Source: Rhodoflexus caldus
GTDB taxonomy: Bacteria; Bacteroidota; Bacteroidia; Cytophagales; Thermoflexibacteraceae
Length of the DNA: 64,000 nt
Direction of reading: 5' to 3'
NCBI RefSeq assembly: GCF_021206925.1
Contig: NZ_JAJPRF010000001.1
Span: forward strand, 248,001 to 312,000
Below are positions 1-64,000 of the stretch, piece after piece (the stretch's first letter is position 1; every line of letters starts with the position of its first letter). Below the pieces are notes generated by a model that searched no databases, was not told the DNA's origin, and worked only from the letters and a program-made list of their open reading frames with translations. Both the position numbers and the translations under genes were made by a program.

Positions 1-64
1 CCACTGCGAACCGCTCACTTTTGGCATTTGTTCCATTTACACCGGCAAAAAAAGCGAAGGTTGA
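1..64 (+). CDS. ubiE: C-terminal end of UbiE/MenG methyltransferase (cut by window edge)
   Basis: Read in frame from base 2, the first bases encode a tail containing EPLTFGICSIYTGKK, then SEG and TGA at 62-64. This is the typical end of the SAM-dependent demethylmenaquinone methyltransferase UbiE/MenG, which makes the last step of menaquinone synthesis. Only about 20 residues are visible, so the call rests on this tail and on the next gene being porT, a pair often seen together in Bacteroidota. The gene body lies to the left of the window. Confidence 0.75.
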   Translation, partial: HCEPLTFGICSIYTGKKSEG

Positions 65-121
65 TACATTATGGCATGAATTTTTACGCCTATCAACAAC
101 AGTTCATCAAGTCAGTTATTC

Positions 122-844
122 ATGCGATTTTTAGTGATTGGGGCAGCATTGCTGTTGGCTTTGCTTGCCCACGATGCAGTGGCGCAGAAAAAGCGCAACA
201 ATACAGGATACGGGCGCAGCAAAAATCTGCCAACTTACGATGACCGCGTATTGCGCTACGGCTTCCAGTTAGGGCTGCACCAGTCCCGGTTCAATATTCG
301 CCATTCCGATTTTTTTGCCAATAATGGCGACAGCACCACTGCTGTTCGCCCCAAATGGTCGCCCGGATTCATGCTGGGGCTGATTACGAGTTTTCGGCTG
401 GGCAATGAGCTCTGGAATCTGCGCTTTGTACCCAATGTGTCGTTTTATGAACGCAGCATTGAGTATCAGTACCGCAACAATCCCGAAAACCTGCACAATG
501 AAACTTTTGAAAATACGATGGTTGAATTTCCCGTACTGCTCAAATACAAGTCTGTGCGGCGAGGCAATCATCGGATGTACATGGTGGGCGGGCTTTCTGC
601 CAATTTTAAGGTGGCAGGAAAAAAGGAGCGCCTGAACGATTTGCAATTGCAATCCACCAATCAAAACATAGAGGTCTGCTACGGCATCGGCTGGGATTTG
701 TATTTTGAGTTTTTCAAATTCGCACCCGAGCTCCGCTTTTCGCACGGCATTCCCAATCTGCTCATCAAAAACGGCAATGCGGTATCCAACAGCTTAGACC
801 GCCTCACCACGCATCGGGTAGCACTGATTCTCAATTTTGAATAG
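122..844 (+). CDS. porT: PorT/SprT-family outer-membrane component of type IX secretion
   Basis: This 240-residue protein fits PorT, an outer-membrane beta-barrel needed for the type IX secretion (and often gliding) machinery of Bacteroidota. Residues 1-21 are a signal peptide ending near AVAQ. The mature part has the PorT layout: a short basic stretch, then LRYGFQLGLHQSRF, PGFMLGLITSF, LRFVPNVSF and FPVLLKYKS, which alternate as barrel strands, and a final RVALILNFE strand. It begins 57 bases after the ubiE stop; an upstream in-frame ATG at 71 meets a stop two codons later, so ATG 122 is the start. A type IX sorting domain on the protease at 23578-24861 agrees with an active system. A generic PorT-like porin is the alternative. 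Confidence 0.88.
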   Translation: MRFLVIGAALLLALLAHDAVAQKKRNNTGYGRSKNLPTYDDRVLRYGFQLGLHQSRFNIRHSDFFANNGDSTTAVRPKWSPGFMLGLITSFRLGNELWNLRFVPNVSFYERSIEYQYRNNPENLHNETFENTMVEFPVLLKYKSVRRGNHRMYMVGGLSANFKVAGKKERLNDLQLQSTNQNIEVCYGIGWDLYFEFFKFAPELRFSHGIPNLLIKNGNAVSNSLDRLTTHRVALILNFE

Positions 845-870
845 TGCTTTTCATTTGCGTAAATTGTAGA

Positions 871-1407
871 ATGAAATTTATTCGGCTCCGGCATTTGATA
901 GCCTTCCAATGCCTGATTTTGGCAGGCATGTTTGTAAAGGCTTATTACCCTCTTTGGGTAGGCAAGGAAGTAGTGCTGCGGGTAGTCCCCCGCGACCCGC
1001 GCGACTTTTTCCGCGGCAACTATGTGGACTTGCAGTATTCCTTCTCGTCGCTTGTTTTGGACAGCCTGCCCAACGACTTGGAAGCCGGAAAAACCTATAA
1101 CTTCGGCGATGCGCTCTATCTGGAACTTCGCCCCAAAGGCAAATTCTATGAGCCCGCAGCCTTGTATTGCAAACGCCCCGAAGATAAACTTTGCCTGCGC
1201 GTGATGCCTTCCTATGCCTATACGCACAACGGAGGCTATAATTATCTCAACCTGCAAGGCGGGATAGAATCCTATTTTACCAATCCACAGCAAGCCAAAA
1301 AACTGGAAGCACTCACTTCGTGGCAAAACCGCGACTCTGTTACCGTGAGCGTAGTCGTAAAAATAGCCCCGGACGGTACGGCGCGCATCAGCAAAATCCT
1401 ATTTTGA
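871..1407 (+). CDS. GDYXXLXY-type membrane-anchored protein
   Basis: A 178-residue protein with one N-terminal hydrophobic segment (about residues 8-24) and an extracytoplasmic body. It carries RGNYVDLQY near residue 50, a version of the GDYxxLxY signature that names a family of small exported proteins of unknown role, often encoded beside DUF4401/DUF2157 membrane proteins; none is seen here. I prefer ATG 871 to the GTG at 844: the GTG overlaps the porT stop and would add nine residues before a normal hydrophobic N-terminus. It is probably cotranscribed with porT. The function is unknown. Confidence 0.72.
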   Translation: MKFIRLRHLIAFQCLILAGMFVKAYYPLWVGKEVVLRVVPRDPRDFFRGNYVDLQYSFSSLVLDSLPNDLEAGKTYNFGDALYLELRPKGKFYEPAALYCKRPEDKLCLRVMPSYAYTHNGGYNYLNLQGGIESYFTNPQQAKKLEALTSWQNRDSVTVSVVVKIAPDGTARISKILF

Positions 1408-1423
1408 CGGGCTTCCCGTGTAC

Positions 1424-1448
1424 CGTTCTTCCGCTTGCGTTGCGGAGG
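1424..1448. terminator. Stem-loop between convergent genes
   Basis: TTCTTCCGC at 1424-1432 pairs with GCGGAGGAA at 1440-1448 with one weak pair and a 7-base loop. It lies between the rightward gene ending at 1407 and the leftward helicase gene ending at 1509, where a shared terminator would be expected. There is no clear U-run, so the terminator role is inferred. Confidence 0.4.
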
Positions 1449-1508
1449 AAGTAATTCACCAAACTCAAACGCACTGCAAAGGATTCAATCGGAATGAAGG
1501 CGGAAGCC

Positions 1509-3839
1509 CTACTTTTCCACAATCATCAGTTTGGCAAAGTTGAGTAGCAAGGTTTTCTCTCCTACTTTGTCAAACTGAATAACCGCCCGTTTGTCTGCCC
1601 CTTGCAAATCTAATTTTACGATTTTGCCGAAGCCGAACTTGGCGTGCTCTACGCGCATACCTTCACGCAGAAGTGCCGGATTGCTGGCTGTAAAATTGGC
1701 AGAAGGCTTATGCAGGTAATTGTTGGCGGGCGGTGGCGGTATTACACCGCGGGAAACAGGCGAAGAAGACCGTTCCAGCATCTTTTCGCGCAGCGGCGAT
1801 TCTCCGCGCTGAAGTTTGCGGGGCATGTCGGGTGGGCTGACTACTTTCCCCGCGTTATCTACAAAACCGTCGCGGCGAATGCGGCTGATTTGCACATAGC
1901 GCTGGTCTAATTCGTCCAGAAAACGGCTCGGTTCGCAGGGGCGCAAGTTGCCGAATCGGTAGCGTTGCAGCGCATAACTCAACACCAATTTCTTCTCGGC
2001 GCGGGTAATGGCTACGTAGAACAGGCGGCGTTCCTCCTCCAAATCGGCACGGGAGGCCAGCATCATTTGCGAAGGGAACAAATCCTCCTCCATACCCACC
2101 ACATACACGTACTTAAATTCCAAACCTTTGGCCTGATGGATGGTCATGAGCGAAACCGCGTCTTCGTTGTCTTTGTCGCCTTCGTCGGCGGTAGTGAGCA
2201 GCGAAACTTCCTGCAAAAATGCCGATAGGCTTTTGTCTTCGCGGTCGGGCGTATCGGTAAATTCTTTGATGGCATTGAGCAATTCCTGCACGTTGTCGTA
2301 GCGGGCGCGACCTTCTACCGTTTTGTCTTCAAAAAGCTCACGCAGCAACCCCGAAGCCTTGGCAATGTGCGAAGCGGTTTCATACGCATCTTTTTGCGTC
2401 AGCGTAAGCATGAAATCCTTAATCATGGTGGCAAAGTCGGCAATGGCAGCACCAATCCGCGACTTGCCTAAGTACTGTTCAGGATGGCAAACTACCTCCC
2501 ATACAGGCACGTTGTGCTCTGCCGCAGCCACCACCATTTTCTGAATGGTAGAATCGCCGATACCGCGCTTGGGCAGATTAATGATGCGCTTAAATGCTTC
2601 CTCATCGCGCTGATTGACCGTAAAGCGGAAATAAGCAATCAGGTCTTTGATTTCTTTGCGCTGATAAAACGACAGACCTCCGTAAATTTTGTATTTGATA
2701 CCCAGCTTGCGCAAGGCCTCCTCAAAAGAACGCGACTGCGCGTTGGTGCGGTATAAAATCGCGAAATCGGTATTGGGTGCCTGATGCCGCATTTTCAACT
2801 CAAAAATAGAAGTGGCAATCAGGCGGCCTTCGTCGTTGTCGGTCGCTGCACGAATAATCTCTATGTGCTCGCCTTCGTCGTTGTCCGTCCAAACCGTTTT
2901 CTGCAACTGGTCGCGGTTCTGCGCGATTACTTTATTGGCTACGTGTACAATTTTTTTGGTAGAACGATAGTTTTGTTCCAACTTAACCGTTACCAAGTCG
3001 GGATAATCCTTAGAAAAATTCAGGATATTCTGAATGTCTGCCCCGCGGAAGGCGTAAATACTTTGCGCATCGTCGCCCACCACGCAAATATTCTGATGAA
3101 CAGCCGCTAAATTCTTGGTAATCAGGTACTGGGCAAAGTTGGTATCCTGAAACTCATCTACCAGCACATAGCGAAACTTGTGTTGATACTTGTGCAATAC
3201 ATCCAGGCAATCACGGAAAAGTACATTGGTATTGAACAGCAAGTCATCAAAATCCATTGCGTTGGCTTTGAAACAGCGCTGCACGTATTGTTTATAGACT
3301 TCGCCAAGTTTTGGTTTGGCAGCTTCGGTATCTTCCGCCAAAAAAATCGGATTGCGGATGTACTCATTCCATGAAATCAGGCGGTTTTTAGCCGCCGAGA
3401 TACGCGACATCACTGCCGATACCTTATACACTTTATCATCCAGCCCCATTTCGTTGAGAATGGTTTTGATGAGCGACTTGGAGTCGTCTGTATCGTAAAT
3501 CGTGAAGTCAGAAGTATAACCGAGGCGATGCCCTTCAATGCGCAGAATTTTTGCAAAAACAGAGTGAAACGTCCCCATCCAGAGGTTGCGCGCATCGTGC
3601 CCGACCACCTGCTCAATGCGGTGACGCATTTCACGGGCAGCCTTGTTAGTAAAAGTCAGTGCCAGAATATTAAAAGGTTCTACGCCCTGTTGCATCAGCC
3701 AGGCAATTCGGTAGGTCAGTACACGGGTCTTCCCTGAGCCTGCTCCGGCAATAATCATCAGCGGGCCTTCGGTGTGCAACACGGCATTGCGCTGAGGCTC
3801 GTTCAGCGAAGCCAGATAATCGGTGAAGCGCTTTTCCAT
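1509..3839 (-). CDS. pcrA: ATP-dependent 3'-5' DNA helicase, UvrD/PcrA family
   Basis: A 776-residue superfamily 1A helicase for DNA repair and removal of proteins from DNA. All core motifs are visible: the Q motif LNEPQRNAV (12-20), Walker A AGAGSGKTR (31-39), the Walker B version DEFQDTN, QNYRSTKKI, the RTNAQSR stretch, and TIHQAKGLEFKYVYV followed by EERRLFYVAITRAEKKL. The C-terminal tail holds GMRVEHAKFGFGKIVKL, the Tudor-like PcrA/UvrD end that binds RNA polymerase in other bacteria. The length is usual for the family. The ATG at 3839 gives a normal N-terminus. It stands alone and faces the accessory island. Confidence 0.95.
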   Translation of the reverse strand: MEKRFTDYLASLNEPQRNAVLHTEGPLMIIAGAGSGKTRVLTYRIAWLMQQGVEPFNILALTFTNKAAREMRHRIEQVVGHDARNLWMGTFHSVFAKILRIEGHRLGYTSDFTIYDTDDSKSLIKTILNEMGLDDKVYKVSAVMSRISAAKNRLISWNEYIRNPIFLAEDTEAAKPKLGEVYKQYVQRCFKANAMDFDDLLFNTNVLFRDCLDVLHKYQHKFRYVLVDEFQDTNFAQYLITKNLAAVHQNICVVGDDAQSIYAFRGADIQNILNFSKDYPDLVTVKLEQNYRSTKKIVHVANKVIAQNRDQLQKTVWTDNDEGEHIEIIRAATDNDEGRLIATSIFELKMRHQAPNTDFAILYRTNAQSRSFEEALRKLGIKYKIYGGLSFYQRKEIKDLIAYFRFTVNQRDEEAFKRIINLPKRGIGDSTIQKMVVAAAEHNVPVWEVVCHPEQYLGKSRIGAAIADFATMIKDFMLTLTQKDAYETASHIAKASGLLRELFEDKTVEGRARYDNVQELLNAIKEFTDTPDREDKSLSAFLQEVSLLTTADEGDKDNEDAVSLMTIHQAKGLEFKYVYVVGMEEDLFPSQMMLASRADLEEERRLFYVAITRAEKKLVLSYALQRYRFGNLRPCEPSRFLDELDQRYVQISRIRRDGFVDNAGKVVSPPDMPRKLQRGESPLREKMLERSSSPVSRGVIPPPPANNYLHKPSANFTASNPALLREGMRVEHAKFGFGKIVKLDLQGADKRAVIQFDKVGEKTLLLNFAKLMIVEK

Positions 3840-3936
3840 CGTGCCGCAAGTTACGATTTTTCGGCAGAGACCTTATAGACTTTCTTGTACATATAATAAA
3901 TGAGGTAAAAAGGAAAAAGAGTCCAACTAGTAGATA

Positions 3937-3963
3937 TTGTTGCAACATAATATGTTACAACAA
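3937..3963. promoter_or_regulatory. 27-bp near-perfect palindrome, operator-like
   Basis: TTGTTGcAACATA and TATGTTaCAACAA pair around a central A at 3937-3963, with a single mismatched pair. A palindrome this long and this AT-rich is the shape of a binding site for a dimeric regulator. It lies about 100 bases upstream of the pcrA start and about 60 bases left of the insertion sequence, so it may belong to pcrA or to the promoter of the gene the element destroyed. No regulator for it is recognised in the window. Confidence 0.45.
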
Positions 3964-4025
3964 CTAATTTTGCTTTACAACATCAAAACACAACCATATA
4001 TCTTTATTTCTATACACAACCAATA

Positions 4026-5016
4026 GACCTTTTGGTTGGTGATTATCAGTGAATTACCTAATTTTACTTGGTGATTCTTTCAAATTTATATAACTATGGC
4101 AAGTATTTTTCACACGTTGCACGTCGCATCTTAAAAGTGACAAGAAATGTAAGGCTGCCACAGGTTTAAGCCTTGAACAATTTAATGCCTTGGCAGACGT
4201 TTTCAACCAATACTACAAGCCCAAATTAGGTCATCAGTATTCCAAACCTCCTGTTTTGACCAATTCCAAAGAGGCACTTTTCTTTGTCTTGCACTACCTA
4301 AAGTCTTATCCAACGCTGGAAAATATGGCTTTATATTTTAACGTGGATATCCGTACGGTTTCTGATTATTTGAAAATAACTAAAAAATCTTTAAAAGCAG
4401 CCTTAAAAGCACAAGATGTTTTTGTCAATAAGGTATTTAAAAATCAATCAGATTTTGACAAGGCCTTTGAAGGCGTGGAAGATTTGATAATGGATTGTAC
4501 GGAAATACCGATACAACGACCTGATAATCAGGAGGAACAGCGGGGATATTACTCAGGAAAAAAAACGACATACAGTAAAAATGTTGATGATTAGTGATAG
4601 TAAAAAGCGAATTTTATATGTAGGTAAATTATGGACAGGCAGCGTACATGATATAACCATTTTTAAAGATGAATTTTCATGGATTAATTTCAGAGGCAAA
4701 CGGACACATGTAGATTTAGGATTTCAAGGCATGGAAAGTATCATATGTAACGCACGGGTTGTAAAACCCCATAAAAAGCCTAAAGGGAAGTTGTTAGGTG
4801 ATTTTGAAAGAAGCATCAACAAAATATTTTCAAGTTTTAGGGTGAGAGTAGAAAATGCTTTAGCAGGTTGTAAGCATTTTTTGGTGAATCAGATTAGAAG
4901 CAGAGTGAAGCAAAAAGAGCAGATATTAGAAAATTTCCAATTAACCGCAGGCTTACATAATTACAAGTTGAAATTTTCAATCAATTGATTTTCAGTATTT
5001 TAACTTCCAAAAAGTC
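4026..5016 (+). mobile_element. Insertion sequence with DDE_Tnp_4-type transposase (IS5 superfamily-like), about 991 bp
   Basis: The ends read GACCTTTTGGTTG on the left and, reverse-complemented, GACTTTTTGGAAG on the right, so the terminal inverted repeats match at 10 of 13 outer positions. Each end is flanked by TA (4024-4025 and 5017-5018), consistent with a TA target duplication. Length, single transposase and TA target suit the IS427-like part of the IS5 superfamily. The assignment rests on transposase motifs and on end symmetry judged by eye. The right end lies directly against a gene fragment. Confidence 0.7.
4096..4988 (+). pseudogene. Transposase of the insertion sequence, spread over shifted frames
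   Basis: The main pieces are 4148-4594 (helix-turn-helix part beginning CKAATGLSLEQF, then LIMDCTEIP with the first catalytic Asp) and 4581-4988 (HVDLGFQG with the second Asp, RVENALAG with the Glu). The DDE triad is therefore intact. The two parts meet at eight A bases (4558-4565); dropping one A gives a continuous GKKRHTVK junction, so transcript slippage could make one protein. The N-terminus is also out of frame: ATG 4096 reads MASIFHTLHVAS then stops, whereas the homologous HLKSDKKCKAATG is in the next frame. One shift could be programmed; two suggest decay. Confidence 0.7.
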
Positions 5017-5018
5017 TA

Positions 5019-5510
5019 ATACTTAATGACGCTCCAGAAGTTTCTAAATCTAATGGTCGTACGGAAAATTGGAATGATGCAAAGTACCAGTATCAATACA
5101 ACGCTCTTGGATATACTATGAAAATAGTATTCGAGTTATCCAGCTATGTTATGCCTACAGGTATTAGTGGAATTAATTATTCAACAATAGAAACCCGTAT
5201 TAAGCTAGAATGGTTAGATAGAGGAAGGTGGAGGCCTGCTACAGAGATGAATAATAAAACTCTTTCAAATTTTTCTGCAAGAGTATCAACCTTATCAGCT
5301 TTTGGCACGTACAGTAATAACACAAATATTGTTTATCGCAATCAGCATGATGGCAGTAATTTGATCGAGATTCTTGGTGGAGCCTATATAAATGGCACAA
5401 GTCCTTATTGGAGCGCTGATGTTAGAGGTAATTATAGTGCTGTAGTTACTGCATCTGGACATTCAAGTGGAAACTACAATGTACCTAATGCATCTTGGTT
5501 TTGGCAATAA
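5019..5510 (+). pseudogene. 3' fragment of an unknown gene cut by the insertion sequence
   Basis: From the right end of the insertion sequence the frame is open through LNDAPEVSKSNGRTENW and NALGYTMKIVFELSSYV to a stop at 5508-5510. The first ATG is at 5118, but coherent protein continues upstream of it to the IS boundary, so the gene was decapitated. The remaining 160 or so residues are rich in Ser, Asn, Tyr and Gly with alternating polar and hydrophobic residues, like a secreted beta-rich protein; I do not recognise a family. Joining the IS flanks at TA leaves the frame open to a stop at 3948-3950 with no ATG, GTG or TTG start, so the 5' end seems lost. Confidence 0.6.
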
Positions 5511-5543
5511 TTGGCAATAAATTAAATTTAAATATTCTTTATT

Positions 5544-6098
5544 ATGAAAAAATCAATCTCCTTTTCGCTGTACTTGTTCGTGCTTGCAGCACTTTTCGGA
5601 TGTAAGCAGGATGATATTTCAACAACTACCGGCGAAATTCAAGCAGTCATTGACAATCAGACCATCACAGCCTCTATTACAGAAACCGTACGCACCTCTA
5701 ACGGACTAACCGTAAAGGCTGTTACAGGCAATGGCAGCACATTTTTCATCGCACTGGTTACAGGCAGCACACCACTTCGGGGGTTAAACGGACAGGCAGC
5801 ATTTTATGCGCCCGGAATGGAAGTGTTGCATCCTCGCCAGTCACCTGAAAATACTACTGCCGCATGGGTAACCATTACTTACACCGAAGCTGCCAATAAG
5901 CAAGGTTGGGTAAGTATGCGTGAAGCAGAAACAACTTCCGGGACTTTACAAATCACCAAAAGCACCGGTGAAAGCTTTGAAGGCACATTCAGCGGACAGC
6001 TCCGCGGCCCTGTAGCTACTGACAATGAAAGTTGGAAAAATCCGGCTGTGCTGCGCACAAAAACCATCCAAAATGGCCGCATCGCACTGACATTCTAA
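5544..6098 (+). CDS. Small lipoprotein of unknown function
   Basis: A 184-residue protein whose N-terminus is a lipoprotein signal: basic MKKS, hydrophobic core, then AALFGC with Cys20 as the lipidation site. The remainder resembles small exported Bacteroidota lipoproteins with repeated short beta strands (VTITYTE, GTLQITK, FEGTFSGQLRG). The ending, in which a strand follows GTFSGQL and then NGRIALTF, recalls the DUF6252-like group, but I cannot confirm that. The ATG is 33 bases after the stop of the broken gene, behind a direct repeat of ttggcaataa. A strong terminator follows at 6134. Confidence 0.7.
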   Translation: MKKSISFSLYLFVLAALFGCKQDDISTTTGEIQAVIDNQTITASITETVRTSNGLTVKAVTGNGSTFFIALVTGSTPLRGLNGQAAFYAPGMEVLHPRQSPENTTAAWVTITYTEAANKQGWVSMREAETTSGTLQITKSTGESFEGTFSGQLRGPVATDNESWKNPAVLRTKTIQNGRIALTF

Positions 6099-6133
6099 AG
6101 AAGTTCACCACAGCAATATTTGTTCTGGTACGC

Positions 6134-6175
6134 AATCCCTGCAAATACCCCAAAGGTTTTGCAGGGATTTTTATA
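6134..6175 (+). terminator. Rho-independent terminator after the lipoprotein gene
   Basis: AATCCCTGCAAA (6134-6145) pairs perfectly with TTTGCAGGGATT (6158-6169), giving a 12-bp stem and a 12-base loop, followed by TTTATATTT. It ends the lipoprotein transcript and shows that the following sensor gene starts downstream of here, at ATG 6279, rather than at an in-frame ATG at 6120. Confidence 0.85.
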
Positions 6176-6278
6176 TTTGATTATCAGCTCATTACAAGAA
6201 TTACTGTTTCTCTGTTTGCTTTTCTGTCAGCTGATATTAGTAACTTTTGGCACACAGGCGATAACTCAAAGCAGTACA

Positions 6279-7246
6279 ATGACCCATTTTATCCAACAAC
6301 TCATCCATATTGGTATTACTCATATTGCCGACTATCGCACCAGGCGAAGCATCATCGTTGCCAACGCACTGACATTAGTCATCCTATTGGCGATGCTTTC
6401 TTTGTGGATAACGATGTATATTAACTATGGCATGATTAACCCAATCCGCCAGTTTATATCGTTCACTATTTTCATAGTGCCTTTCATTCTGAATTTCCTG
6501 CGCCTGACAACCCTCAACAGGCTTTATTTATGCTATGCACCGCCCGCCTTATTGCTCTCTACGCTTATTAAACCCGTGCTTAGCAATCAAATACTACTTA
6601 CAACCGATTACGATACCTACCGAATATTTCTGCTTACTTTCAGTATCATCCCCTATCTGCTCACAGGCGTGAGTGGCTGCTGCTGGCGATAGGCGTAATC
6701 CCCTGCCTGCTGAGTATCGCCTTTTTTGATCCTATATTAACAGCATTGATGCCCAGTTATACAGATCCTCTGCTGCACGGGCCGGAGCATGAAGTAATGT
6801 CGCTGAGAACACTGACGGCTTATGTCGTCATTTCAGGCGGTTGCTGGGCATTTGTTCTGATGATTGAAGCCAGCGACAACCACAATGATCGCCTGATTAG
6901 GCACTTACAAAGTCCGTCGGAAAAGATCCAACGGCAAAATGAACAGCTCAAAGTACATCAGGACGATCTCACCGAAGCCAATGACAGGCTGTCGTTCATC
7001 ATCAATGAAAAAACGCGCAACCTGAAAGAACGCGATCTGCTGCTGATGAAATATGCGTTTACGAATGCGCATAAAGTTCGTGCGCCACTGGCGCGTATTC
7101 TTGGGCTACTGATGATTGCCATGCATTCTCCTAAAGAAGACCTGACGTGGTTTGTCGGACAAATAGAGCGCGAGGCAGGAGAAATTGACTTTTTACTCAA
7201 AGAAATCTCAAAAGATTTGAACGAGGTAGATACCGAAGATGCATAA
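6279..7246 (+). pseudogene. Membrane sensor with HisKA-like phosphoacceptor helix and no ATPase domain, frameshifted
   Basis: The first part, from ATG 6279, encodes about five membrane helices and ends in SGCCWR at a stop at 6690-6692. Switching frame by -1 near 6660 continues as HRREWLLLAIGVIPCLLS, a further helix, and runs without stop to 7246, so one base seems lost. The second part has a final helix near GGCWAFVLMIEAS, a coiled coil (LQSPSEKIQRQNEQLK onward) and FTNAHKVRAPLARILGLL, the H-box of Bacteroidota histidine kinases with its His. The protein then ends after the second dimerisation helix; no N, G1 or G2 box follows. It could serve as a phosphotransfer or signalling partner of another kinase if the shift is bypassed or is a sequencing error. 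Confidence 0.65.
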
Positions 7247-7286
7247 TCTGCTGTCGTAAAACCTGCAAATCCGTTTTCTTTGCATT

Positions 7287-8309
7287 ATGAACACCCTGCT
7301 CGTCAACCAATCGCTGCGTCCATTCAATACTTTTGGCATTGATGCCACTACTCATTATTTCATGGAAGTGGACAGCGTCGCAGCCTTGCAAAATGCCCTG
7401 CAACTACCCGAAATTCAAGGTTTACCATTACTGGTGCTCGGAGGAGGCAGTAATCTGCTCCTCACACGCAATTTTGAAGGATTTGCCTTGAAAATCAGCC
7501 TGAAAGGTATTGAGTTACTGCATGAAGATGAGCAATGCTACTACGTGCGGGCGGGTGCAGGTGAAAACTGGCACGGCTTTGTACAACACTGCATCGCCAA
7601 CGGTTGGGCAGGTGTGGAAAACCTGTCGCTCATTCCCGGTACGGTGGGTGCTGCCCCCATGCAGAACATCGGCGCTTACGGTGTGGAGCTGAAAGATGTT
7701 TTCCATGAATTGCAGGCGCTTGCCATTGCCGACGGCAGTTTGCATACGTTTTCGCACAGCGATTGTCGCTTTGGTTATCGGGAAAGTGTGTTTAAACACG
7801 AAGCCAAAGGAAAATACATCATCACATCGGTAACTTTTCGCTTGCGCAAAGTGCCGCAAATCAATGTTTCCTATGGTGCCATCCGCCAAACGCTGGAAGC
7901 GATGGGCATCAGTTCACCGACGATTGCCGACGTGAGCCGCGCTGTGATTCACATTCGCCAAAGCAAACTGCCCGACCCTGCGCAATTAGGCAATGCAGGC
8001 AGTTTTTTCAAAAATCCCGAAATCCCGAGGGTACAGTATGAGGAACTAAAAACCCGCTACCCCGAATTGCCCGCCTACCCGACCGACCACCCCGACCGCA
8101 TGAAAATAGCCGCGGGCTGGCTGATTGAACAATGTGGCTGGAAAGGCAAACGAGTAGGTAACACGGGCGCACACAAAGACCAAGCCTTGGTATTGGTAAA
8201 CTACGGCGGGGCAAGCGGTGCGGAAATTTGGCAATTGGCACAACAGATTCAGGCTTCGGTAGCCGAACGCTTCGGCGTGCAGTTGCAGCCGGAGGTGAAT
8301 GTGGTGTAA
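7287..8309 (+). CDS. murB: UDP-N-acetylmuramate dehydrogenase
   Basis: A 340-residue flavoenzyme that reduces UDP-GlcNAc-enolpyruvate to UDP-MurNAc in the cytoplasm, the second committed step of peptidoglycan synthesis. The FAD-binding loop LVLGGGSNLLLT lies near residues 50-60, AGENWHGFV and NLSLIPGTVGAAPMQNIGAYG near 95-130, and GNAGSFFKNP (catalytic Ser) near 237. The C-terminal LQPEVNVV supplies the conserved Glu. Length and the QCGWKGKRVG stretch fit the long (type I) MurB. It begins 40 bases after the sensor pseudogene and is followed closely by the tRNA nucleotidyltransferase gene. Confidence 0.95.
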   Translation: MNTLLVNQSLRPFNTFGIDATTHYFMEVDSVAALQNALQLPEIQGLPLLVLGGGSNLLLTRNFEGFALKISLKGIELLHEDEQCYYVRAGAGENWHGFVQHCIANGWAGVENLSLIPGTVGAAPMQNIGAYGVELKDVFHELQALAIADGSLHTFSHSDCRFGYRESVFKHEAKGKYIITSVTFRLRKVPQINVSYGAIRQTLEAMGISSPTIADVSRAVIHIRQSKLPDPAQLGNAGSFFKNPEIPRVQYEELKTRYPELPAYPTDHPDRMKIAAGWLIEQCGWKGKRVGNTGAHKDQALVLVNYGGASGAEIWQLAQQIQASVAERFGVQLQPEVNVV

Positions 8310-8344
8310 TCGCCCGCAAACCAAAAATCATTGTATTTTTGCAT

Positions 8345-9793
8345 ATGAATTTTGCCGAATTACTGCACCAAACACCTGTGTTCATGCAGGTAGCGGAGGC
8401 TGCACACGAACTTAACGTACCCGGCTACATGGTAGGCGGCTATGTACGCGACCTTGTGCTGCGTCGCCATCACAAGCCCGATGTGGATTTTGTTTGCGTA
8501 GGCAGCGGTATCCGCTGGGCAGAGCGCGTTGCCGAGCGCTTGGAAGCACTCTACGGGCAACCGGTCAGCCTTGCGGTGTACAAAAACTTCGGCACGGCAA
8601 TGGTACAAGCCCCCGATATGACGCTGGAATTTGTCGGAGCACGCAAAGAGTCTTACCGCGCCGATTCCCGCAAGCCCATTGTGGAAGACGGCACCCTGCA
8701 AGACGACCAACTGCGCCGCGATTTTACCATCAACGCCATGGCTATCAGCTTGAACAAGGCAGACTTCGGCACGCTGATAGACCCTTTTGACGGGCAAGGC
8801 GACCTGCGGCGAAAGCTCATCAAAACACCCTTAGACCCCGATATTACATTTTCGGACGACCCGCTGCGCATGATGCGGGCAATCCGATTTGCCACGCAAC
8901 TCAATTTTGACATTGCGCCCGAAACCTTTGAGGCAATCATCCGCAACCGCGAGCGCATGTCTATCCTTTCCATGGAGCGCATCACGGACGAGTTGAATAA
9001 AATCATCCTCTCCAATGTGCCTTCTTATGGGTTCAAACTGCTGTTTATCAGTGAATTACTGCATCAGTTTTTCCCTGAAATGGTGGCGCTGCACGGTGTA
9101 GAAACCATTAATGGACATTCGCACAAAGACAACTTCTATCATACGCTCAAAGTATTAGACAACCTCTGCGCCTATTCGGATGACCTTTGGCTGCGCTGGG
9201 CTGCCATTCTGCACGACATCGCCAAGCCGGCCACGAAGCGCTACTACCCTAAACAGGGTTGGACATTCCACGGGCACGAAGAGAAAGGCGCACGCATGGT
9301 GCCGCACATTTTCCGCCGCCTCAAATTGCCGATGAACGAAAAAATGAAGTTTGTGCAAAAACTCGTTCGTCTGCATTTGCGCCCCATTGCGTTGGTGAAA
9401 GAAACCGTAACCGACTCTGCCATCCGCCGCCTGTTGTTTGAAGCAGGCGATGACATTGACTGCCTGATGAAACTTTGCCGCGCCGATATTACCTCCAAAG
9501 ACGGCGCAAAAGTGAAAAAATACCTACAAAATTTTGACCGTGTAGAACAAAAAATCGCCGAGGTAGAAGCTCGCGACAAAATTCGCAATTTTCAACCCGT
9601 TATTACCGGAGAAATTATCATGGAAACTTTTAATATTACTCCGGGAAAAGCCGTCGGCGATATCAAAATTCAAGTGCGAGAAGCTATATTAGACGGGAAA
9701 ATCCGCAACGAATTTGAAGAGGCTTATCCTTTTATGCTGGAAATAGGCAAAAAATTAGGCTATGAGCCTGTCAAAATCATTACACAAGCATAG
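8345..9793 (+). CDS. cca: tRNA nucleotidyltransferase / poly(A) polymerase family protein (CCA-adding type)
   Basis: A 482-residue class II nucleotidyltransferase that adds or repairs the CCA end of tRNAs. Motifs are MVGGYVRDLVLRR (nucleotide-binding Gly-rich turn), DVDFVCVG (metal-binding Asp pair), RRDFTINAMA, the DPLRMMRAIRFA RNA-binding start, and a C-terminal HD domain with GHSHKDNFYHTLKVLDNL and AAILHDIAKP. The HD part is usual for Bacteroidota versions. I choose ATG 8345: it starts the conserved MNFAELL segment, and upstream sequence overlaps the murB end. The stop is 3 bases before the next ATG, so this and the epimerase are probably cotranscribed. Confidence 0.93.
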   Translation: MNFAELLHQTPVFMQVAEAAHELNVPGYMVGGYVRDLVLRRHHKPDVDFVCVGSGIRWAERVAERLEALYGQPVSLAVYKNFGTAMVQAPDMTLEFVGARKESYRADSRKPIVEDGTLQDDQLRRDFTINAMAISLNKADFGTLIDPFDGQGDLRRKLIKTPLDPDITFSDDPLRMMRAIRFATQLNFDIAPETFEAIIRNRERMSILSMERITDELNKIILSNVPSYGFKLLFISELLHQFFPEMVALHGVETINGHSHKDNFYHTLKVLDNLCAYSDDLWLRWAAILHDIAKPATKRYYPKQGWTFHGHEEKGARMVPHIFRRLKLPMNEKMKFVQKLVRLHLRPIALVKETVTDSAIRRLLFEAGDDIDCLMKLCRADITSKDGAKVKKYLQNFDRVEQKIAEVEARDKIRNFQPVITGEIIMETFNITPGKAVGDIKIQVREAILDGKIRNEFEEAYPFMLEIGKKLGYEPVKIITQA

Positions 9794-9796
9794 TTT

Positions 9797-10771
9797 ATGT
9801 TGCAAGGCACGAAAATCGTAGTTACCGGAGGCGCAGGCTTCATTGGCAGCAATCTGTGTGAATACCTGTTAGCACAAGGCGCATCAGTCGTTTGTTTAGA
9901 TAATCTCTCAACAGGCAGCAGAAAAAATATAACAGATTTAGAAAAAAATCCTCATTTTACCTTCATCCAAGGTGATATCCGCGATTTATCAACCTGCCTT
10001 GCAGCCTTTGCCGGGGCCGACTATGTGCTGCATCAGGCTGCGCTCGGTTCTGTGCCGCGCTCTATTAAAGACCCCCACACCACCAACGAAGTAAACGTGG
10101 CGGGCTTTCTTAATGCGCTTGAAGCCGCACGTCAGACAGGCGTGAAGCGTTTTGTCTATGCCTCCAGTTCATCGGTTTACGGCGACCTGACCGAATCGCC
10201 GAAGGTAGAAGAGCGCACGGGCAACCTGCTATCACCTTATGCGGTTAGCAAATACACCAATGAGTTATATGCAGGCGTTTATCAGTTGTTGCACGGGCTT
10301 CCTTGCATTGGTCTGCGCTACTTCAACGTATTCGGCAGAAGACAAAACCCGCTGGGCGAGTATGCTGCGGTAGTCCCCCGATTTATCAACCAACTGAAAA
10401 AAGGCGAGCGACCCACTATTTTCGGCGATGGCACGCAATCGCGCGATTTTACCTACATAGACAATGTGATTCAGGCGAACGTAAAAGCCTTGACAAGCCC
10501 CCCCGAATCGACGGGTAAGTGCTACAACGTTGCTTGTGGCGCAACCATTTCGCTGAATCAATTATTTGCTACCATGGTATCACTCGCAGCCCGTTATCAG
10601 CCCGACGTAGTCAATATTCAGCCGATATATGCGCCCCCCCGCCCGGGCGATATCCCGTTTTCACTGGCAAGCATCAAACGCGGTAAAAAGCTGTTAGATT
10701 ACCATCCTACACACTCTTTTGAAGAAGGTTTGGCAGAAGCCATCGAGTGGTATTGGACGCAAGACTATTAG
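9797..10771 (+). CDS. NAD-dependent sugar-nucleotide epimerase (extended SDR, UDP-hexose 4-epimerase-like)
   Basis: A 324-residue extended short-chain dehydrogenase. The NAD-binding loop VTGGAGFIGSN covers residues 9-19, the catalytic YxxxK is Tyr148/Lys152, and the active-site serines are in YASSSSVYGD. Sequence layout, including NLSTG, GSVPRSI and GLRYFNVFGRRQNPLGEYAAVVP, resembles the UDP-N-acetylglucosamine/galactosamine 4-epimerases of the WbpP/TviC kind, which feed surface polysaccharides. It starts 3 bases after the cca stop. The substrate is inferred; a UDP-glucuronate or UDP-glucose epimerase is possible. The glycan cluster at 32809-42480 is distant. Confidence 0.85.
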   Translation: MLQGTKIVVTGGAGFIGSNLCEYLLAQGASVVCLDNLSTGSRKNITDLEKNPHFTFIQGDIRDLSTCLAAFAGADYVLHQAALGSVPRSIKDPHTTNEVNVAGFLNALEAARQTGVKRFVYASSSSVYGDLTESPKVEERTGNLLSPYAVSKYTNELYAGVYQLLHGLPCIGLRYFNVFGRRQNPLGEYAAVVPRFINQLKKGERPTIFGDGTQSRDFTYIDNVIQANVKALTSPPESTGKCYNVACGATISLNQLFATMVSLAARYQPDVVNIQPIYAPPRPGDIPFSLASIKRGKKLLDYHPTHSFEEGLAEAIEWYWTQDY

Positions 10772-10810
10772 TGATAGCAAGGCGCGTAAGCAAAACAAGC
10801 AAGTCATTAT

Positions 10811-10850
10811 TTCGGACTTCGGATTTGGGATTTCGGATTTGGGATTTGGA
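10811..10850. repeat. Degenerate short tandem repeat, GGATTTGGGATTTC unit
   Basis: The stretch repeats TTCGGA.TT and GGATTTGGGATTTCGGATTT in imperfect units of about 7 and 14 bases. In reverse it reads as IRNPKSE/QIRNPKSEVRN, a translation frequently seen as a false protein fragment from dispersed intergenic repeats in many genomes. I treat it as non-coding. Confidence 0.6.
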
Positions 10851-10938
10851 AGTTAAAAAAACAACGAAAGCCCCATCCGCAACCATCCGCGCGCCTGTAT
10901 TATGCGATTGAAATTGTTTGATACTCATTTAAAAAGAA

Positions 10939-10968
10939 CGGCACTCGCATTTGAAAATGTGAGTGCCG
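10939..10968. repeat. 14-bp hairpin adjoining the inverted-repeat element
   Basis: CGGCACTCGCATTT pairs with AAATGTGAGTGCCG across a two-base loop; every position pairs if one G-T pair is allowed. No U-run follows on either side, so it is not a typical terminator, although it lies between two converging genes. It stops one base before the left inverted repeat of the neighbouring element. Confidence 0.7.
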
Positions 10969-10969
10969 A

Positions 10970-11143
10970 TAAGCAGGTGAGCAGATTAACGCGTTCTTTT
11001 TCACCGCGGAGTGCGCAAAGGTTTAACCACCACAGTGTACACAAAGAAAAAATTCATCATGAAAACACTCAGCGCTCTTTGCGTGATACTCAGCAGGCTT
11101 TGCGGTAAATTTGAAAGGTCATTTTAAATTGCTCACCTGCTTA
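10970..11143. repeat. 174-bp element with 20-bp terminal inverted repeats (MITE-like)
   Basis: The left end TAAGCAGGTGAGCAGATTAA (10970-10989) matches the reverse complement of the right end (11124-11143) at 18 of 20 positions. The interior has the phrases CACCGCGGAGTGCGCAAAGG and GCGCTCTTTGCGTGATACTC, which recall the dispersed intergenic repeats seen in many environmental bacterial genomes. No target duplication is clear. It could be a non-autonomous mobile element, a folded RNA or a repeat of the REP kind. The inverted repeat is directly seen; the class is inferred. Confidence 0.55.
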
Positions 11144-11159
11144 AAAGCCAAACGACGGC

Positions 11160-11927
11160 CTAATAAGCCCGCCACCCGCCATCTACCACAAGCACCTCCG
11201 CATTGACAAAACTTGAATCGTCACTGGCCAAAAAAAGGGCTGCTTTAGCAATCTCAATCGGCTCTCCTGTGCGCGGGTTCAACACCATCCCCGACATGAT
11301 TCTGTCATTGACTAAAGGAGTAATTTTAGTGAAATCTATGGTTTCGCTGATGCTTGTATTTACCGCCCCCGGCGCAATGGCATTGCACCGAATCCCCGAT
11401 TTGCTGTACATAAAGCCCGTATTTTTGGTCAGACCGATGAGCGCATGTTTGCTGGCGGTATAGGCTGCGCCTGCACGTGCACCCTGCAAACCTCCTACCG
11501 AAGCAATATTGATGATATTGCCGCTGCCTTTGGCAAGAAAAATTTTGACGGCACTGCGCATGGCCTTCATCGGGCCTTCTACGTTCACTTTCATCACCTT
11601 ATCCCACATGGCATTATCCAACTCTCCGACAGGAGCAAAGTGATCCATAATACCCGCATTATTCACCAGAATATCCAAAGTGCCGAATTGCGATACTGCC
11701 GTTTGAATCATGTTTTCAATGTCGGCCTCTACTGCCATATTGGCAAGTATGGTAACAACCTGCCCGCCCGATTGTGTAATTTCCTCGCGAAGGGCATCCA
11801 AACGTGCCTGATTGATATCGGCGGCTACTACTTTGCAACCTTCGGCCGCAAAAAGAAGGGTTATGGCTTTGCCCATGCCGGCACCCGCTCCCGTGATGAC
11901 GGCCACTTTGTTTGTCAGTTTGTTCAT
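11160..11927 (-). CDS. SDR-family oxidoreductase
   Basis: A 255-residue classical short-chain dehydrogenase/reductase. The cofactor loop TGAGAGMGKA covers residues 12-21, NNAG follows LDILV, and the catalytic residues are Ser in NIASVGGLQ and Tyr/Lys in YTASK. Asp in VVAADINQ at the end of beta2 suggests NAD rather than NADP. The C-terminal VLVVDGGWRAY is normal for the family. I start at ATG 11927, where MNKLTNKVAVITGAG begins; ten extra upstream residues are not conserved. A TACCTTTG -7-like element sits 28 bases upstream. The substrate cannot be predicted. Confidence 0.9.
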   Translation of the reverse strand: MNKLTNKVAVITGAGAGMGKAITLLFAAEGCKVVAADINQARLDALREEITQSGGQVVTILANMAVEADIENMIQTAVSQFGTLDILVNNAGIMDHFAPVGELDNAMWDKVMKVNVEGPMKAMRSAVKIFLAKGSGNIINIASVGGLQGARAGAAYTASKHALIGLTKNTGFMYSKSGIRCNAIAPGAVNTSISETIDFTKITPLVNDRIMSGMVLNPRTGEPIEIAKAALFLASDDSSFVNAEVLVVDGGWRAY

Positions 11928-11966
11928 GGTAAAAATCAGTTTGTTAGTTTGAATCAAAGGTAAAAA

Positions 11967-12566
11967 TCAGGGCCGAATTTCGGGCTTTACAAGCATTACC
12001 TTGTTGTAAATATCAGCCAGTGCAATCATACACTCGCCAATTTGGATGGTTCTGCTTTTGTCTTTGGCAGACTTGAGCAACCAATCGTCTTCGGGTGTGC
12101 GGGTAAAAGTATCTACCGAAACACGCTCGGAGTCTACCAGCACATACTGCCGTACATCGGGGATGGTTTTGTAGCACTCAAACTTTTCGGTTAAGTCATA
12201 AACGGCCGTGCTTTCGGAAAGCACTTCAATCACAATATTGGGATTGAGCAATACGTCTATCCCTTTTCGGCGTTCTTCGGCAAGTTTCACCTCATCGCAC
12301 ACAATCACCACATCTGCGTAAACATAGCGTTGGCAATCAGGAATATGTATGAGCATATCGCCGGGATATATCCGACATTTCCCCTTCCAAAGACATTGTT
12401 GCAAGAGAAAAATCAAATTACTGACAATTAGGTTGTGCGGTTCTTGTGCACCTGCCATTGCCACAATTTCACCGGCGCGGTATTCGCTTTTGTACTCTGC
12501 CTGCGATTCCTGAACGAGGTAGGCTTCTTCTTCGGGCGAAAGGTACGAAACAGGATTCATACGCAT
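11967..12566 (-). CDS. Uma2-family (DUF820) PD-(D/E)XK endonuclease-like protein
   Basis: A 199-residue protein of the Uma2 group, restriction-endonuclease-fold proteins that are abundant in Cytophagales and cyanobacteria and whose role is unsettled. The fold signature is present: YADVVIVCDE (Asp), IVIEVLSEST (Glu), then DLTEKFECYK (Lys) and VRQYVLVDSE. The N-terminus LSPEEEAYLVQES and FLLQQCLWKGKCRIYP are also typical. It lies upstream of the SDR gene, and its stop is 39 bases before that start. Such genes are often linked to mobile DNA, but no element is seen beside it. Confidence 0.88.
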   Translation of the reverse strand: MRMNPVSYLSPEEEAYLVQESQAEYKSEYRAGEIVAMAGAQEPHNLIVSNLIFLLQQCLWKGKCRIYPGDMLIHIPDCQRYVYADVVIVCDEVKLAEERRKGIDVLLNPNIVIEVLSESTAVYDLTEKFECYKTIPDVRQYVLVDSERVSVDTFTRTPEDDWLLKSAKDKSRTIQIGECMIALADIYNKVMLVKPEIRP

Positions 12567-12579
12567 ATGGATAATATTT

Positions 12580-12587
12580 CAAATATA
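12580..12587 (-). promoter_or_regulatory. Candidate -7 element for the Uma2 gene
   Basis: On the minus strand TATATTTG matches the Bacteroidota -7 consensus TAnnTTTG exactly, 13 bases upstream of the start codon. The nearest TTG for a -33 box is about 25 bases away, longer than usual, so this is only a candidate. Confidence 0.35.
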
Positions 12588-12621
12588 CGCAGCCTCTTGC
12601 ATATTTTCATGTCAAAAAGTA

Positions 12622-12650
12622 TTTGCATTCCGATATATCACATACATTTG
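12622..12650 (+). promoter_or_regulatory. Bacteroidota-type promoter for the hupE-M1 peptidase pair
   Basis: TTTG at 12622-12625 and an exact TAnnTTTG (TACATTTG) at 12643-12650 are separated by 17 bases, at the short end of the accepted spacing. The -7 box ends 38 bases before the start of the HupE-like gene. Confidence 0.6.
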
Positions 12651-12688
12651 CGAAAATCACCCTGATTTTCAACACATAAAGCAAGTAC

Positions 12689-13279
12689 ATGTCCGACTTT
12701 CAATTGTACCTTATCGAAGGTTTCAGGCACATTTCTGATTTAGGCGCGTATGACCACATTCTGTTTATCACCGCTTTGTGCGCCATTTATCAATTTTCCG
12801 AATGGAAGAAAATCCTGATTTTGGTTACTGCTTTCACTATCGGGCACTCTGTTACCCTTGCGCTGGCAACGCTCCGCATTGTTTCTTTTCCGACAGAAGT
12901 CATTGAATTTCTCATTCCTATTACCATCGTTATCACGTGTCTGTTTAATTTCTTTTCGGTAACAGACAACAGGAACATCACCAAACAGCCCATGGGCTAT
13001 CGCTATGTAACGGCGGCACTTTTCGGGCTGATTCACGGATTAGGTTTCTCTAATTTTCTGCGCAGCATGTTAGGCAAAGAGGAAAGTATCGTTACACCGC
13101 TTTTTGCATTCAACGTTGGGCTGGAAATTGGGCAACTGGCAATTGTGTTTGCCATCTTGTTACTTTCAGGTGTAATGACTAATTTTCTGAAAGTGAAACA
13201 AAGAGAATGGAATCTCATTCTTTCAGGCATTGTTTTAGGCATATCAATCACACTGATACAAAAAACATGGATTTTTTAA
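12689..13279 (+). CDS. HupE/UreJ-family membrane protein
   Basis: A 196-residue integral membrane protein with about six helices. The family marker HILFITAL near residue 24 and ALFGLIHGLGFSNFL near residue 110, each bringing a His, are the HupE/UreJ_2 signature; relatives carry nickel or other divalent metals into hydrogenase and urease systems. No such enzyme is encoded here. In Bacteroidota this version is often found beside secreted M1 peptidases, as here: the next ATG is 16 bases after the stop. A metal-supply role for that zinc enzyme is conceivable but is inference. Confidence 0.85.
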   Translation: MSDFQLYLIEGFRHISDLGAYDHILFITALCAIYQFSEWKKILILVTAFTIGHSVTLALATLRIVSFPTEVIEFLIPITIVITCLFNFFSVTDNRNITKQPMGYRYVTAALFGLIHGLGFSNFLRSMLGKEESIVTPLFAFNVGLEIGQLAIVFAILLLSGVMTNFLKVKQREWNLILSGIVLGISITLIQKTWIF

Positions 13280-13295
13280 AAAATTTCGCTCAATC

Positions 13296-15698
13296 ATGAA
13301 TAGACTATTTGGACTATTTAGCAAAGGGCTGGCGGTTTGTCTGATGGCGGCAGGATGGAATGCTTCTGCACAAACACCGCGCAAAGCCGACTACGTAAAC
13401 AGGGCAGCCCAAAAGTTTGCCCAATTAGGCACTGAACTGCCTACGCCCAATTCGTTCCGCACAGCCTCAGGTGCGCCCGGTTACAACTATTGGCAGCAGC
13501 GCGCTGACTATGACATCAAGGTGCGTTTAGACGATGAAAAACAGCGCATCAGCGGCGATGAAGTAATCACCTACTTCAACAACTCACCCGACCCGCTCAC
13601 CTACTTGTGGTTGCAGTTAGACCAAAACATCTTGGACAAAGAGTCGGATACCTACAAAACTGCCACAGGCAAAATAGAAGAGCGCATGAGCAGCAGCGAA
13701 CTTAACGCACAGTTCGACCGCAGTTTCGACGGCGGACACAAAATCCAGTACGTGCGTGATGCAACGACTAATCGCCCGCTGCCCTATACCATTGTTAAAA
13801 CGATGATGCGGGTGGAGTTACCACGTCCGTTGCGCAAAGGCGAAAACTTCAAAATGGCTATCGGTTGGAACTACAACATCAACGACCGCAAAAATCCCGC
13901 GTTGCGTGCCGGCTCGCGCGGTGGTGCCGATTTCTTTCCCGAAGACGGCAACTGGCTGTACAGCATCACCCAGTGGTTCCCGCGCATGGCGGTTTATGAC
14001 GACTATAACGGCTGGCAACACAAACAATTCCTTGGTCAGGGTGAGTTCACGCTGCCTTTTGGCAATTACAAAGTGGCTATTACCGTTCCGGCAGACCATA
14101 TTGTAGGAGCAACCGGCGAATGTCAGAACTATGCACAGGTGCTGACTCCTGAGCAATTGCGCCGCTGGGAGCAAGCCAAAACAGCAAAAAAACCTGTGGT
14201 AATTGCTACGCAGGAAGAAGCCATAGCCCGCGAAAAAAACCGTGCAACAGGTACTAAAACGTGGGTATATTATGCACAAAACGTGCGCGACTTTGCATGG
14301 ACAAGCTCTCGTAAACACATCTGGGATGCAATGGGCGTAAACATTGGCGGACGCACCGTAATGGCCATGTCGTACTACCCCAAAGAAGGCAACCCGTTGT
14401 GGGGGCAATACTCAACCGAAGTGGTAGCTCATACCCTGCGCGTTTACTCCAAATACACCATTGATTACCCATACCCGGTAGCCATTTCGGTAGATGCCGA
14501 AAATGGTATGGAATATCCGATGATTTGCTTCAACTATGGCCGCCCCGAAAAAGACGGCACCTACTCTGAGCGCATCAAATACGGTATGATTGGCGTAATC
14601 ATCCACGAAGTAGGCCACAACTTCTTCCCGATGATTATCAACTCCGACGAACGCCAGTGGACATGGATGGACGAAGGTTTGAATACATTCGTTCAATATC
14701 TGACCGAACAGGAATGGGAACGCAACTATCCGTCGCGCCGTGGCCCTGCCCGCTACATCACCGACTACATGAAGGCTGACCCCAATACTTTGGAGCCTAT
14801 TATGACCAACTCCGAGTCGGTACAGAACCTCGGGGCTAATGCCTACGGAAAAGCAGCTACCGGCTTGAATATCATGCGTGAAACCATCATGGGGCGCGAA
14901 CTTTTTGATTATGCCTTCAAAGAATATGCTCGCCGCTGGGCTTTCAAACACCCGACTCCCGCAGACTTCTTCCGCACGATGGAAGATGCTTCCGGCATTG
15001 ACTTAGACTGGTTCATTCGCGGATGGTTCTACACCACCGATTACTGCGATATTGCCATTGAAAATGTGATTGAAGCCGTACCTTCCACAGGCAACCCCGA
15101 AGTAGAAAAACCATTTGCCAAAGCCAAAGCTATGGGTGGCGAGCGTGAAGATATCGGTATCATCCGCAACCGCACCGACGTAAAGCAAACTGCCACCGAA
15201 GCTAATCCGGCATTGAACGACTTCTACAACACCTACGACCCGTTTGCAGCTACTAAAACCGACAAAGAAAATTATCAGCGCTACTTAGCCACGTTGGGCG
15301 ATGAGGAAAAGAAGATGATTGAAAGCAAAAACTTCTTCTATCAGATTGATTTCAAAAACCACGGCGAGCTGGTTATGCCTGTAATTGTTGAGTTTGAATT
15401 TGAGGACGGCACCCGCGAACTGCACCGCATCCCTGCCGAAATCTGGCGCAAAAACGATAAGGAAGTGAGCAAAATTTTCAAAACAGAGAAGCGCGTGAAG
15501 CAGGTGTATTTAGACCCTTATCAGGAAACAGCCGACATCAACATGGAAAACAACTTCTTCCCGAGAAAGAGTCAGCCTTCCCGCTTTGAAATTTTCAAAC
15601 AACGCCAAATGGGTCGCGGCGCAACGGGCGGAGCAGAAAACCCGATGCAGCGCGCCCGTCGTGAAAACGGCAGTACACCTAACGGCGGCAACGAATAA
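13296..15698 (+). CDS. Secreted M1-family metallopeptidase (aminopeptidase N-like)
   Basis: An 800-residue zinc peptidase with a signal peptide ending at NASAQ (residues 1-26). The zinc site HEVGHN begins at His437 with Glu438 and His441, and the third ligand is Glu460 in WTWMDEG, exactly the HExxH-x18-E spacing. The exopeptidase motif appears as NGMEYPM, close to the usual GxMEN form. The N-terminal beta domain (DIKVRLDDEKQRISGDEVITYFNN) is typical. The long C-terminal part ends in a Gly/Asn-rich tail with no sorting domain, so it is probably periplasmic or membrane-attached. Role: trimming of extracytoplasmic peptides. Confidence 0.93.
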   Translation: MNRLFGLFSKGLAVCLMAAGWNASAQTPRKADYVNRAAQKFAQLGTELPTPNSFRTASGAPGYNYWQQRADYDIKVRLDDEKQRISGDEVITYFNNSPDPLTYLWLQLDQNILDKESDTYKTATGKIEERMSSSELNAQFDRSFDGGHKIQYVRDATTNRPLPYTIVKTMMRVELPRPLRKGENFKMAIGWNYNINDRKNPALRAGSRGGADFFPEDGNWLYSITQWFPRMAVYDDYNGWQHKQFLGQGEFTLPFGNYKVAITVPADHIVGATGECQNYAQVLTPEQLRRWEQAKTAKKPVVIATQEEAIAREKNRATGTKTWVYYAQNVRDFAWTSSRKHIWDAMGVNIGGRTVMAMSYYPKEGNPLWGQYSTEVVAHTLRVYSKYTIDYPYPVAISVDAENGMEYPMICFNYGRPEKDGTYSERIKYGMIGVIIHEVGHNFFPMIINSDERQWTWMDEGLNTFVQYLTEQEWERNYPSRRGPARYITDYMKADPNTLEPIMTNSESVQNLGANAYGKAATGLNIMRETIMGRELFDYAFKEYARRWAFKHPTPADFFRTMEDASGIDLDWFIRGWFYTTDYCDIAIENVIEAVPSTGNPEVEKPFAKAKAMGGEREDIGIIRNRTDVKQTATEANPALNDFYNTYDPFAATKTDKENYQRYLATLGDEEKKMIESKNFFYQIDFKNHGELVMPVIVEFEFEDGTRELHRIPAEIWRKNDKEVSKIFKTEKRVKQVYLDPYQETADINMENNFFPRKSQPSRFEIFKQRQMGRGATGGAENPMQRARRENGSTPNGGNE

Positions 15699-15733
15699 TA
15701 TTTCCGTCTAACAAAAAGACCGCACAACCGTTT

Positions 15734-15772
15734 AACAACCTTGCAGGGGCAACTCTGTAAGGTTGTTTGTTT
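15734..15772 (+). terminator. Rho-independent terminator after the M1 peptidase gene
   Basis: AACAACCTT (15734-15742) pairs with AAGGTTGTT (15759-15767), with further inner pairing of CAG and CTG, followed by TGTTTATT. It lies 35 bases after the peptidase stop and ends just before the SDR gene at 15787. Confidence 0.75.
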
Positions 15773-15786
15773 ATTCCGAATCAATC

Positions 15787-16704
15787 ATGCAACGAGTACT
15801 GATTACCGGTGGCAGTGGACTTGTAGGCCGCCATCTTACGAAACTGTTATTAGAAAAAGGCTACGATATATGCTGGCTGGGGCGAACTTCGGACACGGCC
15901 GGTAAGATTATAAAATACAAATGGGATATTCGCAAGGGCTACATAGACCCCGAAGCCCTCGCCAAAACCGATTACATCATCCACTTGGCGGGGGCAGGCG
16001 TGGCAGATAAGCCTTGGACAACGGCACGCAAACAGGAAATTTTGGAAAGTCGCACCCACTCTACTGCCCTGCTGACCAAAGCATTGCGCGAAATGCCGCA
16101 TCGCGTAAAGGCGGTTATTGCCGCAAGTGCCATAGGACTGTACGGCTTGGATACGGGCGACCGCCTGCTGACGGAAAATGCACCCGCAGGTCAGGATTTT
16201 TTGGCGCGCGTAGTACAGGCTTGGGAAGCCGAAACCGATTTGATTGCCAAATCAGGCATCCGTACGGTAAAACTGCGAATAGGCATTGTATTGAGCAACG
16301 AAGGCGGCGCTTTGCCCAAACTGGTGCAACCCGTACGCATGTATGCAGGCGCACCGCTCGGCAGCGGCAAGCAATGGATGTCGTGGATTCACATAGAAGA
16401 CCTTTGCCGCATGTTCATCTGGGCAATGGAAAATCCGCAGGCAACGGGGGCTTACAACGCCGTAGCGCCCAATCCCGCCACAAATGAAACCGTTACCAAA
16501 ATGGTCGGTAAGATTTTGCACCGCCCGATTCTTCCGCTCAACGTGCCTGCTTTCATCATCAAACTCATTTTCGGCGAAATGGGCAATATCGTACTCGGCG
16601 GCAATAAGGTAAGCAGTCGGCGAATTGAACAGGAAGGCTTCGTTTTTCAATACCCGCAATTGGAAGAGGCTCTGCGCGATTTGCTGGCAGTGCAAACCGC
16701 CTAA
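15787..16704 (+). CDS. TIGR01777-family (YfcH-like) SDR epimerase-like protein
   Basis: A 305-residue NAD(P)-binding protein of the YfcH/TIGR01777 group. Its Rossmann loop LITGGSGLVGRHL spans residues 5-17, followed by YDICWLGRT, the family's IKYKWDIRKGYIDPEAL segment and HLAGAGVADKPWT. AASAIGLYG marks the active-site strand; the family often lacks the full YxxxK triad. The C-terminal DUF1731 part (NVPAFIIKLIFGEMGNIVLGGNKVSS) is complete. ATG 15787 begins MQRVLITGG; upstream codons overlap the terminator. The cellular role of the family is unknown, with septum and electron-transfer roles suggested in other bacteria. Confidence 0.92.
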   Translation: MQRVLITGGSGLVGRHLTKLLLEKGYDICWLGRTSDTAGKIIKYKWDIRKGYIDPEALAKTDYIIHLAGAGVADKPWTTARKQEILESRTHSTALLTKALREMPHRVKAVIAASAIGLYGLDTGDRLLTENAPAGQDFLARVVQAWEAETDLIAKSGIRTVKLRIGIVLSNEGGALPKLVQPVRMYAGAPLGSGKQWMSWIHIEDLCRMFIWAMENPQATGAYNAVAPNPATNETVTKMVGKILHRPILPLNVPAFIIKLIFGEMGNIVLGGNKVSSRRIEQEGFVFQYPQLEEALRDLLAVQTA

Positions 16705-16706
16705 TA

Positions 16707-17846
16707 CTACTCAATCAAAAACGGCTGCGGCGAAAAGCAAAGGATAAATATGAGCAAGGCTATCCAGCCAAATATTTTTCTGCCCGTGTTTAGCGGTGTT
16801 TCGTCGGCGGCTTGCGGGTGGTAGATGCCCAGCACGCGCCCCAGCAAAAACCCAAAAACTAACCAGCCCTGATAACCTTTGAGCGCGGGGAAGAAAAAAA
16901 CCGTTACAAACTGCGCCCCAAATACGCTGACGGCAAGCAGCAAAACGGTTAGTTTGTTATCGGAAGTTTTGCCGAATACCCAATACAGATATAGCAAATA
17001 GAGCGGCAGCGACGTTGCCAAGTCTTCGGGGGCATCTTCGGGCGTAATCATACCTAATCCGGCGTAAAAGATGAAAATCCAGAACAGCGCCAACGAAACG
17101 GGGCGATGCGCCTTGCCGCCAATCAACCCGTAGAGGATATGTCCGCCGTCCAACTGTCCGATGGGAATCAGGTTGAGCGCCGTAAAAAACAACGCCAAGT
17201 AGCCCGCCAACAACCAAGGATAGTGCATCATCTCTTGCGGTGGCGGAATGCGCTCGGGGTCTGCCACATAAGTTTTGAAAAACTCAAACAGCAAGTTGCT
17301 GCCCAAGATAACGTTGCTGCCCGGCGGCAGATTCTTATATGCCTGCTCGTAGAACCGTACCCCAAACTGGCGATATTCAGGGTGGATGTTGAAAATGTAG
17401 TCTATGGGCGGCAGGTTGGCAAAGCCGTACCAAAGCACCCCGACAGCGACAACAAACCCCGCCAGCGGTCCGGCAATGCCCACATCAAAAAATGCCTTTG
17501 CACTGCGGATGCGGCTGCGAATGCGAATGAACGCCCCCAACGTACCGATGGATGTCGGCAAGCCCAGAAAACCCAACCACATGGGAATGTAGTAGGGCAG
17601 GCTCACCCGTAAACGGTATTTTTGAGCAGTAAAATAATGCCCGAACTCATGCACGGTCAGGATGCCCAAAAACGGCAGCGAAAAGGTCAGCCCTTGCCAA
17701 AATTCCTGCCAGCCCATCGGTCGGGCAGAATAAAGGAATGAATTGCCAAACATCCACTCTGCCCCTGCCAATGTGGTACAAATGAGTGTGGCAACAAAAA
17801 GCGACAGGTGAAGAATATAACGGCGGATTTTCGGGGGAATACTCAT
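16707..17846 (-). CDS. Site-2 protease family (M50) intramembrane metalloprotease
   Basis: A 379-residue membrane protease with about eight helices. The zinc motif HEFGH is at residues 66-70, and the second motif LIPIGQLDGGHILYG supplies the metal-binding Asp. There is no PDZ domain, so it belongs to the short S2P group that resembles archaeal and plant EGY proteases rather than RseP. The start codon overlaps the stop of the TIGR03643 gene by four bases (ATGA), so translation is probably coupled to it. The substrate is unknown; membrane-anchored anti-sigma factors are usual ones. Confidence 0.92.
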   Translation of the reverse strand: MSIPPKIRRYILHLSLFVATLICTTLAGAEWMFGNSFLYSARPMGWQEFWQGLTFSLPFLGILTVHEFGHYFTAQKYRLRVSLPYYIPMWLGFLGLPTSIGTLGAFIRIRSRIRSAKAFFDVGIAGPLAGFVVAVGVLWYGFANLPPIDYIFNIHPEYRQFGVRFYEQAYKNLPPGSNVILGSNLLFEFFKTYVADPERIPPPQEMMHYPWLLAGYLALFFTALNLIPIGQLDGGHILYGLIGGKAHRPVSLALFWIFIFYAGLGMITPEDAPEDLATSLPLYLLYLYWVFGKTSDNKLTVLLLAVSVFGAQFVTVFFFPALKGYQGWLVFGFLLGRVLGIYHPQAADETPLNTGRKIFGWIALLIFILCFSPQPFLIE

Positions 17847-18133
17847 CGCTTGCTGATTTTATTGAACGAAATCGCCCGTTGGCGGCTGCAACGGTGGCGA
17901 AATCCCGTATCGGGTGATTTGGCGGCATGTTTAGTGGCTCTGCCCTGTACACGCTCGCGCCACATTTTCCATGAAGAAAGTTTCATTTCTTGCCGCATGA
18001 GTTTGATAACGTCTTTTTCGGGCAACCCGAATTGTGATAAAATCGCATCAAACGGCGTACGGTCTTCCCACGCCATTTCTATGATGCGGCTCACGTCTTC
18101 TTCCGAAAGTTGATATTGCTCGGCTATGCTCAT
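17843..18133 (-). CDS. TIGR03643-family small protein
   Basis: A 96-residue soluble protein with the TIGR03643 signature: LSEEDVSRIIEMAWEDRTPFDAI, FGLPEKDVIKLMRQEMKLSSW and KMWRERVQGRATKH. The helical N-terminal part looks like a helix-turn-helix, and the C-terminus is basic (ending RQRAISFNKISKR). The family has no assigned function; it is often near light-response or pigment genes in marine and aquatic bacteria. It starts at ATG 18133, overlapping the ketolase stop by ATGA, and ends overlapping the protease start the same way. A longer open frame upstream is antisense to nothing real but shares bases with the ketolase gene and is ignored. Confidence 0.88.
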   Translation of the reverse strand: MSIAEQYQLSEEDVSRIIEMAWEDRTPFDAILSQFGLPEKDVIKLMRQEMKLSSWKMWRERVQGRATKHAAKSPDTGFRHRCSRQRAISFNKISKR

Positions 18134-18870
18134 CGTTGGCTCAACTCTTTTTCTTTGTGCAACAGCCACCAAGGCGTGCCGGGGCGGTTGTGATGCTCGT
18201 AATGATAACCAAAAAAGTAACAACTCAAAAACGCCCACCAATGGTTTAGCCGTTGGCTGCGCGATTTGTGGATATTTTCGGGAGCATGTTCGCCCATGTG
18301 GGGTACATACGTGCCGAAATAGAACAATTGCAAAGTTGAAAGCACGGCAGGCAACATCCAGAAAACAATCAGATTTTCCATCGGCAACACCAACTTTAAC
18401 AGGTTGTACGTTACAGCCATCAGCAAAATTTGCCAAATATTGACGTACTGTTTGGCAAAGTGGAAATACCAGACAAAAAAATTGCCGCCGTGGTAGTCGG
18501 GGTCTTTGTCCGTGCCTACAAATCGGTGATGCAAGTGATGCTTGCGGTTCAGGTTGTCGTAAAAGTTGAATGAAAACAGGATGCAGCAAATCCGCCCAAT
18601 CCATTCGTTAAGTTTTTTGTTGGTTGAAACTACGCCGTGCATGGCATCATGCGCCGTGATAAACAAGCCCGTGTACAGATGCGTGAGCAACAAAAACAGC
18701 ACGTAGGTCATCGGCGAATAAAAATCCAAGCGATAAAAACCGACGGCATAGCTCATCACTAATGCCCACAACCCGATAATCAGGGCTGCAATCCATACCC
18801 CCTTTCCCGACTTTACCTGTCGGCGGAAAGAGGTTTGAGCGGCGTAATCGGCTACTGCTTCGTTTGACAT
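18130..18870 (-). CDS. crtW: CrtW-like beta-carotene ketolase (fatty acid hydroxylase/desaturase fold)
   Basis: A 246-residue membrane di-iron enzyme. His-box motifs are HDAMH (74-78), HHLHH (111-115) and YHYEHH (222-227), and the segments GLFITAHDAMHG, DKDPDYHGGNFFVWY, LQLFYFGTYVPH and CYFFGYHYEHHNRPGTPWW match bacterial 4,4'-ketolases of the CrtW type, with the usual length. It would add a keto group at C4 of a carotenoid ring, as in flexixanthin or canthaxanthin-type pigments of the Cytophagales. No other carotenoid gene is in the window. A general fatty acid desaturase is the alternative, but these motifs favour CrtW. Confidence 0.87.
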   Translation of the reverse strand: MSNEAVADYAAQTSFRRQVKSGKGVWIAALIIGLWALVMSYAVGFYRLDFYSPMTYVLFLLLTHLYTGLFITAHDAMHGVVSTNKKLNEWIGRICCILFSFNFYDNLNRKHHLHHRFVGTDKDPDYHGGNFFVWYFHFAKQYVNIWQILLMAVTYNLLKLVLPMENLIVFWMLPAVLSTLQLFYFGTYVPHMGEHAPENIHKSRSQRLNHWWAFLSCYFFGYHYEHHNRPGTPWWLLHKEKELSQR

Positions 18871-18919
18871 AAGCTAGTGTTTTATGGTTAATAACCGATG
18901 CGGCTTGCGTTTGTTCTTT

Positions 18920-19927
18920 TCATTCGGCTAAAATCCGTTCTATCTCAGCAACCGACAAGCCCGTCTGACGGCTGATTTCCGCCAAGTCCTGTCCCTGACC
19001 GTGCAGCAACCTGACCAACACGGCTTGCAACTGTAATGCCTTTTGCTCGGCAGCTTCTTTTTCCTTGCGCTCTTGCTCGGCTTTTTGCTCGGCGGCTTGC
19101 CTGAGTCGCCTTTCCTCTTCGGCTCGTTTTTCTGCCGTTTCTATCCGAAACTCGTAGTCGTTCAACTCACGCAAAAAGTCGTCCTCTATCTGCATCTTGT
19201 TGCGCATCTCTTTGCTCTGTACAGCCGCCTGCAAACGACGTATCACTGGACGATACCGCTCGGGAAAATCCTCTTCCCGAACAGTCATGACATGATGACT
19301 CTCGTCTATCTGCTCTTGGTCAAAGATGCTCAACAGCGTTTCCAACTCGTTCCGACGACGATGACTCAACGCAGGCACGTTGATTATCAAACCCTCGTGG
19401 AACAGCGACGGCACAAAATCGCCTTTGGAACCCAACAACTCACCCGTGTGATAGTCCCGAACGGCGGTTTCCAGCTTCACCACAGGAACCTCGGCGTATT
19501 CCTGCAAACTCTCGCCCAAAATGAAAATCGCGTATATGGGAATCCCCGCCTTGTAGCGCCGACCCTGACGGCTGACTATCCAGCGGAACAAATCCGCGTT
19601 CATGTATTGCTTGCCCAAATACGACCGAAAACGAATCATGTCGTTGGTCAGCTTGGCTTTTTGCAACTCGATGATGATTTGTTGCTCTTCGCCCGTTTCG
19701 GTGCGAATCCGCGCGGCAAAGTCCAAGCGGTAGAACGTCAAACCCGTAGTAAACTCGATGCGCGAAGACTGCTCTTCCTGACCAAAGTCGGTGCTTAATT
19801 CCTGCGGCTGAAACTGCAACTCAACGATTTCCTTGCCCAACAGTGCCGACAGGAAAATCCGCGCGACCTTGTTGTCTTCCATCAGGTACTTGAATACCAC
19901 GTCGTATATCGGATTGGCTATTTGCAT
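18920..19927 (-). CDS. Rpn-family recombination-promoting nuclease / putative transposase
   Basis: A 335-residue PD-(D/E)XK protein of the Rpn/TIGR01784 kind. The start NPIYDVVFKYLMEDNKVARIFLSALLGKEI is diagnostic, and YRLDFAARI plus IIIELQKAK supply the catalytic Asp and ExQ/K motif. The middle RFRSYLGKQYMNADL is shared by the family. Residues about 255-300 form a coiled coil rich in Glu, Ala and Gln (RAEEERRLRQAAEQK repeats). The C-terminal LAEISRQTGLSVAEIERIL resembles a small helix-turn-helix. It begins 3 bases after the holB stop, so it rides in that operon. Relatives promote RecA-independent recombination in E. coli. Confidence 0.9.
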   Translation of the reverse strand: MQIANPIYDVVFKYLMEDNKVARIFLSALLGKEIVELQFQPQELSTDFGQEEQSSRIEFTTGLTFYRLDFAARIRTETGEEQQIIIELQKAKLTNDMIRFRSYLGKQYMNADLFRWIVSRQGRRYKAGIPIYAIFILGESLQEYAEVPVVKLETAVRDYHTGELLGSKGDFVPSLFHEGLIINVPALSHRRRNELETLLSIFDQEQIDESHHVMTVREEDFPERYRPVIRRLQAAVQSKEMRNKMQIEDDFLRELNDYEFRIETAEKRAEEERRLRQAAEQKAEQERKEKEAAEQKALQLQAVLVRLLHGQGQDLAEISRQTGLSVAEIERILAE

Positions 19928-19930
19928 GGG

Positions 19931-21067
19931 CTATCTCAATTTCAACAGGTTGCCGATTCGGAACGAAAGACTCAAAAACGCCATCCGCGGGTTGGCATTG
20001 CGCTCAATTTCGTAATACGTCCGATTGAAAACATCGCTCAAAAGCGCGAGGTTTCTTTCGTTGATGACTTTTGAAAAGTTGCGGACAAAGTCCAGCGCAT
20101 CGGCTGTGAGCCGCGTACCTGCCTCGCCCAAGTGTTGAAAAGCGAGCGACTCGCGCAGGATGGTGAGTCCGTATTGCAAGATGCCTTTTTGTGCCTCTTT
20201 GTCTAATCCCGCGAATCGGTCGGCTTCTTTGATGAGCGCTGCCACGTCGGGCTTGAAACAGAGACGCATCCAATCGCGGAAGGCATTTTGACCCGTTTGG
20301 TCGGCAGCTTCTGCCATGCGCAATGCCTGATTGAGGTTGCCGTTTGCTAAAAGTGCCGTTTGACGGGCTTTTTCCGTCGGTATTCCGTACTGTCGTTCCA
20401 GTACCGCTACAAGTTCGGCATCGGTGTAGGGGCGCACGCTGACCAACTGCGTTCGCGAAAGAATAGTCGGCAGTACCTGCTCGATTTGCTGAGCTACCAA
20501 CAGAAAAACCGTTTTTTCGGGCGGCTCTTCCAAAATTTTCAAAATAGCGTTGGCAGCACTGACGTTCATCAGCTCGGGCAGCCAAATGAGCATCACTTTG
20601 TAGGTCGCTTCAAAAGATTTGAGTGACAGATTTTTGATGATGTTGCGCCCTTCCTGCACGGGGATGATGCACTGCTTATTTTCCGCGCCCAATTCGCCCG
20701 CCCAATCTGCCAAATTGCCGTAGGGCTTGTTTTTCAGAAATTCGCGCCACTCTTTCAGAAAGGCGCTGCTGACCGCTTCCTCGCGTTTGGTGATTTGCTT
20801 GGTGGTTGCCGTGGGGAAAACAAAATGTAAATCGGGGTGGATGTAGCGGTCGTATTTGTAGCACGAAGCGCAAGTTCCGCAGGAATCGGTGCTGTTTTCG
20901 TCGCGGTTTTCGCAATTCAGAAACGTAGCATAAGCCAGTGCCAGCGTGAGGTTTGGGCTGCCCTCGCGCCCCAACCAGAGTTGCGCGTGCGGAATCTGCC
21001 CTGCCCGAACGGCTGCCGTGAGCGCTTGTTTGAGCTCGTCAAAACCCGTGATGTCGCTGAAACGCAT
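19931..21067 (-). CDS. holB: DNA polymerase III subunit delta' (clamp loader)
   Basis: A 378-residue AAA+ subunit of the clamp loader that places the sliding clamp on DNA. It starts with the delta'/gamma form FSDITGFDELKQALTAAVRAGQIPHAQLWLG. The Walker A loop is degenerate (GREGSPNLTLA without Lys), as expected for delta'. A zinc-binding module uses Cys52, Cys63, Cys66 and Cys69 (CGTCASC). NAILKILEEPPEKTVFLLV and PTILSRTQLV are the sensor 1 and SRC-like arginine-finger segments. It follows the GNAT gene by 3 bases and precedes the Rpn gene by 3 bases. holA is elsewhere at 27272. Confidence 0.93.
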   Translation of the reverse strand: MRFSDITGFDELKQALTAAVRAGQIPHAQLWLGREGSPNLTLALAYATFLNCENRDENSTDSCGTCASCYKYDRYIHPDLHFVFPTATTKQITKREEAVSSAFLKEWREFLKNKPYGNLADWAGELGAENKQCIIPVQEGRNIIKNLSLKSFEATYKVMLIWLPELMNVSAANAILKILEEPPEKTVFLLVAQQIEQVLPTILSRTQLVSVRPYTDAELVAVLERQYGIPTEKARQTALLANGNLNQALRMAEAADQTGQNAFRDWMRLCFKPDVAALIKEADRFAGLDKEAQKGILQYGLTILRESLAFQHLGEAGTRLTADALDFVRNFSKVINERNLALLSDVFNRTYYEIERNANPRMAFLSLSFRIGNLLKLR

Positions 21068-21070
21068 GGC

Positions 21071-21490
21071 TTACAACTTCTTCTGAAAGTGAAACCCAAG
21101 TATTTTGTAGCCCTGATTGAACCAGAATTTATGCCCGCGGTCGTTGGTTACGTAGGCGTTCAGTTCCGATGCCACACAGCCGATAGAGCGGGCGTAGTCA
21201 AAAATCCAATTCATCATCAGTTCGCCCACGCCGCGGCTGCGATAGTCGGGATGGATGATGACATTATCGGGCTCAATGTGTTTGCCGACGTAAAATTTGA
21301 CCAAAATCCAGATGCCGGAAATGCCAATCAGGCGGTCGCCGTCGTACACGCCGACGCACCGGTAGCCCAGCGGCAGCATCTGTTCCAGCCGTTCGCGCAG
21401 CACTTCTTCGGGCAAATCGGGGTTGGTCATTTTGACCAACGGCAAGATGGAATGTATTTCTTCGGTGGGAATGAGTCGGACTTCAAACAT
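21071..21490 (-). CDS. GNAT-family N-acetyltransferase
   Basis: A 139-residue acetyltransferase. The acetyl-CoA loop is in VIIHPDYRSRGVGELMMNWI (the RxxGxG/A motif), preceded by GVYDGDRLIGISGIWI and followed by ELNAYVTNDRGHKFWFNQGYKILGFHF, the usual end of small GNAT proteins. I choose the ATG at 21490 (MFEVRLIPTEE); a longer open frame adds 31 residues with no homology-like content. It lies directly before holB. The substrate cannot be told from sequence. Confidence 0.87.
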   Translation of the reverse strand: MFEVRLIPTEEIHSILPLVKMTNPDLPEEVLRERLEQMLPLGYRCVGVYDGDRLIGISGIWILVKFYVGKHIEPDNVIIHPDYRSRGVGELMMNWIFDYARSIGCVASELNAYVTNDRGHKFWFNQGYKILGFHFQKKL

Positions 21491-21693
21491 AAAAAAAGCA
21501 TAATGCGTAGCGCCAAAGTTAGCAGTTTGTCCAGAATTGTTTGAGAAAACAATAGCATTGCTGCCCATCGGTGCAAAATACATTCACTGCGGCCGCTATC
21601 AGGCTTTTACCCAAAATTCCCGCTACCGAAAATTTTTCTTCCGACAGATTGTGTAAATTAACTGCTTCTTAATTACTGCTTAACCTGATTGAT

Positions 21694-22656
21694 ATGTCAT
21701 TCCGACTGTTTCCTTACACCGAAGTAGTCTTCAGCGTAGGTGATATTGAAAAAGCCGCCGCCATTTACCGCGACTACATGGGCTGGCAGGTTGTGCATAC
21801 AGCCCAAGGCGACCGCCAACAGCCCGCATTTTGGCAGTTGCCCGAACATTGTACGGCAGATGAAATGCTGCTCAGGCTACCCGGCACCGACAAAGGGCAA
21901 ATCCGCCTGTTAAAATTCAACGGTGTAGCGCAAGAATACATCCGACCCGGGGGGCAGAGTTGGGATACGGGCGGCTATTTAGACATTGACCTGCGCGTAG
22001 ATGACATGCAACAAGTCCAAAATGACCTGCGCGAAATGGGATGGCACGGTATCAGCAATCCTGTGGAGATGCAGATGGGGCCTTTTCTATTGCAAGAACT
22101 TTTGATGAAAGGCCACGACGAAATTATGATTGCCTTTGTGCACCGCATAGACCCGCCGCAACCGACAATGGAAGGCGGCCGCCACATCGTCAGCAACGTT
22201 TACCTGTCGGCAATGATTGTTAAAGACTTGGAGCAAGCCAAGTACTTCTTTGTCAATCAGTTAGGTTTTCAACTGCTCAATCAAATGACTATTCGCCGCG
22301 ATACGCCCGGCCCTACCATTTTTGGTTTTCCGCATAATATGGCACCTCATGCACCTGCACATCTGGCCATTGTTTCGCCCGACGGCTCGCGCGACCATAT
22401 GCTGGATATCATCAAAATTGATAACGTAACAGGAGAAGATTTTTCCGACAGAGGCGTGCCGCCTAATCGCGGCGTGCTGATGTTTCGCTTTCCGGTGCAG
22501 GGGCTGCGCGCCTATGCAGACTTTGTACAGCACAATGGCGCAGAACTGCAAATTCCCGTTACGCGCACGCACATAGCCCCGTATGGCGACGTAGAGGCAT
22601 TTGCCGTGCGTTCTCCCGATGGTTGCTGGCTGGAATTTTATGAAGTACTGCCGTAG
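21694..22656 (+). CDS. Two-domain VOC/glyoxalase-fold protein
   Basis: A 320-residue protein made of two vicinal-oxygen-chelate domains: residues about 5-150 (PYTEVVFSVGDIEKAAAIYRD start, EIMIAFVHRI end) and 165-318 (NVYLSAMIVKDLEQAKYFFVN start, DGCWLEFYEVL end). Each begins with the VOC strand-helix that brings a metal ligand. Such proteins are dioxygenases, lyases or resistance factors, and substrate cannot be assigned. It stands alone after a 203-bp stretch in which I see no other feature, and before the DsbA-family gene. Confidence 0.85.
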   Translation: MSFRLFPYTEVVFSVGDIEKAAAIYRDYMGWQVVHTAQGDRQQPAFWQLPEHCTADEMLLRLPGTDKGQIRLLKFNGVAQEYIRPGGQSWDTGGYLDIDLRVDDMQQVQNDLREMGWHGISNPVEMQMGPFLLQELLMKGHDEIMIAFVHRIDPPQPTMEGGRHIVSNVYLSAMIVKDLEQAKYFFVNQLGFQLLNQMTIRRDTPGPTIFGFPHNMAPHAPAHLAIVSPDGSRDHMLDIIKIDNVTGEDFSDRGVPPNRGVLMFRFPVQGLRAYADFVQHNGAELQIPVTRTHIAPYGDVEAFAVRSPDGCWLEFYEVLP

Positions 22657-22721
22657 CAGTTGCCCGATTGGGTGCTTAATTGCACATTCCCGAACAATTA
22701 TTCGCCTGTTTGTGTTGTTTG

Positions 22722-22729
22722 TATATTTG
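22722..22729 (+). promoter_or_regulatory. Candidate -7 element for the DsbA-family gene
   Basis: TATATTTG matches TAnnTTTG exactly, 77 bases upstream of ATG 22807. The best -33 match is TTCG at 22701-22704 with a 17-base spacer, one base off consensus. Confidence 0.4.
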
Positions 22730-22806
22730 CTTGCTGTCATCACAGGTTTACGACTGCCGACAGAAAGCGAAGAAAAATAACCCTGTCCCTTGTATTTAGC
22801 AATTTT

Positions 22807-23508
22807 ATGAAAGTAGAAATCTGGTCGGACGTCATGTGTCCGTTTTGTTATATCGGGAAGCACCGTTTTGAGCGCGCCTTAGCACAGTTCCCTCAGGCTG
22901 AAAAGGTGCAAATTGAATGGAAAAGCTTTCAGTTAGACCCCGAAAGCACTACCGATACTTCCAAAAACTATGCACAGGTTTTGGCAGAAAAGAAAAATAT
23001 GCCCTTGCCACAGGTGCGCGAGATGTTTGCCAACGTGGCAGAAATGGGACGCAACGAAGGTTTACAGCTCAATTTTGACAAGGCTGTAGTAGCCAATTCG
23101 TTGCAGGCACACCGATTTACGCACCTTGCCAAAGCACGCGGCAAACAAAATGAAGCCGAGGAATTACTCTTTAAAGCTCACTTTACGGACGGTAAAAATA
23201 TAGATGATGCAGAGGTGCTGGCACAATTAGGCGAAGAAATCGGTATTGGCGCAACTGCCGTGCGCGAAATGTTGGCATCGGAAGCCTACATATCCGACGT
23301 GCAGCGCGACCAATACGAAGCCTATCAGATAGGAGTGCGCGGCGTGCCGTTTTTTGTTTTTAATGACAAATATGCCATATCGGGCGCACAGGAAAGCCGC
23401 GTATTTCTTTCTGCCCTGCAACAATCGTTCAGAGAGTGGCAGCAAACCAATCCCGCCATTGAAACATTGGCAGAGGGCGCAAGTTGCTCAACAGACGGAA
23501 TTTGCTAA
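22807..23508 (+). CDS. DsbA-family (FrnE-like) thiol oxidoreductase
   Basis: A 233-residue thioredoxin-fold protein of the FrnE group. It begins MKVEIWSDVMCPFCYIGKHRFE, with the CPFC active site at residues 11-14, and ends GVRGVPFFVFNDKYAISGAQESRVFL, which contains the cis-Pro loop. There is no signal peptide, so it should act in the cytoplasm as a disulfide oxidoreductase or isomerase, unlike periplasmic DsbA. Upstream codons (from 22660) overlap a candidate promoter and lack homology, so ATG 22807 is chosen. The Cys-rich secreted protease gene follows 69 bases later. Confidence 0.93.
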   Translation: MKVEIWSDVMCPFCYIGKHRFERALAQFPQAEKVQIEWKSFQLDPESTTDTSKNYAQVLAEKKNMPLPQVREMFANVAEMGRNEGLQLNFDKAVVANSLQAHRFTHLAKARGKQNEAEELLFKAHFTDGKNIDDAEVLAQLGEEIGIGATAVREMLASEAYISDVQRDQYEAYQIGVRGVPFFVFNDKYAISGAQESRVFLSALQQSFREWQQTNPAIETLAEGASCSTDGIC

Positions 23509-23577
23509 AATCCCTTCATAGGGTTTGCACCCATCTACCAGATGGAAAAGCAAGCTAAAAAAAGTAAGTTTGGGACT

Positions 23578-24861
23578 ATGAAAAAGTGGATTGCATTAGT
23601 TTGGTTCTCTATGGTAGCTTTTTCGGTGGCTGCTCAACAGGAAGAAGAAACCCGTTGCAGTTTTTATCTCAGCCCCGAATCGCGGGAAAAAATGGCTTAC
23701 TTTTTTGAAAATGCCGATAAACTGGGGCAAGCGCCTGCCAATGCCCGCACGGAAAATGTGGTCTATCGCATTCCGCTAATTTTCCACGTGTTCCATTATG
23801 GCGAACCTGTCGGCACGGGTACTAACATCAGTGCAGCACAGATTTATTCGCAGATAGAAGTTTTGAATGAAGATTTTCGCCGCCTGAACCCCGACCGAAC
23901 CGAAACACTGCCGGATTTTCAGTCGGTAGCGGCAGATGTGGGCATTGAGTTTTACCCGGCGGCTTATGACTCCGCGGGTCGGTTATTGCCCGAAAGAGGC
24001 ATCCGCAGATATCGCATTCAGCGCATTCCGGGCTTTTTCTGGACAAATGAGACCTTAGACCGCGACCTGAAACCGCAAACCATCTGGGACCCCACTCGTT
24101 ACCTGAACGTGTGGGTAATAGACAGTTTGCGCCTCAACAACCGCGTAGGGCTGGCCTATGCACAATTTCCCGACCTGAGCGGCTTGCAAGGGCTTCCGCA
24201 ACAAGGCGGGCTGGCACTTACCGACGGGCTGGTTATTCGCTATAACCGCATCGGCTCTTACAACAAGGTACGTGTTAGCCAGTTGGAACGCGGCCCCTAT
24301 AACTTAGGCCGTACACTAACCCATGAAATGGGACATTTTTTTGGCCTGCTGCACCCGTTTGACCAATACTCCTGCACAACAGACGGCGACTTTTGCCCCG
24401 ATACACCACTGACCAACGCGGAAAATTTCCGTTGTAACCTAAGCACGCGCTATTGCCCCAACGCCCCTACCCCTACCATGATTCAGAACTACATGGACTT
24501 TACCGATGACTTCTGCATGAATATTTTTACGCAGTGTCAGGCACAGCGCATGAGGCGCGTAATGGAGGTCAGTCCGCGCCGCCGCGAACTGCTGACTTCT
24601 ACGGTAGGTCTGGAATCGGAAGAGATACGCCCCGAAGTGCGGCTGTACCCCAATCCTACGCAGGGCAACTTTAAGGTAGCAATAACAGGCGCACAAGCAG
24701 TTGACTATCAGCTATACGACACCATGGGAAGACAAATAGCCACAGGCAGCCTCACTGATAATGAGGTTGATTTTTCGCTGGAAGGCAAACCCAAAGGACT
24801 GTATTTGTTACAAATGAATACTTCCAAAGGCACAGTATTAAAGCGGTTGATGGTAGAGTAA
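23578..24861 (+). CDS. Secreted M43 (pappalysin-like) metalloprotease with type IX sorting domain
   Basis: A 427-residue secreted protease. The signal peptide is residues 1-20 (ending SVAAQ). The zinc motif HEMGHFFGLLH begins at His249, with ligands His249, His253 and His259 and catalytic Glu250; a Met-turn is suggested by QNYMDFTDDFCM. At least six Cys (SCTTDGDFC, FRCN, RYC, FCM, QCQ) suggest disulfides. The last 80 residues, RLYPNPTQGNFKVAI to GTVLKRLMVE, are a type A C-terminal sorting domain for type IX secretion, so the protein is exported to the cell surface or medium. I start at ATG 23578 because of the signal peptide. Confidence 0.94.
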   Translation: MKKWIALVWFSMVAFSVAAQQEEETRCSFYLSPESREKMAYFFENADKLGQAPANARTENVVYRIPLIFHVFHYGEPVGTGTNISAAQIYSQIEVLNEDFRRLNPDRTETLPDFQSVAADVGIEFYPAAYDSAGRLLPERGIRRYRIQRIPGFFWTNETLDRDLKPQTIWDPTRYLNVWVIDSLRLNNRVGLAYAQFPDLSGLQGLPQQGGLALTDGLVIRYNRIGSYNKVRVSQLERGPYNLGRTLTHEMGHFFGLLHPFDQYSCTTDGDFCPDTPLTNAENFRCNLSTRYCPNAPTPTMIQNYMDFTDDFCMNIFTQCQAQRMRRVMEVSPRRRELLTSTVGLESEEIRPEVRLYPNPTQGNFKVAITGAQAVDYQLYDTMGRQIATGSLTDNEVDFSLEGKPKGLYLLQMNTSKGTVLKRLMVE

Positions 24862-24866
24862 ATCAG

Positions 24867-24921
24867 GCAAATGAGCAAAATACTTGCGCTTTTTGCATAA
24901 ACGCATGTCGGTATCATTTGC
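24867..24921. terminator. Possible bidirectional terminator between convergent genes
   Basis: GCAAATGA (24867-24874) and TCATTTGC (24914-24921) pair around an inner GCAAAA...TTTTTGC stem (24875-24896). It lies between the stop of the M43 gene (24861) and the stop of bshC (24930). The outer loop is long, so the call is weak. Confidence 0.35.
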
Positions 24922-24929
24922 TTACTTCC

Positions 24930-26501
24930 TCACAATTCCACCACCACAAAGCGGCTGTCAAAAGGATTAAAAGTTGCTTTGAGTTCATCTATCAACCCCA
25001 GATTATTGAGCAAGAACGTTAGAAAGTTCTCCGAACGCTCCTGTAATCCACCCGAGGGAAACAGTTCCTCGCGCAGCCATATCCATTGGCGAATGGCGGC
25101 TTCGTGTTTGCGTTCCTGTGCTTTGCGTATTTTACCCGCTATGTGGAGCAACTTTTTTTGGGTCAATACTTTTTGCGCCTGTGCAGTTTTCAGTAAGGTA
25201 GCGTCTGCCTGCATGGCTTTGGCTATAATCAGGTCAAATTGTTGCGCAATTGCCTCCATTTCCTGCCGTATGTGCGTATAATGATTTTGTTCGCGCAGAA
25301 TGATCTTTTGCTTGTTATCGGCTTCGGGGGCAAAAATATCCGTTACGGTAAACCCGATTTTTTCCAACCTGTTTTGATGAGCTTCGTTCAGCAGCAAGGC
25401 AAAATTACGAGGCAACAACAGCGGCATCGGTACATCAAATGCTTCAAACATCTCTTTCAGTTGCAGCCAGTAAGCCAACTCGCCGGGGCCTCCCGTGTAG
25501 CTCAGGTTGGGCAGAATCATTTCCTGATACAGCGGGCGCAAAATAACATTAGGGCTAAACTTTTCAGGGTGGGTTTCCGCAAGCCGGAGCAGTTCCTGTT
25601 CTGTGAAGGTAAGGTGGGTATTGAGCACCCTGAAAATGTGTTCTTGCCCCTCGTGCTCTACCGTAATGCGCTCCCGCAGGTGATTGTCTAAATAAAAAAG
25701 ATTGATTTCGCGCGGTGTAACCTGTGCTTTATACCCTAAACCTGTCAGTTTTTCGGTTGTATGCTTCACCGCATAAAATGAGGCTTGCTCGCCTATTTCG
25801 CGGCGCAAGGCAGGCAGAAACAAGCGTTTCAGTGCCGCATCATCGCCGTCTATCACCATCAGCCCGTCCTTTCCGTAGAAATAATGTACAATTTTGCGGG
25901 TTGCATCTGCCAGTGTCGGACTGTTGCCGTAGGCCTCTGTAAATATGTGGTGCATTTCGGGGGCAAGTCGTGCCACCTGCACAAGGCTTTGCGGGTTAAA
26001 TCGGCCTACTGCACCTTTTTCGGTGGTGTGCCAAGCATATTTTTTACCAAACAGCCTGAAATGGCTGATTTCGTCGGCATCGTGGTCTTCGCTTGCCATC
26101 CAATAGACGGGCACAAAATCATAGGCCGGATACAAGGCTTTGAGGCGTTTGGCCGCATTGATAACCGTAATGATTTTATAATGAAAATACAACGGCCCGG
26201 TAAAAATGTTGAGCTGGTGGCCGGTAGTAACCGTAAAAGTGGTCGGCTTGGTAAGCAATGCTACGGTTTCAGGTAATGCACATTTTCCCTGCTCATATTG
26301 CCTCGTAATTGCCTGATGTAATATTACTCTGTTTTCTGCATGAAATACCGACTGTTTTACATCAATTATATCGCCAAAAGCAGTTTCCACAGGCCATTCC
26401 CTGATAAAAGATTTCAACGAATCATCCTGACGAACATATTGTAAAAATAATTTGGAAAATTGTCGGGTTTCTTCAGGGGCAAAGTAGGTAGTGCTTTTCA
26501 T
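24930..26501 (-). CDS. bshC: Bacillithiol biosynthesis cysteine-adding enzyme BshC
   Basis: A 523-residue protein that matches BshC, which ligates cysteine to GlcN-malate to finish bacillithiol, the low-molecular-weight thiol of Firmicutes and many Bacteroidota. Visible landmarks are VTTGHQLNIFTGPLYFHYKI near residue 95, VPVYWMASEDHDADEISHF (the nucleotide-like HxxE/D region), ILRPLYQEMILPNLSYTGGPGELAYWLQL, and a C-terminal coiled coil followed by GGLQERSENFLTFL. The length is usual. It is transcribed away from a secreted-protein gene; bshA and bshB are not in this window. Confidence 0.94.
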   Translation of the reverse strand: MKSTTYFAPEETRQFSKLFLQYVRQDDSLKSFIREWPVETAFGDIIDVKQSVFHAENRVILHQAITRQYEQGKCALPETVALLTKPTTFTVTTGHQLNIFTGPLYFHYKIITVINAAKRLKALYPAYDFVPVYWMASEDHDADEISHFRLFGKKYAWHTTEKGAVGRFNPQSLVQVARLAPEMHHIFTEAYGNSPTLADATRKIVHYFYGKDGLMVIDGDDAALKRLFLPALRREIGEQASFYAVKHTTEKLTGLGYKAQVTPREINLFYLDNHLRERITVEHEGQEHIFRVLNTHLTFTEQELLRLAETHPEKFSPNVILRPLYQEMILPNLSYTGGPGELAYWLQLKEMFEAFDVPMPLLLPRNFALLLNEAHQNRLEKIGFTVTDIFAPEADNKQKIILREQNHYTHIRQEMEAIAQQFDLIIAKAMQADATLLKTAQAQKVLTQKKLLHIAGKIRKAQERKHEAAIRQWIWLREELFPSGGLQERSENFLTFLLNNLGLIDELKATFNPFDSRFVVVEL

Positions 26502-26529
26502 ACAACAAGACGATAAAATTGATGTAATA

Positions 26530-26562
26530 TTTGCATCATTTGTAGCAAATGGAATAAATTTG
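26530..26562 (+). promoter_or_regulatory. Bacteroidota-type promoter for the duplicated secreted protein
   Basis: TTTG at 26530-26533 and an exact TAnnTTTG (TAAATTTG) at 26555-26562 are separated by 21 bases. The -7 box ends 40 bases before ATG 26603. A similar-looking TTTG at 26549 has too short a spacing. Confidence 0.65.
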
Positions 26563-26602
26563 AAGGCTTTGCTCGTGTAAAGTTAAACCTATAAGTATCG
26601 GA

Positions 26603-27268
26603 ATGAAATTACTTGCCGCAATTTTCTTGTTCTTAGGCTGTATAAGCGGCACCTACGCACAAACTAACTCACTTAGATTTCGCATCACGCATTTCAGAGA
26701 AGTCAGCGGATGTACGAAAAATCAGGGCGTCGTTTTTGAGCAGGGACACATTTCTGCCGAAGACATGACAAAGCCGACAATTGTAACTATTTACTTTGAA
26801 AAAAATAACGGAGCTTTTGTAGCCATACGCAAAACTTACCCTGCGGGTACAATTAATGTTAAGCTCAACATATTTGACTGCGACTACACCGGCAATCACT
26901 ACGCCTACATCAAATACGCCGATGATACGGATTTCAACTTCCCCACTGTTGATGAAGTATATAAACGGCACAAAGAAGTGCTTACAACCAGCAAGCCGGA
27001 GTGTTTGGTTACTACCGTTAGAGCCAACCCCAAGTGCCCGCATTCTTATCGCATTGAAACAGGGATTGTTTATTCCCCCGCGGGAGGCCGTGTAGATGTC
27101 AAGTTGCTCATAGAAACCACATCGGGCGAATGGCGCACCCTGAATCTGTATCGCTACGGCACAGGGCCTATATCCATCAATTATGCCGCCTGCGATTTGA
27201 CCGGCAAGACCAACCCTATTGCAAGTTTCGGATACAACGTAAATTTGTCCGAAGCATCCAAAAACTAA
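26603..27268 (+). CDS. Secreted protein with an internal duplication, function unknown
   Basis: A 221-residue protein with a signal peptide (residues 1-20, ending GTYAQ). The mature part consists of two related halves of about 75 residues. Half one runs from CTKNQGVVFEQG to FDCDYTGNHYAYIKYA, half two from CPHSYRIETGIVYSP to AACDLTGKTNPIASFGY. Both show a Cys at the start, an IxxEx(T/N)xG turn in mid-strand, and a second Cys followed by DYTG/DLTG near the end, so each half may carry a disulfide. I recognise no family. It has its own promoter and ends 3 bases before holA. Confidence 0.75.
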   Translation: MKLLAAIFLFLGCISGTYAQTNSLRFRITHFREVSGCTKNQGVVFEQGHISAEDMTKPTIVTIYFEKNNGAFVAIRKTYPAGTINVKLNIFDCDYTGNHYAYIKYADDTDFNFPTVDEVYKRHKEVLTTSKPECLVTTVRANPKCPHSYRIETGIVYSPAGGRVDVKLLIETTSGEWRTLNLYRYGTGPISINYAACDLTGKTNPIASFGYNVNLSEASKN

Positions 27269-27271
27269 ATC

Positions 27272-28297
27272 ATGTCGGCAAACGCTGAAAGCATACTAAA
27301 AGACCTCAAAGCAGGAAAAACCGCCCCCCTGTATTTTTTGCAGGGCGATGAGCCCTACTACATTGACTTGCTTAGTGATTATGTTGAAAATGAGCTGCTT
27401 CGCCCCGAAGAGCGCGGTTTTAACATGACCGTTGTTTATGGCAGAGATACGAACATGCAGGGGATTATCAATGCGGCAAGGCGTTTCCCCGTAATGGCGC
27501 AACGACAGGTTGTGCTGGTAAAAGAGGCGCAGGATATGAGCGATTGGAACAGCGACAAAGCCAAAGAAATGCTGCTTCGTTATACAGAAAAGCCTGTACC
27601 TTCTACCCTGCTCATGTTTTGTTACAAATACAAAAAGCTGGATGCGCGCACGCAACTTGCCAAGGCGCTTGCCAAAAATGCGGTTGTAGTAGAAACCAAA
27701 AAACTTTACGACAATCAGCTTGCAGGCTGGGCAAAACAGTACTTTGCGGGTAAGGGCTTCCAGTCGTCCGATAAAGCCAATGCCATGCTGGCCGAATTTA
27801 TCGGCAATGACCTCTCGCGCATGGCCAACGAAATAGACAAACTACTGATTAACTTTTCCGACAAAAACGTTACCATCACCGATGAAGAAATCGCACGCTA
27901 TGTCGGAATCAGCAAAGAATACAACTCTTTTGAGTTGCAAAGTGCCATTGCCCAGCGCAACATTCTGAAAGCCAACAAAATAGTTAATCATTTTGCCGCC
28001 AATCCGAAAAACAATCCGGCCATTCCCGTTATTGCGTTGTTGTTTGGCTACTTTACCAAAATTTTACAGATACACGAAAGTTCCGACAAGAGTAAGCAGG
28101 CCGTTGCTTCACTTTTGGGCATCAATCCCTACTTTGCCGAAGAGTACATAGCTGCCGCCCGCATCTACACCCGCGAAAAGGCGATACAGGCTATTCACCT
28201 GCTCTATCAGGCAGACTGCCGCGCCAAAGGCATTGACAGCACCATGGAAGACGGGGACATTTTGCGTGAACTTGTTTATAGCTTGCTTCACCTGTGA
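27272..28297 (+). CDS. holA: DNA polymerase III subunit delta (clamp loader)
   Basis: A 341-residue clamp-loader subunit that opens the sliding clamp. The start ILKDLKAGKTAPLYFLQGDEPYYIDLLSDYVEN is the delta N-terminus, RFPVMAQRQVVLVKEAQDM covers strand 2, and the C-terminal collar shows NEIDKLLINFSDKNVTITDEEIARYVGISKEYNSFELQSAI. It starts 3 bases after the secreted protein gene, an unusual neighbour. holB is on the other strand at 19931-21067. Confidence 0.93.
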   Translation: MSANAESILKDLKAGKTAPLYFLQGDEPYYIDLLSDYVENELLRPEERGFNMTVVYGRDTNMQGIINAARRFPVMAQRQVVLVKEAQDMSDWNSDKAKEMLLRYTEKPVPSTLLMFCYKYKKLDARTQLAKALAKNAVVVETKKLYDNQLAGWAKQYFAGKGFQSSDKANAMLAEFIGNDLSRMANEIDKLLINFSDKNVTITDEEIARYVGISKEYNSFELQSAIAQRNILKANKIVNHFAANPKNNPAIPVIALLFGYFTKILQIHESSDKSKQAVASLLGINPYFAEEYIAAARIYTREKAIQAIHLLYQADCRAKGIDSTMEDGDILRELVYSLLHL

Positions 28298-28303
28298 GGA
28301 CAT

Positions 28304-28334
28304 AAAAAAAAGGCTGCCCGAAACGGACAGCCTT
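28304..28334 (-). terminator. Rho-independent terminator for the HU-RNase G operon
   Basis: Read on the minus strand, AAGGCTGTCCG pairs with CGGGCAGCCTT across a TTT loop, with one mismatch, and is followed by a run of seven or eight T. It ends the leftward transcript 14 bases after the rng stop. On the plus strand it also lies 12 bases after holA, but without a T-run. Confidence 0.85.
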
Positions 28335-28348
28335 CATTGCGGCAATAT

Positions 28349-29899
28349 TTACAATTCAATGAATTGGTCTTGCTGGTTCTTGAAATGAAATTCAGTAACC
28401 CCCAAGGAAGAATCTTTTTCAATCCTTACCCATCTTCTGTATTTAAAAAACCAGTTCAACCGAATGGAAGGCCACCCCGCCGTAAAATAGGCGTACAGAT
28501 AAGGATGGACAATCAGAGCGATTTTACTTTCATTTTGTCGGGTCAGGATATAGTCGAGTTTGCTTTCAATTTGGTCGGCAACCGATATAGAAGCGTTGAT
28601 TTTGCCTGTTCCGTTGCAAGTCGGGCATTTTTCTACGGTAGAAATATTGAGTTCAGGCCGTACACGCTGTCTGGTAATTTGCATCAGACCAAATTTGGTA
28701 AGCGGTAACACGGTAAATTTCGCACGGTCAGACTTCATTTCGGCTTTAATGTGCTCATAGAGCATTCGCTTATGTTCGGCAGATTTCATGTCAATAAAAT
28801 CGATGACAATGATGCCGCCCATATCGCGGAGCCTGAGTTGGCGGGCTATTTCGGTAGCAGCTTCCATGTTTACGGCAAAGGCCGTGTTTTCCTGCGTACT
28901 TTCCGAATTAGATTTATTGCCGCTGTTTACGTCTATTACGTGAAGTGCTTCTGTGTGCTCAATTACGATGTATCCGCCGCTGGGAAGGCTTACAGTCGGA
29001 CCGAAAAGTAACTTGACTTGTTTTTCGATTCCGAAGGCCTCAAAAATTTTGGCTTTGCCGGTATATAGCTTTACGATTTTTTCTTTTTCCGGAGCAATAT
29101 TCCGAATGAAACCTTTAATGTCTTCAAACATTTCGCGGTCATCAACCGTGATGCTGTCGAAAGTTTCGTTGAGCATGTCGCGCAGCATAGAGTTAGCACG
29201 CCCTACTTCGCCAATAATTTTTTCACGCGGTTTGGCGGTCTGCAATTTTTCCATGCCTTTTTGCCAGTTGCTCAGCAGTTCATTAAGGTCTTTATCCAGT
29301 TCGGTAATGTCTTTGCCTTCGGCGACCGTTCGGATGATGATTCCGAAATTTTCCGGCTTAATAGAAGAAAGCAGCTTAATCAGCCGCTTTCTTTCTGTAT
29401 TGTCTGTTACTTTTTTAGAAACATTGACCGTATTGGAAAATGGCACAAGTACAATATGCCTGCCCGCCAGCGAAAGCTCGCAGGAAAGGCGTGGCCCTTT
29501 GGTCGAGATGGGTTCTTTAACCACCTGTACCAGAATTTGCTGGTTTACTTTCAGCACATCGCTGATTTTACCCAGTTTATCTAATGGCGGCTCCATTTTG
29601 AACCCTGAGAGCAGGGCATTATCGTACTTGCTGTTTTGCACCATTTTGGTGAACTTCTGCATAGAGCGGAAGTTCGGCCCTAAGTCTAAATAGTGCAGAA
29701 ATGCATCTTTTTCGTATCCTATGTCAATGAACGCTGCGTTCAGCCCGGGTACGATGCGCCGAACGATTCCTAAAAAAATATCGCCTACAACAAAATTTTC
29801 ACTACTGTCTTCGTAATGAAACTCTACCAAACTTTTATCTCGTAGAAGCGCTATCCGGCCGCCATTTTGAGTTGAGTTGATAACTAATTCGTTACTCAT
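28349..29899 (-). CDS. rng: Ribonuclease G/E family endoribonuclease
   Basis: A 516-residue RNase of the short RNase G type, cutting single-stranded A/U-rich RNA for rRNA maturation and mRNA turnover. It starts with the inserted S1-like domain (FVVGDIFLGIVRRIVPGLNAAFIDIG), then the catalytic DNase I-like region with HVIDVNSGN (Asp) and IVIDFIDM (second Asp), and the zinc-link CPTCNGTGKI. There is no long C-terminal scaffold, unlike RNase E. It is the last gene of the leftward operon HU, TPR, mS38-like, rng, ending at a strong terminator. Confidence 0.93.
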   Translation of the reverse strand: MSNELVINSTQNGGRIALLRDKSLVEFHYEDSSENFVVGDIFLGIVRRIVPGLNAAFIDIGYEKDAFLHYLDLGPNFRSMQKFTKMVQNSKYDNALLSGFKMEPPLDKLGKISDVLKVNQQILVQVVKEPISTKGPRLSCELSLAGRHIVLVPFSNTVNVSKKVTDNTERKRLIKLLSSIKPENFGIIIRTVAEGKDITELDKDLNELLSNWQKGMEKLQTAKPREKIIGEVGRANSMLRDMLNETFDSITVDDREMFEDIKGFIRNIAPEKEKIVKLYTGKAKIFEAFGIEKQVKLLFGPTVSLPSGGYIVIEHTEALHVIDVNSGNKSNSESTQENTAFAVNMEAATEIARQLRLRDMGGIIVIDFIDMKSAEHKRMLYEHIKAEMKSDRAKFTVLPLTKFGLMQITRQRVRPELNISTVEKCPTCNGTGKINASISVADQIESKLDYILTRQNESKIALIVHPYLYAYFTAGWPSIRLNWFFKYRRWVRIEKDSSLGVTEFHFKNQQDQFIEL

Positions 29900-29927
29900 G
29901 AGTGGCGCGGAATAGAGTTACAGGCTG

Positions 29928-30017
29928 TTACTTCTTCTTATGTCTGTTTTTTCTGAGGCGCTTTTTGCGTTTGTGCGTAGCGATTTTGTGTCTTTTTCTT
30001 TTTTTTCCGCAAGGCAT
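29928..30017 (-). CDS. 29-residue mS38/AURKAIP1-COX24-like small ribosomal protein
   Basis: A tiny basic protein, MPCGKKRKRHKIATHKRKKRLR then KNRHKKK, on the minus strand, 28 bases before rng and 31 bases after the TPR gene stop. Lys, Arg and His make up about 20 of 29 residues. The pattern KKRKRHKxATHKRKKRLRKNRHK is that of the AURKAIP1/COX24 (mS38) domain, seen in the mitochondrial small ribosomal subunit and in very small Bacteroidota proteins. It should bind rRNA. The start ATG (30015-30017) and stop TAA are clear. It falls below usual gene-calling length and may be missing from annotations. Confidence 0.85.
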   Translation of the reverse strand: MPCGKKRKRHKIATHKRKKRLRKNRHKKK

Positions 30018-30048
30018 AGTCTTACACGGTTAAAGGTGAAACAATCAT

Positions 30049-30879
30049 TTATTTTAATTTCTGCAAGTAGTCATCGACAGCGGCCTGAATGGCAGGGTCT
30101 TGGTCAGCTTTTTTTACTGCATCGAACCATTTAATGGCCTCCTGCTTTCTTCCGGCTTCTGCCAGCGACATTGCCAGATAAAACTGCGCTTTGGTGTCCT
30201 GAGGGTTGAGCCCCAGTAACTGTTCAAATCGGGCAATGGCCTTGTCGTATTGCCCCGATTGCATGGAAAGTACCCCTAAATTAAACAATGCAAATTGATT
30301 TTGGGGGTCTTCTTCCAATACTTCTCTAATCAGGGCTATCCCCTGCATAGGCGCATCGGAGACGATGTAGGTCATACCCATTTTTGTTTTGGCATCTAAC
30401 CGCGAAGGGTCGGCTGCCAACACTTGTTTGTAGTAGCTGCGTGCCTTTTCGCCCAACTGTTTCCCTTTTTCGGGACTAATGGCAAATCCGAAGGCTTCGT
30501 AGTAAGCATCGGCAGCGCGCATTTGCAAACTAACTGATGGATAGCGGTCGGCAAGGATGCCGCTGTAATAGGCAATGCTATCCAACTGATTAACGCCTCG
30601 GTAGAGTGCCGCCATTGAGTCCAGCACCACCGTCAGGCGATTTTTATCGGTTCCGCTGCGAAATTCGGCCTGCAAAGCTCTGAGCTGCTGCTGCTGAACA
30701 TCGCTTAACGGCAGATTATGCATACGCACCACGTTTGAGTCGGGTGCTGCCTGCCGGTCGGCTGCGGGAGCGGTTTTCATGTCTTTGATATCGGTTTCCA
30801 CGATAGATTTAGGAAGAACCGATAAACCGACAACGGCTGCCAAGGCTACACCTGCGACAATTAACTGATGCTTATGCAT
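30049..30879 (-). CDS. TPR-repeat membrane-anchored protein
   Basis: A 276-residue protein with an N-terminal hydrophobic segment (residues 5-23) and a periplasmic or cytoplasmic TPR region. Repeats are seen at AALYRGVNQLDSIAYYSGIL, the helix pair KARSYYKQVLAADPSRLDAKTKMG, REVLEEDPQNQFALFNLGVLSMQSGQYDKAIARFEQLLGLNPQD and LAMSLAEAGRKQEAIKWFDAVKK. There is no lipobox. It starts 12 bases after the HU stop, and homologues in this position are often seen in Bacteroidota. It is a scaffold of unknown partner. Confidence 0.85.
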   Translation of the reverse strand: MHKHQLIVAGVALAAVVGLSVLPKSIVETDIKDMKTAPAADRQAAPDSNVVRMHNLPLSDVQQQQLRALQAEFRSGTDKNRLTVVLDSMAALYRGVNQLDSIAYYSGILADRYPSVSLQMRAADAYYEAFGFAISPEKGKQLGEKARSYYKQVLAADPSRLDAKTKMGMTYIVSDAPMQGIALIREVLEEDPQNQFALFNLGVLSMQSGQYDKAIARFEQLLGLNPQDTKAQFYLAMSLAEAGRKQEAIKWFDAVKKADQDPAIQAAVDDYLQKLK

Positions 30880-30891
30880 AACCTTAGTTAC

Positions 30892-31200
30892 TTATTGAGC
30901 ATTGTGTGCCAAACGCACCTTTTCGCTGTTTTTAATTTTATCTACAAAGGTTTTGGCCGGCTTGAAGCTCGGAATATAGTGCTCACCGATTTCAATAGGA
31001 GTGTTTTTAGAGATATTGCGACCAATTTTCTTGGCTCGCTTCTTATTGATGAAAGAGCCAAAACCTCTGATGTAGATGTTGTGCCCTTCGGCCATGCTCT
31101 GGCGAATTACGTTAAGGAAGGCTTCAACTGTGGCGGTTACGTCGCCTCTATCTATCCCTGTCTTTTCCGCAACTTCTGCGATTACGTCTGCTTTTGTCAC
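30892..31200 (-). CDS. HU-family DNA-binding protein
   Basis: A 102-residue bacterial histone-like protein. It begins MTKADVIAEVAEKTGIDRGDVTATVEAFL, has the turn IYIRGFGSFINKKRAKKIGRN (beta arm start) and ends in IPSFKPAKTFVDKIK plus a short tail, normal for HU/IHF. It bends DNA and compacts the nucleoid. It is the first gene of the operon with the TPR protein, the mS38-like protein and rng, behind the promoter at 31265-31296. Confidence 0.92.
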   Translation of the reverse strand: MTKADVIAEVAEKTGIDRGDVTATVEAFLNVIRQSMAEGHNIYIRGFGSFINKKRAKKIGRNISKNTPIEIGEHYIPSFKPAKTFVDKIKNSEKVRLAHNAQ

Positions 31201-31264
31201 CGGTAAAAAGATTTTCTGTTCCTGAAAATGTATAAAATCCTATAAATCAAGCGATTTAGGGCTG

Positions 31265-31296
31265 CAAATTTAGAGTTGCCTTTTTGTATTTGCAAT
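31265..31296 (-). promoter_or_regulatory. Bacteroidota-type promoter for the HU-RNase G operon
   Basis: On the minus strand ATTG (31293-31296) and an exact TAnnTTTG (TAAATTTG, 31265-31272) are separated by 20 bases. The transcript would have a leader of roughly 60 bases before the HU start. Confidence 0.6.
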
Positions 31297-31309
31297 ACTG
31301 CGCAAAAAT

Positions 31310-31804
31310 TTAGCTTGCCACAGTGCCAAATGTCCATTGTTCCATTTGCGAACGAAACAATTTGCCGTTCATCCATTCGCCGTCCAAATGCGCCCCCAAT
31401 CGCTTGTAGAACTCTATGGCGGGCGTATTCCAGTCCAGCACCTGCCAAGTCATTAAGGCCATGTTTTGGTTCAGGCATTCCCGTACCATTGCATCGAACA
31501 GCAACTTGCCAATACCTTTGCCGCGTTCGCTTTGTGTAACAATCAGGTCTTCCAGATACAGGCAACGGCCTTTCCATGTAGAATAGCGCGTGTAGTAAAG
31601 TGCCATGCCCACAATAGCGCCGCTATCTGCCCGTTCTGCCACATAAAAACCAAATACGGGCGTATCGCCAAAACCGTCCTGCAACATTTGCTCAGGTGTT
31701 GTAATCACCTCATTTTCAGCTTTTTCATAAATAGCTAACTCTACTATTAACCGATGGGCAGCAGGCAGGTCGGCAGGGGTGCCCTTGCGAATGATAACTG
31801 ACAT
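31310..31804 (-). CDS. GNAT-family acetyltransferase, spermidine/diamine acetyltransferase-like
   Basis: A 164-residue GNAT protein resembling spermidine/spermine N1-acetyltransferase relatives: ELAIYEKAENEVITTPEQ at the N-terminus, STWKGRCLYLEDLIVTQSERGKGIG (strand beta4 with the LYLEDL motif and the RxxGxG acetyl-CoA loop), and DWNTPAIEFYKRLGAHL near the end. The polyamine assignment is by resemblance only; thialysine acetyltransferases look similar. It lies upstream of the HU promoter in the same direction. Confidence 0.87.
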   Translation of the reverse strand: MSVIIRKGTPADLPAAHRLIVELAIYEKAENEVITTPEQMLQDGFGDTPVFGFYVAERADSGAIVGMALYYTRYSTWKGRCLYLEDLIVTQSERGKGIGKLLFDAMVRECLNQNMALMTWQVLDWNTPAIEFYKRLGAHLDGEWMNGKLFRSQMEQWTFGTVAS

Positions 31805-31891
31805 GACTCGTGCGATTAGTAAGACACAAAGCTATGAAAGACTTCTGAATTTGCAGGAACCGTTTTGACAGGAAGAAGTTTTGGTTTGATA

Positions 31892-31923
31892 TTTGTTTGT
31901 TTTTATGCAATATATTACTTTTG
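31892..31923 (+). promoter_or_regulatory. Bacteroidota-type promoter for the orphan kinase
   Basis: TTTG at 31892-31895 and an exact TAnnTTTG (TACTTTTG) at 31916-31923 are 20 bases apart, matching the consensus in both boxes. The leader to ATG 32038 would be about 110 bases, unusually long here. The 31805-32037 stretch holds nothing else that I can recognise. Confidence 0.7.
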
Positions 31924-32037
31924 CTTATCAACAGCTAATAGCATACCCAATAGGTTTTAAGCGCACGGCAACTACTTTTACAACTATTTAAAGCAAGTGA
32001 GTGGTTTTTTATTATTCATTTTTGCTTAAAAAATTAC

Positions 32038-32802
32038 ATGAAAAACTCAAAAATGCGTGTACCTGCCGTACAAAAACCAGTTCACACACCCACTGATACT
32101 TCATTGCCCGAAGAACGCCACGGCGAAGCGGATGAGTTAGAACGCTTCATTTATCGCGCCTCGCACGACCTGCGCGGGCCTCTCTCCCGTTTAATCGGCT
32201 TATGCAATGTGGCCGCATTAGAAGTCAGCGATGTACAGGCACTGAACTATCTCTACCGCATTGCCTATGCGGCCAATGAAATGGATGAAATGTTGCACAA
32301 AGTGCTTAAAATTGAGTTAGTAAAGCAAAAAGAACTCAATAGAGCTCCTGTCAGCCTGCCGGAAATAGTAGTGGCAACCATAGAAACCGTTTTTAAAGAA
32401 GAAGGCCACCCCCCGATTGCACACGTGATAGATATCCCCCCCGCTCTGATTTATACAGATGCTTTTTTATTGGAACTGGCCATAGAAAATCTGTTGCGAA
32501 ATGCCGTGCAGTATCGTATTACCTCACCAAGGGTAGAGCCGCTGATTACAGTCAGCAGTCGGGAGGAAACCGGCTGGCTCTTTCTGACCGTCACAGATAA
32601 CGGAACAGGCATTCTACCTGAACACCAACCACGTTTGTTTGAAATGTTCTTCCGCGGCTCGGAACTCTCCAAAGGGCCGGGGCTGGGTTTGTACCTCACA
32701 TGGCTGTGCATGAAACGCCTCGGCGGCTCAGTTCGTCTGGTAGAAAGCCGCCCACAGTTTACGGCTTTTGAACTTCGCGTGCCAATGGGGTTGTGGGGGT
32801 GA
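32038..32802 (+). CDS. Cytoplasmic sensor histidine kinase without a visible sensor domain
   Basis: A 254-residue kinase: H-box FIYRASHDLRGPLSRLIGL (His near residue 48), then the N box ELAIENLLRNAVQYR, G1 LTVTDNGTGI, F-box LFEMFFRGS and G2 GPGLGLYLTWLCMKRLGG. There is no membrane segment and only about 40 residues before the H-box, so sensing must come through a partner. The N-terminal Met at 32038 is supported by an upstream promoter. No response regulator is adjacent. It converges on the glycan cluster, its stop being 6 bases from that of the methyltransferase. Confidence 0.88.
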   Translation: MKNSKMRVPAVQKPVHTPTDTSLPEERHGEADELERFIYRASHDLRGPLSRLIGLCNVAALEVSDVQALNYLYRIAYAANEMDEMLHKVLKIELVKQKELNRAPVSLPEIVVATIETVFKEEGHPPIAHVIDIPPALIYTDAFLLELAIENLLRNAVQYRITSPRVEPLITVSSREETGWLFLTVTDNGTGILPEHQPRLFEMFFRGSELSKGPGLGLYLTWLCMKRLGGSVRLVESRPQFTAFELRVPMGLWG

Positions 32803-32808
32803 GGGAGA

Positions 32809-33627
32809 CTATCCCTTTTTCTTTGCTACTACTATCAATGAGCCACCAAAAGGCAACGATATATCGCTTCTAATAAGCCATTCGTCTATTTTCATGACAA
32901 TCTTAAAAATGCCGTTCAGCAACGGGTGGATTGCTATTTCATTATTGGCTTGCAAATGCACCTCTTGCGATTGCTGCTTTTTATTGAGGAGGCGTGACAG
33001 TGCCATAAAAGGGAAAAGCGCAAAAACAAAAGAAGTCATATATAGTACCTCAAACCCTGCTTTTTCCAGCTTTTGTTGCAAGTCCGCCCGATGATAGCGC
33101 CGTTTATGGTATGCTATATCATCGGTAATGCTCCACATCCATTGATACTGGGGCACGCTGATGAAAAAATAGCCATCTTTTTTGAGTGCTAATCCTACCT
33201 GCTGCATAACTGTTTCATCCTGCTCTATGTGTTCAAGCACGTCAAATGCACCAATTGCATCAAAGGCTGCTCGGAATGGCATACGGGTTGCGTCCAACTG
33301 GATAAACTCTATCTGTGGAAGTCGCTTTTGTGCAAAAGCAATGCCTGCCAAATGAATTTCTGAGCCTTGAAGACGATATTGGGGAAAAACCTCCGATAAG
33401 CCTTTCAGTACGAACCCTGTTCCGCAACCAATTTCTAACACATTTGCTGAACAATTTTTGCCAATAAAGCGGGAAAAGAGATACTGTATCACACGGTTGC
33501 GCGAAGTGAACCAAAAGTGTCCCTCTTCTACCCGGTAAAGAATCTCAAAGCCCTCTGCCGGAAAGTCTTCATTGGCATGAGCCAATTCGGGGGCGTAGCA
33601 CTTGATGTTATTTATTTGCTCATACAT
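32809..33627 (-). CDS. Class I SAM-dependent methyltransferase of the glycan cluster
   Basis: A 272-residue methyltransferase with motif I VLEIGCGTGFVLKGL, the acidic end of strand 2 GSEIHLAGI, DATRMPF and motif II DAIGAFDVLEHIEQDE. An HxxYHRxDLxxxLxxAGF segment and a C-terminal hydrophobic end (LPFGGSLIVVAKKK) suggest a membrane-near role. It is the last gene of the leftward cluster and overlaps the upstream membrane gene stop by one base. The likely substrate is a glycan or its lipid carrier. Confidence 0.83.
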   Translation of the reverse strand: MYEQINNIKCYAPELAHANEDFPAEGFEILYRVEEGHFWFTSRNRVIQYLFSRFIGKNCSANVLEIGCGTGFVLKGLSEVFPQYRLQGSEIHLAGIAFAQKRLPQIEFIQLDATRMPFRAAFDAIGAFDVLEHIEQDETVMQQVGLALKKDGYFFISVPQYQWMWSITDDIAYHKRRYHRADLQQKLEKAGFEVLYMTSFVFALFPFMALSRLLNKKQQSQEVHLQANNEIAIHPLLNGIFKIVMKIDEWLIRSDISLPFGGSLIVVAKKKG

Positions 33628-35294
33628 TACTGCTTGTATATTATTTTAAGTAGCTGTCGCGGACCTATGCGATCAACGACTAAGAACTCTGTATTAAAGT
33701 TATAATGTTCTTTTACATACGTCTTTAGAAGGTGTTTCTCTTTATCGGAATATACCATTAAAAATATTTTATCATTATTTCCTATGTCATAGTATATATT
33801 GCCAATATGATATTGATATAGTATCTTCATTTGGTCATCCGCTCTTTGAAAAGCGCCTAATGGATAAGTATAGAAATGTTTTAGATAAGAAATACTTTCA
33901 AATGGCAAAATATTTTCATAAGGGAATCCTACCCCCCAACCTACAACTAAACTACCATTGGGAATACGATTACAAAACTTTTTAAGAGAATCATTATAAG
34001 AAGATATGTAAATAGAATTATTATATTGGTCTTGTATCAAAGAAGCTCCGCTATATAAAGCTATTAATGCTGTCAATAAATATACATGTAATTTCCATCT
34101 ACATATATTCTGTATATTTAATTTCCTATAACTAAATAAAATAACAGAAATAGCGGTAATAAACATCGGGATGAGCACTCTCTCAGGTGGCCATTTCATT
34201 GTATAACGAATAAATACCACTAAGATTACTAAGACAACTATAGTTAAGCATGAAGTTATATACCCATCTTTTTTATTAGGGAAAATAAAAAACAATCCTA
34301 ATGCAACACTAATCATAAAAAAAGATATTTTACTTGAGAATATTTCGTATAAGAAGAAATAGGATTTTACAGATAGTAAATTAAAATTTACAGAAAATAA
34401 ATGCTTTTTATTGGTAATTTTTTTAAAAGATTTAATATTATATAAATTTTTATCCATAAAAAACCAGTTTTTAATCATTTCAAAATCGTTTTTAGACCAC
34501 CTAGCACTATTCAGTATATCCATAAATTCTTTTTCATTATAGAAAGTCTCTAAATTCTGATCTGTGATTTTGACTATATAGCTTTTAAAGTATATATAAT
34601 CATTAGAATAATTTTTATAGTCAGCATCACTATAAATAAAAAACACAAATGCAATAATTATATTTGAAACAATTATTTTAAAATATCTTGAGATTGATTC
34701 AAGTTTTTCATGGTAAAAACTTATAATAATAAAAGGCAACAATAGGATAAATATCAGTAAAGTTGATTGATAACGAATCATGGTAGATATCAATATACAT
34801 AATGTAGATATAACAATATCTCTTGGGGGAATAATATTAGTTTGACATAAAGTTAACATGCCTGCAAGCGCAGTAATAGAAGCAACTATAGTAAATTGCA
34901 GATTAAGCAAAATATATATTTCAATACAAAATACAAAGATTAAAAAATAAAGTAAGATATATGTATTTTTTAAATATTTAAAAAACAAGTATCCCAAAAC
35001 AGTAAAACTTACAAACAAGCAACTTACCATAAAAAAACTGTACCAATCAAAATCGGGATACAGTAAAAACAAATTTTTGAGGAATCTACCAAGCAGTACA
35101 TTCATAAAAAGTACATACTCGGACGGCTCTGTTACTACGCTGATTCCACGCACAATGAGCATCATTAATACATCGTCATTGGTCTGATAAAATGGGGTAA
35201 ATATGGAATATACCAACCCAAATAAAATCAAATGAAGTACCAAAGATGCCTGAAAAGGTCTTTGATTAAGTATAGCAATAATTTTTTCCTGCAT
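33627..35294 (-). CDS. Large polytopic membrane protein, possible GT-C glycosyltransferase
   Basis: A 555-residue protein with roughly 11-13 predicted helices. The first outer loop contains FYQTNDDVLMMLIVRG, whose paired Asp resembles the catalytic acidic motif of GT-C enzymes; the C-terminus is a soluble domain of about 130 residues (YNNSIYISSYNDSLKKFC onward). No standard family is recognised. Base composition is strikingly AT-rich, with many Ile, Lys, Asn and Tyr codons, unlike its neighbours, which suggests recent transfer. It starts 8 bases after the WecE-like gene. Confidence 0.7.
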   Translation of the reverse strand: MQEKIIAILNQRPFQASLVLHLILFGLVYSIFTPFYQTNDDVLMMLIVRGISVVTEPSEYVLFMNVLLGRFLKNLFLLYPDFDWYSFFMVSCLFVSFTVLGYLFFKYLKNTYILLYFLIFVFCIEIYILLNLQFTIVASITALAGMLTLCQTNIIPPRDIVISTLCILISTMIRYQSTLLIFILLLPFIIISFYHEKLESISRYFKIIVSNIIIAFVFFIYSDADYKNYSNDYIYFKSYIVKITDQNLETFYNEKEFMDILNSARWSKNDFEMIKNWFFMDKNLYNIKSFKKITNKKHLFSVNFNLLSVKSYFFLYEIFSSKISFFMISVALGLFFIFPNKKDGYITSCLTIVVLVILVVFIRYTMKWPPERVLIPMFITAISVILFSYRKLNIQNICRWKLHVYLLTALIALYSGASLIQDQYNNSIYISSYNDSLKKFCNRIPNGSLVVGWGVGFPYENILPFESISYLKHFYTYPLGAFQRADDQMKILYQYHIGNIYYDIGNNDKIFLMVYSDKEKHLLKTYVKEHYNFNTEFLVVDRIGPRQLLKIIYKQ

Positions 35295-35302
35295 GGTTTC
35301 TC

Positions 35303-36436
35303 TTAAAACTTTATCAATTCATCCACCACCCGCTCAACATCCAAATCATAAAACATTGGCAGCCTGACCAAGCAATCCGAAAAACGGTCGCTGTGGGGCA
35401 GTTCGCGCCCGTCGTGGCGGGGAGCGTAGAAGGGAGATTTGTGCAAACTCAAATAGTGAAATACTGCCAAAATCTGATTTTTCTTCAAATGTTCAATCAA
35501 CGCGGTGCGCTGTTCCAAGTTTTGGCAGACCAAGTAGAACATATGCGCATTGTTGCTTGCATAGGGCGGAGTAACCGGCAGACCGATGCCGTGTCGGGTT
35601 GCCCATTCCTGTAAGCCCTCGTAGTAGGTTTGCCATATGGCTTTGCGGCGCTGCTGGATCTGCTCCAGATGCTCTAACTGCGCCCACAAAAAAGCAGCGA
35701 CAATTTCCGAAGGCAGAAAAGAGGAACCTACGTCAACCCAGCCGTATTTATCCACCTCGCCGCGGAAGAATGAAGAACGGTTCGTGCCTTTTTCCCAGAT
35801 GATTTCGGCTCGGGCTTTGAAACGCTCGTCGTTGATGGCAAGCATGCCCCCCTCGCCAGAAATAATATTTTTGGTTTCGTGGAAAGAAAACGCCGCCAAG
35901 TGCCCGATGCTGCCCAAGGCTTTTTTCGTACCGTCGGAAAAGGTATAGTAACTGTCAATTGCCTGTGCGGCATCTTCAACGACCCACAGGTTGTATTTGG
36001 CAGCCAGTGCCATGATGCGCTCCATATCGCAGGCTACACCCGCATAGTGCACGGGGACGATTGCCTTGGTACGCGGCGTAATGAGCGAATCTATCAGTTC
36101 GGTATCTATGTTTGGCTCTTCGCTGCGGCTGTCGCAAAAGCGGATGTTTGCCCCGCGTAGTACGAAGGCATTGGCAGTAGAAACAAAGGTATAAGAGGGC
36201 ATAATCACCTCATCCCCGGGCTGGATATTGGTCAGCAGGGCTGCCATTTCCAGCGCATCGGTACAGGAAGTGGTCAGCAAGCACTTACCGAAACCGTAGC
36301 GGTTTTCAAAAAATTGCTGGCAGAGTTTGGTGTATTTGCCATTGCCCGACAGTTTACCCTCATATACGGCATCGTACATGTAGTGGGCTTCTTTGCCGGT
36401 GAGGTGAGGGCGGTTGAAAGGGGTTAAGAACAACAC
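35303..36436 (-). CDS. wecE: dTDP-4-amino-4,6-dideoxygalactose transaminase (WecE/RffA)
   Basis: A 377-residue PLP enzyme of the DegT/DnrJ/EryC1 family. It has FLTPFNRPHLTGKEAHYMYDAV at the start, SCTDALEMAALL, GDEVIMPSYTFVSTANAF, VVEDAAQAID (155-160) and the PLP lysine Lys189 in SFHETKNIISGEGG. This sequence is the RffA/WecE kind, transferring an amino group to dTDP-4-keto-6-deoxyglucose to give dTDP-Fuc4N-type sugars. GC content matches the core genome, unlike the adjacent genes. Genes for dTDP-glucose synthesis are not in the window. Confidence 0.92.
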   Translation of the reverse strand: MLFLTPFNRPHLTGKEAHYMYDAVYEGKLSGNGKYTKLCQQFFENRYGFGKCLLTTSCTDALEMAALLTNIQPGDEVIMPSYTFVSTANAFVLRGANIRFCDSRSEEPNIDTELIDSLITPRTKAIVPVHYAGVACDMERIMALAAKYNLWVVEDAAQAIDSYYTFSDGTKKALGSIGHLAAFSFHETKNIISGEGGMLAINDERFKARAEIIWEKGTNRSSFFRGEVDKYGWVDVGSSFLPSEIVAAFLWAQLEHLEQIQQRRKAIWQTYYEGLQEWATRHGIGLPVTPPYASNNAHMFYLVCQNLEQRTALIEHLKKNQILAVFHYLSLHKSPFYAPRHDGRELPHSDRFSDCLVRLPMFYDLDVERVVDELIKF

Positions 36437-36441
36437 TTTAC

Positions 36442-37224
36442 TTATTCAAAAGGAACAAATTTTGCTCTTGCAGGCAGTAAAAATTTCATAAATCTAATTT
36501 CTTCATCACTAAGAACCTTTTTATACCTACGTGATGAAACATCAAAGTAAGAAATATCATCCTCAAAGTTTACTTCATTTATGCTGGATACTATTTTAAT
36601 TTTAGCAGTTGAACCAAACTCTTTCAAATAAGAATTCATTTTTTGTAACTTTTCTTCTATGGAAACTTGTTGAAATTGAAAACCTATTTTATCAGAAATA
36701 GACTTAGCAGGACTTCCTGCATATATTTCATTATATTTCATGTCTTTGGTAATAACAGACCCGACCATTGCCATAGATTTATCTTCTGCTACAATAGGCG
36801 ACACGATACAATGACCTACAAACCAAACATCATTACCTATCTGTAAAGGTTTTTCTGATAGAAAGCGACAACCTTCAAGCGTATCTCCATACTTAATGTG
36901 ACTCCAAAGTTGTGAGTGTGCACCAATTCCGCAATTATTTCCGATGGTAGTACCTCCAATAGAATCAATAATTGAATACTGGCCTATCCATGCATTATGT
37001 CCTATTTTACAAGGTAAGTATCCATGAATATTTGTGTGATGATGTATTTTAGAATAGTCTCCTAATGAGAAATCATCACAAATAATTTGTACATATTCAC
37101 CTATATAACAATTGTCTCCTATTCTAACACTGCGGGCATTACCATTGATACCCCTTATAGAAGCAGAAGGTTCTATAAAAGTATTTTTACCGATAGAAAC
37201 AAAATCAGCCTTGATATTATGCAT
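36442..37224 (-). CDS. Hexapeptide-repeat (left-handed beta helix) acyltransferase
   Basis: A 260-residue protein whose first 170 residues are imperfect hexapeptide repeats (IRGINGNARSVRIGDN, YIGEYVQIICDDFSLGDYSKIHH, KIGHNAWIGQYSI, TIGNNCGIGAHSQLW, IVAEDKSMAMVGSVITKDM) forming a left-handed beta helix, ending in YAGSPAKSI typical of such transferases. The remaining 80 residues are helical and unfamiliar. It is likely to acetylate an amino sugar, perhaps the product of WecE next to it, but that is inference. The gene is AT-rich. Confidence 0.82.
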   Translation of the reverse strand: MHNIKADFVSIGKNTFIEPSASIRGINGNARSVRIGDNCYIGEYVQIICDDFSLGDYSKIHHHTNIHGYLPCKIGHNAWIGQYSIIDSIGGTTIGNNCGIGAHSQLWSHIKYGDTLEGCRFLSEKPLQIGNDVWFVGHCIVSPIVAEDKSMAMVGSVITKDMKYNEIYAGSPAKSISDKIGFQFQQVSIEEKLQKMNSYLKEFGSTAKIKIVSSINEVNFEDDISYFDVSSRRYKKVLSDEEIRFMKFLLPARAKFVPFE

Positions 37225-37226
37225 AA

Positions 37227-38159
37227 TTAATTAAGTTTGGTATTAATAATATAAATAGGGCGATTTCTGACACCTTCAAAGATTTTTCCCACGTATAAAC
37301 CTACTATTCCTAAGGTCATAATAATCAGTCCGGACAAAAACCAAATAGAGATAATAATGCTTGTATAGCCGGGAACTGTAATTATTCCTGATACATACTC
37401 AAATAATAAAAATAAGGCAAATAAAAAAGCTATAATAGAAATAGTAAGTCCTAATTTAATAGTCAAGCGGATAGGTTTATCCGAATATGCAAGCATGATA
37501 TCTAATGCAAGATTCAGCAGTCTTTTAAAATTATATGTGGTCTTCCCTATTTCTCTTTCCGAATGAATAACATCTAACTTAGCTGTTTTAAATCCTGTCC
37601 ACCTAACCATAATCGGGAATACACGAATACTTTCCCTCATTTGGCAAACTGCCTGAATGACTTTCCGATGATATATCCCAAAATTTGCAACGGCAGGGTC
37701 ATGTTTTGTACCTGTCAAGTAGGATAAAACTTGATAAAACGACCATGAAAAAAATCGCTTTAAAAAGTTGTCCTGTCGCTCGTGGCGGCGTGCCAGCACA
37801 ATATCATAACCCCCCAATGCTTTTTGATACAGATTAATAATTTCTTCGGGCCTGTCCTGCAAATCGCAATCCATCACGACTATCCATTCGCCCTGTGCAT
37901 GGTCTAAACCTGCCGTAATTGCGTAATGTTGTCCGAAGTTTCTGCTTAATTTTATTCCTTTCACACGTTTATCCTGCAAACAATTTTGTTCAATGGCTTC
38001 CCATGAAGCGTCGGGGCTGCCGTCTTCCACCAGAATTATTTCGTAAGATGTTGTTATTTTACTAACCTCGCTGCTCACCCGTCGCACCAACAAATCCACT
38101 ATTTTTTCCGCCTTGTACACCGGGCTGACGATACTAATCAAAGGCTTTTCGGCTTGCAT
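37227..38159 (-). CDS. Family 2 glycosyltransferase, GtrB/DPM-like with two C-terminal helices
   Basis: A 310-residue enzyme with the GT-A start PLISIVSPVYKAEKIVDLLVRRV, VEDGSPDASW, KLSRNFGQHYAITAGLDHAQGEW and MDCDLQDRPEEI (metal-binding DxD). Two hydrophobic helices lie near residues 225-250 and 265-290. This layout matches enzymes such as GtrB that place a sugar on undecaprenyl phosphate. ATG 38159 is preferred: 28 upstream residues are not conserved and overlap the next gene. It precedes the acyltransferase by two bases, so they are cotranscribed. Confidence 0.87.
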   Translation of the reverse strand: MQAEKPLISIVSPVYKAEKIVDLLVRRVSSEVSKITTSYEIILVEDGSPDASWEAIEQNCLQDKRVKGIKLSRNFGQHYAITAGLDHAQGEWIVVMDCDLQDRPEEIINLYQKALGGYDIVLARRHERQDNFLKRFFSWSFYQVLSYLTGTKHDPAVANFGIYHRKVIQAVCQMRESIRVFPIMVRWTGFKTAKLDVIHSEREIGKTTYNFKRLLNLALDIMLAYSDKPIRLTIKLGLTISIIAFLFALFLLFEYVSGIITVPGYTSIIISIWFLSGLIIMTLGIVGLYVGKIFEGVRNRPIYIINTKLN

Positions 38160-38218
38160 GCAGTCGGTTGGGGTTGCTATTCTTGTTGTAAAACTAATGT
38201 ATTTGGAGAATACTATTG

Positions 38219-38989
38219 CTAAAACTCCACATAATGATCCCACTGACGGCTGTCATGAGCCAGTTTGCGGAAGGCTACACAACTGCCATAGGTGATTTCA
38301 TCAAGATAGTTGCCCAGAAAGGCAACCGAAGGCCGAAAATAGGTTTGGATAGGTTTCCATCGGGCAATTCTGCTTACCTGATTGTTCAACCAAAGTCGCT
38401 TAGATGAAGAACCTGTTGGGATAGGCACAAAATCAAATACTTCATAACTGCGATTTTGCAGGATAAAAGCACATACCTTTTTTACCGCAGGCCAGTCGGT
38501 ATCATCAATCACTACAATGCCGCCTTCCTTCAGCATCAAGTCCACATAGAAAAAGTCCAATAATGTATGGTCAAACGTATGATAACCGTCTATAAAGGCA
38601 AAATCTAATACTACACCTTCGTTCAGCAATGCCGGCAATGCCTGATGAGAAGGTTGTTCCAAAAATCGGGTCAGTGATTCATACCCTGCCAATTTAAGGT
38701 TGTTCAACCCTATGCCTCTGAAAGTTTTATCGCGCTGGTGGGGGTCTATGGCAATATGCTGTACATTATTGATACCACTTTGAGTAAGGGCATCGCAAAT
38801 GAACATGGAGGAGGTTCCATAACCTAAACCGATATCAAGGGTAGTTTTAGCTTGAACGGCAGCTATGCTCTTATGAATCAGTTCACCTTCGGCCGGCTCG
38901 GCTGTGTTTTGCAGTAAATTGATATTTCCATTGCCATCGGGTGAGGGACATGTTCGGGTGGAAACAATCTGTTTCAAAATAGGATTCAT
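38219..38989 (-). CDS. Methyltransf_24-type SAM-dependent methyltransferase
   Basis: A 256-residue protein with motif I TTLDIGLGYGTSSMFICDAL, AIDPHQRD, LDFAFIDGYHTFDHTLLDFFYVDLMLKEGGIVVIDDTDWPAV, the signature of Methyltransf_24 (cephalosporin hydroxylase/TylF-related) enzymes. It is the first gene of the leftward part of the glycan cluster, 44 bases from the divergent GT-C gene. The substrate may be a nucleotide sugar or lipid-linked glycan. Confidence 0.82.
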   Translation of the reverse strand: MNPILKQIVSTRTCPSPDGNGNINLLQNTAEPAEGELIHKSIAAVQAKTTLDIGLGYGTSSMFICDALTQSGINNVQHIAIDPHQRDKTFRGIGLNNLKLAGYESLTRFLEQPSHQALPALLNEGVVLDFAFIDGYHTFDHTLLDFFYVDLMLKEGGIVVIDDTDWPAVKKVCAFILQNRSYEVFDFVPIPTGSSSKRLWLNNQVSRIARWKPIQTYFRPSVAFLGNYLDEITYGSCVAFRKLAHDSRQWDHYVEF

Positions 38990-39006
38990 AAATGGTAGTG
39001 CCTTGC

Positions 39007-39014
39007 TATCTTTG
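39007..39014 (+). promoter_or_regulatory. Candidate -7 element for the GT-C gene
   Basis: TATCTTTG matches TAnnTTTG exactly, with 19 bases between it and ATG 39034. A matching -33 box is not evident. Its position argues against a start at 38992, which would lie upstream of it. Confidence 0.45.
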
Positions 39015-39033
39015 TCGGGTAAGCAAATATATA

Positions 39034-40515
39034 ATGATTTCTGCTAAGGCAATTCCAATGCCAGAGAAAACCATATTCTGGCTATCTGTTACTTTTCTGA
39101 TTAGAGCCTGTACAGTTGCTGTGTTGTTTTGGTTGGGCGAATATAGCCTCAGCGACGGGCTGATTGGCAACTTGGCAACGGATTCGCAGGATTATTTGCT
39201 TACGTCGCATCAGTTGGCGCAGCATGGCACGTATGCCAAAGTAACGGGTATTCCCTATGCGGGGCGTACACCCGGCTACGATATAGCGCTTGCGCCCTTG
39301 TTGCGGCTTTTTGACCAAGCAACGGCTCTGAACATTACTTTTTTGTTGCAATGGGTGCTTGCCACGCTTTCGTGTTACTGTTTGGCTGTTATTGCCTATC
39401 GGATTTTCAACAGTAAAACAATTTTTGCCGCTACGCTGATAATTTACAGCCTCAACACATTTGTTGCTTATTACGATTGGATTATTTTGACGGAAAGTTT
39501 TGCAGTATCGGCGCAAATTCTGGGGCTTTATCTGCTGACGGGAAAGCGCAGCACAGGCGAACTGATTCTTTCGGGGGGGCTGTTTACTTGGGCTGTATTC
39601 TTGCGTCCTTACTTATTGCCCTTGTATTTTCTGTTGGGGTTGCTCTTGCTTTGGCAATATCGCGGGCAGTGGCAACAAGCTCTTATGAAAGGGATTGCTT
39701 TTGCTTCGGTATTTGTGGCAGTAGAAACGGCTTGGGTGGCAAGAAATTACGTGCATTTCAAGCGAATAATTCCCTTAGTTACCGACGCGCACGCCGGACT
39801 ACCCGAAGGGCGCTTTCTGGCACTGATGGAATTTGTACAGGCATGGGGCGGCGATTTTGTTTCGTGGAATCCTGCGGCAGAGATGATGCTGTTTTTGGAC
39901 GTACGAACAAACCGTGCCGTACCGAATAAGTACCAACGCATGGAAGATTTACCCGATTATGTATTTACCTCTGCATACAACGCCGATTCGCTGCGCGAAC
40001 TGAAAAAGTGGTATCATGTGGCAGAGTCGGCAGATACGCCCGCCAATCTTAGGCACTACGCCGATTCGTTGGCATATGCCAAACTGCGCGCTTATCGCAA
40101 AGCATTTATCAGTGAAAAACCTTTTTACTACTACATAGTAGCCCCGTTGCGATTACTGCCCAAGTTTCTGCTGCACAGCGGCACTTACAATTTGACGCCG
40201 CAGCCCTTTGTTGCGCTTCCTGCTACAAAACAAATCATTCGGCTTTTATACACGGCATTGTATTATTTTGTTTGGGCAGGCGGATTTATTGGGCTGCCGT
40301 TGTATGCAGCCAATCACTACCGCAGGTTATCGGTGAATGATTGGATGCTGGCATCAATGGCGCTGTATGTAGTGCTATTGTGTCCGTTGGTGCTGCGGCG
40401 CATTGAGTATCGGCATTTTGTCATGAGTTATCCTTTTTTGCAGATATATGCCGTTGTTTTGGCGGCATATACATATCAATTTGTTTCTCAACGATTCTTT
40501 AACGGCAAGTTTTAA
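39034..40515 (+). CDS. GT-C (family 39-like) membrane glycosyltransferase
   Basis: A 493-residue membrane protein with about 10 helices. The first large outer loop has LATDSQDYLLTSHQL and, later, YAGRTPGYDIALAPLLRLF, matching the D-x-x-x-Y and RxPGYP patterns of ArnT/PMT-type enzymes that use a polyprenyl-phosphate sugar. The end is a chain of helices (AALVVLLCPLVLR and the ALYV stretch) without a soluble domain. It starts at ATG 39034, 20 bases downstream of a -7-like box. It is followed by another membrane protein gene after 6 bases, so they probably form one transcript. Confidence 0.78.
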   Translation: MISAKAIPMPEKTIFWLSVTFLIRACTVAVLFWLGEYSLSDGLIGNLATDSQDYLLTSHQLAQHGTYAKVTGIPYAGRTPGYDIALAPLLRLFDQATALNITFLLQWVLATLSCYCLAVIAYRIFNSKTIFAATLIIYSLNTFVAYYDWIILTESFAVSAQILGLYLLTGKRSTGELILSGGLFTWAVFLRPYLLPLYFLLGLLLLWQYRGQWQQALMKGIAFASVFVAVETAWVARNYVHFKRIIPLVTDAHAGLPEGRFLALMEFVQAWGGDFVSWNPAAEMMLFLDVRTNRAVPNKYQRMEDLPDYVFTSAYNADSLRELKKWYHVAESADTPANLRHYADSLAYAKLRAYRKAFISEKPFYYYIVAPLRLLPKFLLHSGTYNLTPQPFVALPATKQIIRLLYTALYYFVWAGGFIGLPLYAANHYRRLSVNDWMLASMALYVVLLCPLVLRRIEYRHFVMSYPFLQIYAVVLAAYTYQFVSQRFFNGKF

Positions 40516-40521
40516 TCAGGT

Positions 40522-42480
40522 ATGAATATTTTCCCCGAAGTTTTGTTGCACTATGGGCAGTTGCTGTTGGCACTGCTTGTCTTTTTCTTGACGGGAAGGC
40601 TCATTCGTTGGCGCTTAGGCATTACCGATAAGTTTTTTGCCGAACTGTTTTTCAGTTCCTTTATCGGCATGACGGCTTGGATTGCCCTGTATGCCATTGT
40701 CAAATCGGGCGGGCGAACCATTAATATTTTGTGGCTTTTGCCTGCTGCTTATTTTTTATATCAATATTATCCTAAACGAAATACCGTTCGCAAACCCTTT
40801 TTCGGTTTTGAAATAACGGCGCATCACCTCGGGGCGGTACTGCTGGGAACGCTGCTTTGCTACGGCTGGGAAGCCTATTTCTTTTTCTGGCCCGACGGAC
40901 CGATGAAGTATCATATTCCTTTCTGGGATAGTGTTTACTACACAAGGGTTACTTCTGCATTAGTGGTGATAGGTCTGGAAAGCAGTTGGGCGTTGGATAT
41001 GGAATTAAGCAATGCCGCCCATAAAGGTATAACACTGTATCATTACTATGAACTGTGGCTTAATTCCCTACTGGTTGAAATATATCGTATGCCGTCACTT
41101 GTTTTACTGATGGCTGTTAATGTACCTCTATTTCACTGCTTTGTTCTGATTGGCATTTTGGCATGGATGGAAAGAAATCATCCGATTAAGTGGTGGTTGG
41201 CTTTACTTTGTTTTGGGCTTTTATTTGTCAACGGAGTATTTTTTGAATGGTACAAAGCACATCCTTTTACGGCTCTTTCGGAAGATGTTCGCAGCGATTT
41301 ACTTGATTTCGTCGGGAAAAAAACAGGTCCTTACTACTTGTATGCCATAGGATTGTTGTTGCTTTTTCAACGCAAAAAATATGAAGATGCCACTGTTTGG
41401 GTGCTTTCTATCGCTATTGTAACAACCGTTGCGCTGCCTACAATGGCAGGGGGAGTCATGCTTGCTTCTTTGATACTTTGGATATTAGGCAATATTGACA
41501 GGAAAGCATGGATATGGCACACAGGAATGGCGATATTATCATTAGTTACTATCAGCATTTTTTTTCTATCGTTCGGTTTACGCGGGGTGGAGTCAGGCGG
41601 CCCAAGCGAACTGCTTGCTAATGCCATACCTTCAAGTTGGCAAATTGTTAGAACAAAGTTGAATTTATTTATCGGTTTGTTTATTCACATTGGCGTGCTA
41701 TATTGGCCTTGGCTATTGATTTTAATCCTTTTAGGATTCCGATATCAAAATTTTGCTTGGCGCGATTATGTAATCACATGCGCAATCGTGGTAACGGGTG
41801 CTGTCAATTGGGCATTGCTTTCACCAAATTTAGAGGCTTTTCAATTTTTTACACATCCTACTTTCAGTATACTTAATTTGTTGCTCACGGTGCAATTGGC
41901 AGTACTGATTATCAAACCTCATGTCAATAGCATACGTTATGGCATTGCCTCTGTGGGCTTAATTTTTTTTGTGTGGATAAACTTTAACAGGCATTATACT
42001 ACTCAAAGACACTATTTCAGTTATGACCGCTTGTACGATTTTGAGTTTTTAAACAAGATTGTCTCACCGAAAATTAAATCTCAAATACAAGGTTGGGGGG
42101 TATCTATTTTACATGCCAATGAATATGTAAGAACCTTTCAGAGCCATTTACCTGTTATGGTTCAAATGGGCGAATACCTTCCTTTGTTGCATCCTACTGC
42201 TCAGGCTTTTTCTATTTCTACCTTTGAAGTACCGGAAGTGCCTCGTCTGCGTCGCTACGACCTCACCCTCATGGCTTTCACCCAATTTGTCAATCGCCAG
42301 AAGGCAGAGGGGACTTTCCGAAGTATTCCGCAAAGCCAAGCCGACTTTATCCGCAAGCACAAAATAGGCTACCTGATTGCCTCTAAGAGTGCCATCGTGC
42401 CGCCCACCATTCAACCCATGATTACCGACAGCATTGTGGACAGCAAGTCAGGGGAGCGTTTTTACCTGCTTAAACCCTAA
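40522..42480 (+). CDS. Large polytopic membrane protein, unknown, possibly glycan-related
   Basis: A 652-residue protein with roughly 13-15 helices and a soluble C-terminal region of about 100 residues (FEFLNKIVSPKIKSQI onward). I recognise no family; an outer loop with MKYHIPFWDSVYYTRVTSALVVI lies where GT-C enzymes carry their catalytic acidic residues. It shares an operon with the GT-C gene. Role in glycan polymerisation or transfer is inferred only from position. Confidence 0.6.
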   Translation: MNIFPEVLLHYGQLLLALLVFFLTGRLIRWRLGITDKFFAELFFSSFIGMTAWIALYAIVKSGGRTINILWLLPAAYFLYQYYPKRNTVRKPFFGFEITAHHLGAVLLGTLLCYGWEAYFFFWPDGPMKYHIPFWDSVYYTRVTSALVVIGLESSWALDMELSNAAHKGITLYHYYELWLNSLLVEIYRMPSLVLLMAVNVPLFHCFVLIGILAWMERNHPIKWWLALLCFGLLFVNGVFFEWYKAHPFTALSEDVRSDLLDFVGKKTGPYYLYAIGLLLLFQRKKYEDATVWVLSIAIVTTVALPTMAGGVMLASLILWILGNIDRKAWIWHTGMAILSLVTISIFFLSFGLRGVESGGPSELLANAIPSSWQIVRTKLNLFIGLFIHIGVLYWPWLLILILLGFRYQNFAWRDYVITCAIVVTGAVNWALLSPNLEAFQFFTHPTFSILNLLLTVQLAVLIIKPHVNSIRYGIASVGLIFFVWINFNRHYTTQRHYFSYDRLYDFEFLNKIVSPKIKSQIQGWGVSILHANEYVRTFQSHLPVMVQMGEYLPLLHPTAQAFSISTFEVPEVPRLRRYDLTLMAFTQFVNRQKAEGTFRSIPQSQADFIRKHKIGYLIASKSAIVPPTIQPMITDSIVDSKSGERFYLLKP

Positions 42481-42531
42481 ATTTAACCAATCCTTTACGC
42501 TTTGTTCAAGCAAAAGTAAAGTCTGAGCGCG

Positions 42532-42539
42532 TAACTTTG
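42532..42539 (+). promoter_or_regulatory. Candidate -7 element of the PhoB-like operon
   Basis: TAACTTTG matches TAnnTTTG exactly and lies 21 bases before ATG 42561. The only TTTG is 27 bases upstream, longer than normal, so the assignment is tentative. Confidence 0.4.
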
Positions 42540-42560
42540 TATGAATAAACCCTGACCTGC

Positions 42561-43256
42561 ATGATGACGAAAGCCCATAAAGTGATGGTGGTGGACGATG
42601 AGCCGGATATTCTGGAATTACTCACCTATAACCTCGAGAAAGAGGGCTATGAGGTCAAAACTGCTACCAATGGCAAAAAAGCGGTTACGCTGGCGCAGTC
42701 GTTCCAGCCGGAGTTGATTCTGATGGACATCATGATGCCTGTGATGGACGGTGTGGAAGCCTGCCGCCAGATTCGCGAAATGCCCGAAATGCGCAATACG
42801 TTTATTATTTTCCTCACAGCGCGTTCGGAAGAATACTCCGAAGTAGCTGCATTTGATACCGGCGCAGACGATTACCTGACCAAGCCGATTAAGCCGAGGG
42901 CGCTGATGAGTCGGATTAATGCCATTTTCCGTCGCGAATCGCAAAAAACTTCCTCCGAAGAAAGTAACCTGATTGAGGTTGGCGACTTGTCCATTGACCG
43001 CACCAGCTACACACTCTACAAGGGCGATAACCAGATTGCACTGCCCAAAAAGGAGTTTGAGTTGTTGTTTTTTCTGGCAAGCAACCCCGACAAGGTTTAC
43101 AACCGCGATGAACTCTTGCAAAATATTTGGGGCAATGATGTGTACGTATTGGCACGCACGGTAGATGTGCACATTCGCCGCATTCGCGAAAAAATAGGCG
43201 AACACTACATCAAAACCATTAAAGGGGTAGGTTATAAGTTTGAAATACCCGAGTAA
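42561..43256 (+). CDS. PhoB/OmpR-family response regulator
   Basis: A 231-residue two-domain regulator. The receiver has the acidic pocket VVDDEPD, phosphoacceptor Asp in LILMDIMMPVMDG, and the Thr/Lys in FLTARSEE and YLTKPIKPRALM. The output domain is the OmpR winged helix (LPKKEFELLFFLASNPDKVYNRDELLQNIWGNDVYVLARTVDVHIRRIREKIG, then TIKGVGYKFEIPE). It overlaps the kinase start by one base (TAATG), so the two are translationally linked. The sequence resembles PhoB of Bacteroidota, but the signal is not known. Confidence 0.92.
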   Translation: MMTKAHKVMVVDDEPDILELLTYNLEKEGYEVKTATNGKKAVTLAQSFQPELILMDIMMPVMDGVEACRQIREMPEMRNTFIIFLTARSEEYSEVAAFDTGADDYLTKPIKPRALMSRINAIFRRESQKTSSEESNLIEVGDLSIDRTSYTLYKGDNQIALPKKEFELLFFLASNPDKVYNRDELLQNIWGNDVYVLARTVDVHIRRIREKIGEHYIKTIKGVGYKFEIPE

Positions 43257-44311
43257 TGCTGATTAATTCGCGTGCAGTTGCTTTGCTGCTGGCCGTTTCC
43301 GTAGCTGCCATCACCACTGCCTTCCTCTCATTAGTGGAAGGCGTAAGCACCTCTGCCCTTGTTATTGTATTTTGTCTTTCTTTTGCCGCCTGCTTTATTC
43401 TCACTTTTATTACGCTGGAATTTTTGATTTTCAGAGAAGTTAAAAACTTGTATCAGGCCATAGACAAAATCAATCGGCAGGATTTTAAGGCAGCTACCGA
43501 AATATTAGATGATTATGAACCTTCGGCCAACCCTCTGAAACGCGCTAATCAGCAGATTTTGGCCTATGCTTCGCAGAAACAATCCGAAATAGAGGAACTC
43601 AAAAAAATGGAGGCCTTCCGGCGTGAGTTTATTGCCGATGTTTCGCATGAACTGAAAACACCGCTTTTCGCCGCACAGGGTTTTGTACTAACGCTGCTAG
43701 ACGGTGCCATTGACGATGAGAACGTGCGGTACAAGTTCCTTAAAAAGGCTGCCCGCAGTTTAGACGGTTTGAGTATGCTCGTGCAAGACCTTCTCACGCT
43801 CACGCAGATAGAATCGGGACAAATTACCATGCAGTTTGAGGATTTTGATATCCGCCAACTGACCGAGCACGTTTTTGAGCAGTTAGAGGAAAAAGCCGCT
43901 AAGCGCGCCATAGAACTGCAAATAGAAAACCCTGTGGGAGAGGCCTTCTGGGTACATGCTGACTATAATCGCATCGGACAGGTAATGACTAACCTCATTA
44001 ACAATGCCATCAAGTACGGCAATGAGGGCGGACACGTTCGCGTGAGTTTCATGGCAGATGCGAGCCTTGTGCAGGTAACGGTTGCGGATGACGGCCCGGG
44101 TATTCCGAGAGAACATCAGCGCCGCATTTTTGAACGTTTCTACCGCATTGAGAAAAGCCGTTCGCGCAAGCAGGGCGGTTCAGGGCTGGGGCTTGCCATT
44201 GTTAAGCACATTCTGGAAAAGCACGGCACCGATATTAATTTACACAGCGAAGTGGGGGTAGGCACTACTTTTACCTTCCGGCTGCCCAAGGCCGATGCTA
44301 CAACCGAGTAG
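43256..44311 (+). CDS. PhoR-like sensor histidine kinase
   Basis: A 351-residue kinase with two membrane helices (about residues 5-23 and 29-52) and a very short external loop, then a HAMP-like region (VKNLYQAIDKINRQDF), the H-box FIADVSHELKTPLFAAQGF, N box NLINNAIKYGNEGG, G1 VADDGPGIPREHQRRIFERFYRI and G2 GGSGLGLAIVKHIL. The short loop means that it senses inside the membrane or in the cytoplasm. It partners with the regulator just upstream. Confidence 0.92.
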   Translation: MLINSRAVALLLAVSVAAITTAFLSLVEGVSTSALVIVFCLSFAACFILTFITLEFLIFREVKNLYQAIDKINRQDFKAATEILDDYEPSANPLKRANQQILAYASQKQSEIEELKKMEAFRREFIADVSHELKTPLFAAQGFVLTLLDGAIDDENVRYKFLKKAARSLDGLSMLVQDLLTLTQIESGQITMQFEDFDIRQLTEHVFEQLEEKAAKRAIELQIENPVGEAFWVHADYNRIGQVMTNLINNAIKYGNEGGHVRVSFMADASLVQVTVADDGPGIPREHQRRIFERFYRIEKSRSRKQGGSGLGLAIVKHILEKHGTDINLHSEVGVGTTFTFRLPKADATTE

Positions 44312-44318
44312 CAATTTT

Positions 44319-45896
44319 TTACCGTCCAAGCAGCCGCAGCCAGTGGTTCAGGGCGGTTTCCACACCATGCAAAAGCAATTGCGGCATAATACCAAACAGC
44401 AATGCCAATACGGCGGGCAAGAGCAATAGCGCCCATTCGTTTGGTGTAAGGTCTTGCAGGCTTTCGCGCCATTCGCTACGACTAAGGGAAAGTTCACCAA
44501 GAAACATCCGCTGAAAAGTCCACAGAAAATAACCCGCACCAATTAATAGTGCCAATAGTGCCAATAATGGCATCCACAGCGGTAAACTCTCCGCTCCGAA
44601 AGCACCCAGAAACACTAACAGTTCAGCTACAAATGCCGAGAAACCCGGTAAGCCCAATGATGCAAAAAATGCAATGCCTGTAAAGGCCGCATAGGCAGGC
44701 ATTGGCTGTGAGAGTCCGCGGTAATCTGCTATTTGCAGGCTGTGCGTACGCTCGTGCAATACACCCGCAATGGCAAAAAGCATGGCAGAAAGCACTCCGT
44801 GACTAAACATCTGCATCACTGCGCCGCTTGCCCCCTCGGCGTTGCAGGCAGCCAGCCCCAGCATTACATACCCCATATGCGACACAGAAGAATAGGCCAC
44901 CATTTTTTTGAGTTGCACTTGCCCAAGCGCCACTATTGCGCCATACAAAATGCTGACTACACCAATCAGACCCATCCACCATGCAAACTGTTGTGCCTCG
45001 GCAGGAAATATCGGAAAGGCAACGCGCATCATACCGTAGCCGCCTATTTTGAGCAGAATCCCTGCCAGCACAATGGAAATAGGCGTTGGCGCTTCCACAT
45101 GCGCATCGGGTAGCCATGTATGCAAGGGCACAACAGGGATTTTGATGCCAAAACCAATCAATAACAAAAGGAATGCAACCGTGCGGGCAGGATAGCCCAG
45201 CAGCGTATTTGCAGAGGAGGGATGCAGCCAACTGTCCAGTATAAAGGCTGACGGTTTGGCCATCAGCAACAGGTCAAAACTCTGCGCGCCCGTGCTGTCC
45301 TGTACCGAGAGGTACAGCCCAATCATAACGGCCAGAATAAGCACCGAACCGAAGAACGTATAAATAAAAAACTTGATAGCTGCATATTCGCGCCGCTCGC
45401 CGCCCCAAATCCCGATGAGGAAGTACATGGGCAGCAGCATAAATTCAAAAAACAGAAAGAACAGGAAAAAATCTAATGCCAAAAAACAGCCCATCACTGT
45501 GCCGCTGAGCAACAGATAAAGCGAAAAATAGGCCTTGTGCGACTTTTTGATGTGATAAGAAGCAAGAGCACCCAAAAAAAGTACAATGCCGCTCAATAGC
45601 AACAACGTAAGGTTCAACCCATCCACCCCCAAAAAATACAAAACTTTCAACTCCCCAAGTTCGCCCATTCCAAAACGAATCCACTCGTACTTTTCGGCAA
45701 ACAACAGGTCGCCGTAGTGCGCGGTCGTTCTGCCATGCGCTGCCGCAAAAATAGCAGCGGCCATCAGCGCCAGCAGCAAGGTGACGATTTGTGTCAGGCG
45801 CTCCATCAAGCGCGAAGCATGCTCGGGTATCAGCAAAACAATTACAGCGCCTGCCAGCGGCAATAGGATGAGTAAATGAAGTAGTATATCAGGCAT
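44319..45896 (-). CDS. nuoM: NADH-quinone oxidoreductase subunit M
   Basis: A 525-residue antiporter-like subunit of complex I, with about 14 helices. The proton-channel residues are in FFEFMLLPMYFLIGIWGG (Glu), GFGIKIPVVPLHTWLPDAHVEAPTPIS (Lys) and QVQLKKMVAYSSVSHMGYV (Lys), all present. NuoM usually lies between nuoL and nuoN, yet neither neighbour exists here: a kinase converges on its end and a protease gene lies before it. It may be an isolated copy, a fragment of a scattered complex I set, or part of a different antiporter. Sequence favours NuoM over MrpD. Confidence 0.9.
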   Translation of the reverse strand: MPDILLHLLILLPLAGAVIVLLIPEHASRLMERLTQIVTLLLALMAAAIFAAAHGRTTAHYGDLLFAEKYEWIRFGMGELGELKVLYFLGVDGLNLTLLLLSGIVLFLGALASYHIKKSHKAYFSLYLLLSGTVMGCFLALDFFLFFLFFEFMLLPMYFLIGIWGGERREYAAIKFFIYTFFGSVLILAVMIGLYLSVQDSTGAQSFDLLLMAKPSAFILDSWLHPSSANTLLGYPARTVAFLLLLIGFGIKIPVVPLHTWLPDAHVEAPTPISIVLAGILLKIGGYGMMRVAFPIFPAEAQQFAWWMGLIGVVSILYGAIVALGQVQLKKMVAYSSVSHMGYVMLGLAACNAEGASGAVMQMFSHGVLSAMLFAIAGVLHERTHSLQIADYRGLSQPMPAYAAFTGIAFFASLGLPGFSAFVAELLVFLGAFGAESLPLWMPLLALLALLIGAGYFLWTFQRMFLGELSLSRSEWRESLQDLTPNEWALLLLPAVLALLFGIMPQLLLHGVETALNHWLRLLGR

Positions 45897-45994
45897 AAAA
45901 ATAAATGCAGGTTGCCATGCAAATCTTTTTCAGGGGTGAAAGTTAGCACATGCGCGTTGGATATTCACATTTGGCAGGCAATTCTGTATTGGCT

Positions 45995-46029
45995 GCATAG
46001 CAAAGGATTCGCAGTTCCTTTCGCTATGC
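45995..46029. repeat. Stem-loop preceding the nuoM gene
   Basis: GCATAGC followed by AAAGGA pairs with TCCTTTcGCTATGC with a one-base bulge, at 45995-46029. It lies between the tricorn gene stop and the nuoM start, next to the terminator at 46037. It may stabilise the transcript end or be part of the nuoM leader. Confidence 0.5.
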
Positions 46030-46036
46030 AAAATGC

Positions 46037-46073
46037 AACAACCCGACGGCTCTCCAAGACCCGTCGGGTTGTT
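46037..46073 (-). terminator. Strong stem-loop after the tricorn-like protease gene
   Basis: AACAACCCGACGG (46037-46049) pairs perfectly with CCGTCGGGTTGTT (46061-46073). On the minus strand it lies 28 bases after the stop of the protease gene and is followed by GCATTTTGC, a short T-run. Confidence 0.75.
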
Positions 46074-46101
46074 AAACTATCAATCGCTTTTTAGCGGCTT
46101 G

Positions 46102-49100
46102 TTACTTGATTTCTTTCAGCATTTCGGCAACGGCACGCTCCAGTTGGAGGTCTTTGCCGCTTAATACTGAATTGTAATCATTGTCCACGTCAATATCAGG
46201 ATTGATTTGCAGGTTTTCGGTCGGGCGACCTTCTTTGCCCATTGTTGCAATCATCGGGATGCCGAACACCATCGTCGGGTCAATTTGCGTTTCCCACCAT
46301 ACGGCCGTTCCTGTTCCCGGTACGGGCTTGCCAATCAGTTTACCGATACCTAATTGCTTGTAGGCATAAGGGAAGATAAAAGCATCGGAATAGTTGCCTT
46401 CGCTCATCAGCACGCAGCTTGGCTTAGTCCACTTGTTCAAAGGCTCACCCCCTTCCGATTTGAAACCATAAGGGCCGAAAGTCAGGTATTGCTTGGCTCC
46501 AAGAAAAGTAACCAAGTCGTCGTGCAACCAACCGCCGCCATTGAAGCGGGTGTCTACAATCAAGGCTTTTTTGTTGATGTTTTTGCCCAAAACCTCTTCG
46601 TAAACAGTGCGGAAACTGCCATCGTTCATGCCTTGCACGTGCACGTAGCCTACTTGGCCGCCGCTGAGTTTTTCGGTCATGTCCTGCATGGTTTTTACCC
46701 AGCGTTTGTAAAGCAAGTTGTTTTCCTCACCCAAAGAAATAGGCTTTACTACTTCCTCCCAACGCTGCCCGTTAGTAGGGTTAAATACGCTCAGCAGCGT
46801 GCGCTCACCTGTTTTGCGGTTGAGCAATTGCGCCCAGTCCATATCGGCTGTAATGGCAGTGCCGTCTATTTTTTCAATCACATGCCCTGCGCGAATCATG
46901 CTGTTGGCGTTGTCCAAAGGCCCTCCGGGAATTACTTCGGTGATTTTCAGGCCATTTCCTCCTGCCATTTCGTCGTAGAACAAGCCCAGAGAAGCCGTAG
47001 CATCAGGATTTTCAAAGCGCGGTGAGTAGCGTCCTCCCGTGTGCGAAGCGTTCAGTTCGCCAAGGATTTCGCTCAACAGTTCCTGAAAATCGTAATTATT
47101 GCTGATGTGCGGCAAAAATCGCTCATAGGCTTTGCGATACATTGCCCAGTCAATGCCGTGCAATTGCGGGTCGTAGAATTTTTTCTTTACCTGCCTCCAA
47201 GCATGTTCAAAGATATAAGCGCGTTCGCCGGCCGTGTTCAGCGTCATTTCGCCTTTAATATTGACCGGTGTTACTTTGCCATCGGCAGTAGCTATTTTGC
47301 TGATACGTCCGCCTGCAATGGCAAACAGGGTTTTTCCATCTTTGCTCATCTCAAACTGCCCACCCTCGGCATTCAGTTTGGCAAGTACTTTCAGTTCTTT
47401 GGTGCGTGTTTCCAGCGTCCATATATCATAGCTTCTGTCTAAACGCGCCATAATGTACAGTTTTTCGCCATCGGGAGAAAGCGCATAAGAGCTCATGGTC
47501 AGCGGGAAAGTCGTCAGGCGAATTTTGCGCTCGTCTAAGCGGTCAAAATTCATTGTCCATGCTTTTTTGGTTGTTCCTGCACTGTCTTTTTTGTCTTTCT
47601 TATCCTTCTCTTCGCGTTCTTTCAGCAAGTCAAAATCTTCTTTGGAGAGTCGGAAACGATCTGCGGCGGCTTGGTCAAAGAAAACTGCGTACACATCGGT
47701 TTCGCGTGAACCCTGATATGCCAGCGACTTGCGTCCGTTGCGGTCGGTAGAAAACAGCAATGCTTTGCCTTCCAGCGCCCATCCGCCAACACTTTCGCCA
47801 AATCCGCTTTGGGTGATGTCTATGCCTTTGTTGTCCGAGCCGTCGGCTTTGAACACCAGAATTTCGTTGGTATTAAAGCGCCCTTTGTTGCTGCGCGCGG
47901 CAATCCACTTGCTGTCGGGCGACCATACAAAACTCTGGTCGCCGTCGGAGTAGCTGAAATTTTGCCCGGCAGGAATAATCACACGCGACTGTTTAGTAAC
48001 CAAATTGAACACTTTCAAGATGTTGCGTTCTTCCAAATAGGCGATTTCTTTGCCGTCGGGCGATACTTCGGGCTGAAATTCTTCTTTGTCGGTCGCAATA
48101 ACCGGTTCTTCGTTAATGATGGTGGCGGCATAAAAATACTGGTCATCTTTGCGGGCAATAGAACTGCGCATAATGTCCCAACTTTCACCTCGTTCGGCTG
48201 CATAGTACAGCGTGCGGCTGTCTGCTCCCCATGAGAGGCTGCGTTCTTGGTAAGGGGTATTGGTAATCCGCTTGGTTGTACCTGTTTCCACAGAGGTTAC
48301 GAATACCTCGCCGCGAAACACAAAAGCAATTTCTTTACCGTTGGGCGAAGGAGCCATCTCGGAAGCGCCGCTGCTGATAGAAACCGTTTTTTCGGTATTG
48401 GAGCGGAAATCGCCTGCCATCATCACGGTTACTTTCTTGGGTTGCTCCCCTTCTTTGAGCGTATAAATTTCGCCGTTCCATGTAAAGCAAAGTAAATCGT
48501 TGGCAGAGCGGCTCAAATGGCGCACCGGATGGTCGGCAAAGCGGGTCAGTTGCTGCTCGCCGGAACCATTGACACCTATTTTAAAGATGTTTTGCGCACC
48601 GTTTTTTTCGCTCAGGTAGTAAACAGACTGGTCATCGGCGCTGAATTTGGGCTCACGGTCTTCTCCCTCAAAAGCCGAAATCTTGCGGTATTGTTTGGCC
48701 GTCATGTCATACAGCCATATATCGCGGGTAACAGAAGAGGTATGACGCTTGCGCCAAGCATCTTCATAGCCTTTGCGGTCTTGAAAAACGATTTGATTAC
48801 CTTTTGAATTAAAATGTACCTGCTCTGTGCCGGCCGCGTTTATCATTACGCTGCGTCCGCCTTTTACAGGCACGCTGTACAATTTCAAGAATAATGTCCG
48901 GTTGGCAAAACGAACGCTGGTATTGGGGTCATTGCGTTGCGTTCCGAATACAACACTCTGATTATCAGGCGTAAAATCATAAGGATAATCATTGGCAGAG
49001 TGAAAAGTCAATCGCTTGGCTTCCCCTCCGTTAGCCGACATCACAAAAACATCAAAATTGCCGTGTCGGTCGCTGGCAAAAGCAATCTGCTTGCCGTCGC

Positions 49101-49335
49101 GGCTCCAAACAGGCATCGTATTGTGCGCATCGTGGATAGTGAGCGGAGTGGCCACTCCACCCGCGGCAGGCACTTTAAACAAATCGCCTTTGTAGCTGAA
49201 AACTATTGTTTGCCCATCGGGCGAAATAGAAGGATAGCGCATCCAGAGCGCTTCTTGCTGTGCCTGTGCGTTAAAGGCAAAAAGCCCACACACTACCGAC
49301 AGCATGCTTCCCATGCGGTAAAAGCGTGATTTCAT
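46102..49335 (-). CDS. Tricorn-like periplasmic S41-family serine protease
   Basis: A 1077-residue protein with a signal peptide (1-26, ending AQAQ). Residues about 30-620 hold WD/PD40-type beta-propeller strands, for example YPSISPDGQTIVFSYKGDLF, EIAFASDR-like and WSPDSKWIAARSNKGRFN repeats. Then follow a helical linker, GELNASHTG with the catalytic-triad His region, a PDZ-like part (VIPGGPLDNANSMIRAGHVIEKIDG) and the S41 core with ALIVDTRFNGGGWLHDDLV and SEGNYSDAFIFPYA, whose Ser in NYSDA is the likely nucleophile. It is a large exported peptidase, probably trimming peptides in the periplasm. It stands alone. Confidence 0.92.
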   Translation of the reverse strand: MKSRFYRMGSMLSVVCGLFAFNAQAQQEALWMRYPSISPDGQTIVFSYKGDLFKVPAAGGVATPLTIHDAHNTMPVWSRDGKQIAFASDRHGNFDVFVMSANGGEAKRLTFHSANDYPYDFTPDNQSVVFGTQRNDPNTSVRFANRTLFLKLYSVPVKGGRSVMINAAGTEQVHFNSKGNQIVFQDRKGYEDAWRKRHTSSVTRDIWLYDMTAKQYRKISAFEGEDREPKFSADDQSVYYLSEKNGAQNIFKIGVNGSGEQQLTRFADHPVRHLSRSANDLLCFTWNGEIYTLKEGEQPKKVTVMMAGDFRSNTEKTVSISSGASEMAPSPNGKEIAFVFRGEVFVTSVETGTTKRITNTPYQERSLSWGADSRTLYYAAERGESWDIMRSSIARKDDQYFYAATIINEEPVIATDKEEFQPEVSPDGKEIAYLEERNILKVFNLVTKQSRVIIPAGQNFSYSDGDQSFVWSPDSKWIAARSNKGRFNTNEILVFKADGSDNKGIDITQSGFGESVGGWALEGKALLFSTDRNGRKSLAYQGSRETDVYAVFFDQAAADRFRLSKEDFDLLKEREEKDKKDKKDSAGTTKKAWTMNFDRLDERKIRLTTFPLTMSSYALSPDGEKLYIMARLDRSYDIWTLETRTKELKVLAKLNAEGGQFEMSKDGKTLFAIAGGRISKIATADGKVTPVNIKGEMTLNTAGERAYIFEHAWRQVKKKFYDPQLHGIDWAMYRKAYERFLPHISNNYDFQELLSEILGELNASHTGGRYSPRFENPDATASLGLFYDEMAGGNGLKITEVIPGGPLDNANSMIRAGHVIEKIDGTAITADMDWAQLLNRKTGERTLLSVFNPTNGQRWEEVVKPISLGEENNLLYKRWVKTMQDMTEKLSGGQVGYVHVQGMNDGSFRTVYEEVLGKNINKKALIVDTRFNGGGWLHDDLVTFLGAKQYLTFGPYGFKSEGGEPLNKWTKPSCVLMSEGNYSDAFIFPYAYKQLGIGKLIGKPVPGTGTAVWWETQIDPTMVFGIPMIATMGKEGRPTENLQINPDIDVDNDYNSVLSGKDLQLERAVAEMLKEIK

Positions 49336-49458
49336 AAATAAAACAGGTGAGTATGGAGTTAAAAAGGAAATAAGAAAGCAGGTCGCATAGGTTGATGGGC
49401 GAAATTTAGTACTTTTATCCTTAATGTTTCATTCTTCATTTTTTTTAAAAGCCTGTTC

Positions 49459-50286
49459 ATGTCGGACTTTGTTTTCCCTTTTGCAGACATTGGCGAATTA
49501 GTCAAAATAGCTGTACGTGCCGGACAAATTGTAATGCAGCATTACCAAAGCAGCACATTAGGCATTTTCAAAAAGTCTGACCACTCACCTGTTACGGATG
49601 CCGACCGTGAGGCACACCGCTTTATCCACACAAGCCTTTTGCAACTTACACCGCATACTCCTGTTCTTTCCGAAGAGGGTGAGCATATCCCCTACGAAGC
49701 CCGCAAAGCATGGGAAACTTTCTGGTTGGTAGACCCATTGGACGGCACACAGGAGTTTATTGGCCGAACGGGACATTTTGCGGTTTGCATCGGGCTGATT
49801 CATCAAAACTATCCGGTGGCAGGTGCTGTTTACCTGCCTGCCATTCAAGAACTATTCTTTGCCGATGGTAAACAGTCATTCAAAATGCTGCTCAATGGCA
49901 CCACTGTGAGGCTGCAATTGCCGCATCAACCTCTGCAAACACCGTGGCGGGCTGTTTGCAGCAAGGGCAAGATGCCCGAACAAGACCGTGCTTTTTTGTG
50001 GCAAAACTGGGGTATCAACCGTGCTACCCCTATGGGCAGCGCACTCAAATATTGCGCCCTTGCCGAAGGAAAAGCTGATATTTTCTACCGCACGCGCGGC
50101 AACAGCGAATGGGATTCTGCCGCAGGACAAGCCGTGCTGGAACAAGCCGGCGGGCATATTCTGGCAATGAACGGTGAGCGTTTCAGCTACAACAAACCGT
50201 CTTTGGTCAATCCGCCCTTTGTTTGTCTAGGCTTTTCCGATAAGCAAGCCGTTATGCCTGCTTTGCAAGCGGCAGGCGCACAATGA
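49459..50286 (+). CDS. cysQ: 3'(2'),5'-bisphosphate nucleotidase CysQ
   Basis: A 275-residue inositol-phosphatase-fold enzyme that clears adenosine 3',5'-bisphosphate from sulfate assimilation. Metal-binding motifs are EEGEHIPYE, DPLDGTQEFIGRTGHF and the C-terminal WDSAAGQAVLEQAGGHI, with SPVTDADREAHRF before. The last part ends with FVCLGFSDKQAVMPAL. Its 3' end overlaps the opposite-strand kinase by 35 bases. The 123 bases upstream contain no recognisable second gene. Confidence 0.93.
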   Translation: MSDFVFPFADIGELVKIAVRAGQIVMQHYQSSTLGIFKKSDHSPVTDADREAHRFIHTSLLQLTPHTPVLSEEGEHIPYEARKAWETFWLVDPLDGTQEFIGRTGHFAVCIGLIHQNYPVAGAVYLPAIQELFFADGKQSFKMLLNGTTVRLQLPHQPLQTPWRAVCSKGKMPEQDRAFLWQNWGINRATPMGSALKYCALAEGKADIFYRTRGNSEWDSAAGQAVLEQAGGHILAMNGERFSYNKPSLVNPPFVCLGFSDKQAVMPALQAAGAQ

Positions 50287-52195
50287 ACGTAGTACCTCTG
50301 CCCGGCGCACTCAACACACTAATAGAACCTCCATTTTTTTGTGCGATTTCGTAGGAAAGCTGCAACCCCAAACCTGTGCCTTTTTCTCCTGCCGTGCCAT
50401 AGGTGGTCATGTGCGTATTCTCATCAAATAAATCGTGCAACTGTGTATCCGACATTCCTACGCCTGTATCTACCACACTGATGGCTGCAGATTCGCCTTC
50501 TTTATAGGCCTCCACCAAAACTTTGCCCCCCGGTTGCGTAAACTTAATGGCATTACTTATCAGGTTACGCAAAATAAGCCGCAGATGGTCTTTATCGGCA
50601 AATACATTTACATCCCCATTAATTTTACTTTCCAAAGTTATCTGTTTCATGCGTGCCGTATCGGTAAACAACAGCATGTGTTCTTCAACAATCTCTGCCA
50701 CCGAAAAAAACTGCGGAAAGGCTTTGTCGCCCTGCAACTGCGTGTTTGCCCAACGGAGCAGATTGTCGAGCATCAGTTGTAAACCTTTGACACTTTGCCG
50801 AAGATGCAGAGAAAAATAAGACATGTCTTCCTGCGAAATATTGCCGGCGGCGGCTAATTCCAACAGTGCCGCCAAACCATTAATCGGCGTTCGCAAATCG
50901 TGCCCGATGATGGAAAAAATTTTATCCTTGGTGCGGTTTTGATGTTCTATAATCTGATTTTGCTCCTCCAACTTTTGAAATGAAGCCTCAAGCTCCTGAT
51001 TCTGGCTTTTGATTTTTCGCTGGCTTTGCCAAATCATCAAACCGGCAGCAGAAACAAAAATCAGCACAATCGTAATGAGAACAATGGCCTTGGTTTGTGC
51101 AGCCATTTGACGCTCAAACATACTTTCCTGAGCCTTTTGTCGTGAGGTCATGAGTGCCAGTTCACCTTCTTTTCGCTCATATTCAAAAATTTGCATCGCA
51201 TTGTGCGCCAAGTCGTTGTGCACACTGTCCTTGTAAGCAACATATAACACCCCGCTTTCGGCTGCTTCTTTATATTTCTGCTGCTCATACAATGCAGTAC
51301 TAAGTGCCTTGTAAGCCTTTGCTATCCGCTCCTTATTGGCAGCCTGCAAGCCAAAATCCAACGCTTGACGGGCATACTCCTCTGCCTGCTGATACTCATG
51401 CTTGGCATTAGCCACTTCTGCACGGACACAATAAGCATACGACTTAGCAAAAATATTTTCATATAATTTCAATTGCTCCAATGCAAGCCCGACCCACTCC
51501 GTAGCCTGCTCAAATTTTTGCTGCTGCAAAGCAATTGCTCCATGGTGCACGTACAGCAATGACAATACGGACGGACGCTCTTTCTCAATCGCAGGAATTG
51601 CTTTTTCCGTGTAATAAATAGCCGAATCTGTTATTCCTTGACGCGTGTAAACATCGCTTATATTGTAATACAAAGTGGCTGTGCGTTCAGGAATCTGCAA
51701 ATGGATGAACATGTGCAGTGCCTGATGCAGGTATTTCAGTGCCTGCTTGTAGTCATTCAGTCCCGAATATACCAAACCGATATGTGCAGTATTGCGTGCT
51801 ATCAACTCTTTATCTTGCAGTTCCTCGGCAATCAGTAAAGACCGTCGGAACTGATACATAGCCTTTTCATAGTCCGATGTTCCCCAGTAAGCAGTTCCTA
51901 TCCGATTAATTGCGGCAGCCATCCGCTTTCTATCGTTGATTTTCTCTGCAATGGCCAATGCCTGCTCAGCATAATTGCAAGCCTTTTTAGCATTAAAGTT
52001 TAAGTATAAAAATGCAAGTTCGTTGAGGATATCTGCCCTTGTGGTATCGGCTGTTGCCTTGCTAAGCCGTTGTTCAACGCTGTCCAAATACTCCGACTGA
52101 GAGTAGAGAAAACCCGGCAGCAACACTGCCACAAAAACCAGAAAAGACTTTGCCGCCCTGTCTCTAAAAAAGTACTCCCCGGAAAAACGCGTCAT
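50252..52195 (-). CDS. TPR-domain hybrid sensor histidine kinase
   Basis: A 647-residue kinase with a signal or anchor helix (about residues 17-32), five or more TPR units (residues 50-370, such as NRIGTAYWGTSDYEKAMYQFRRSLLIAEEL), a second membrane helix (KAIVLITIVLIFVSAAGLMIW), a coiled coil, H-box FSIIGHDLRTPINGLAALL, N box LILRNLISNAIKFTQPGG, G1 SVVDTGVGM and G2 GTGLGLQLSYEIAQKNGG. The start at 52195 is preferred, since upstream codons are hydrophobic but end in a TPR-less segment. It overlaps cysQ tail to tail. The signal is unknown, as for most such kinases. Confidence 0.9.
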   Translation of the reverse strand: MTRFSGEYFFRDRAAKSFLVFVAVLLPGFLYSQSEYLDSVEQRLSKATADTTRADILNELAFLYLNFNAKKACNYAEQALAIAEKINDRKRMAAAINRIGTAYWGTSDYEKAMYQFRRSLLIAEELQDKELIARNTAHIGLVYSGLNDYKQALKYLHQALHMFIHLQIPERTATLYYNISDVYTRQGITDSAIYYTEKAIPAIEKERPSVLSLLYVHHGAIALQQQKFEQATEWVGLALEQLKLYENIFAKSYAYCVRAEVANAKHEYQQAEEYARQALDFGLQAANKERIAKAYKALSTALYEQQKYKEAAESGVLYVAYKDSVHNDLAHNAMQIFEYERKEGELALMTSRQKAQESMFERQMAAQTKAIVLITIVLIFVSAAGLMIWQSQRKIKSQNQELEASFQKLEEQNQIIEHQNRTKDKIFSIIGHDLRTPINGLAALLELAAAGNISQEDMSYFSLHLRQSVKGLQLMLDNLLRWANTQLQGDKAFPQFFSVAEIVEEHMLLFTDTARMKQITLESKINGDVNVFADKDHLRLILRNLISNAIKFTQPGGKVLVEAYKEGESAAISVVDTGVGMSDTQLHDLFDENTHMTTYGTAGEKGTGLGLQLSYEIAQKNGGSISVLSAPGRGTTFIVRLPLAKQA

Positions 52196-52256
52196 TATGG
52201 CATTTGTGTTGGTTATTATAATATACGTAAAAAGCGACAACATTTGTTATAAAAAT

Positions 52257-52287
52257 AACGGGTAAAGACATCTTGCCTTTACCCGTT
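52257..52287 (-). terminator. Rho-independent terminator of the SusCD operon
   Basis: AACGGGTAAAG and CTTTACCCGTT pair perfectly over 11 positions at 52257-52287 with a 9-base loop. On the minus strand the stem is followed by ATTTTTATAAC. It lies 21 bases after the last gene of the operon. Confidence 0.85.
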
Positions 52288-52308
52288 ATCATCTGATAAT
52301 TATCGCGC

Positions 52309-52878
52309 TTATGGAATCAGTGTAATGCGATAGAAGAATGGCGAGTTATAATATACACCACCTGTAATGTTTACACCCGTATTGCGCGCGTTAAAAGCAC
52401 GACCGTTGGTCAGACGAATGGTAGCATCTATCTCTATCTGGTCAGTAGCAGCTACCTGATTTACCTGTAACCCCAATGTTTGCAGCACCTCAGATAAACG
52501 AACAACCATTGTATGGCGTGGCAAACCGCTCGCTGCATTACGCGTAAAAGCTGATGCAGGAATAGAGCGGAAGTTGCGATAGGCCACGTTGTTAGTGCCG
52601 TTGGCAGGCGTTCTGTCCACAAAACGCACTTGCAAGTCATACGACTGTAAAAGCGCGCCATTCTGATTATCAACCGCTTCTATTTCGTAAGAAATCTGAG
52701 AAGCAGCGTTTCCGGCTGAAATCTGCTGGCTAGACGGATTGATGGAAATAGTGCGCATGTAAGCCCCATTTTCCAAATCAGTAATAGGTGCAACCCTGTC
52801 TATCATTTCTGTCTTGCAAGAAGCTGTTAGGGCAGCAATCGCAAGCATTGCAGAAAATGTCTTGATATATTTAAACAT
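52309..52878 (-). CDS. Small lipoprotein encoded after SusD
   Basis: A 189-residue lipoprotein with the lipobox in AALTASC near residues 15-21. The rest is beta-rich with SNTVxY-type strands (ISINPSSQQISAGNAASQISYEIEAVDN) but matches no known family. It is the third gene of a SusC-SusD operon and ends just before the terminator. Such third lipoproteins can cap or bind ligand at the outer surface. I take the second Met, at 52878 (MFKYIKTF), as start, two codons after the alternative; the upstream GTG-like context is unclear. Confidence 0.75.
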   Translation of the reverse strand: MFKYIKTFSAMLAIAALTASCKTEMIDRVAPITDLENGAYMRTISINPSSQQISAGNAASQISYEIEAVDNQNGALLQSYDLQVRFVDRTPANGTNNVAYRNFRSIPASAFTRNAASGLPRHTMVVRLSEVLQTLGLQVNQVAATDQIEIDATIRLTNGRAFNARNTGVNITGGVYYNSPFFYRITLIP

Positions 52879-52914
52879 AGTCAAATCGTAATTAAAGTTG
52901 AAACTAACACTGAA

Positions 52915-54564
52915 TTATCTCACAAAACCCGCAGGATTTTTATCCCAGAACACAGGCGTCTCTACGTTATTTTTTTGCTTAGCGTTAGAATTACGGTTAG
53001 CAAATACCGCAGGGTAGAAGAATGAACGAATGAAACCGCCCGGGTTAACCTCCAATGCAGGCTGCATATTGCCGGGTTTGCCGGTACGACGATACATGTT
53101 GTAGGCTTCTACACCGTTGCCATGCAATGCAATCCAGTATTCGCGCAGAACAACGTCTAAGCGTTGGTCGTCGTTTGCAGCAGCATCGTACAGCGCCAAT
53201 ACGCGTGTAACATAGCGGTTCACTTCGTTTTCCCAGTTGATACCGCGTGCAGCTTCAAAAGCTGTTACAACGCTGCCTTCAATGGTGCTTAACGCATAGC
53301 TTCTTACGTCTGCCATAGACTTGCGGATAGCGGATTCCAACAGTGCACGCGGGTTGCCTGTAGTGCGCAGTGTCAGTGCTGCTTCAGCAAGCATGAAGTC
53401 GGTGAAAGAAGACATCATGATTGGGTGAATACCTGCTCCTTGTGCACCTGCAACCAGCGCTACGGGCTGGCCACGGTCGTCATCAAAGCGGCCACCGGCA
53501 GGATACAAGCCCCAAGCAGTGCGGCGCAGACCATCGGGTGGAATACCTTCATTGCTCAGGTGGTCGCGACCCCAGTAGCCTAAATCGGCAAAGGTACCGA
53601 AGCAGTAAGGCATACCGGCAGGATAGTGCGCAGGTGCTTGGTTGTTAATACAACGCAACTCGTTTACATCGCGAGTGTTGCGAATAACTTGACGGTAGAA
53701 ATAGAAACGAGCACGCGGGTCCGGAAATCCTTTTGACTCAACCAATGTCCACATGTAGAAATTGGACTGATAGTCGCCACCACCGGTAGGAGAATACTGG
53801 CTGGCATAACGAGGATGACGGCTGTCGGGGTTTGCCAAGTTAGCGCTGTAACGGAAAGCCATGCTTTGAGCACCTGTGCTGATTAATTGATTGCCTGCAA
53901 TCAGGGCATTAATACCGGCAGTAGCAGCACTTGGGTTAGCCAAACGGCTGGTCAGTAACAACTTTAACTTGATGGTATTAGCTGCACGAATCCAGCTGTC
54001 GCGGTTACCTCTGAAGAAGTAGTCGGTAGGTACAGAAGCTGCATTGGCACCAAAGTTGGCGATAGCTCTGTCTAAGTCGGCAATGGCTGCCTGATAGATA
54101 GATTCACCGGAGTCTGTTTTAGGGTTGAAGTTATTGGCATCCAGCGCTTCGGAGAAAGGAACTTCACCAAAATAATCTACCATGGTTGCCATCACGTATG
54201 CACGTATCACGCGGGCAATACCGGCATGAACGGGCAGGTTGGCACGTTCTGACAGTTCAATAAGTGTTTTGGCATCAGTCAGAATGTTGGCATAACCGTT
54301 TGTCCAAAGAGCATCCAAGTTTTGCGGTGTATAAGCGTTGGCATATACCGCTGCTCCTTGGTTCAACATGCGCGTCAGGCGCATACCCGGGTCGCTTGCC
54401 TGATTGAAGAAGGTCGCAAAATCTAACTGTATCCTGTTGAGCAGGAAGTTAGGGCTGGCATTGCTCAGCGTTACGGCATTGGGGCTGTCCAGTAAGTCCA
54501 ACTTACATGAGTTGAACAGCACAAGGCCAATGGCTAATGAAAAGACTTTTATATATTTCAACAT
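52915..54564 (-). CDS. SusD/RagB-family outer-membrane lipoprotein
   Basis: A 549-residue lipoprotein with lipobox LVLFNSC at about residues 14-20, then a long helical SusD-like domain (QLDFATFFNQASD, NTIKLKLLLTSRLANPSAAT) and the C-terminal NSNAKQKNNVETPVFWDKNPAGF typical of SusD/RagB proteins (SusD-like 2 group). It works as the lid and ligand-binding partner of the SusC transporter upstream. Substrate is not told by sequence; there are no glycoside hydrolases in the operon, so a peptide or other nutrient is possible. Confidence 0.92.
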   Translation of the reverse strand: MLKYIKVFSLAIGLVLFNSCKLDLLDSPNAVTLSNASPNFLLNRIQLDFATFFNQASDPGMRLTRMLNQGAAVYANAYTPQNLDALWTNGYANILTDAKTLIELSERANLPVHAGIARVIRAYVMATMVDYFGEVPFSEALDANNFNPKTDSGESIYQAAIADLDRAIANFGANAASVPTDYFFRGNRDSWIRAANTIKLKLLLTSRLANPSAATAGINALIAGNQLISTGAQSMAFRYSANLANPDSRHPRYASQYSPTGGGDYQSNFYMWTLVESKGFPDPRARFYFYRQVIRNTRDVNELRCINNQAPAHYPAGMPYCFGTFADLGYWGRDHLSNEGIPPDGLRRTAWGLYPAGGRFDDDRGQPVALVAGAQGAGIHPIMMSSFTDFMLAEAALTLRTTGNPRALLESAIRKSMADVRSYALSTIEGSVVTAFEAARGINWENEVNRYVTRVLALYDAAANDDQRLDVVLREYWIALHGNGVEAYNMYRRTGKPGNMQPALEVNPGGFIRSFFYPAVFANRNSNAKQKNNVETPVFWDKNPAGFVR

Positions 54565-54588
54565 AAGAAATCAAATTTTGAGGGATTG

Positions 54589-57500
54589 TTAGAAGTTAAG
54601 ACGGAGCGTACCACCGAAACGACGGGAAGCAGGACCTGTCAGGAACTCAAAGCCCAAACCGTTGCCTACACCTAAACCTAAGTTATCGGTATCCAGACGC
54701 AAATACTTCGGTATGTTGATAGCACGATACCAGAGGTTGTTGCCTTGCAGCGATACGGAAACGCCCTTGAACGGTGTTTTAGCTACCAGATTTTTAGGCA
54801 AATTGTAAGACAGAGATGCCTCACGGATACGGAAAGTTGAACCGTCAAAAATACGGCCTTCATCACCAAAGAAATAGATGGAGTTAAAGTGATAATCGGA
54901 TGCCGTAATCTGGATATCGTTTGGCGTACCATCTTGCTTCACACCGGGCAGAATGAAGGTTTGAGAACGGTCGAACTCTGTATCCTTGGTCAAACCGCGA
55001 CCCAGCAAAGCACCTGCCGTACTGGAATACAACGCACCACCGTGGCGATATTCGAGCATCAGGTTAAAGCTGAAACCTTTGTAGTTCAATGTGTTAATCC
55101 ATGAAGTATTGAATGCAGGGTTAGGGTCGCCCAGCTCGCGCAGGTTAGGGTCAGCCAGATACAAGCCACCACCATCTACAATGCGGTTGCCGTTAGCATC
55201 ACGACGGAAGGCAGTACCTTTAATCATGTTGAAAGGACGTCCCGGAACAGCAAAGTTGCCTAAGTTAGTAAAGCCTGCTACCACAACCTCTTGCAACTGT
55301 CCGCCCAATTCTACTGTAATAGGTACGTTGCGGCTGAAGTTCAGCACAGTTTCCCATGAGAAATCATCTTTGCGGATAGGAGTTGCGTTTACAGCCAATT
55401 CAACACCCGTGTTACGGATTTTACCGATGTTAATGGCAGTGCTGGTATAACCTGTGGCAGGGTCAATTGGCGTGTTGGTAATCAGGTTGGTAGTCTCGCG
55501 GCGATACCATGTGAAGTCCACACCAATTTTGTTGTTGAACAGTTTGCTTTCAACACCCAACTCATATTCGGTAATTAACTCCGGCTTCAGGTTTGGGTTG
55601 CCTAAGAAATTGTCTACTGTGTGAGTCTGAGAAACGTTGCCACTTGCATCTAAGAATGCACGTGAGTTTTGGTTCAGAATATTACGTGTGCTGTATGGCG
55701 TAGGGAAACCCGCAGAAGTACCCACACCGGCACGAATTTTTAACTCGTTCAATGTGCTTGACTGAAGTCCTTCAAATGCTGTGGTAGGAATGAATGAAAT
55801 ACTGCCGGATGGGTAGAAAATACGGCGGTTAGCCAATTCCACAGTAGAAGTCCAGTCATTGCGGGCTGCAAAGTTGGCAAACAAGAAGTTTCTGTAGTCA
55901 GCCGTAACTTCACCGTAAACACCTATACGGGTTTGCTCTTGTGTGAAGCTGGTTGCAGCGTTATCGATAAAGTTGTTGTGGCGCATCAGACCGAATGCCA
56001 ACTGGTTAACACTGCGGATGGATTGCTCATCGTAACGGTCGTTACGCATGTTGGCACCCAACTTACCGGCCAAGGTCAGTTTGTCGTTCAACTGTTTGGA
56101 ATAAGACATAATTACGTCGTGGTTCCAAATCGTGTTTACGATGTCGCGGGTGAAATATGCACCTTGTACGAAGTCCACACCACCTTTGTTAAACTGAGCT
56201 TCCTGACGTTCGTTGTAAGTATCTAGACCTACGCGGTAAGTAACAGAAAGGTTCTCTGCCAAATCTACGATAACCGAGTTAGATGTAAAGAAGCGGTTAG
56301 TAATGCTTGGCGTTTTGTAGTATTTCAAAATCCAACGAGGGTTCGGAATGTCGTTACCACTGCGGAAGTAAACACTGCGGTTATCAACAGGGCTTTCAAA
56401 AGGCAATCCCATCAAATCTATGTTACGCGGGGTGTACATCACGTTTGCTAACACAGAAGGGAAACCGTTCAACGTGTTGTTACCCTGACCGGCGTTCAGT
56501 GGAGGAGTTTGCACGTCGGTATTGACAAAGTTGAATGAAGTATTGATGGTTACACCTTTCACTACTTGCGTGCGAGCACCCAAGCCCAATGTTAAACGCG
56601 CCAAATCGTTGTTGGGAATATAACCCTGCTCGCGATTGTAGCCTACTGAAACGTTGTAACTGGTAGTACCATTACCACCGCTAAGGTTGAGCGATGTATT
56701 GCTTACTATACCGGTGCGGAAGAAATCGCGCACGTTGTTCGGGAAGGTGGTAATCGGATATGGGTTATTAGCTACAAAATCAGCAAAAGCAGCTCGCAAA
56801 CCGGCATCTTGCAATACTGCATACGGGTGTGAAGGGAAAGCACCGATAGACAATCCAAGCTCCTGACGGCGCTGGTACTCACTGATGCTGGGTCCCCAGT
56901 TACTGAAGAAGTAACCTGAGTTTTGTTGGAAACCACCAATATAAGTGTTTTGATACACCGGCAGAACGGCAGTGTTACCAAAAACAGACTGTGTCAGTGT
57001 AATTTCGGCAGGCTTGTTTTTAGTGCTGGCGTTCTTAGTTGTAATCAAGATTACACCGTTGCGGCCTTGGTCGCCGTAAAGTACGGCGGCAGCCAAACCT
57101 TTCAATACAGAAACGTTCTCAATGTTATTGGGGTCAATATCCAAAAAGCGGCTGGATGCAGTCTGACCACCGTTAATAAAGTTACCCTGTGCGTTAGTGG
57201 CAGAGTTAAAAGGCACACCGTCCACTACGAAGAGCGGCTGAACCGAGCCTGTAATGGAAGAATAACCGCGAATGGTAATGTTGGTACCGGTACCGGAAAC
57301 ACCTGATGTCTGAGTGATGTTTACACCGGCGATTTTACCTTGCAGTACGCGACCAACGTCGGCCAGTGGGCGGTCTGCAATTGCATTCTGATTAACTGTT
57401 GCAACTGCATAACCTAAGGCTCTTTTCTCACGGGCGATGCCTTGTGCTGTTACAACCACTTCGCTCAACTGCTTGGTATCAGGGGCTAACACAACATCTA

Positions 57501-57771
57501 TGGTCGTTCTGCCACCAATTTCCACCTCCTGCGTCAGGAAGCCTACAAATGAAAATACAAGCTTGGTTGTCCCTTCCGGAACACTCAGCTTGTACTTGCC
57601 TTCACCATCAGAAACCACGCCTGTGCTGGTTCCCTTTGCCAATACGTTAACGCCGGGGAGGGGCGAATTATCCTCAGCAGAGATAATTTTACCCGAAATC
57701 ACCCGATCCTGTGCATACACCGAGCACGCTATCAGCGCCCATAATGCACTGAAGAGTAGGAATCGCTTCAT
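54589..57771 (-). CDS. SusC/RagA-family TonB-dependent outer-membrane transporter
   Basis: A 1060-residue TonB-dependent transporter. Signal peptide residues 1-20 end at VYAQ; a carboxypeptidase-D-like domain follows (RVISGKIISAEDNSPLPGVNVLAKGTSTGVVSDGEGKYKL), then the TonB-box linker with LSEVVVTAQGIAREKRALGYAV and the plug (VLQGKIAGVNITQTSGVSGTGTNITIRGYSS). The barrel ends in FGGTLRLNF. It imports substrate with the SusD-like lid encoded 24 bases downstream. An upstream -7 element is only weakly matched (TACTTTTC), so promoter strength is unclear. Confidence 0.93.
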   Translation of the reverse strand: MKRFLLFSALWALIACSVYAQDRVISGKIISAEDNSPLPGVNVLAKGTSTGVVSDGEGKYKLSVPEGTTKLVFSFVGFLTQEVEIGGRTTIDVVLAPDTKQLSEVVVTAQGIAREKRALGYAVATVNQNAIADRPLADVGRVLQGKIAGVNITQTSGVSGTGTNITIRGYSSITGSVQPLFVVDGVPFNSATNAQGNFINGGQTASSRFLDIDPNNIENVSVLKGLAAAVLYGDQGRNGVILITTKNASTKNKPAEITLTQSVFGNTAVLPVYQNTYIGGFQQNSGYFFSNWGPSISEYQRRQELGLSIGAFPSHPYAVLQDAGLRAAFADFVANNPYPITTFPNNVRDFFRTGIVSNTSLNLSGGNGTTSYNVSVGYNREQGYIPNNDLARLTLGLGARTQVVKGVTINTSFNFVNTDVQTPPLNAGQGNNTLNGFPSVLANVMYTPRNIDLMGLPFESPVDNRSVYFRSGNDIPNPRWILKYYKTPSITNRFFTSNSVIVDLAENLSVTYRVGLDTYNERQEAQFNKGGVDFVQGAYFTRDIVNTIWNHDVIMSYSKQLNDKLTLAGKLGANMRNDRYDEQSIRSVNQLAFGLMRHNNFIDNAATSFTQEQTRIGVYGEVTADYRNFLFANFAARNDWTSTVELANRRIFYPSGSISFIPTTAFEGLQSSTLNELKIRAGVGTSAGFPTPYSTRNILNQNSRAFLDASGNVSQTHTVDNFLGNPNLKPELITEYELGVESKLFNNKIGVDFTWYRRETTNLITNTPIDPATGYTSTAINIGKIRNTGVELAVNATPIRKDDFSWETVLNFSRNVPITVELGGQLQEVVVAGFTNLGNFAVPGRPFNMIKGTAFRRDANGNRIVDGGGLYLADPNLRELGDPNPAFNTSWINTLNYKGFSFNLMLEYRHGGALYSSTAGALLGRGLTKDTEFDRSQTFILPGVKQDGTPNDIQITASDYHFNSIYFFGDEGRIFDGSTFRIREASLSYNLPKNLVAKTPFKGVSVSLQGNNLWYRAINIPKYLRLDTDNLGLGVGNGLGFEFLTGPASRRFGGTLRLNF

Positions 57772-57914
57772 GCTTTGAAATTTAGTAGGTTCAACAAATT
57801 CGCGTCAATGCTACGAAAAGTATCAATGAAAATCAAAAAAACGTTAAAAAAAATCCTTACTATCCGTATAAAACTTGCTTAATTGCGGTTGTAACCTTGT
57901 TTTACATCGTAAAT

Positions 57915-59540
57915 ATGAAAAACCTCACTTCTTACGATTTCATCATTGTTGGGGCCGGCTCGGCAGGCTGCGTGTTGGCACACCGCCTTTCGGAAAATCC
58001 GGCTAACAGCGTGCTGCTGCTGGAAGCAGGCAAACCCGACAGCCATATGAAAATTCACATCCCCGGCGGCTATACGGATTTGTTTCGCACCGAGGTGGAC
58101 TGGGCTTTTTACTCCGAGCCGCAACCCTTCGCCGAAAACCGCAGCATTTTTCTGCCCCGCGGCAAAACACTGGGAGGAAGCAGCAGCACCAATGCAATGG
58201 CTTATATCAGAGGACATCGGAATGACTTTGATTTGTGGGCAGCAGCGGGCAATCGGGGCTGGGACTATCAAAGTGTGCTGCCTTATTTCAAAAAATCGGA
58301 ATACAACGAAACCATCCGCAACGAATACCACGGACAAAACGGGCTGTTGAATGTGAGCAATTTGGCATTTGTTACGCCCTATGGCCCGGCATTCATAGAA
58401 GCCTGTGCGCAAACAGGTATTCCAAAAACAGACGATTTCAACGGCGCACAACAGGAAGGCGCAGGCTTTTTTCAATTTACCATCAAAAACGGCAGGCGGC
58501 ACAGCACGGCAACGGCTTTCATTAAAACCGCAATCAACCGCCCTAACCTCACCATCGTTACCCAAGCCCACACAACCAAAATTTTACTGGCCAACGACAA
58601 GGCAACAGGGGTAGAGTGTTTGGTAAAAGGCACTCTGCAAACTTTCAAAGCCAATAAAGAAGTCATAGTCAGTGCAGGCGCTTTTGCGTCCCCACAACTG
58701 CTCATGCTTTCGGGCATCGGCGCAACTGACGATTTACGGCCGCACGGCATAGAGGTTAAGCATCGGCTGGAAGGTGTAGGTAAAAATCTGCACGACCATT
58801 TGTTCTATCCTGTCAGTATGCTTTCTAAACAGGCAGTAGGCAAAAACCACGTGCTAAAACCACTGAACATGCTGGGGGCACTTTTTACCTACCTGACCAC
58901 AAAAAAAGGCGTACTCACCACAGGGCCACTGGAAGCCAATGCTTTTGTAAAAACCACACCGGATGCCGTGCAACCCGACCTGCAACTGCACATGGCACCC
59001 GTACAGGTGGGCGATAAGTACGGAATAGACATTTATGACCTGAGCAACTATCCTACCGACCGCGATGGTTTTGTCATCTTGCCGACCCTTTTACAGCCGC
59101 AAAGCCGCGGTTATGTCAAACTGCGCTCCGCCAACCCTACCGATGCACCTGTTATTCAGCCCTTGTTCCTGTCGCAAGAAGCAGACCTGCAACTGCTGGT
59201 TAAAGGCGGCAAGATAGCACAGGAAATTTTGCAGCAACAAGCGCTCGATGGTCTGCGCGACCGCCTGCATTTCCCGCTTCCCAATATCAGCGATGACGAG
59301 TGGGCAAACCATATACGCCGTTCGTTTGAAACGGTTTATCATCCGGTAGGTACTTGTAAGATGGGCAGCGATGAACTTTCGGTAGTCAATGAACGGCTGC
59401 AAGTGCATGGTATCGAGGGCTTGCGCATAGCAGATGCGTCTATTATGCCGCGCATAGTATCGGGCAATACCAATGCTGCCTGTATTATGATTGGCGAAAA
59501 AGCAGCCGATATGGTACTGGCCGATTACGCGAACAGTTAA
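57915..59540 (+). CDS. GMC-family oxidoreductase (choline/alcohol dehydrogenase-like)
   Basis: A 541-residue flavoenzyme. FAD motifs are DFIIVGAGSAGCVLAHRLSE near residue 8, GGSSSTNAMAYIRGHRNDFDLWAAAGN near 90, and the second GMC signature GAFASPQLLMLSGIG near 262. The C-terminus has the catalytic His in YHPVGTCKMG and Asn in SGNTNAACIMIGEKAADM. It oxidises an alcohol or choline-type substrate with FAD, cytoplasmic since no signal is seen. ATG 57915 is the start; a TTG 18 bases upstream would add six residues. It is divergent from SusC. Confidence 0.92.
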   Translation: MKNLTSYDFIIVGAGSAGCVLAHRLSENPANSVLLLEAGKPDSHMKIHIPGGYTDLFRTEVDWAFYSEPQPFAENRSIFLPRGKTLGGSSSTNAMAYIRGHRNDFDLWAAAGNRGWDYQSVLPYFKKSEYNETIRNEYHGQNGLLNVSNLAFVTPYGPAFIEACAQTGIPKTDDFNGAQQEGAGFFQFTIKNGRRHSTATAFIKTAINRPNLTIVTQAHTTKILLANDKATGVECLVKGTLQTFKANKEVIVSAGAFASPQLLMLSGIGATDDLRPHGIEVKHRLEGVGKNLHDHLFYPVSMLSKQAVGKNHVLKPLNMLGALFTYLTTKKGVLTTGPLEANAFVKTTPDAVQPDLQLHMAPVQVGDKYGIDIYDLSNYPTDRDGFVILPTLLQPQSRGYVKLRSANPTDAPVIQPLFLSQEADLQLLVKGGKIAQEILQQQALDGLRDRLHFPLPNISDDEWANHIRRSFETVYHPVGTCKMGSDELSVVNERLQVHGIEGLRIADASIMPRIVSGNTNAACIMIGEKAADMVLADYANS

Positions 59541-59637
59541 GCAAGCAACACAAATTGGTATGGCGGCATTTTGGAATTAGCATAAAAAGCGCAAGTGGTT
59601 TGCGGAAATCTTTTGTGTAAATTATTGAAAAGCAAGT

Positions 59638-59678
59638 ATTTAAACCTGATAGTTCGTGGAGTTCTGTCAGGTTTAAAT
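59638..59678. repeat. 12-bp perfect stem-loop after the GMC gene
   Basis: ATTTAAACCTGA (59638-59649) and TCAGGTTTAAAT (59667-59678) pair perfectly with a 17-base loop. No U-run follows. It lies in the 207-bp gap between the GMC gene and the ydcF-like gene and may be an inefficient terminator or a dispersed repeat; nothing else is evident in that gap. Confidence 0.6.
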
Positions 59679-59747
59679 GTAAAAAGCAGTGGCAACCCGC
59701 TTGCTCTATTATGCACTTTTTAATTTGACTGATTGCTAAATTGCAGC

Positions 59748-60524
59748 ATGTTTTTCCTGTTTTCCAAACTACTGACTTTCCTGATTAACCCCTTGTTCTG
59801 GCTGATGGGTGGGCTTTTGTGGGCATGGCTCACCCGAAATGCCAAAAGGCGCAAACATCTATTGATTGCCGTAACTGTTACCTTTTGGCTGCTGGGCAAT
59901 CCGTGGCTTGCCAATGAAGTTTTGCTGCAATGGGAAGTCCCCCCTACTCCGTTTGCCAATGTGCCGAACGATAAATACAAAGCCGCCATCGTGCTGATGG
60001 GCATGACGCAGGACAGCAAATCGCCCAAAGACCGAGTGTATTTCATGCGCGGTGCCGACCGACTGCTGTATGCCATCAGGCTTTACAAAGAGGGCAAGGT
60101 AAAAAAGATAATCATCAGCGGAGCGTATATTGACAAGCTGTCTGCCATTGCAGCCAAAGGAGCAAATAACGTTGTTTCCATTTGCCGAATGGCAGGCATA
60201 CCCGATGAAGATATTCTCACGGATGAATTATCGCTCAACACACATGAAAATGCGGTTTACACCGCACAACTGTTGCAAAAAAACGGCATCAGCCCCGCCG
60301 AGTGCATCATGGTAACATCGGCTTTTCATATGCGCCGAGCAATGCTTTGCTTTCGGAAACAGGGCATTGAGGCGCTGCCGTTTCCTGCCGATTTTTACAG
60401 TGAAGACCGCTTCTTTGACATTGGGCGCATGACCGTACCCTCTGCAGTTGCCATTGACCGATGGAATATTCTGCTCAAAGAATGGACAGGGATTGTCGTA
60501 TATCGGCTGGCAGGCTATATCTAA
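59748..60524 (+). CDS. YdcF/SanA/ElyC-family DUF218 membrane protein
   Basis: A 258-residue protein with two N-terminal membrane helices (about residues 8-24 and 38-55) and a DUF218 domain. The family motifs are AAIVLMGMTQDSKSPKDRVYFMRGADRLLYAIRLYKEG, KIIISGAY, DILTDELSLNTHENAVYTAQLL and CIMVTSAFHMRRAMLCFRKQGI. Relatives affect envelope integrity and possibly lipid-carrier recycling. ATG 59748 (MFFLFSKLL) is preferred to the TTG 15 bases upstream. It converges on dcd with a 4-base overlap. Confidence 0.88.
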   Translation: MFFLFSKLLTFLINPLFWLMGGLLWAWLTRNAKRRKHLLIAVTVTFWLLGNPWLANEVLLQWEVPPTPFANVPNDKYKAAIVLMGMTQDSKSPKDRVYFMRGADRLLYAIRLYKEGKVKKIIISGAYIDKLSAIAAKGANNVVSICRMAGIPDEDILTDELSLNTHENAVYTAQLLQKNGISPAECIMVTSAFHMRRAMLCFRKQGIEALPFPADFYSEDRFFDIGRMTVPSAVAIDRWNILLKEWTGIVVYRLAGYI

Positions 60525-61057
60525 AACTTATTTTTCCACATCATGGATTCTACCGGCTTTTCGTGGCGTTCGTTATACTTGGCGGATGGCTTGCGGTTGT
60601 AATAATGCCTGATTTCACCCTGAATGGTAAAGAAAATAAGCTGCCCAATGGGCATTCCGGCATATACCCGCACGCGTTGGGAAACCGATATTTCAAGCGT
60701 CCAATGATTGCAAAAACCTACATCGCCTTTGCCTGCCGTAGCGTGAATATCAATCCCCAGCCTGCCTACGCTCGACTTGCCTTCCAGAAACGGCACATGC
60801 GCATGGGTTTCGGTGTATTCTTGCGTAACACCTAAGTAAAGTTTACCCGGTTCTAACACGTAGCCTTCTTCCGGTATTTCAAAGGTGCTGATGGTATTGT
60901 GTCTGCGGGCATCCAGCACCTCTTCATCATAAGTGGCGAGCCATTTTCCCAGATGTACGTCATATGAATTGGTGCCAAGACACTCTTCGCGAAAAGGCTC
61001 AATAACAATTTGGCCTGATTGAATATGTTTTAAAATTTCAAGGTCGGTCAGAATCAT
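60521..61057 (-). CDS. dcd: dCTP deaminase
   Basis: A 178-residue homotrimeric enzyme that converts dCTP to dUTP. Signatures are EECLGTNSYDVHLG, FLEGKSSVGRLGIDIHATAGKGDVGFCNHWTLEIS (with the Ser, Arg and Glu of the active site) and RVYAGMPIGQLIFF. The ATG at 61057 (MILTDLEI) is used; two extra codons upstream are possible. It is encoded alone on the minus strand between the convergent ydcF-like gene and the terminator of the ATP-grasp gene. Confidence 0.93.
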   Translation of the reverse strand: MILTDLEILKHIQSGQIVIEPFREECLGTNSYDVHLGKWLATYDEEVLDARRHNTISTFEIPEEGYVLEPGKLYLGVTQEYTETHAHVPFLEGKSSVGRLGIDIHATAGKGDVGFCNHWTLEISVSQRVRVYAGMPIGQLIFFTIQGEIRHYYNRKPSAKYNERHEKPVESMMWKNKF

Positions 61058-61084
61058 AAGCAAAAGAGAATTTACGAATTAAAA

Positions 61085-61117
61085 AATAAGCCCCCGCAGC
61101 AGAGGCGAAGGCTTATT
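61085..61117 (-). terminator. Rho-independent terminator after the ATP-grasp gene
   Basis: On the minus strand AATAAGCC and GGCTTATT pair (61110-61117 with 61085-61092) around a GC-rich loop that can pair further, and are followed by TTTTTAATT. It lies 24 bases after the ATP-grasp stop. Confidence 0.8.
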
Positions 61118-61140
61118 CAGACAAAAAAGCAACAGTCAAA

Positions 61141-62220
61141 TTATTTTTTTGTCGTGCGTTTTTTCAGCGTAACCTCTGCTTTGGGTGCTTCGTCTTTAGC
61201 GGTTTTCTTCACAAGGTCAGGATTGCTTACCGGTAATCCTAAACAGGCTTGCGAAGTAAACTCGCCCCAAGTCAGGTTCATTTGGCCTTCTTTGTTCTTT
61301 TTCGCACGTTCAATGGCCATATTGGCAGCAGCTTCTACTACCCACTCAAAATTTTCCTGACCTACCGAGTGCACGTCGGCATCGGGTGCAGGGTTACAGA
61401 AGTCAATTGCATATGGAATACCGTCGCGAACGGCAAATTCGGCAGTATTGAAATCGTAGCCAAGTGCTTTGTTGAGGCGCAACACATAGTCTTTTATGGT
61501 TGCCAGCAGTTTTTTAGCAGCAGCGCCTGTTGCTTTGGTTTCGGCCACATAGCGCAAATGATGCGGATTGCGCGGCTCATAAGGCATAATGCGCACATCT
61601 TTTTGGCCGATGCAATAGCAGCGGAAGTAATCGGTAAACTGGATTTCTTCTTGCAAAAGCATCACCAAATCGCCTGTTTCGGGGTGCTTGCTGTAAAAAT
61701 CGCCTAAGCTGTTGAGTTTGTAAACATTTTTCCAGCCACCGCCTGCATGAGGCTTCATATAAGCAGGGAATCCGATGGTTTCCCATGCTTTTTCCCAGTT
61801 GTAGTGGCCGAAAAGGTTAGTAAATGAGTGTTCGTTTGTATCGGGTGGCATCCGGTGAGAAGGCAGCAGCACTGTTTTAGGTACGGGAACACCTATTTTG
61901 GTTGCCAAGCAGTTGTTAAAAAACTTTTCGTCTGCGCTCCACCAAAACGGGTTGTTGATAACAGCCGTTCCGTTGAGAGCCGCATTTTTCAGATAGGCGC
62001 GGTAGAAGGGTACATCCTGAGAAATGCGGTCAATAATAACGGCATAGCCGGAAGGCTCGCCCTGCTCAACACTTTCTATAGACACAGGCTCTGCAATAAT
62101 ATTTTTGCCTTGTGTTTTCTGATTTACGCGTTCAACAAATGCCTGTGGAAAGGTTCTTTCTTTTCCGTGTAAGATGCCGATTTTTTTCAAAGTTATAGGA
62201 ATTAAGGTTGGACAATGCAA
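61141..62220 (-). CDS. RimK-like ATP-grasp protein of unknown substrate
   Basis: A 359-residue ATP-grasp enzyme. It shows the family's lid and ATP-binding stretch GFPAYMKPHAGGGWKNVYKL, QEEIQFTDYFRCYCIG, and the metal-binding end YDFNTAEFAVRDGIPYAIDFCNPAPDAD, with Asp/Glu/Asn in the right order. The N-terminal part KKIGILHGKERTFPQAFVERVN is shared with a Bacteroidota group of unknown function. Residues 330-359 are a Lys-rich tail (KRTTKK). Only one ATG is available at the start (62220), but homologous sequence begins at a TTG 10 codons further (62190), which may be the true start. Partners and product are unknown. Confidence 0.75.
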   Translation of the reverse strand: MHCPTLIPITLKKIGILHGKERTFPQAFVERVNQKTQGKNIIAEPVSIESVEQGEPSGYAVIIDRISQDVPFYRAYLKNAALNGTAVINNPFWWSADEKFFNNCLATKIGVPVPKTVLLPSHRMPPDTNEHSFTNLFGHYNWEKAWETIGFPAYMKPHAGGGWKNVYKLNSLGDFYSKHPETGDLVMLLQEEIQFTDYFRCYCIGQKDVRIMPYEPRNPHHLRYVAETKATGAAAKKLLATIKDYVLRLNKALGYDFNTAEFAVRDGIPYAIDFCNPAPDADVHSVGQENFEWVVEAAANMAIERAKKNKEGQMNLTWGEFTSQACLGLPVSNPDLVKKTAKDEAPKAEVTLKKRTTKK

Positions 62221-62258
62221 ATTTACAAAGCTACGTACATCATTTACAAGTATTTAGC

Positions 62259-63578
62259 TCAATTGTCGGTGTTTTTTGCCAGCCAGTCTTCGGGGTTGAG
62301 GCTTTGCCGATTTTTCCATATCTGGAATTGGAGCATCGGGTATCCGTCGCGGTTCAAACCGACAGTACCCAGCACTGCGCGGGCTTTAACGCGGCTGCCT
62401 ACCTTTACCGCAACATTTTGCAGGCGCGCATATATGCACAGATAATCATCGTGCTGCACAATCACTACCCAGCCCATATCAGGGTCTTGACTGACAACTG
62501 TAACCACGCCGTCAAACACACTTCGCACAGGCTCGTTGCGCATGGTGAGAATATCTATTCCCAAATTCTCAATTTCTATGTTAGATATGCCCGGGTAGTT
62601 ATGAATACCGAATCTTGATGCAATAAGATTGTATTTATCTACCGGCCAAGGCAGCAGCGATTTGTTTTCGGCAAACACATTGTTGCGTATGCTGCCTGTC
62701 GGTGTGGCTTTCGCCGCTCCTGAATATTGAGGGCGGGTTTCTGCTGCCTTTCCTGCCGACTTGGCGGTCGTTGTTTTATTACGCACGGCATTTACGGCCT
62801 CTGGTTGCGGCACGGCAGCTATGGCGTTGGTTTTGGAGTTGTTCCAATCTGCACCTCTGGCGGCCAAGATATTATCTATTTCCCTTGTGATGGACTTGTT
62901 AAATCTTTCTAATGCCTCCTTGCGTTCTATGAAATCTTTTTCTCGCTTTTGCAGTTCCTTCACTCGCAGGTCAAGTTCTTTTCGTTGCTGCATTTCAAAG
63001 GCAATGTTACTTTTCAGCGACTGTTCCGTTGCTTGGCGGAGTTGCTCCAATTCAGCCAATTGTTTTTTGCGCTCCGTCAATTTCTTGACTGTCGCCGCAA
63101 TGGCATTTAGCTGCTCTCTTCGCGTGCGTTCGTACTGCGTCAGGTTATTTTTCTTTTGATTAACATCGTTCCATGAATCTATGGCAAGCAAGTTGGCCGT
63201 AGCATTCTTTGGCTGATTTTCCTGCTTGGAAAGTTCAAAGATGGTTTTCTGATAATTCTGCCGCAATTGTGCTTCATCCTTTTCAAGCGCTTCTATCAGT
63301 TCCTGCGTTTCCCTAATCTGCTCTTGAATCCATGCCTGCTTTTCCTGAACAATCTTAATCTCTTTGATGTAGCGCTCCAAAATGGTCTTACGTGTCAGAT
63401 ACTCACTCAACGTAGCCTCTTTTGTTCTGCCCGTTGAGATAATCGTTTGATTCAACTCTTCTATTTTCTTCTGATTTTTGAGCCGCACCGTCTCCAATGA
63501 ATCAAGATTGTTGTTCCTTTGCGCATAGATTTCCCTACAAGCAAATAAGAAGCACAATGTTAGCAGGATGTTTCGCAT
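62259..63578 (-). CDS. EnvC-like murein hydrolase activator with degenerate LytM (M23) domain
   Basis: A 439-residue exported protein: signal peptide (1-20, ending IYAQ), a long coiled coil to about residue 250 (RERTKEATLSEYLT, RQATEQSLK-type heptads), a low-complexity linker, and a C-terminal M23-like domain (LGIDILTMRNEPVRSVFDGVVTVV). The zinc-site His expected before GID is Asn (ENLGID), and the YxHL site is YARL, so it probably lacks hydrolase activity and instead activates an amidase, like E. coli EnvC. ATG 63578 fits the signal peptide. The gene faces hisB. Confidence 0.85.
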   Translation of the reverse strand: MRNILLTLCFLFACREIYAQRNNNLDSLETVRLKNQKKIEELNQTIISTGRTKEATLSEYLTRKTILERYIKEIKIVQEKQAWIQEQIRETQELIEALEKDEAQLRQNYQKTIFELSKQENQPKNATANLLAIDSWNDVNQKKNNLTQYERTRREQLNAIAATVKKLTERKKQLAELEQLRQATEQSLKSNIAFEMQQRKELDLRVKELQKREKDFIERKEALERFNKSITREIDNILAARGADWNNSKTNAIAAVPQPEAVNAVRNKTTTAKSAGKAAETRPQYSGAAKATPTGSIRNNVFAENKSLLPWPVDKYNLIASRFGIHNYPGISNIEIENLGIDILTMRNEPVRSVFDGVVTVVSQDPDMGWVVIVQHDDYLCIYARLQNVAVKVGSRVKARAVLGTVGLNRDGYPMLQFQIWKNRQSLNPEDWLAKNTDN

Positions 63579-63649
63579 GGGTAAATCAAGTGAGAGTTGT
63601 CTGAGGGGAATGCAGATGTTGAGCTTCAAATTTATGCAAATTTAACAGA

Positions 63650-64000
63650 ATGAAAAAGGCACTTTTCATAGACCGCGACGGCACCATCATTGTTGAACCA
63701 CCTGATGAACAGATAGATTCATACGAAAAACTGGCGTTTTTGCCCGGCGCTATCGGGGCACTGGCAAGGATAGCAAAGGCAGGTATTTATGAACTGGTGA
63801 TGGTAACTAACCAAGATGGTTTAGGCACGGCAAGTTTCCCCGAAGACACCTTCTGGCCTGCTCATCAAAAAATGTTGGATATCCTCGCTGCGGAAGGCAT
63901 TCTGTTTGATGCCATACATATTGACCGATCTTTCCCGCATGAAAACCTGCCCACACGCAAACCCGGAACGGCTATGCTCACGGCGTATATGGACGGGAGC
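63650..64000 (+). CDS. hisB: HisB N-terminal histidinol-phosphatase domain (cut by window edge)
   Basis: The frame from ATG 63650 encodes [20 protein letters not shown], the HAD-phosphatase start with the nucleophile Asp in DRDGT, then [16 protein letters not shown] and [22 protein letters not shown], typical of bifunctional histidinol-phosphatase/imidazoleglycerol-phosphate dehydratase. It continues beyond the window, so the dehydratase half cannot be seen. It is divergent from the EnvC-like gene, with 71 bases between starts. Confidence 0.85.

Follow-up and report, generated by a model that had tools for sequence, protein, structure and literature searches.

Organization of the locus

The window is the whole 64,000-nt stretch of Rhodoflexus caldus DNA that we analysed. 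At positions 28349-31200, the initial annotation had placed an operon of HU, a TPR protein, a 29-codon gene and RNase G, led by a promoter with a consensus -7 box and closed by a strong terminator. All four reading frames were confirmed at these positions on the minus strand, together with the flanking signals:

31295-31293 and 31272-31265, minus strand: Bacteroidota-type promoter, TTG, 20-nt spacer and TAAATTTG
31200-30892, minus strand: HU/IHF-family DNA-binding protein, 102 aa, GTG start (PF00216, E = 6e-26)
30879-30049, minus strand: TPR protein, 276 aa, with a hydrophobic N-terminal anchor (TPR_19, E = 5e-20; hydropathy)
30017-29928, minus strand: small-subunit ribosomal protein bS22, 29 aa (PDB matches 7jil, 9i5v and 8fmw; conservation; codon-position test)
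29927-29900, minus strand: bS22-RNase G gap, 28 nt; the site of a hairpin and a boxA in relatives, both absent here
29899-28349, minus strand: RNase E/G family ribonuclease (RNase G type), 516 aa (PF10150, E = 4e-101; TIGR00757 above cut-off)
28335-28309, minus strand: intrinsic-terminator-like stem-loop with a U run (12-bp stem, 7 G-C pairs)

The HU protein is covered by PF00216 over its whole length and is the sole PF00216 protein found in a search of its own genome. It reached no HU or IHF equivalog cut-off in NCBIfam, and the assignment stays at the level of the HU/IHF family. The hydrophobic stretch of the TPR protein recurs in 74 of 76 relatives. The RNase_E_G catalytic domain spans most of the ribonuclease, which passes only the broader Rne/Rng subfamily model, scoring 340.7 bits against the cut-off of 594 for the RNase G equivalog NF008689. 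The spaces between the genes are short: 12 nt (HU-TPR), 31 nt (TPR-bS22) and 28 nt (bS22-RNase G).

The promoter, TTG-N20-TAAATTTG, is the only match within 200 nt before HU to TTG-N17-21-TAnnTTTG, which we take to be the Bacteroidota promoter consensus. Just 3' of the last stop codon, that of RNase G, lies the longest terminator-like stem in the scan. The scan returned five such sites against a shuffled mean of 5.1, a count not above chance, and the terminator call therefore rests on the strength and place of this stem. HU, TPR, bS22 and RNase E/G are likely to form one transcription unit.

The 29-codon gene encodes bS22

A PDB sequence search with the 29-aa peptide gave three matches: bS22 of Flavobacterium johnsoniae (7jil, E = 9e-10), a chain named "AURKAIP1/COX24 domain-containing protein" (9i5v, E = 1e-9) and bS22 of Borrelia burgdorferi (8fmw, E = 2e-7). 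The matches to F. johnsoniae and B. burgdorferi bS22 are full-length, over 29 and 28 residues, and share the invariant pattern; the window protein is without substantial difference from these solved proteins. A profile built from 37 bS22 sequences returned the same three chains and no others up to E = 10. Neither query thus reached an mS38, eL41 or mycobacterial chain by sequence, short basic peptides being hard for such searches, and no Pfam or NCBIfam model matched the peptide.

PMC10618245 describes a single pocket, formed by 16S helices h2, h27, h44 and h45, as the site of bS22 in Borrelia, Flavobacterium and Mycobacterium, and terms these proteins analogous to mS38 and eL41; PMC10085706 agrees. 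As far as these published structures are described there, mS38 (AURKAIP1) and eL41 occupy the same subunit pocket as bS22, with mS38 being much longer. The description of the 29-codon gene as mS38-like hence needs dividing: the product is ribosomal, and as bS22 it belongs to a protein that the available structural descriptions put in the mS38/eL41 pocket, but its sequence led to no mS38 or eL41 chain. The structures solved for relatives suggest that the bS22 of the window probably sits in the same 16S pocket of the small subunit.

Within the phylum, bS22 was found in 288 of 296 genomes and in 139 of 140 genera, bearing out conservation of the tiny gene across Bacteroidota. Mean pairwise differences at codon positions 1, 2 and 3 were 0.172, 0.067 and 0.55 across 138 genera, and 13 of the 29 residues are identical in all 138. 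bS22 is under strong purifying selection. A reading frame this short, with biased composition and no family model, could be taken for a spurious low-complexity ORF. We regard that reading as untenable, given a solved ribosomal protein in relatives, the presence of the gene in nearly every genome and a protein-like pattern of codon-position changes. On this evidence the 29-codon gene is a real gene for an already known ribosomal protein, bS22.

In eight of the 296 genomes bS22 was not found, even when E values up to 10 were allowed. HU genes are kept in three bS22-less genomes of one genus (G147, G195 and G199) and three of another (G227, G274 and G286), and no bS22 was seen beside the best HU match in these six. 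Because HU persists in two bS22-less lineages, bS22 can evidently be lost with HU retained.

Gene order across the phylum and beyond

One genome was taken for each of the 138 other genera that carry bS22, with ~5 kb of flank to either side of the gene, or less where a contig ended, and the neighbours were identified by profiles for HU, TPR and RNase G. In the window's own class, RNase G lies directly 3' of bS22 in all 41 other genera, HU lies upstream in 40 and the TPR gene is present in 26. Among the 97 genera of other classes, HU neighbours bS22 in 68 and TPR in 53, while RNase G does so in none; 28 of the 97 have none of the three neighbours, and a few of these 28 have short flanks. Overall, HU precedes bS22 in 108 of 138 genera. 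RNase E/G itself is encoded in 293 of the 296 phylum genomes, so that outside the class the ribonuclease is present and unlinked to bS22; an ancient partnership of RNase G with bS22 was rejected on these counts.

A pattern scan of named genomes listed matches for 80 loci out of 119 stretches. Among the matches listed, HU lies upstream of bS22 in 3/3 Neomarinimicrobiota loci, in single loci of Zixiibacteriota, Cloacimonadota and WOR-3, and in one Ignavibacteria and one Chlorobiota locus. It is not upstream of bS22 in two Omnitrophota, one PVC and three Spirochaetes loci with sufficient flank, again among the listed matches; the flank of a fourth Spirochaetes locus was too short to judge. The 64 other listed loci, labelled Bacteroidota except for one mislabelled MAG (L248), have HU in 54, insufficient flank in 8 and no HU in 2.

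From these neighbour counts, HU and bS22 are an old pair, TPR is a frequent third member and RNase G is an addition of the class. The distribution suggests that RNase G joined HU-(TPR)-bS22 in the ancestor of the class. Of the linkage drawn by the initial annotation between a nucleoid protein, a ribosomal protein and an RNase, the HU-bS22 part proved to be old, whereas membership of the RNase in the operon is confined to this class (41/41 versus 0/97 genera). E. coli also has HU/IHF-family genes next to ribosomal or translation genes, with ihfB following rpsA and ihfA located within the infC-rplT-pheT region; the ribosomal genes and the order there differ from those described here. We found no report of an HU-bS22 gene partnership in the open literature.

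Promoter and translation signals in the class

The two-box promoter motif precedes HU in 10 of 39 class loci (shuffled mean 0.64, maximum 3). It was found before bS22 in 0/41 class gaps and before RNase G in 0/39, and promoters of this type belonging to bS22 or RNase G themselves were discarded as candidates.

bS22 starts with ATG in all 41 class loci, HU in 32 of 39 and RNase G in 11 of 39, the RNase G starts being set by a script rule that may be off at single loci. In F. johnsoniae, adenine at -11 to -14 goes with high translation, according to the accessible part of PMC6847099. Mean adenine frequency at these positions in the class is 0.80 for bS22, 0.67 for HU and 0.62 for RNase G, values that would fit a shared message yielding much bS22 and less RNase G. 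In the window itself, the bS22 leader is not A-rich at -11 to -14.

A folded leader and a terminator-like hairpin before RNase G in relatives

The bS22-RNase G gap measures 28 nt in the window and 22-28 nt in three congeners, and neither a hairpin nor a boxA was found in the gap of any of the four. In the window, the operon has the appearance of a simple polycistron closed by the terminator that follows RNase G. The median gap in the class is 164 nt (39 loci), and the gaps are strongly folded, with a mean z of -3.65 over 39 of 41 gaps, the two others falling outside 60-450 nt.

An unselected count finds a terminator-like hairpin, defined as a perfect 8-bp stem followed by a T run, at the bS22 end of the gap in 39 of 92 loci, where shuffled sequences give a mean of 0.15; in Flavobacteria-like loci it is present in 21 of 26. 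Its 5' arm often consists of the last lysine codons and the stop codon of bS22. The gap alignment holds 18 of the 29 loci in the compiled set, and 15 of these were picked for a hairpin overlapping the stop codon. In the 15 chosen rows, 98.8% of cells are paired, versus 52-74% in slid registers, and four pairs have changes on both sides; for example, a stop codon TAA in place of TAG is matched by TTA in place of CTA in the partner arm. Because the rows were picked for the hairpin, this covariation result leans towards it.

In the 13 of 41 class loci searched, no known RNA family was found in the gap at the gathering threshold. A Flavo-1 RNA lies outside the gap in one locus (L155), and the window has a sub-threshold ylbH match on the opposite strand.

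The folding invites an explanation in which the leader and a boxA-like motif within it (described below) mimic pre-rRNA, so that RNase G cuts its own message in an autoregulatory loop and the motif is not a site for Nus factors. The strong folding and the occurrence of the motif in both the gap and pre-rRNA speak for this; judged by eye, however, gap and rRNA leader show no likeness beyond the boxA, and we hold cleavage of its own message by RNase G to be quite improbable.

An rRNA-type boxA in the gap of relatives

In relatives, the boxA-like motif, GTTC[AT]TTGA, is found 25-76 nt past the stop codon of bS22. It occurs in the gap of 11 of 41 class genera (shuffled mean 0.11), namely in all 11 Flavobacteriaceae-type genera sampled, their family assignment being by likeness to named contigs; in most of them the boxA is 3' of the terminator-like hairpin. 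The gaps of these 11 genera, 2,250 nt in all, hold 11 copies of the motif; the other 219,658 nt of their loci, both strands counted, hold one. Among the matches listed for named genomes, an unselected count gives 12 of 53 loci, the 53 being 62 minus nine in which the start of RNase G was unclear. Fifteen named loci were grouped as Flavobacteria-like after the motif had been seen, and two of their contigs are labelled only Bacteroidetes.

Variants extend beyond the family. ACGTTCATT[TA]A is found in the gap of two genera of the window's order (L064 and L065), of Cognataquiflexum and of Indibacter; two genomes from the same family as the window (L382 and L386) have GTTCTTTAACAT and GTTCTTTGAAAT there. 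The exact core is missing from the gap in 30 of the 41 class genera, and most class families outside Flavobacteriaceae have no clear boxA there. Among RNase E/G leaders outside the class, the motif was found in 0/20, and the idea that RNase E/G leaders in general carry a boxA was rejected on this count.

The same core marks rRNA operons, where boxA, the NusB-S10 site, stands in 16S leaders and the 16S-23S spacer. Class 16S leaders carry GTTC[AT]TT[AG]A-type motifs or near variants ~80-180 nt before the 16S start; for genera of the window's order, RF00177 reported no 16S genes (ten candidates scored per genome) and a DNA query found some. A strict pattern, CGTTCWTTGAMAT, has 30 matches in 16 Flavobacteriaceae genomes, with 14 for the reversed-pattern control. 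Ten matches, from 10 of the 16 genomes, lie in the bS22-RNase G gap; six lie in the 16S-23S spacer behind tRNA-Ala, three copies each in two genomes (G198 and G057); and 14 are scattered, mostly within ORFs. Because the remaining matches are scattered, the rRNA spacer and the bS22-RNase G gap are the recurrent sites. In Flavobacteriaceae the gap motif equals the rRNA boxA of the same organism, stands on the sense strand upstream of RNase G and is the best conserved block of a gap otherwise poorly conserved (mean column identity 36%, 18 loci). The rRNA and gap copies differ in that the latter precedes a protein gene, and in the bases after the core (ATAGAAAT or similar versus ATATTG).

A precedent lies in the suhB message of enterobacteria, which carries a boxA according to the accessible part of PMC5725501, where the search was limited to gamma-proteobacteria. 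There, too, the boxA precedes a protein-coding gene with a link to rRNA synthesis (PMC5725501). The gap boxA, a putative control site, differs in phylum and gene and in lying inside an operon behind a terminator-like hairpin. In a mechanism modelled on suhB, a Nus complex would repress RNase G translation, Rho would end the transcript, and relief would come when rRNA transcripts draw Nus factors away. The position of the boxA in an untranslated leader and the weak, often non-ATG starts of RNase G (28/39 under the script rule) fit such control. In most cases >80 nt separate the boxA from the start of RNase G, a greater distance than in suhB, and repression of this kind is a possibility to which we give clearly less than even odds.

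The cluster could also be simply an old and highly expressed housekeeping group, in which one strong promoter serves HU and bS22, RNase G arrived behind them in a single event, nothing is functionally coordinated and the boxA-like motif persists as an inherited relic. The gene order is indeed kept without boxA or hairpin in the window and in many class families, and RNase G is unlinked outside the class. A mere relic would sit poorly with a flavobacterial motif that is conserved above the rest of its gap and identical to the organism's own rRNA boxA, or with a hairpin whose arms carry matched changes. We consider an uncoordinated cluster unlikely.

Proposed coupling of RNase G to rRNA transcription

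The reading we favour, with a probability of about 0.6, is a growth-linked polycistron in which, in relatives, the hairpin and the boxA would tie RNase G to rRNA transcription. A single housekeeping promoter would drive all four genes. In Flavobacteriaceae, and in certain genera of the order and family to which the window belongs, many transcripts would end behind bS22, and RNase G would be made from read-through RNA, the gap containing no promoter motif. Because the boxA lies behind the hairpin, it cannot rescue transcripts from that terminator; on read-through RNA it may sustain transcription of the long untranslated leader or hold translation down as in suhB. NusB-S10 bound there would adjust RNase G expression, and RNase G supply would thereby track rRNA transcription. 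The enzyme would act in maturation of the 16S 5' end, as RNase G does in E. coli. The accessible part of PMC3985665 likewise links RNase G to 16S rRNA processing in that species.

The initial annotation had proposed coordinated control of ribosome assembly and rRNA processing. The conserved linkage and the rRNA-type boxA before RNase G in relatives lend this idea substance, but the window has neither hairpin nor boxA, and the idea is consequently best supported by its relatives. In the window and its genus this control would be absent and RNase G simply the last gene. The fuller proposal has close to an even chance in our estimate: in Flavobacteriaceae and some relatives of the same order, a terminator over the bS22 stop codon would end many transcripts and boxA with Nus factors would set RNase G expression, coupling rRNA transcription with processing capacity, and the window's genus would have lost the arrangement.

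bS22 itself is known; the HU-bS22 partnership and the boxA before RNase G are the new comparative part. In the open literature, as covered by titles and the beginnings of abstracts, we found no report of a boxA before an RNase gene. The HU-bS22 link helps to locate bS22 genes, which the Pfam and NCBIfam models tried here miss. If the boxA works, it would yield a simple, testable rule by which a bacterial family adjusts an RNA-processing enzyme to its rRNA output, and control of messages by Nus factors would extend to a phylum whose promoters are unusual and which makes little use of Shine-Dalgarno sequences.

Neighbours of the HU–TPR–bS22–RNase G unit

A divergent MutY-type gene (HhH-GPD and NUDIX_4 domains) precedes HU in 34 of the 138 genus loci. 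In the window, a GNAT-like frame upstream of HU occupies the position held by this gene elsewhere. At one locus, the RNase G gene is followed, after a short distance, by a Flavo-1 RNA encoded on the opposite strand.

L061:2479-3564, MutY-type gene, divergent, upstream of HU in a class locus (example)
Window 31804-31310, GNAT-like frame upstream of HU
L155:2999-3094, + strand, Flavo-1 RNA (RF01705)

Variation in unit composition

Two loci, L229 (Bacteroides sp. cpbc052018) and L225, carry bS22–RNase G with no HU upstream, although their 5′ flanks extend over more than 3.5 kb. L248 (CALPIT020000020.1), a contig titled as a Streptomyces griseus MAG, encodes bS22, TPR and RNase G of Bacteroidota type and is probably a mislabelled bin.

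Two lineages have lost bS22 and kept the HU gene (loci L320–L326; genomes G274, G199, G147, G286, G227 and G195), and in one of these two genera a frame resembling a zinc-ribbon TPR protein stands 3′ of HU. These organisms may be halophiles, a guess based on their proteins, and in halophiles a very basic peptide could be a burden.

Elements associated with boxA

In Flavobacteriaceae, the part of the gap alignment that follows boxA and precedes the RNase G start contains a conserved, unpaired-looking TTGTTTAATC and two additional putative hairpins. Three more strict boxA-like matches are intergenic, at loci L435 (genome G118), L426 (G285) and L429 (G198); one precedes an ssb-like frame and another an unassigned 279-aa frame. 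The genes behind these matches are further candidates for boxA control.
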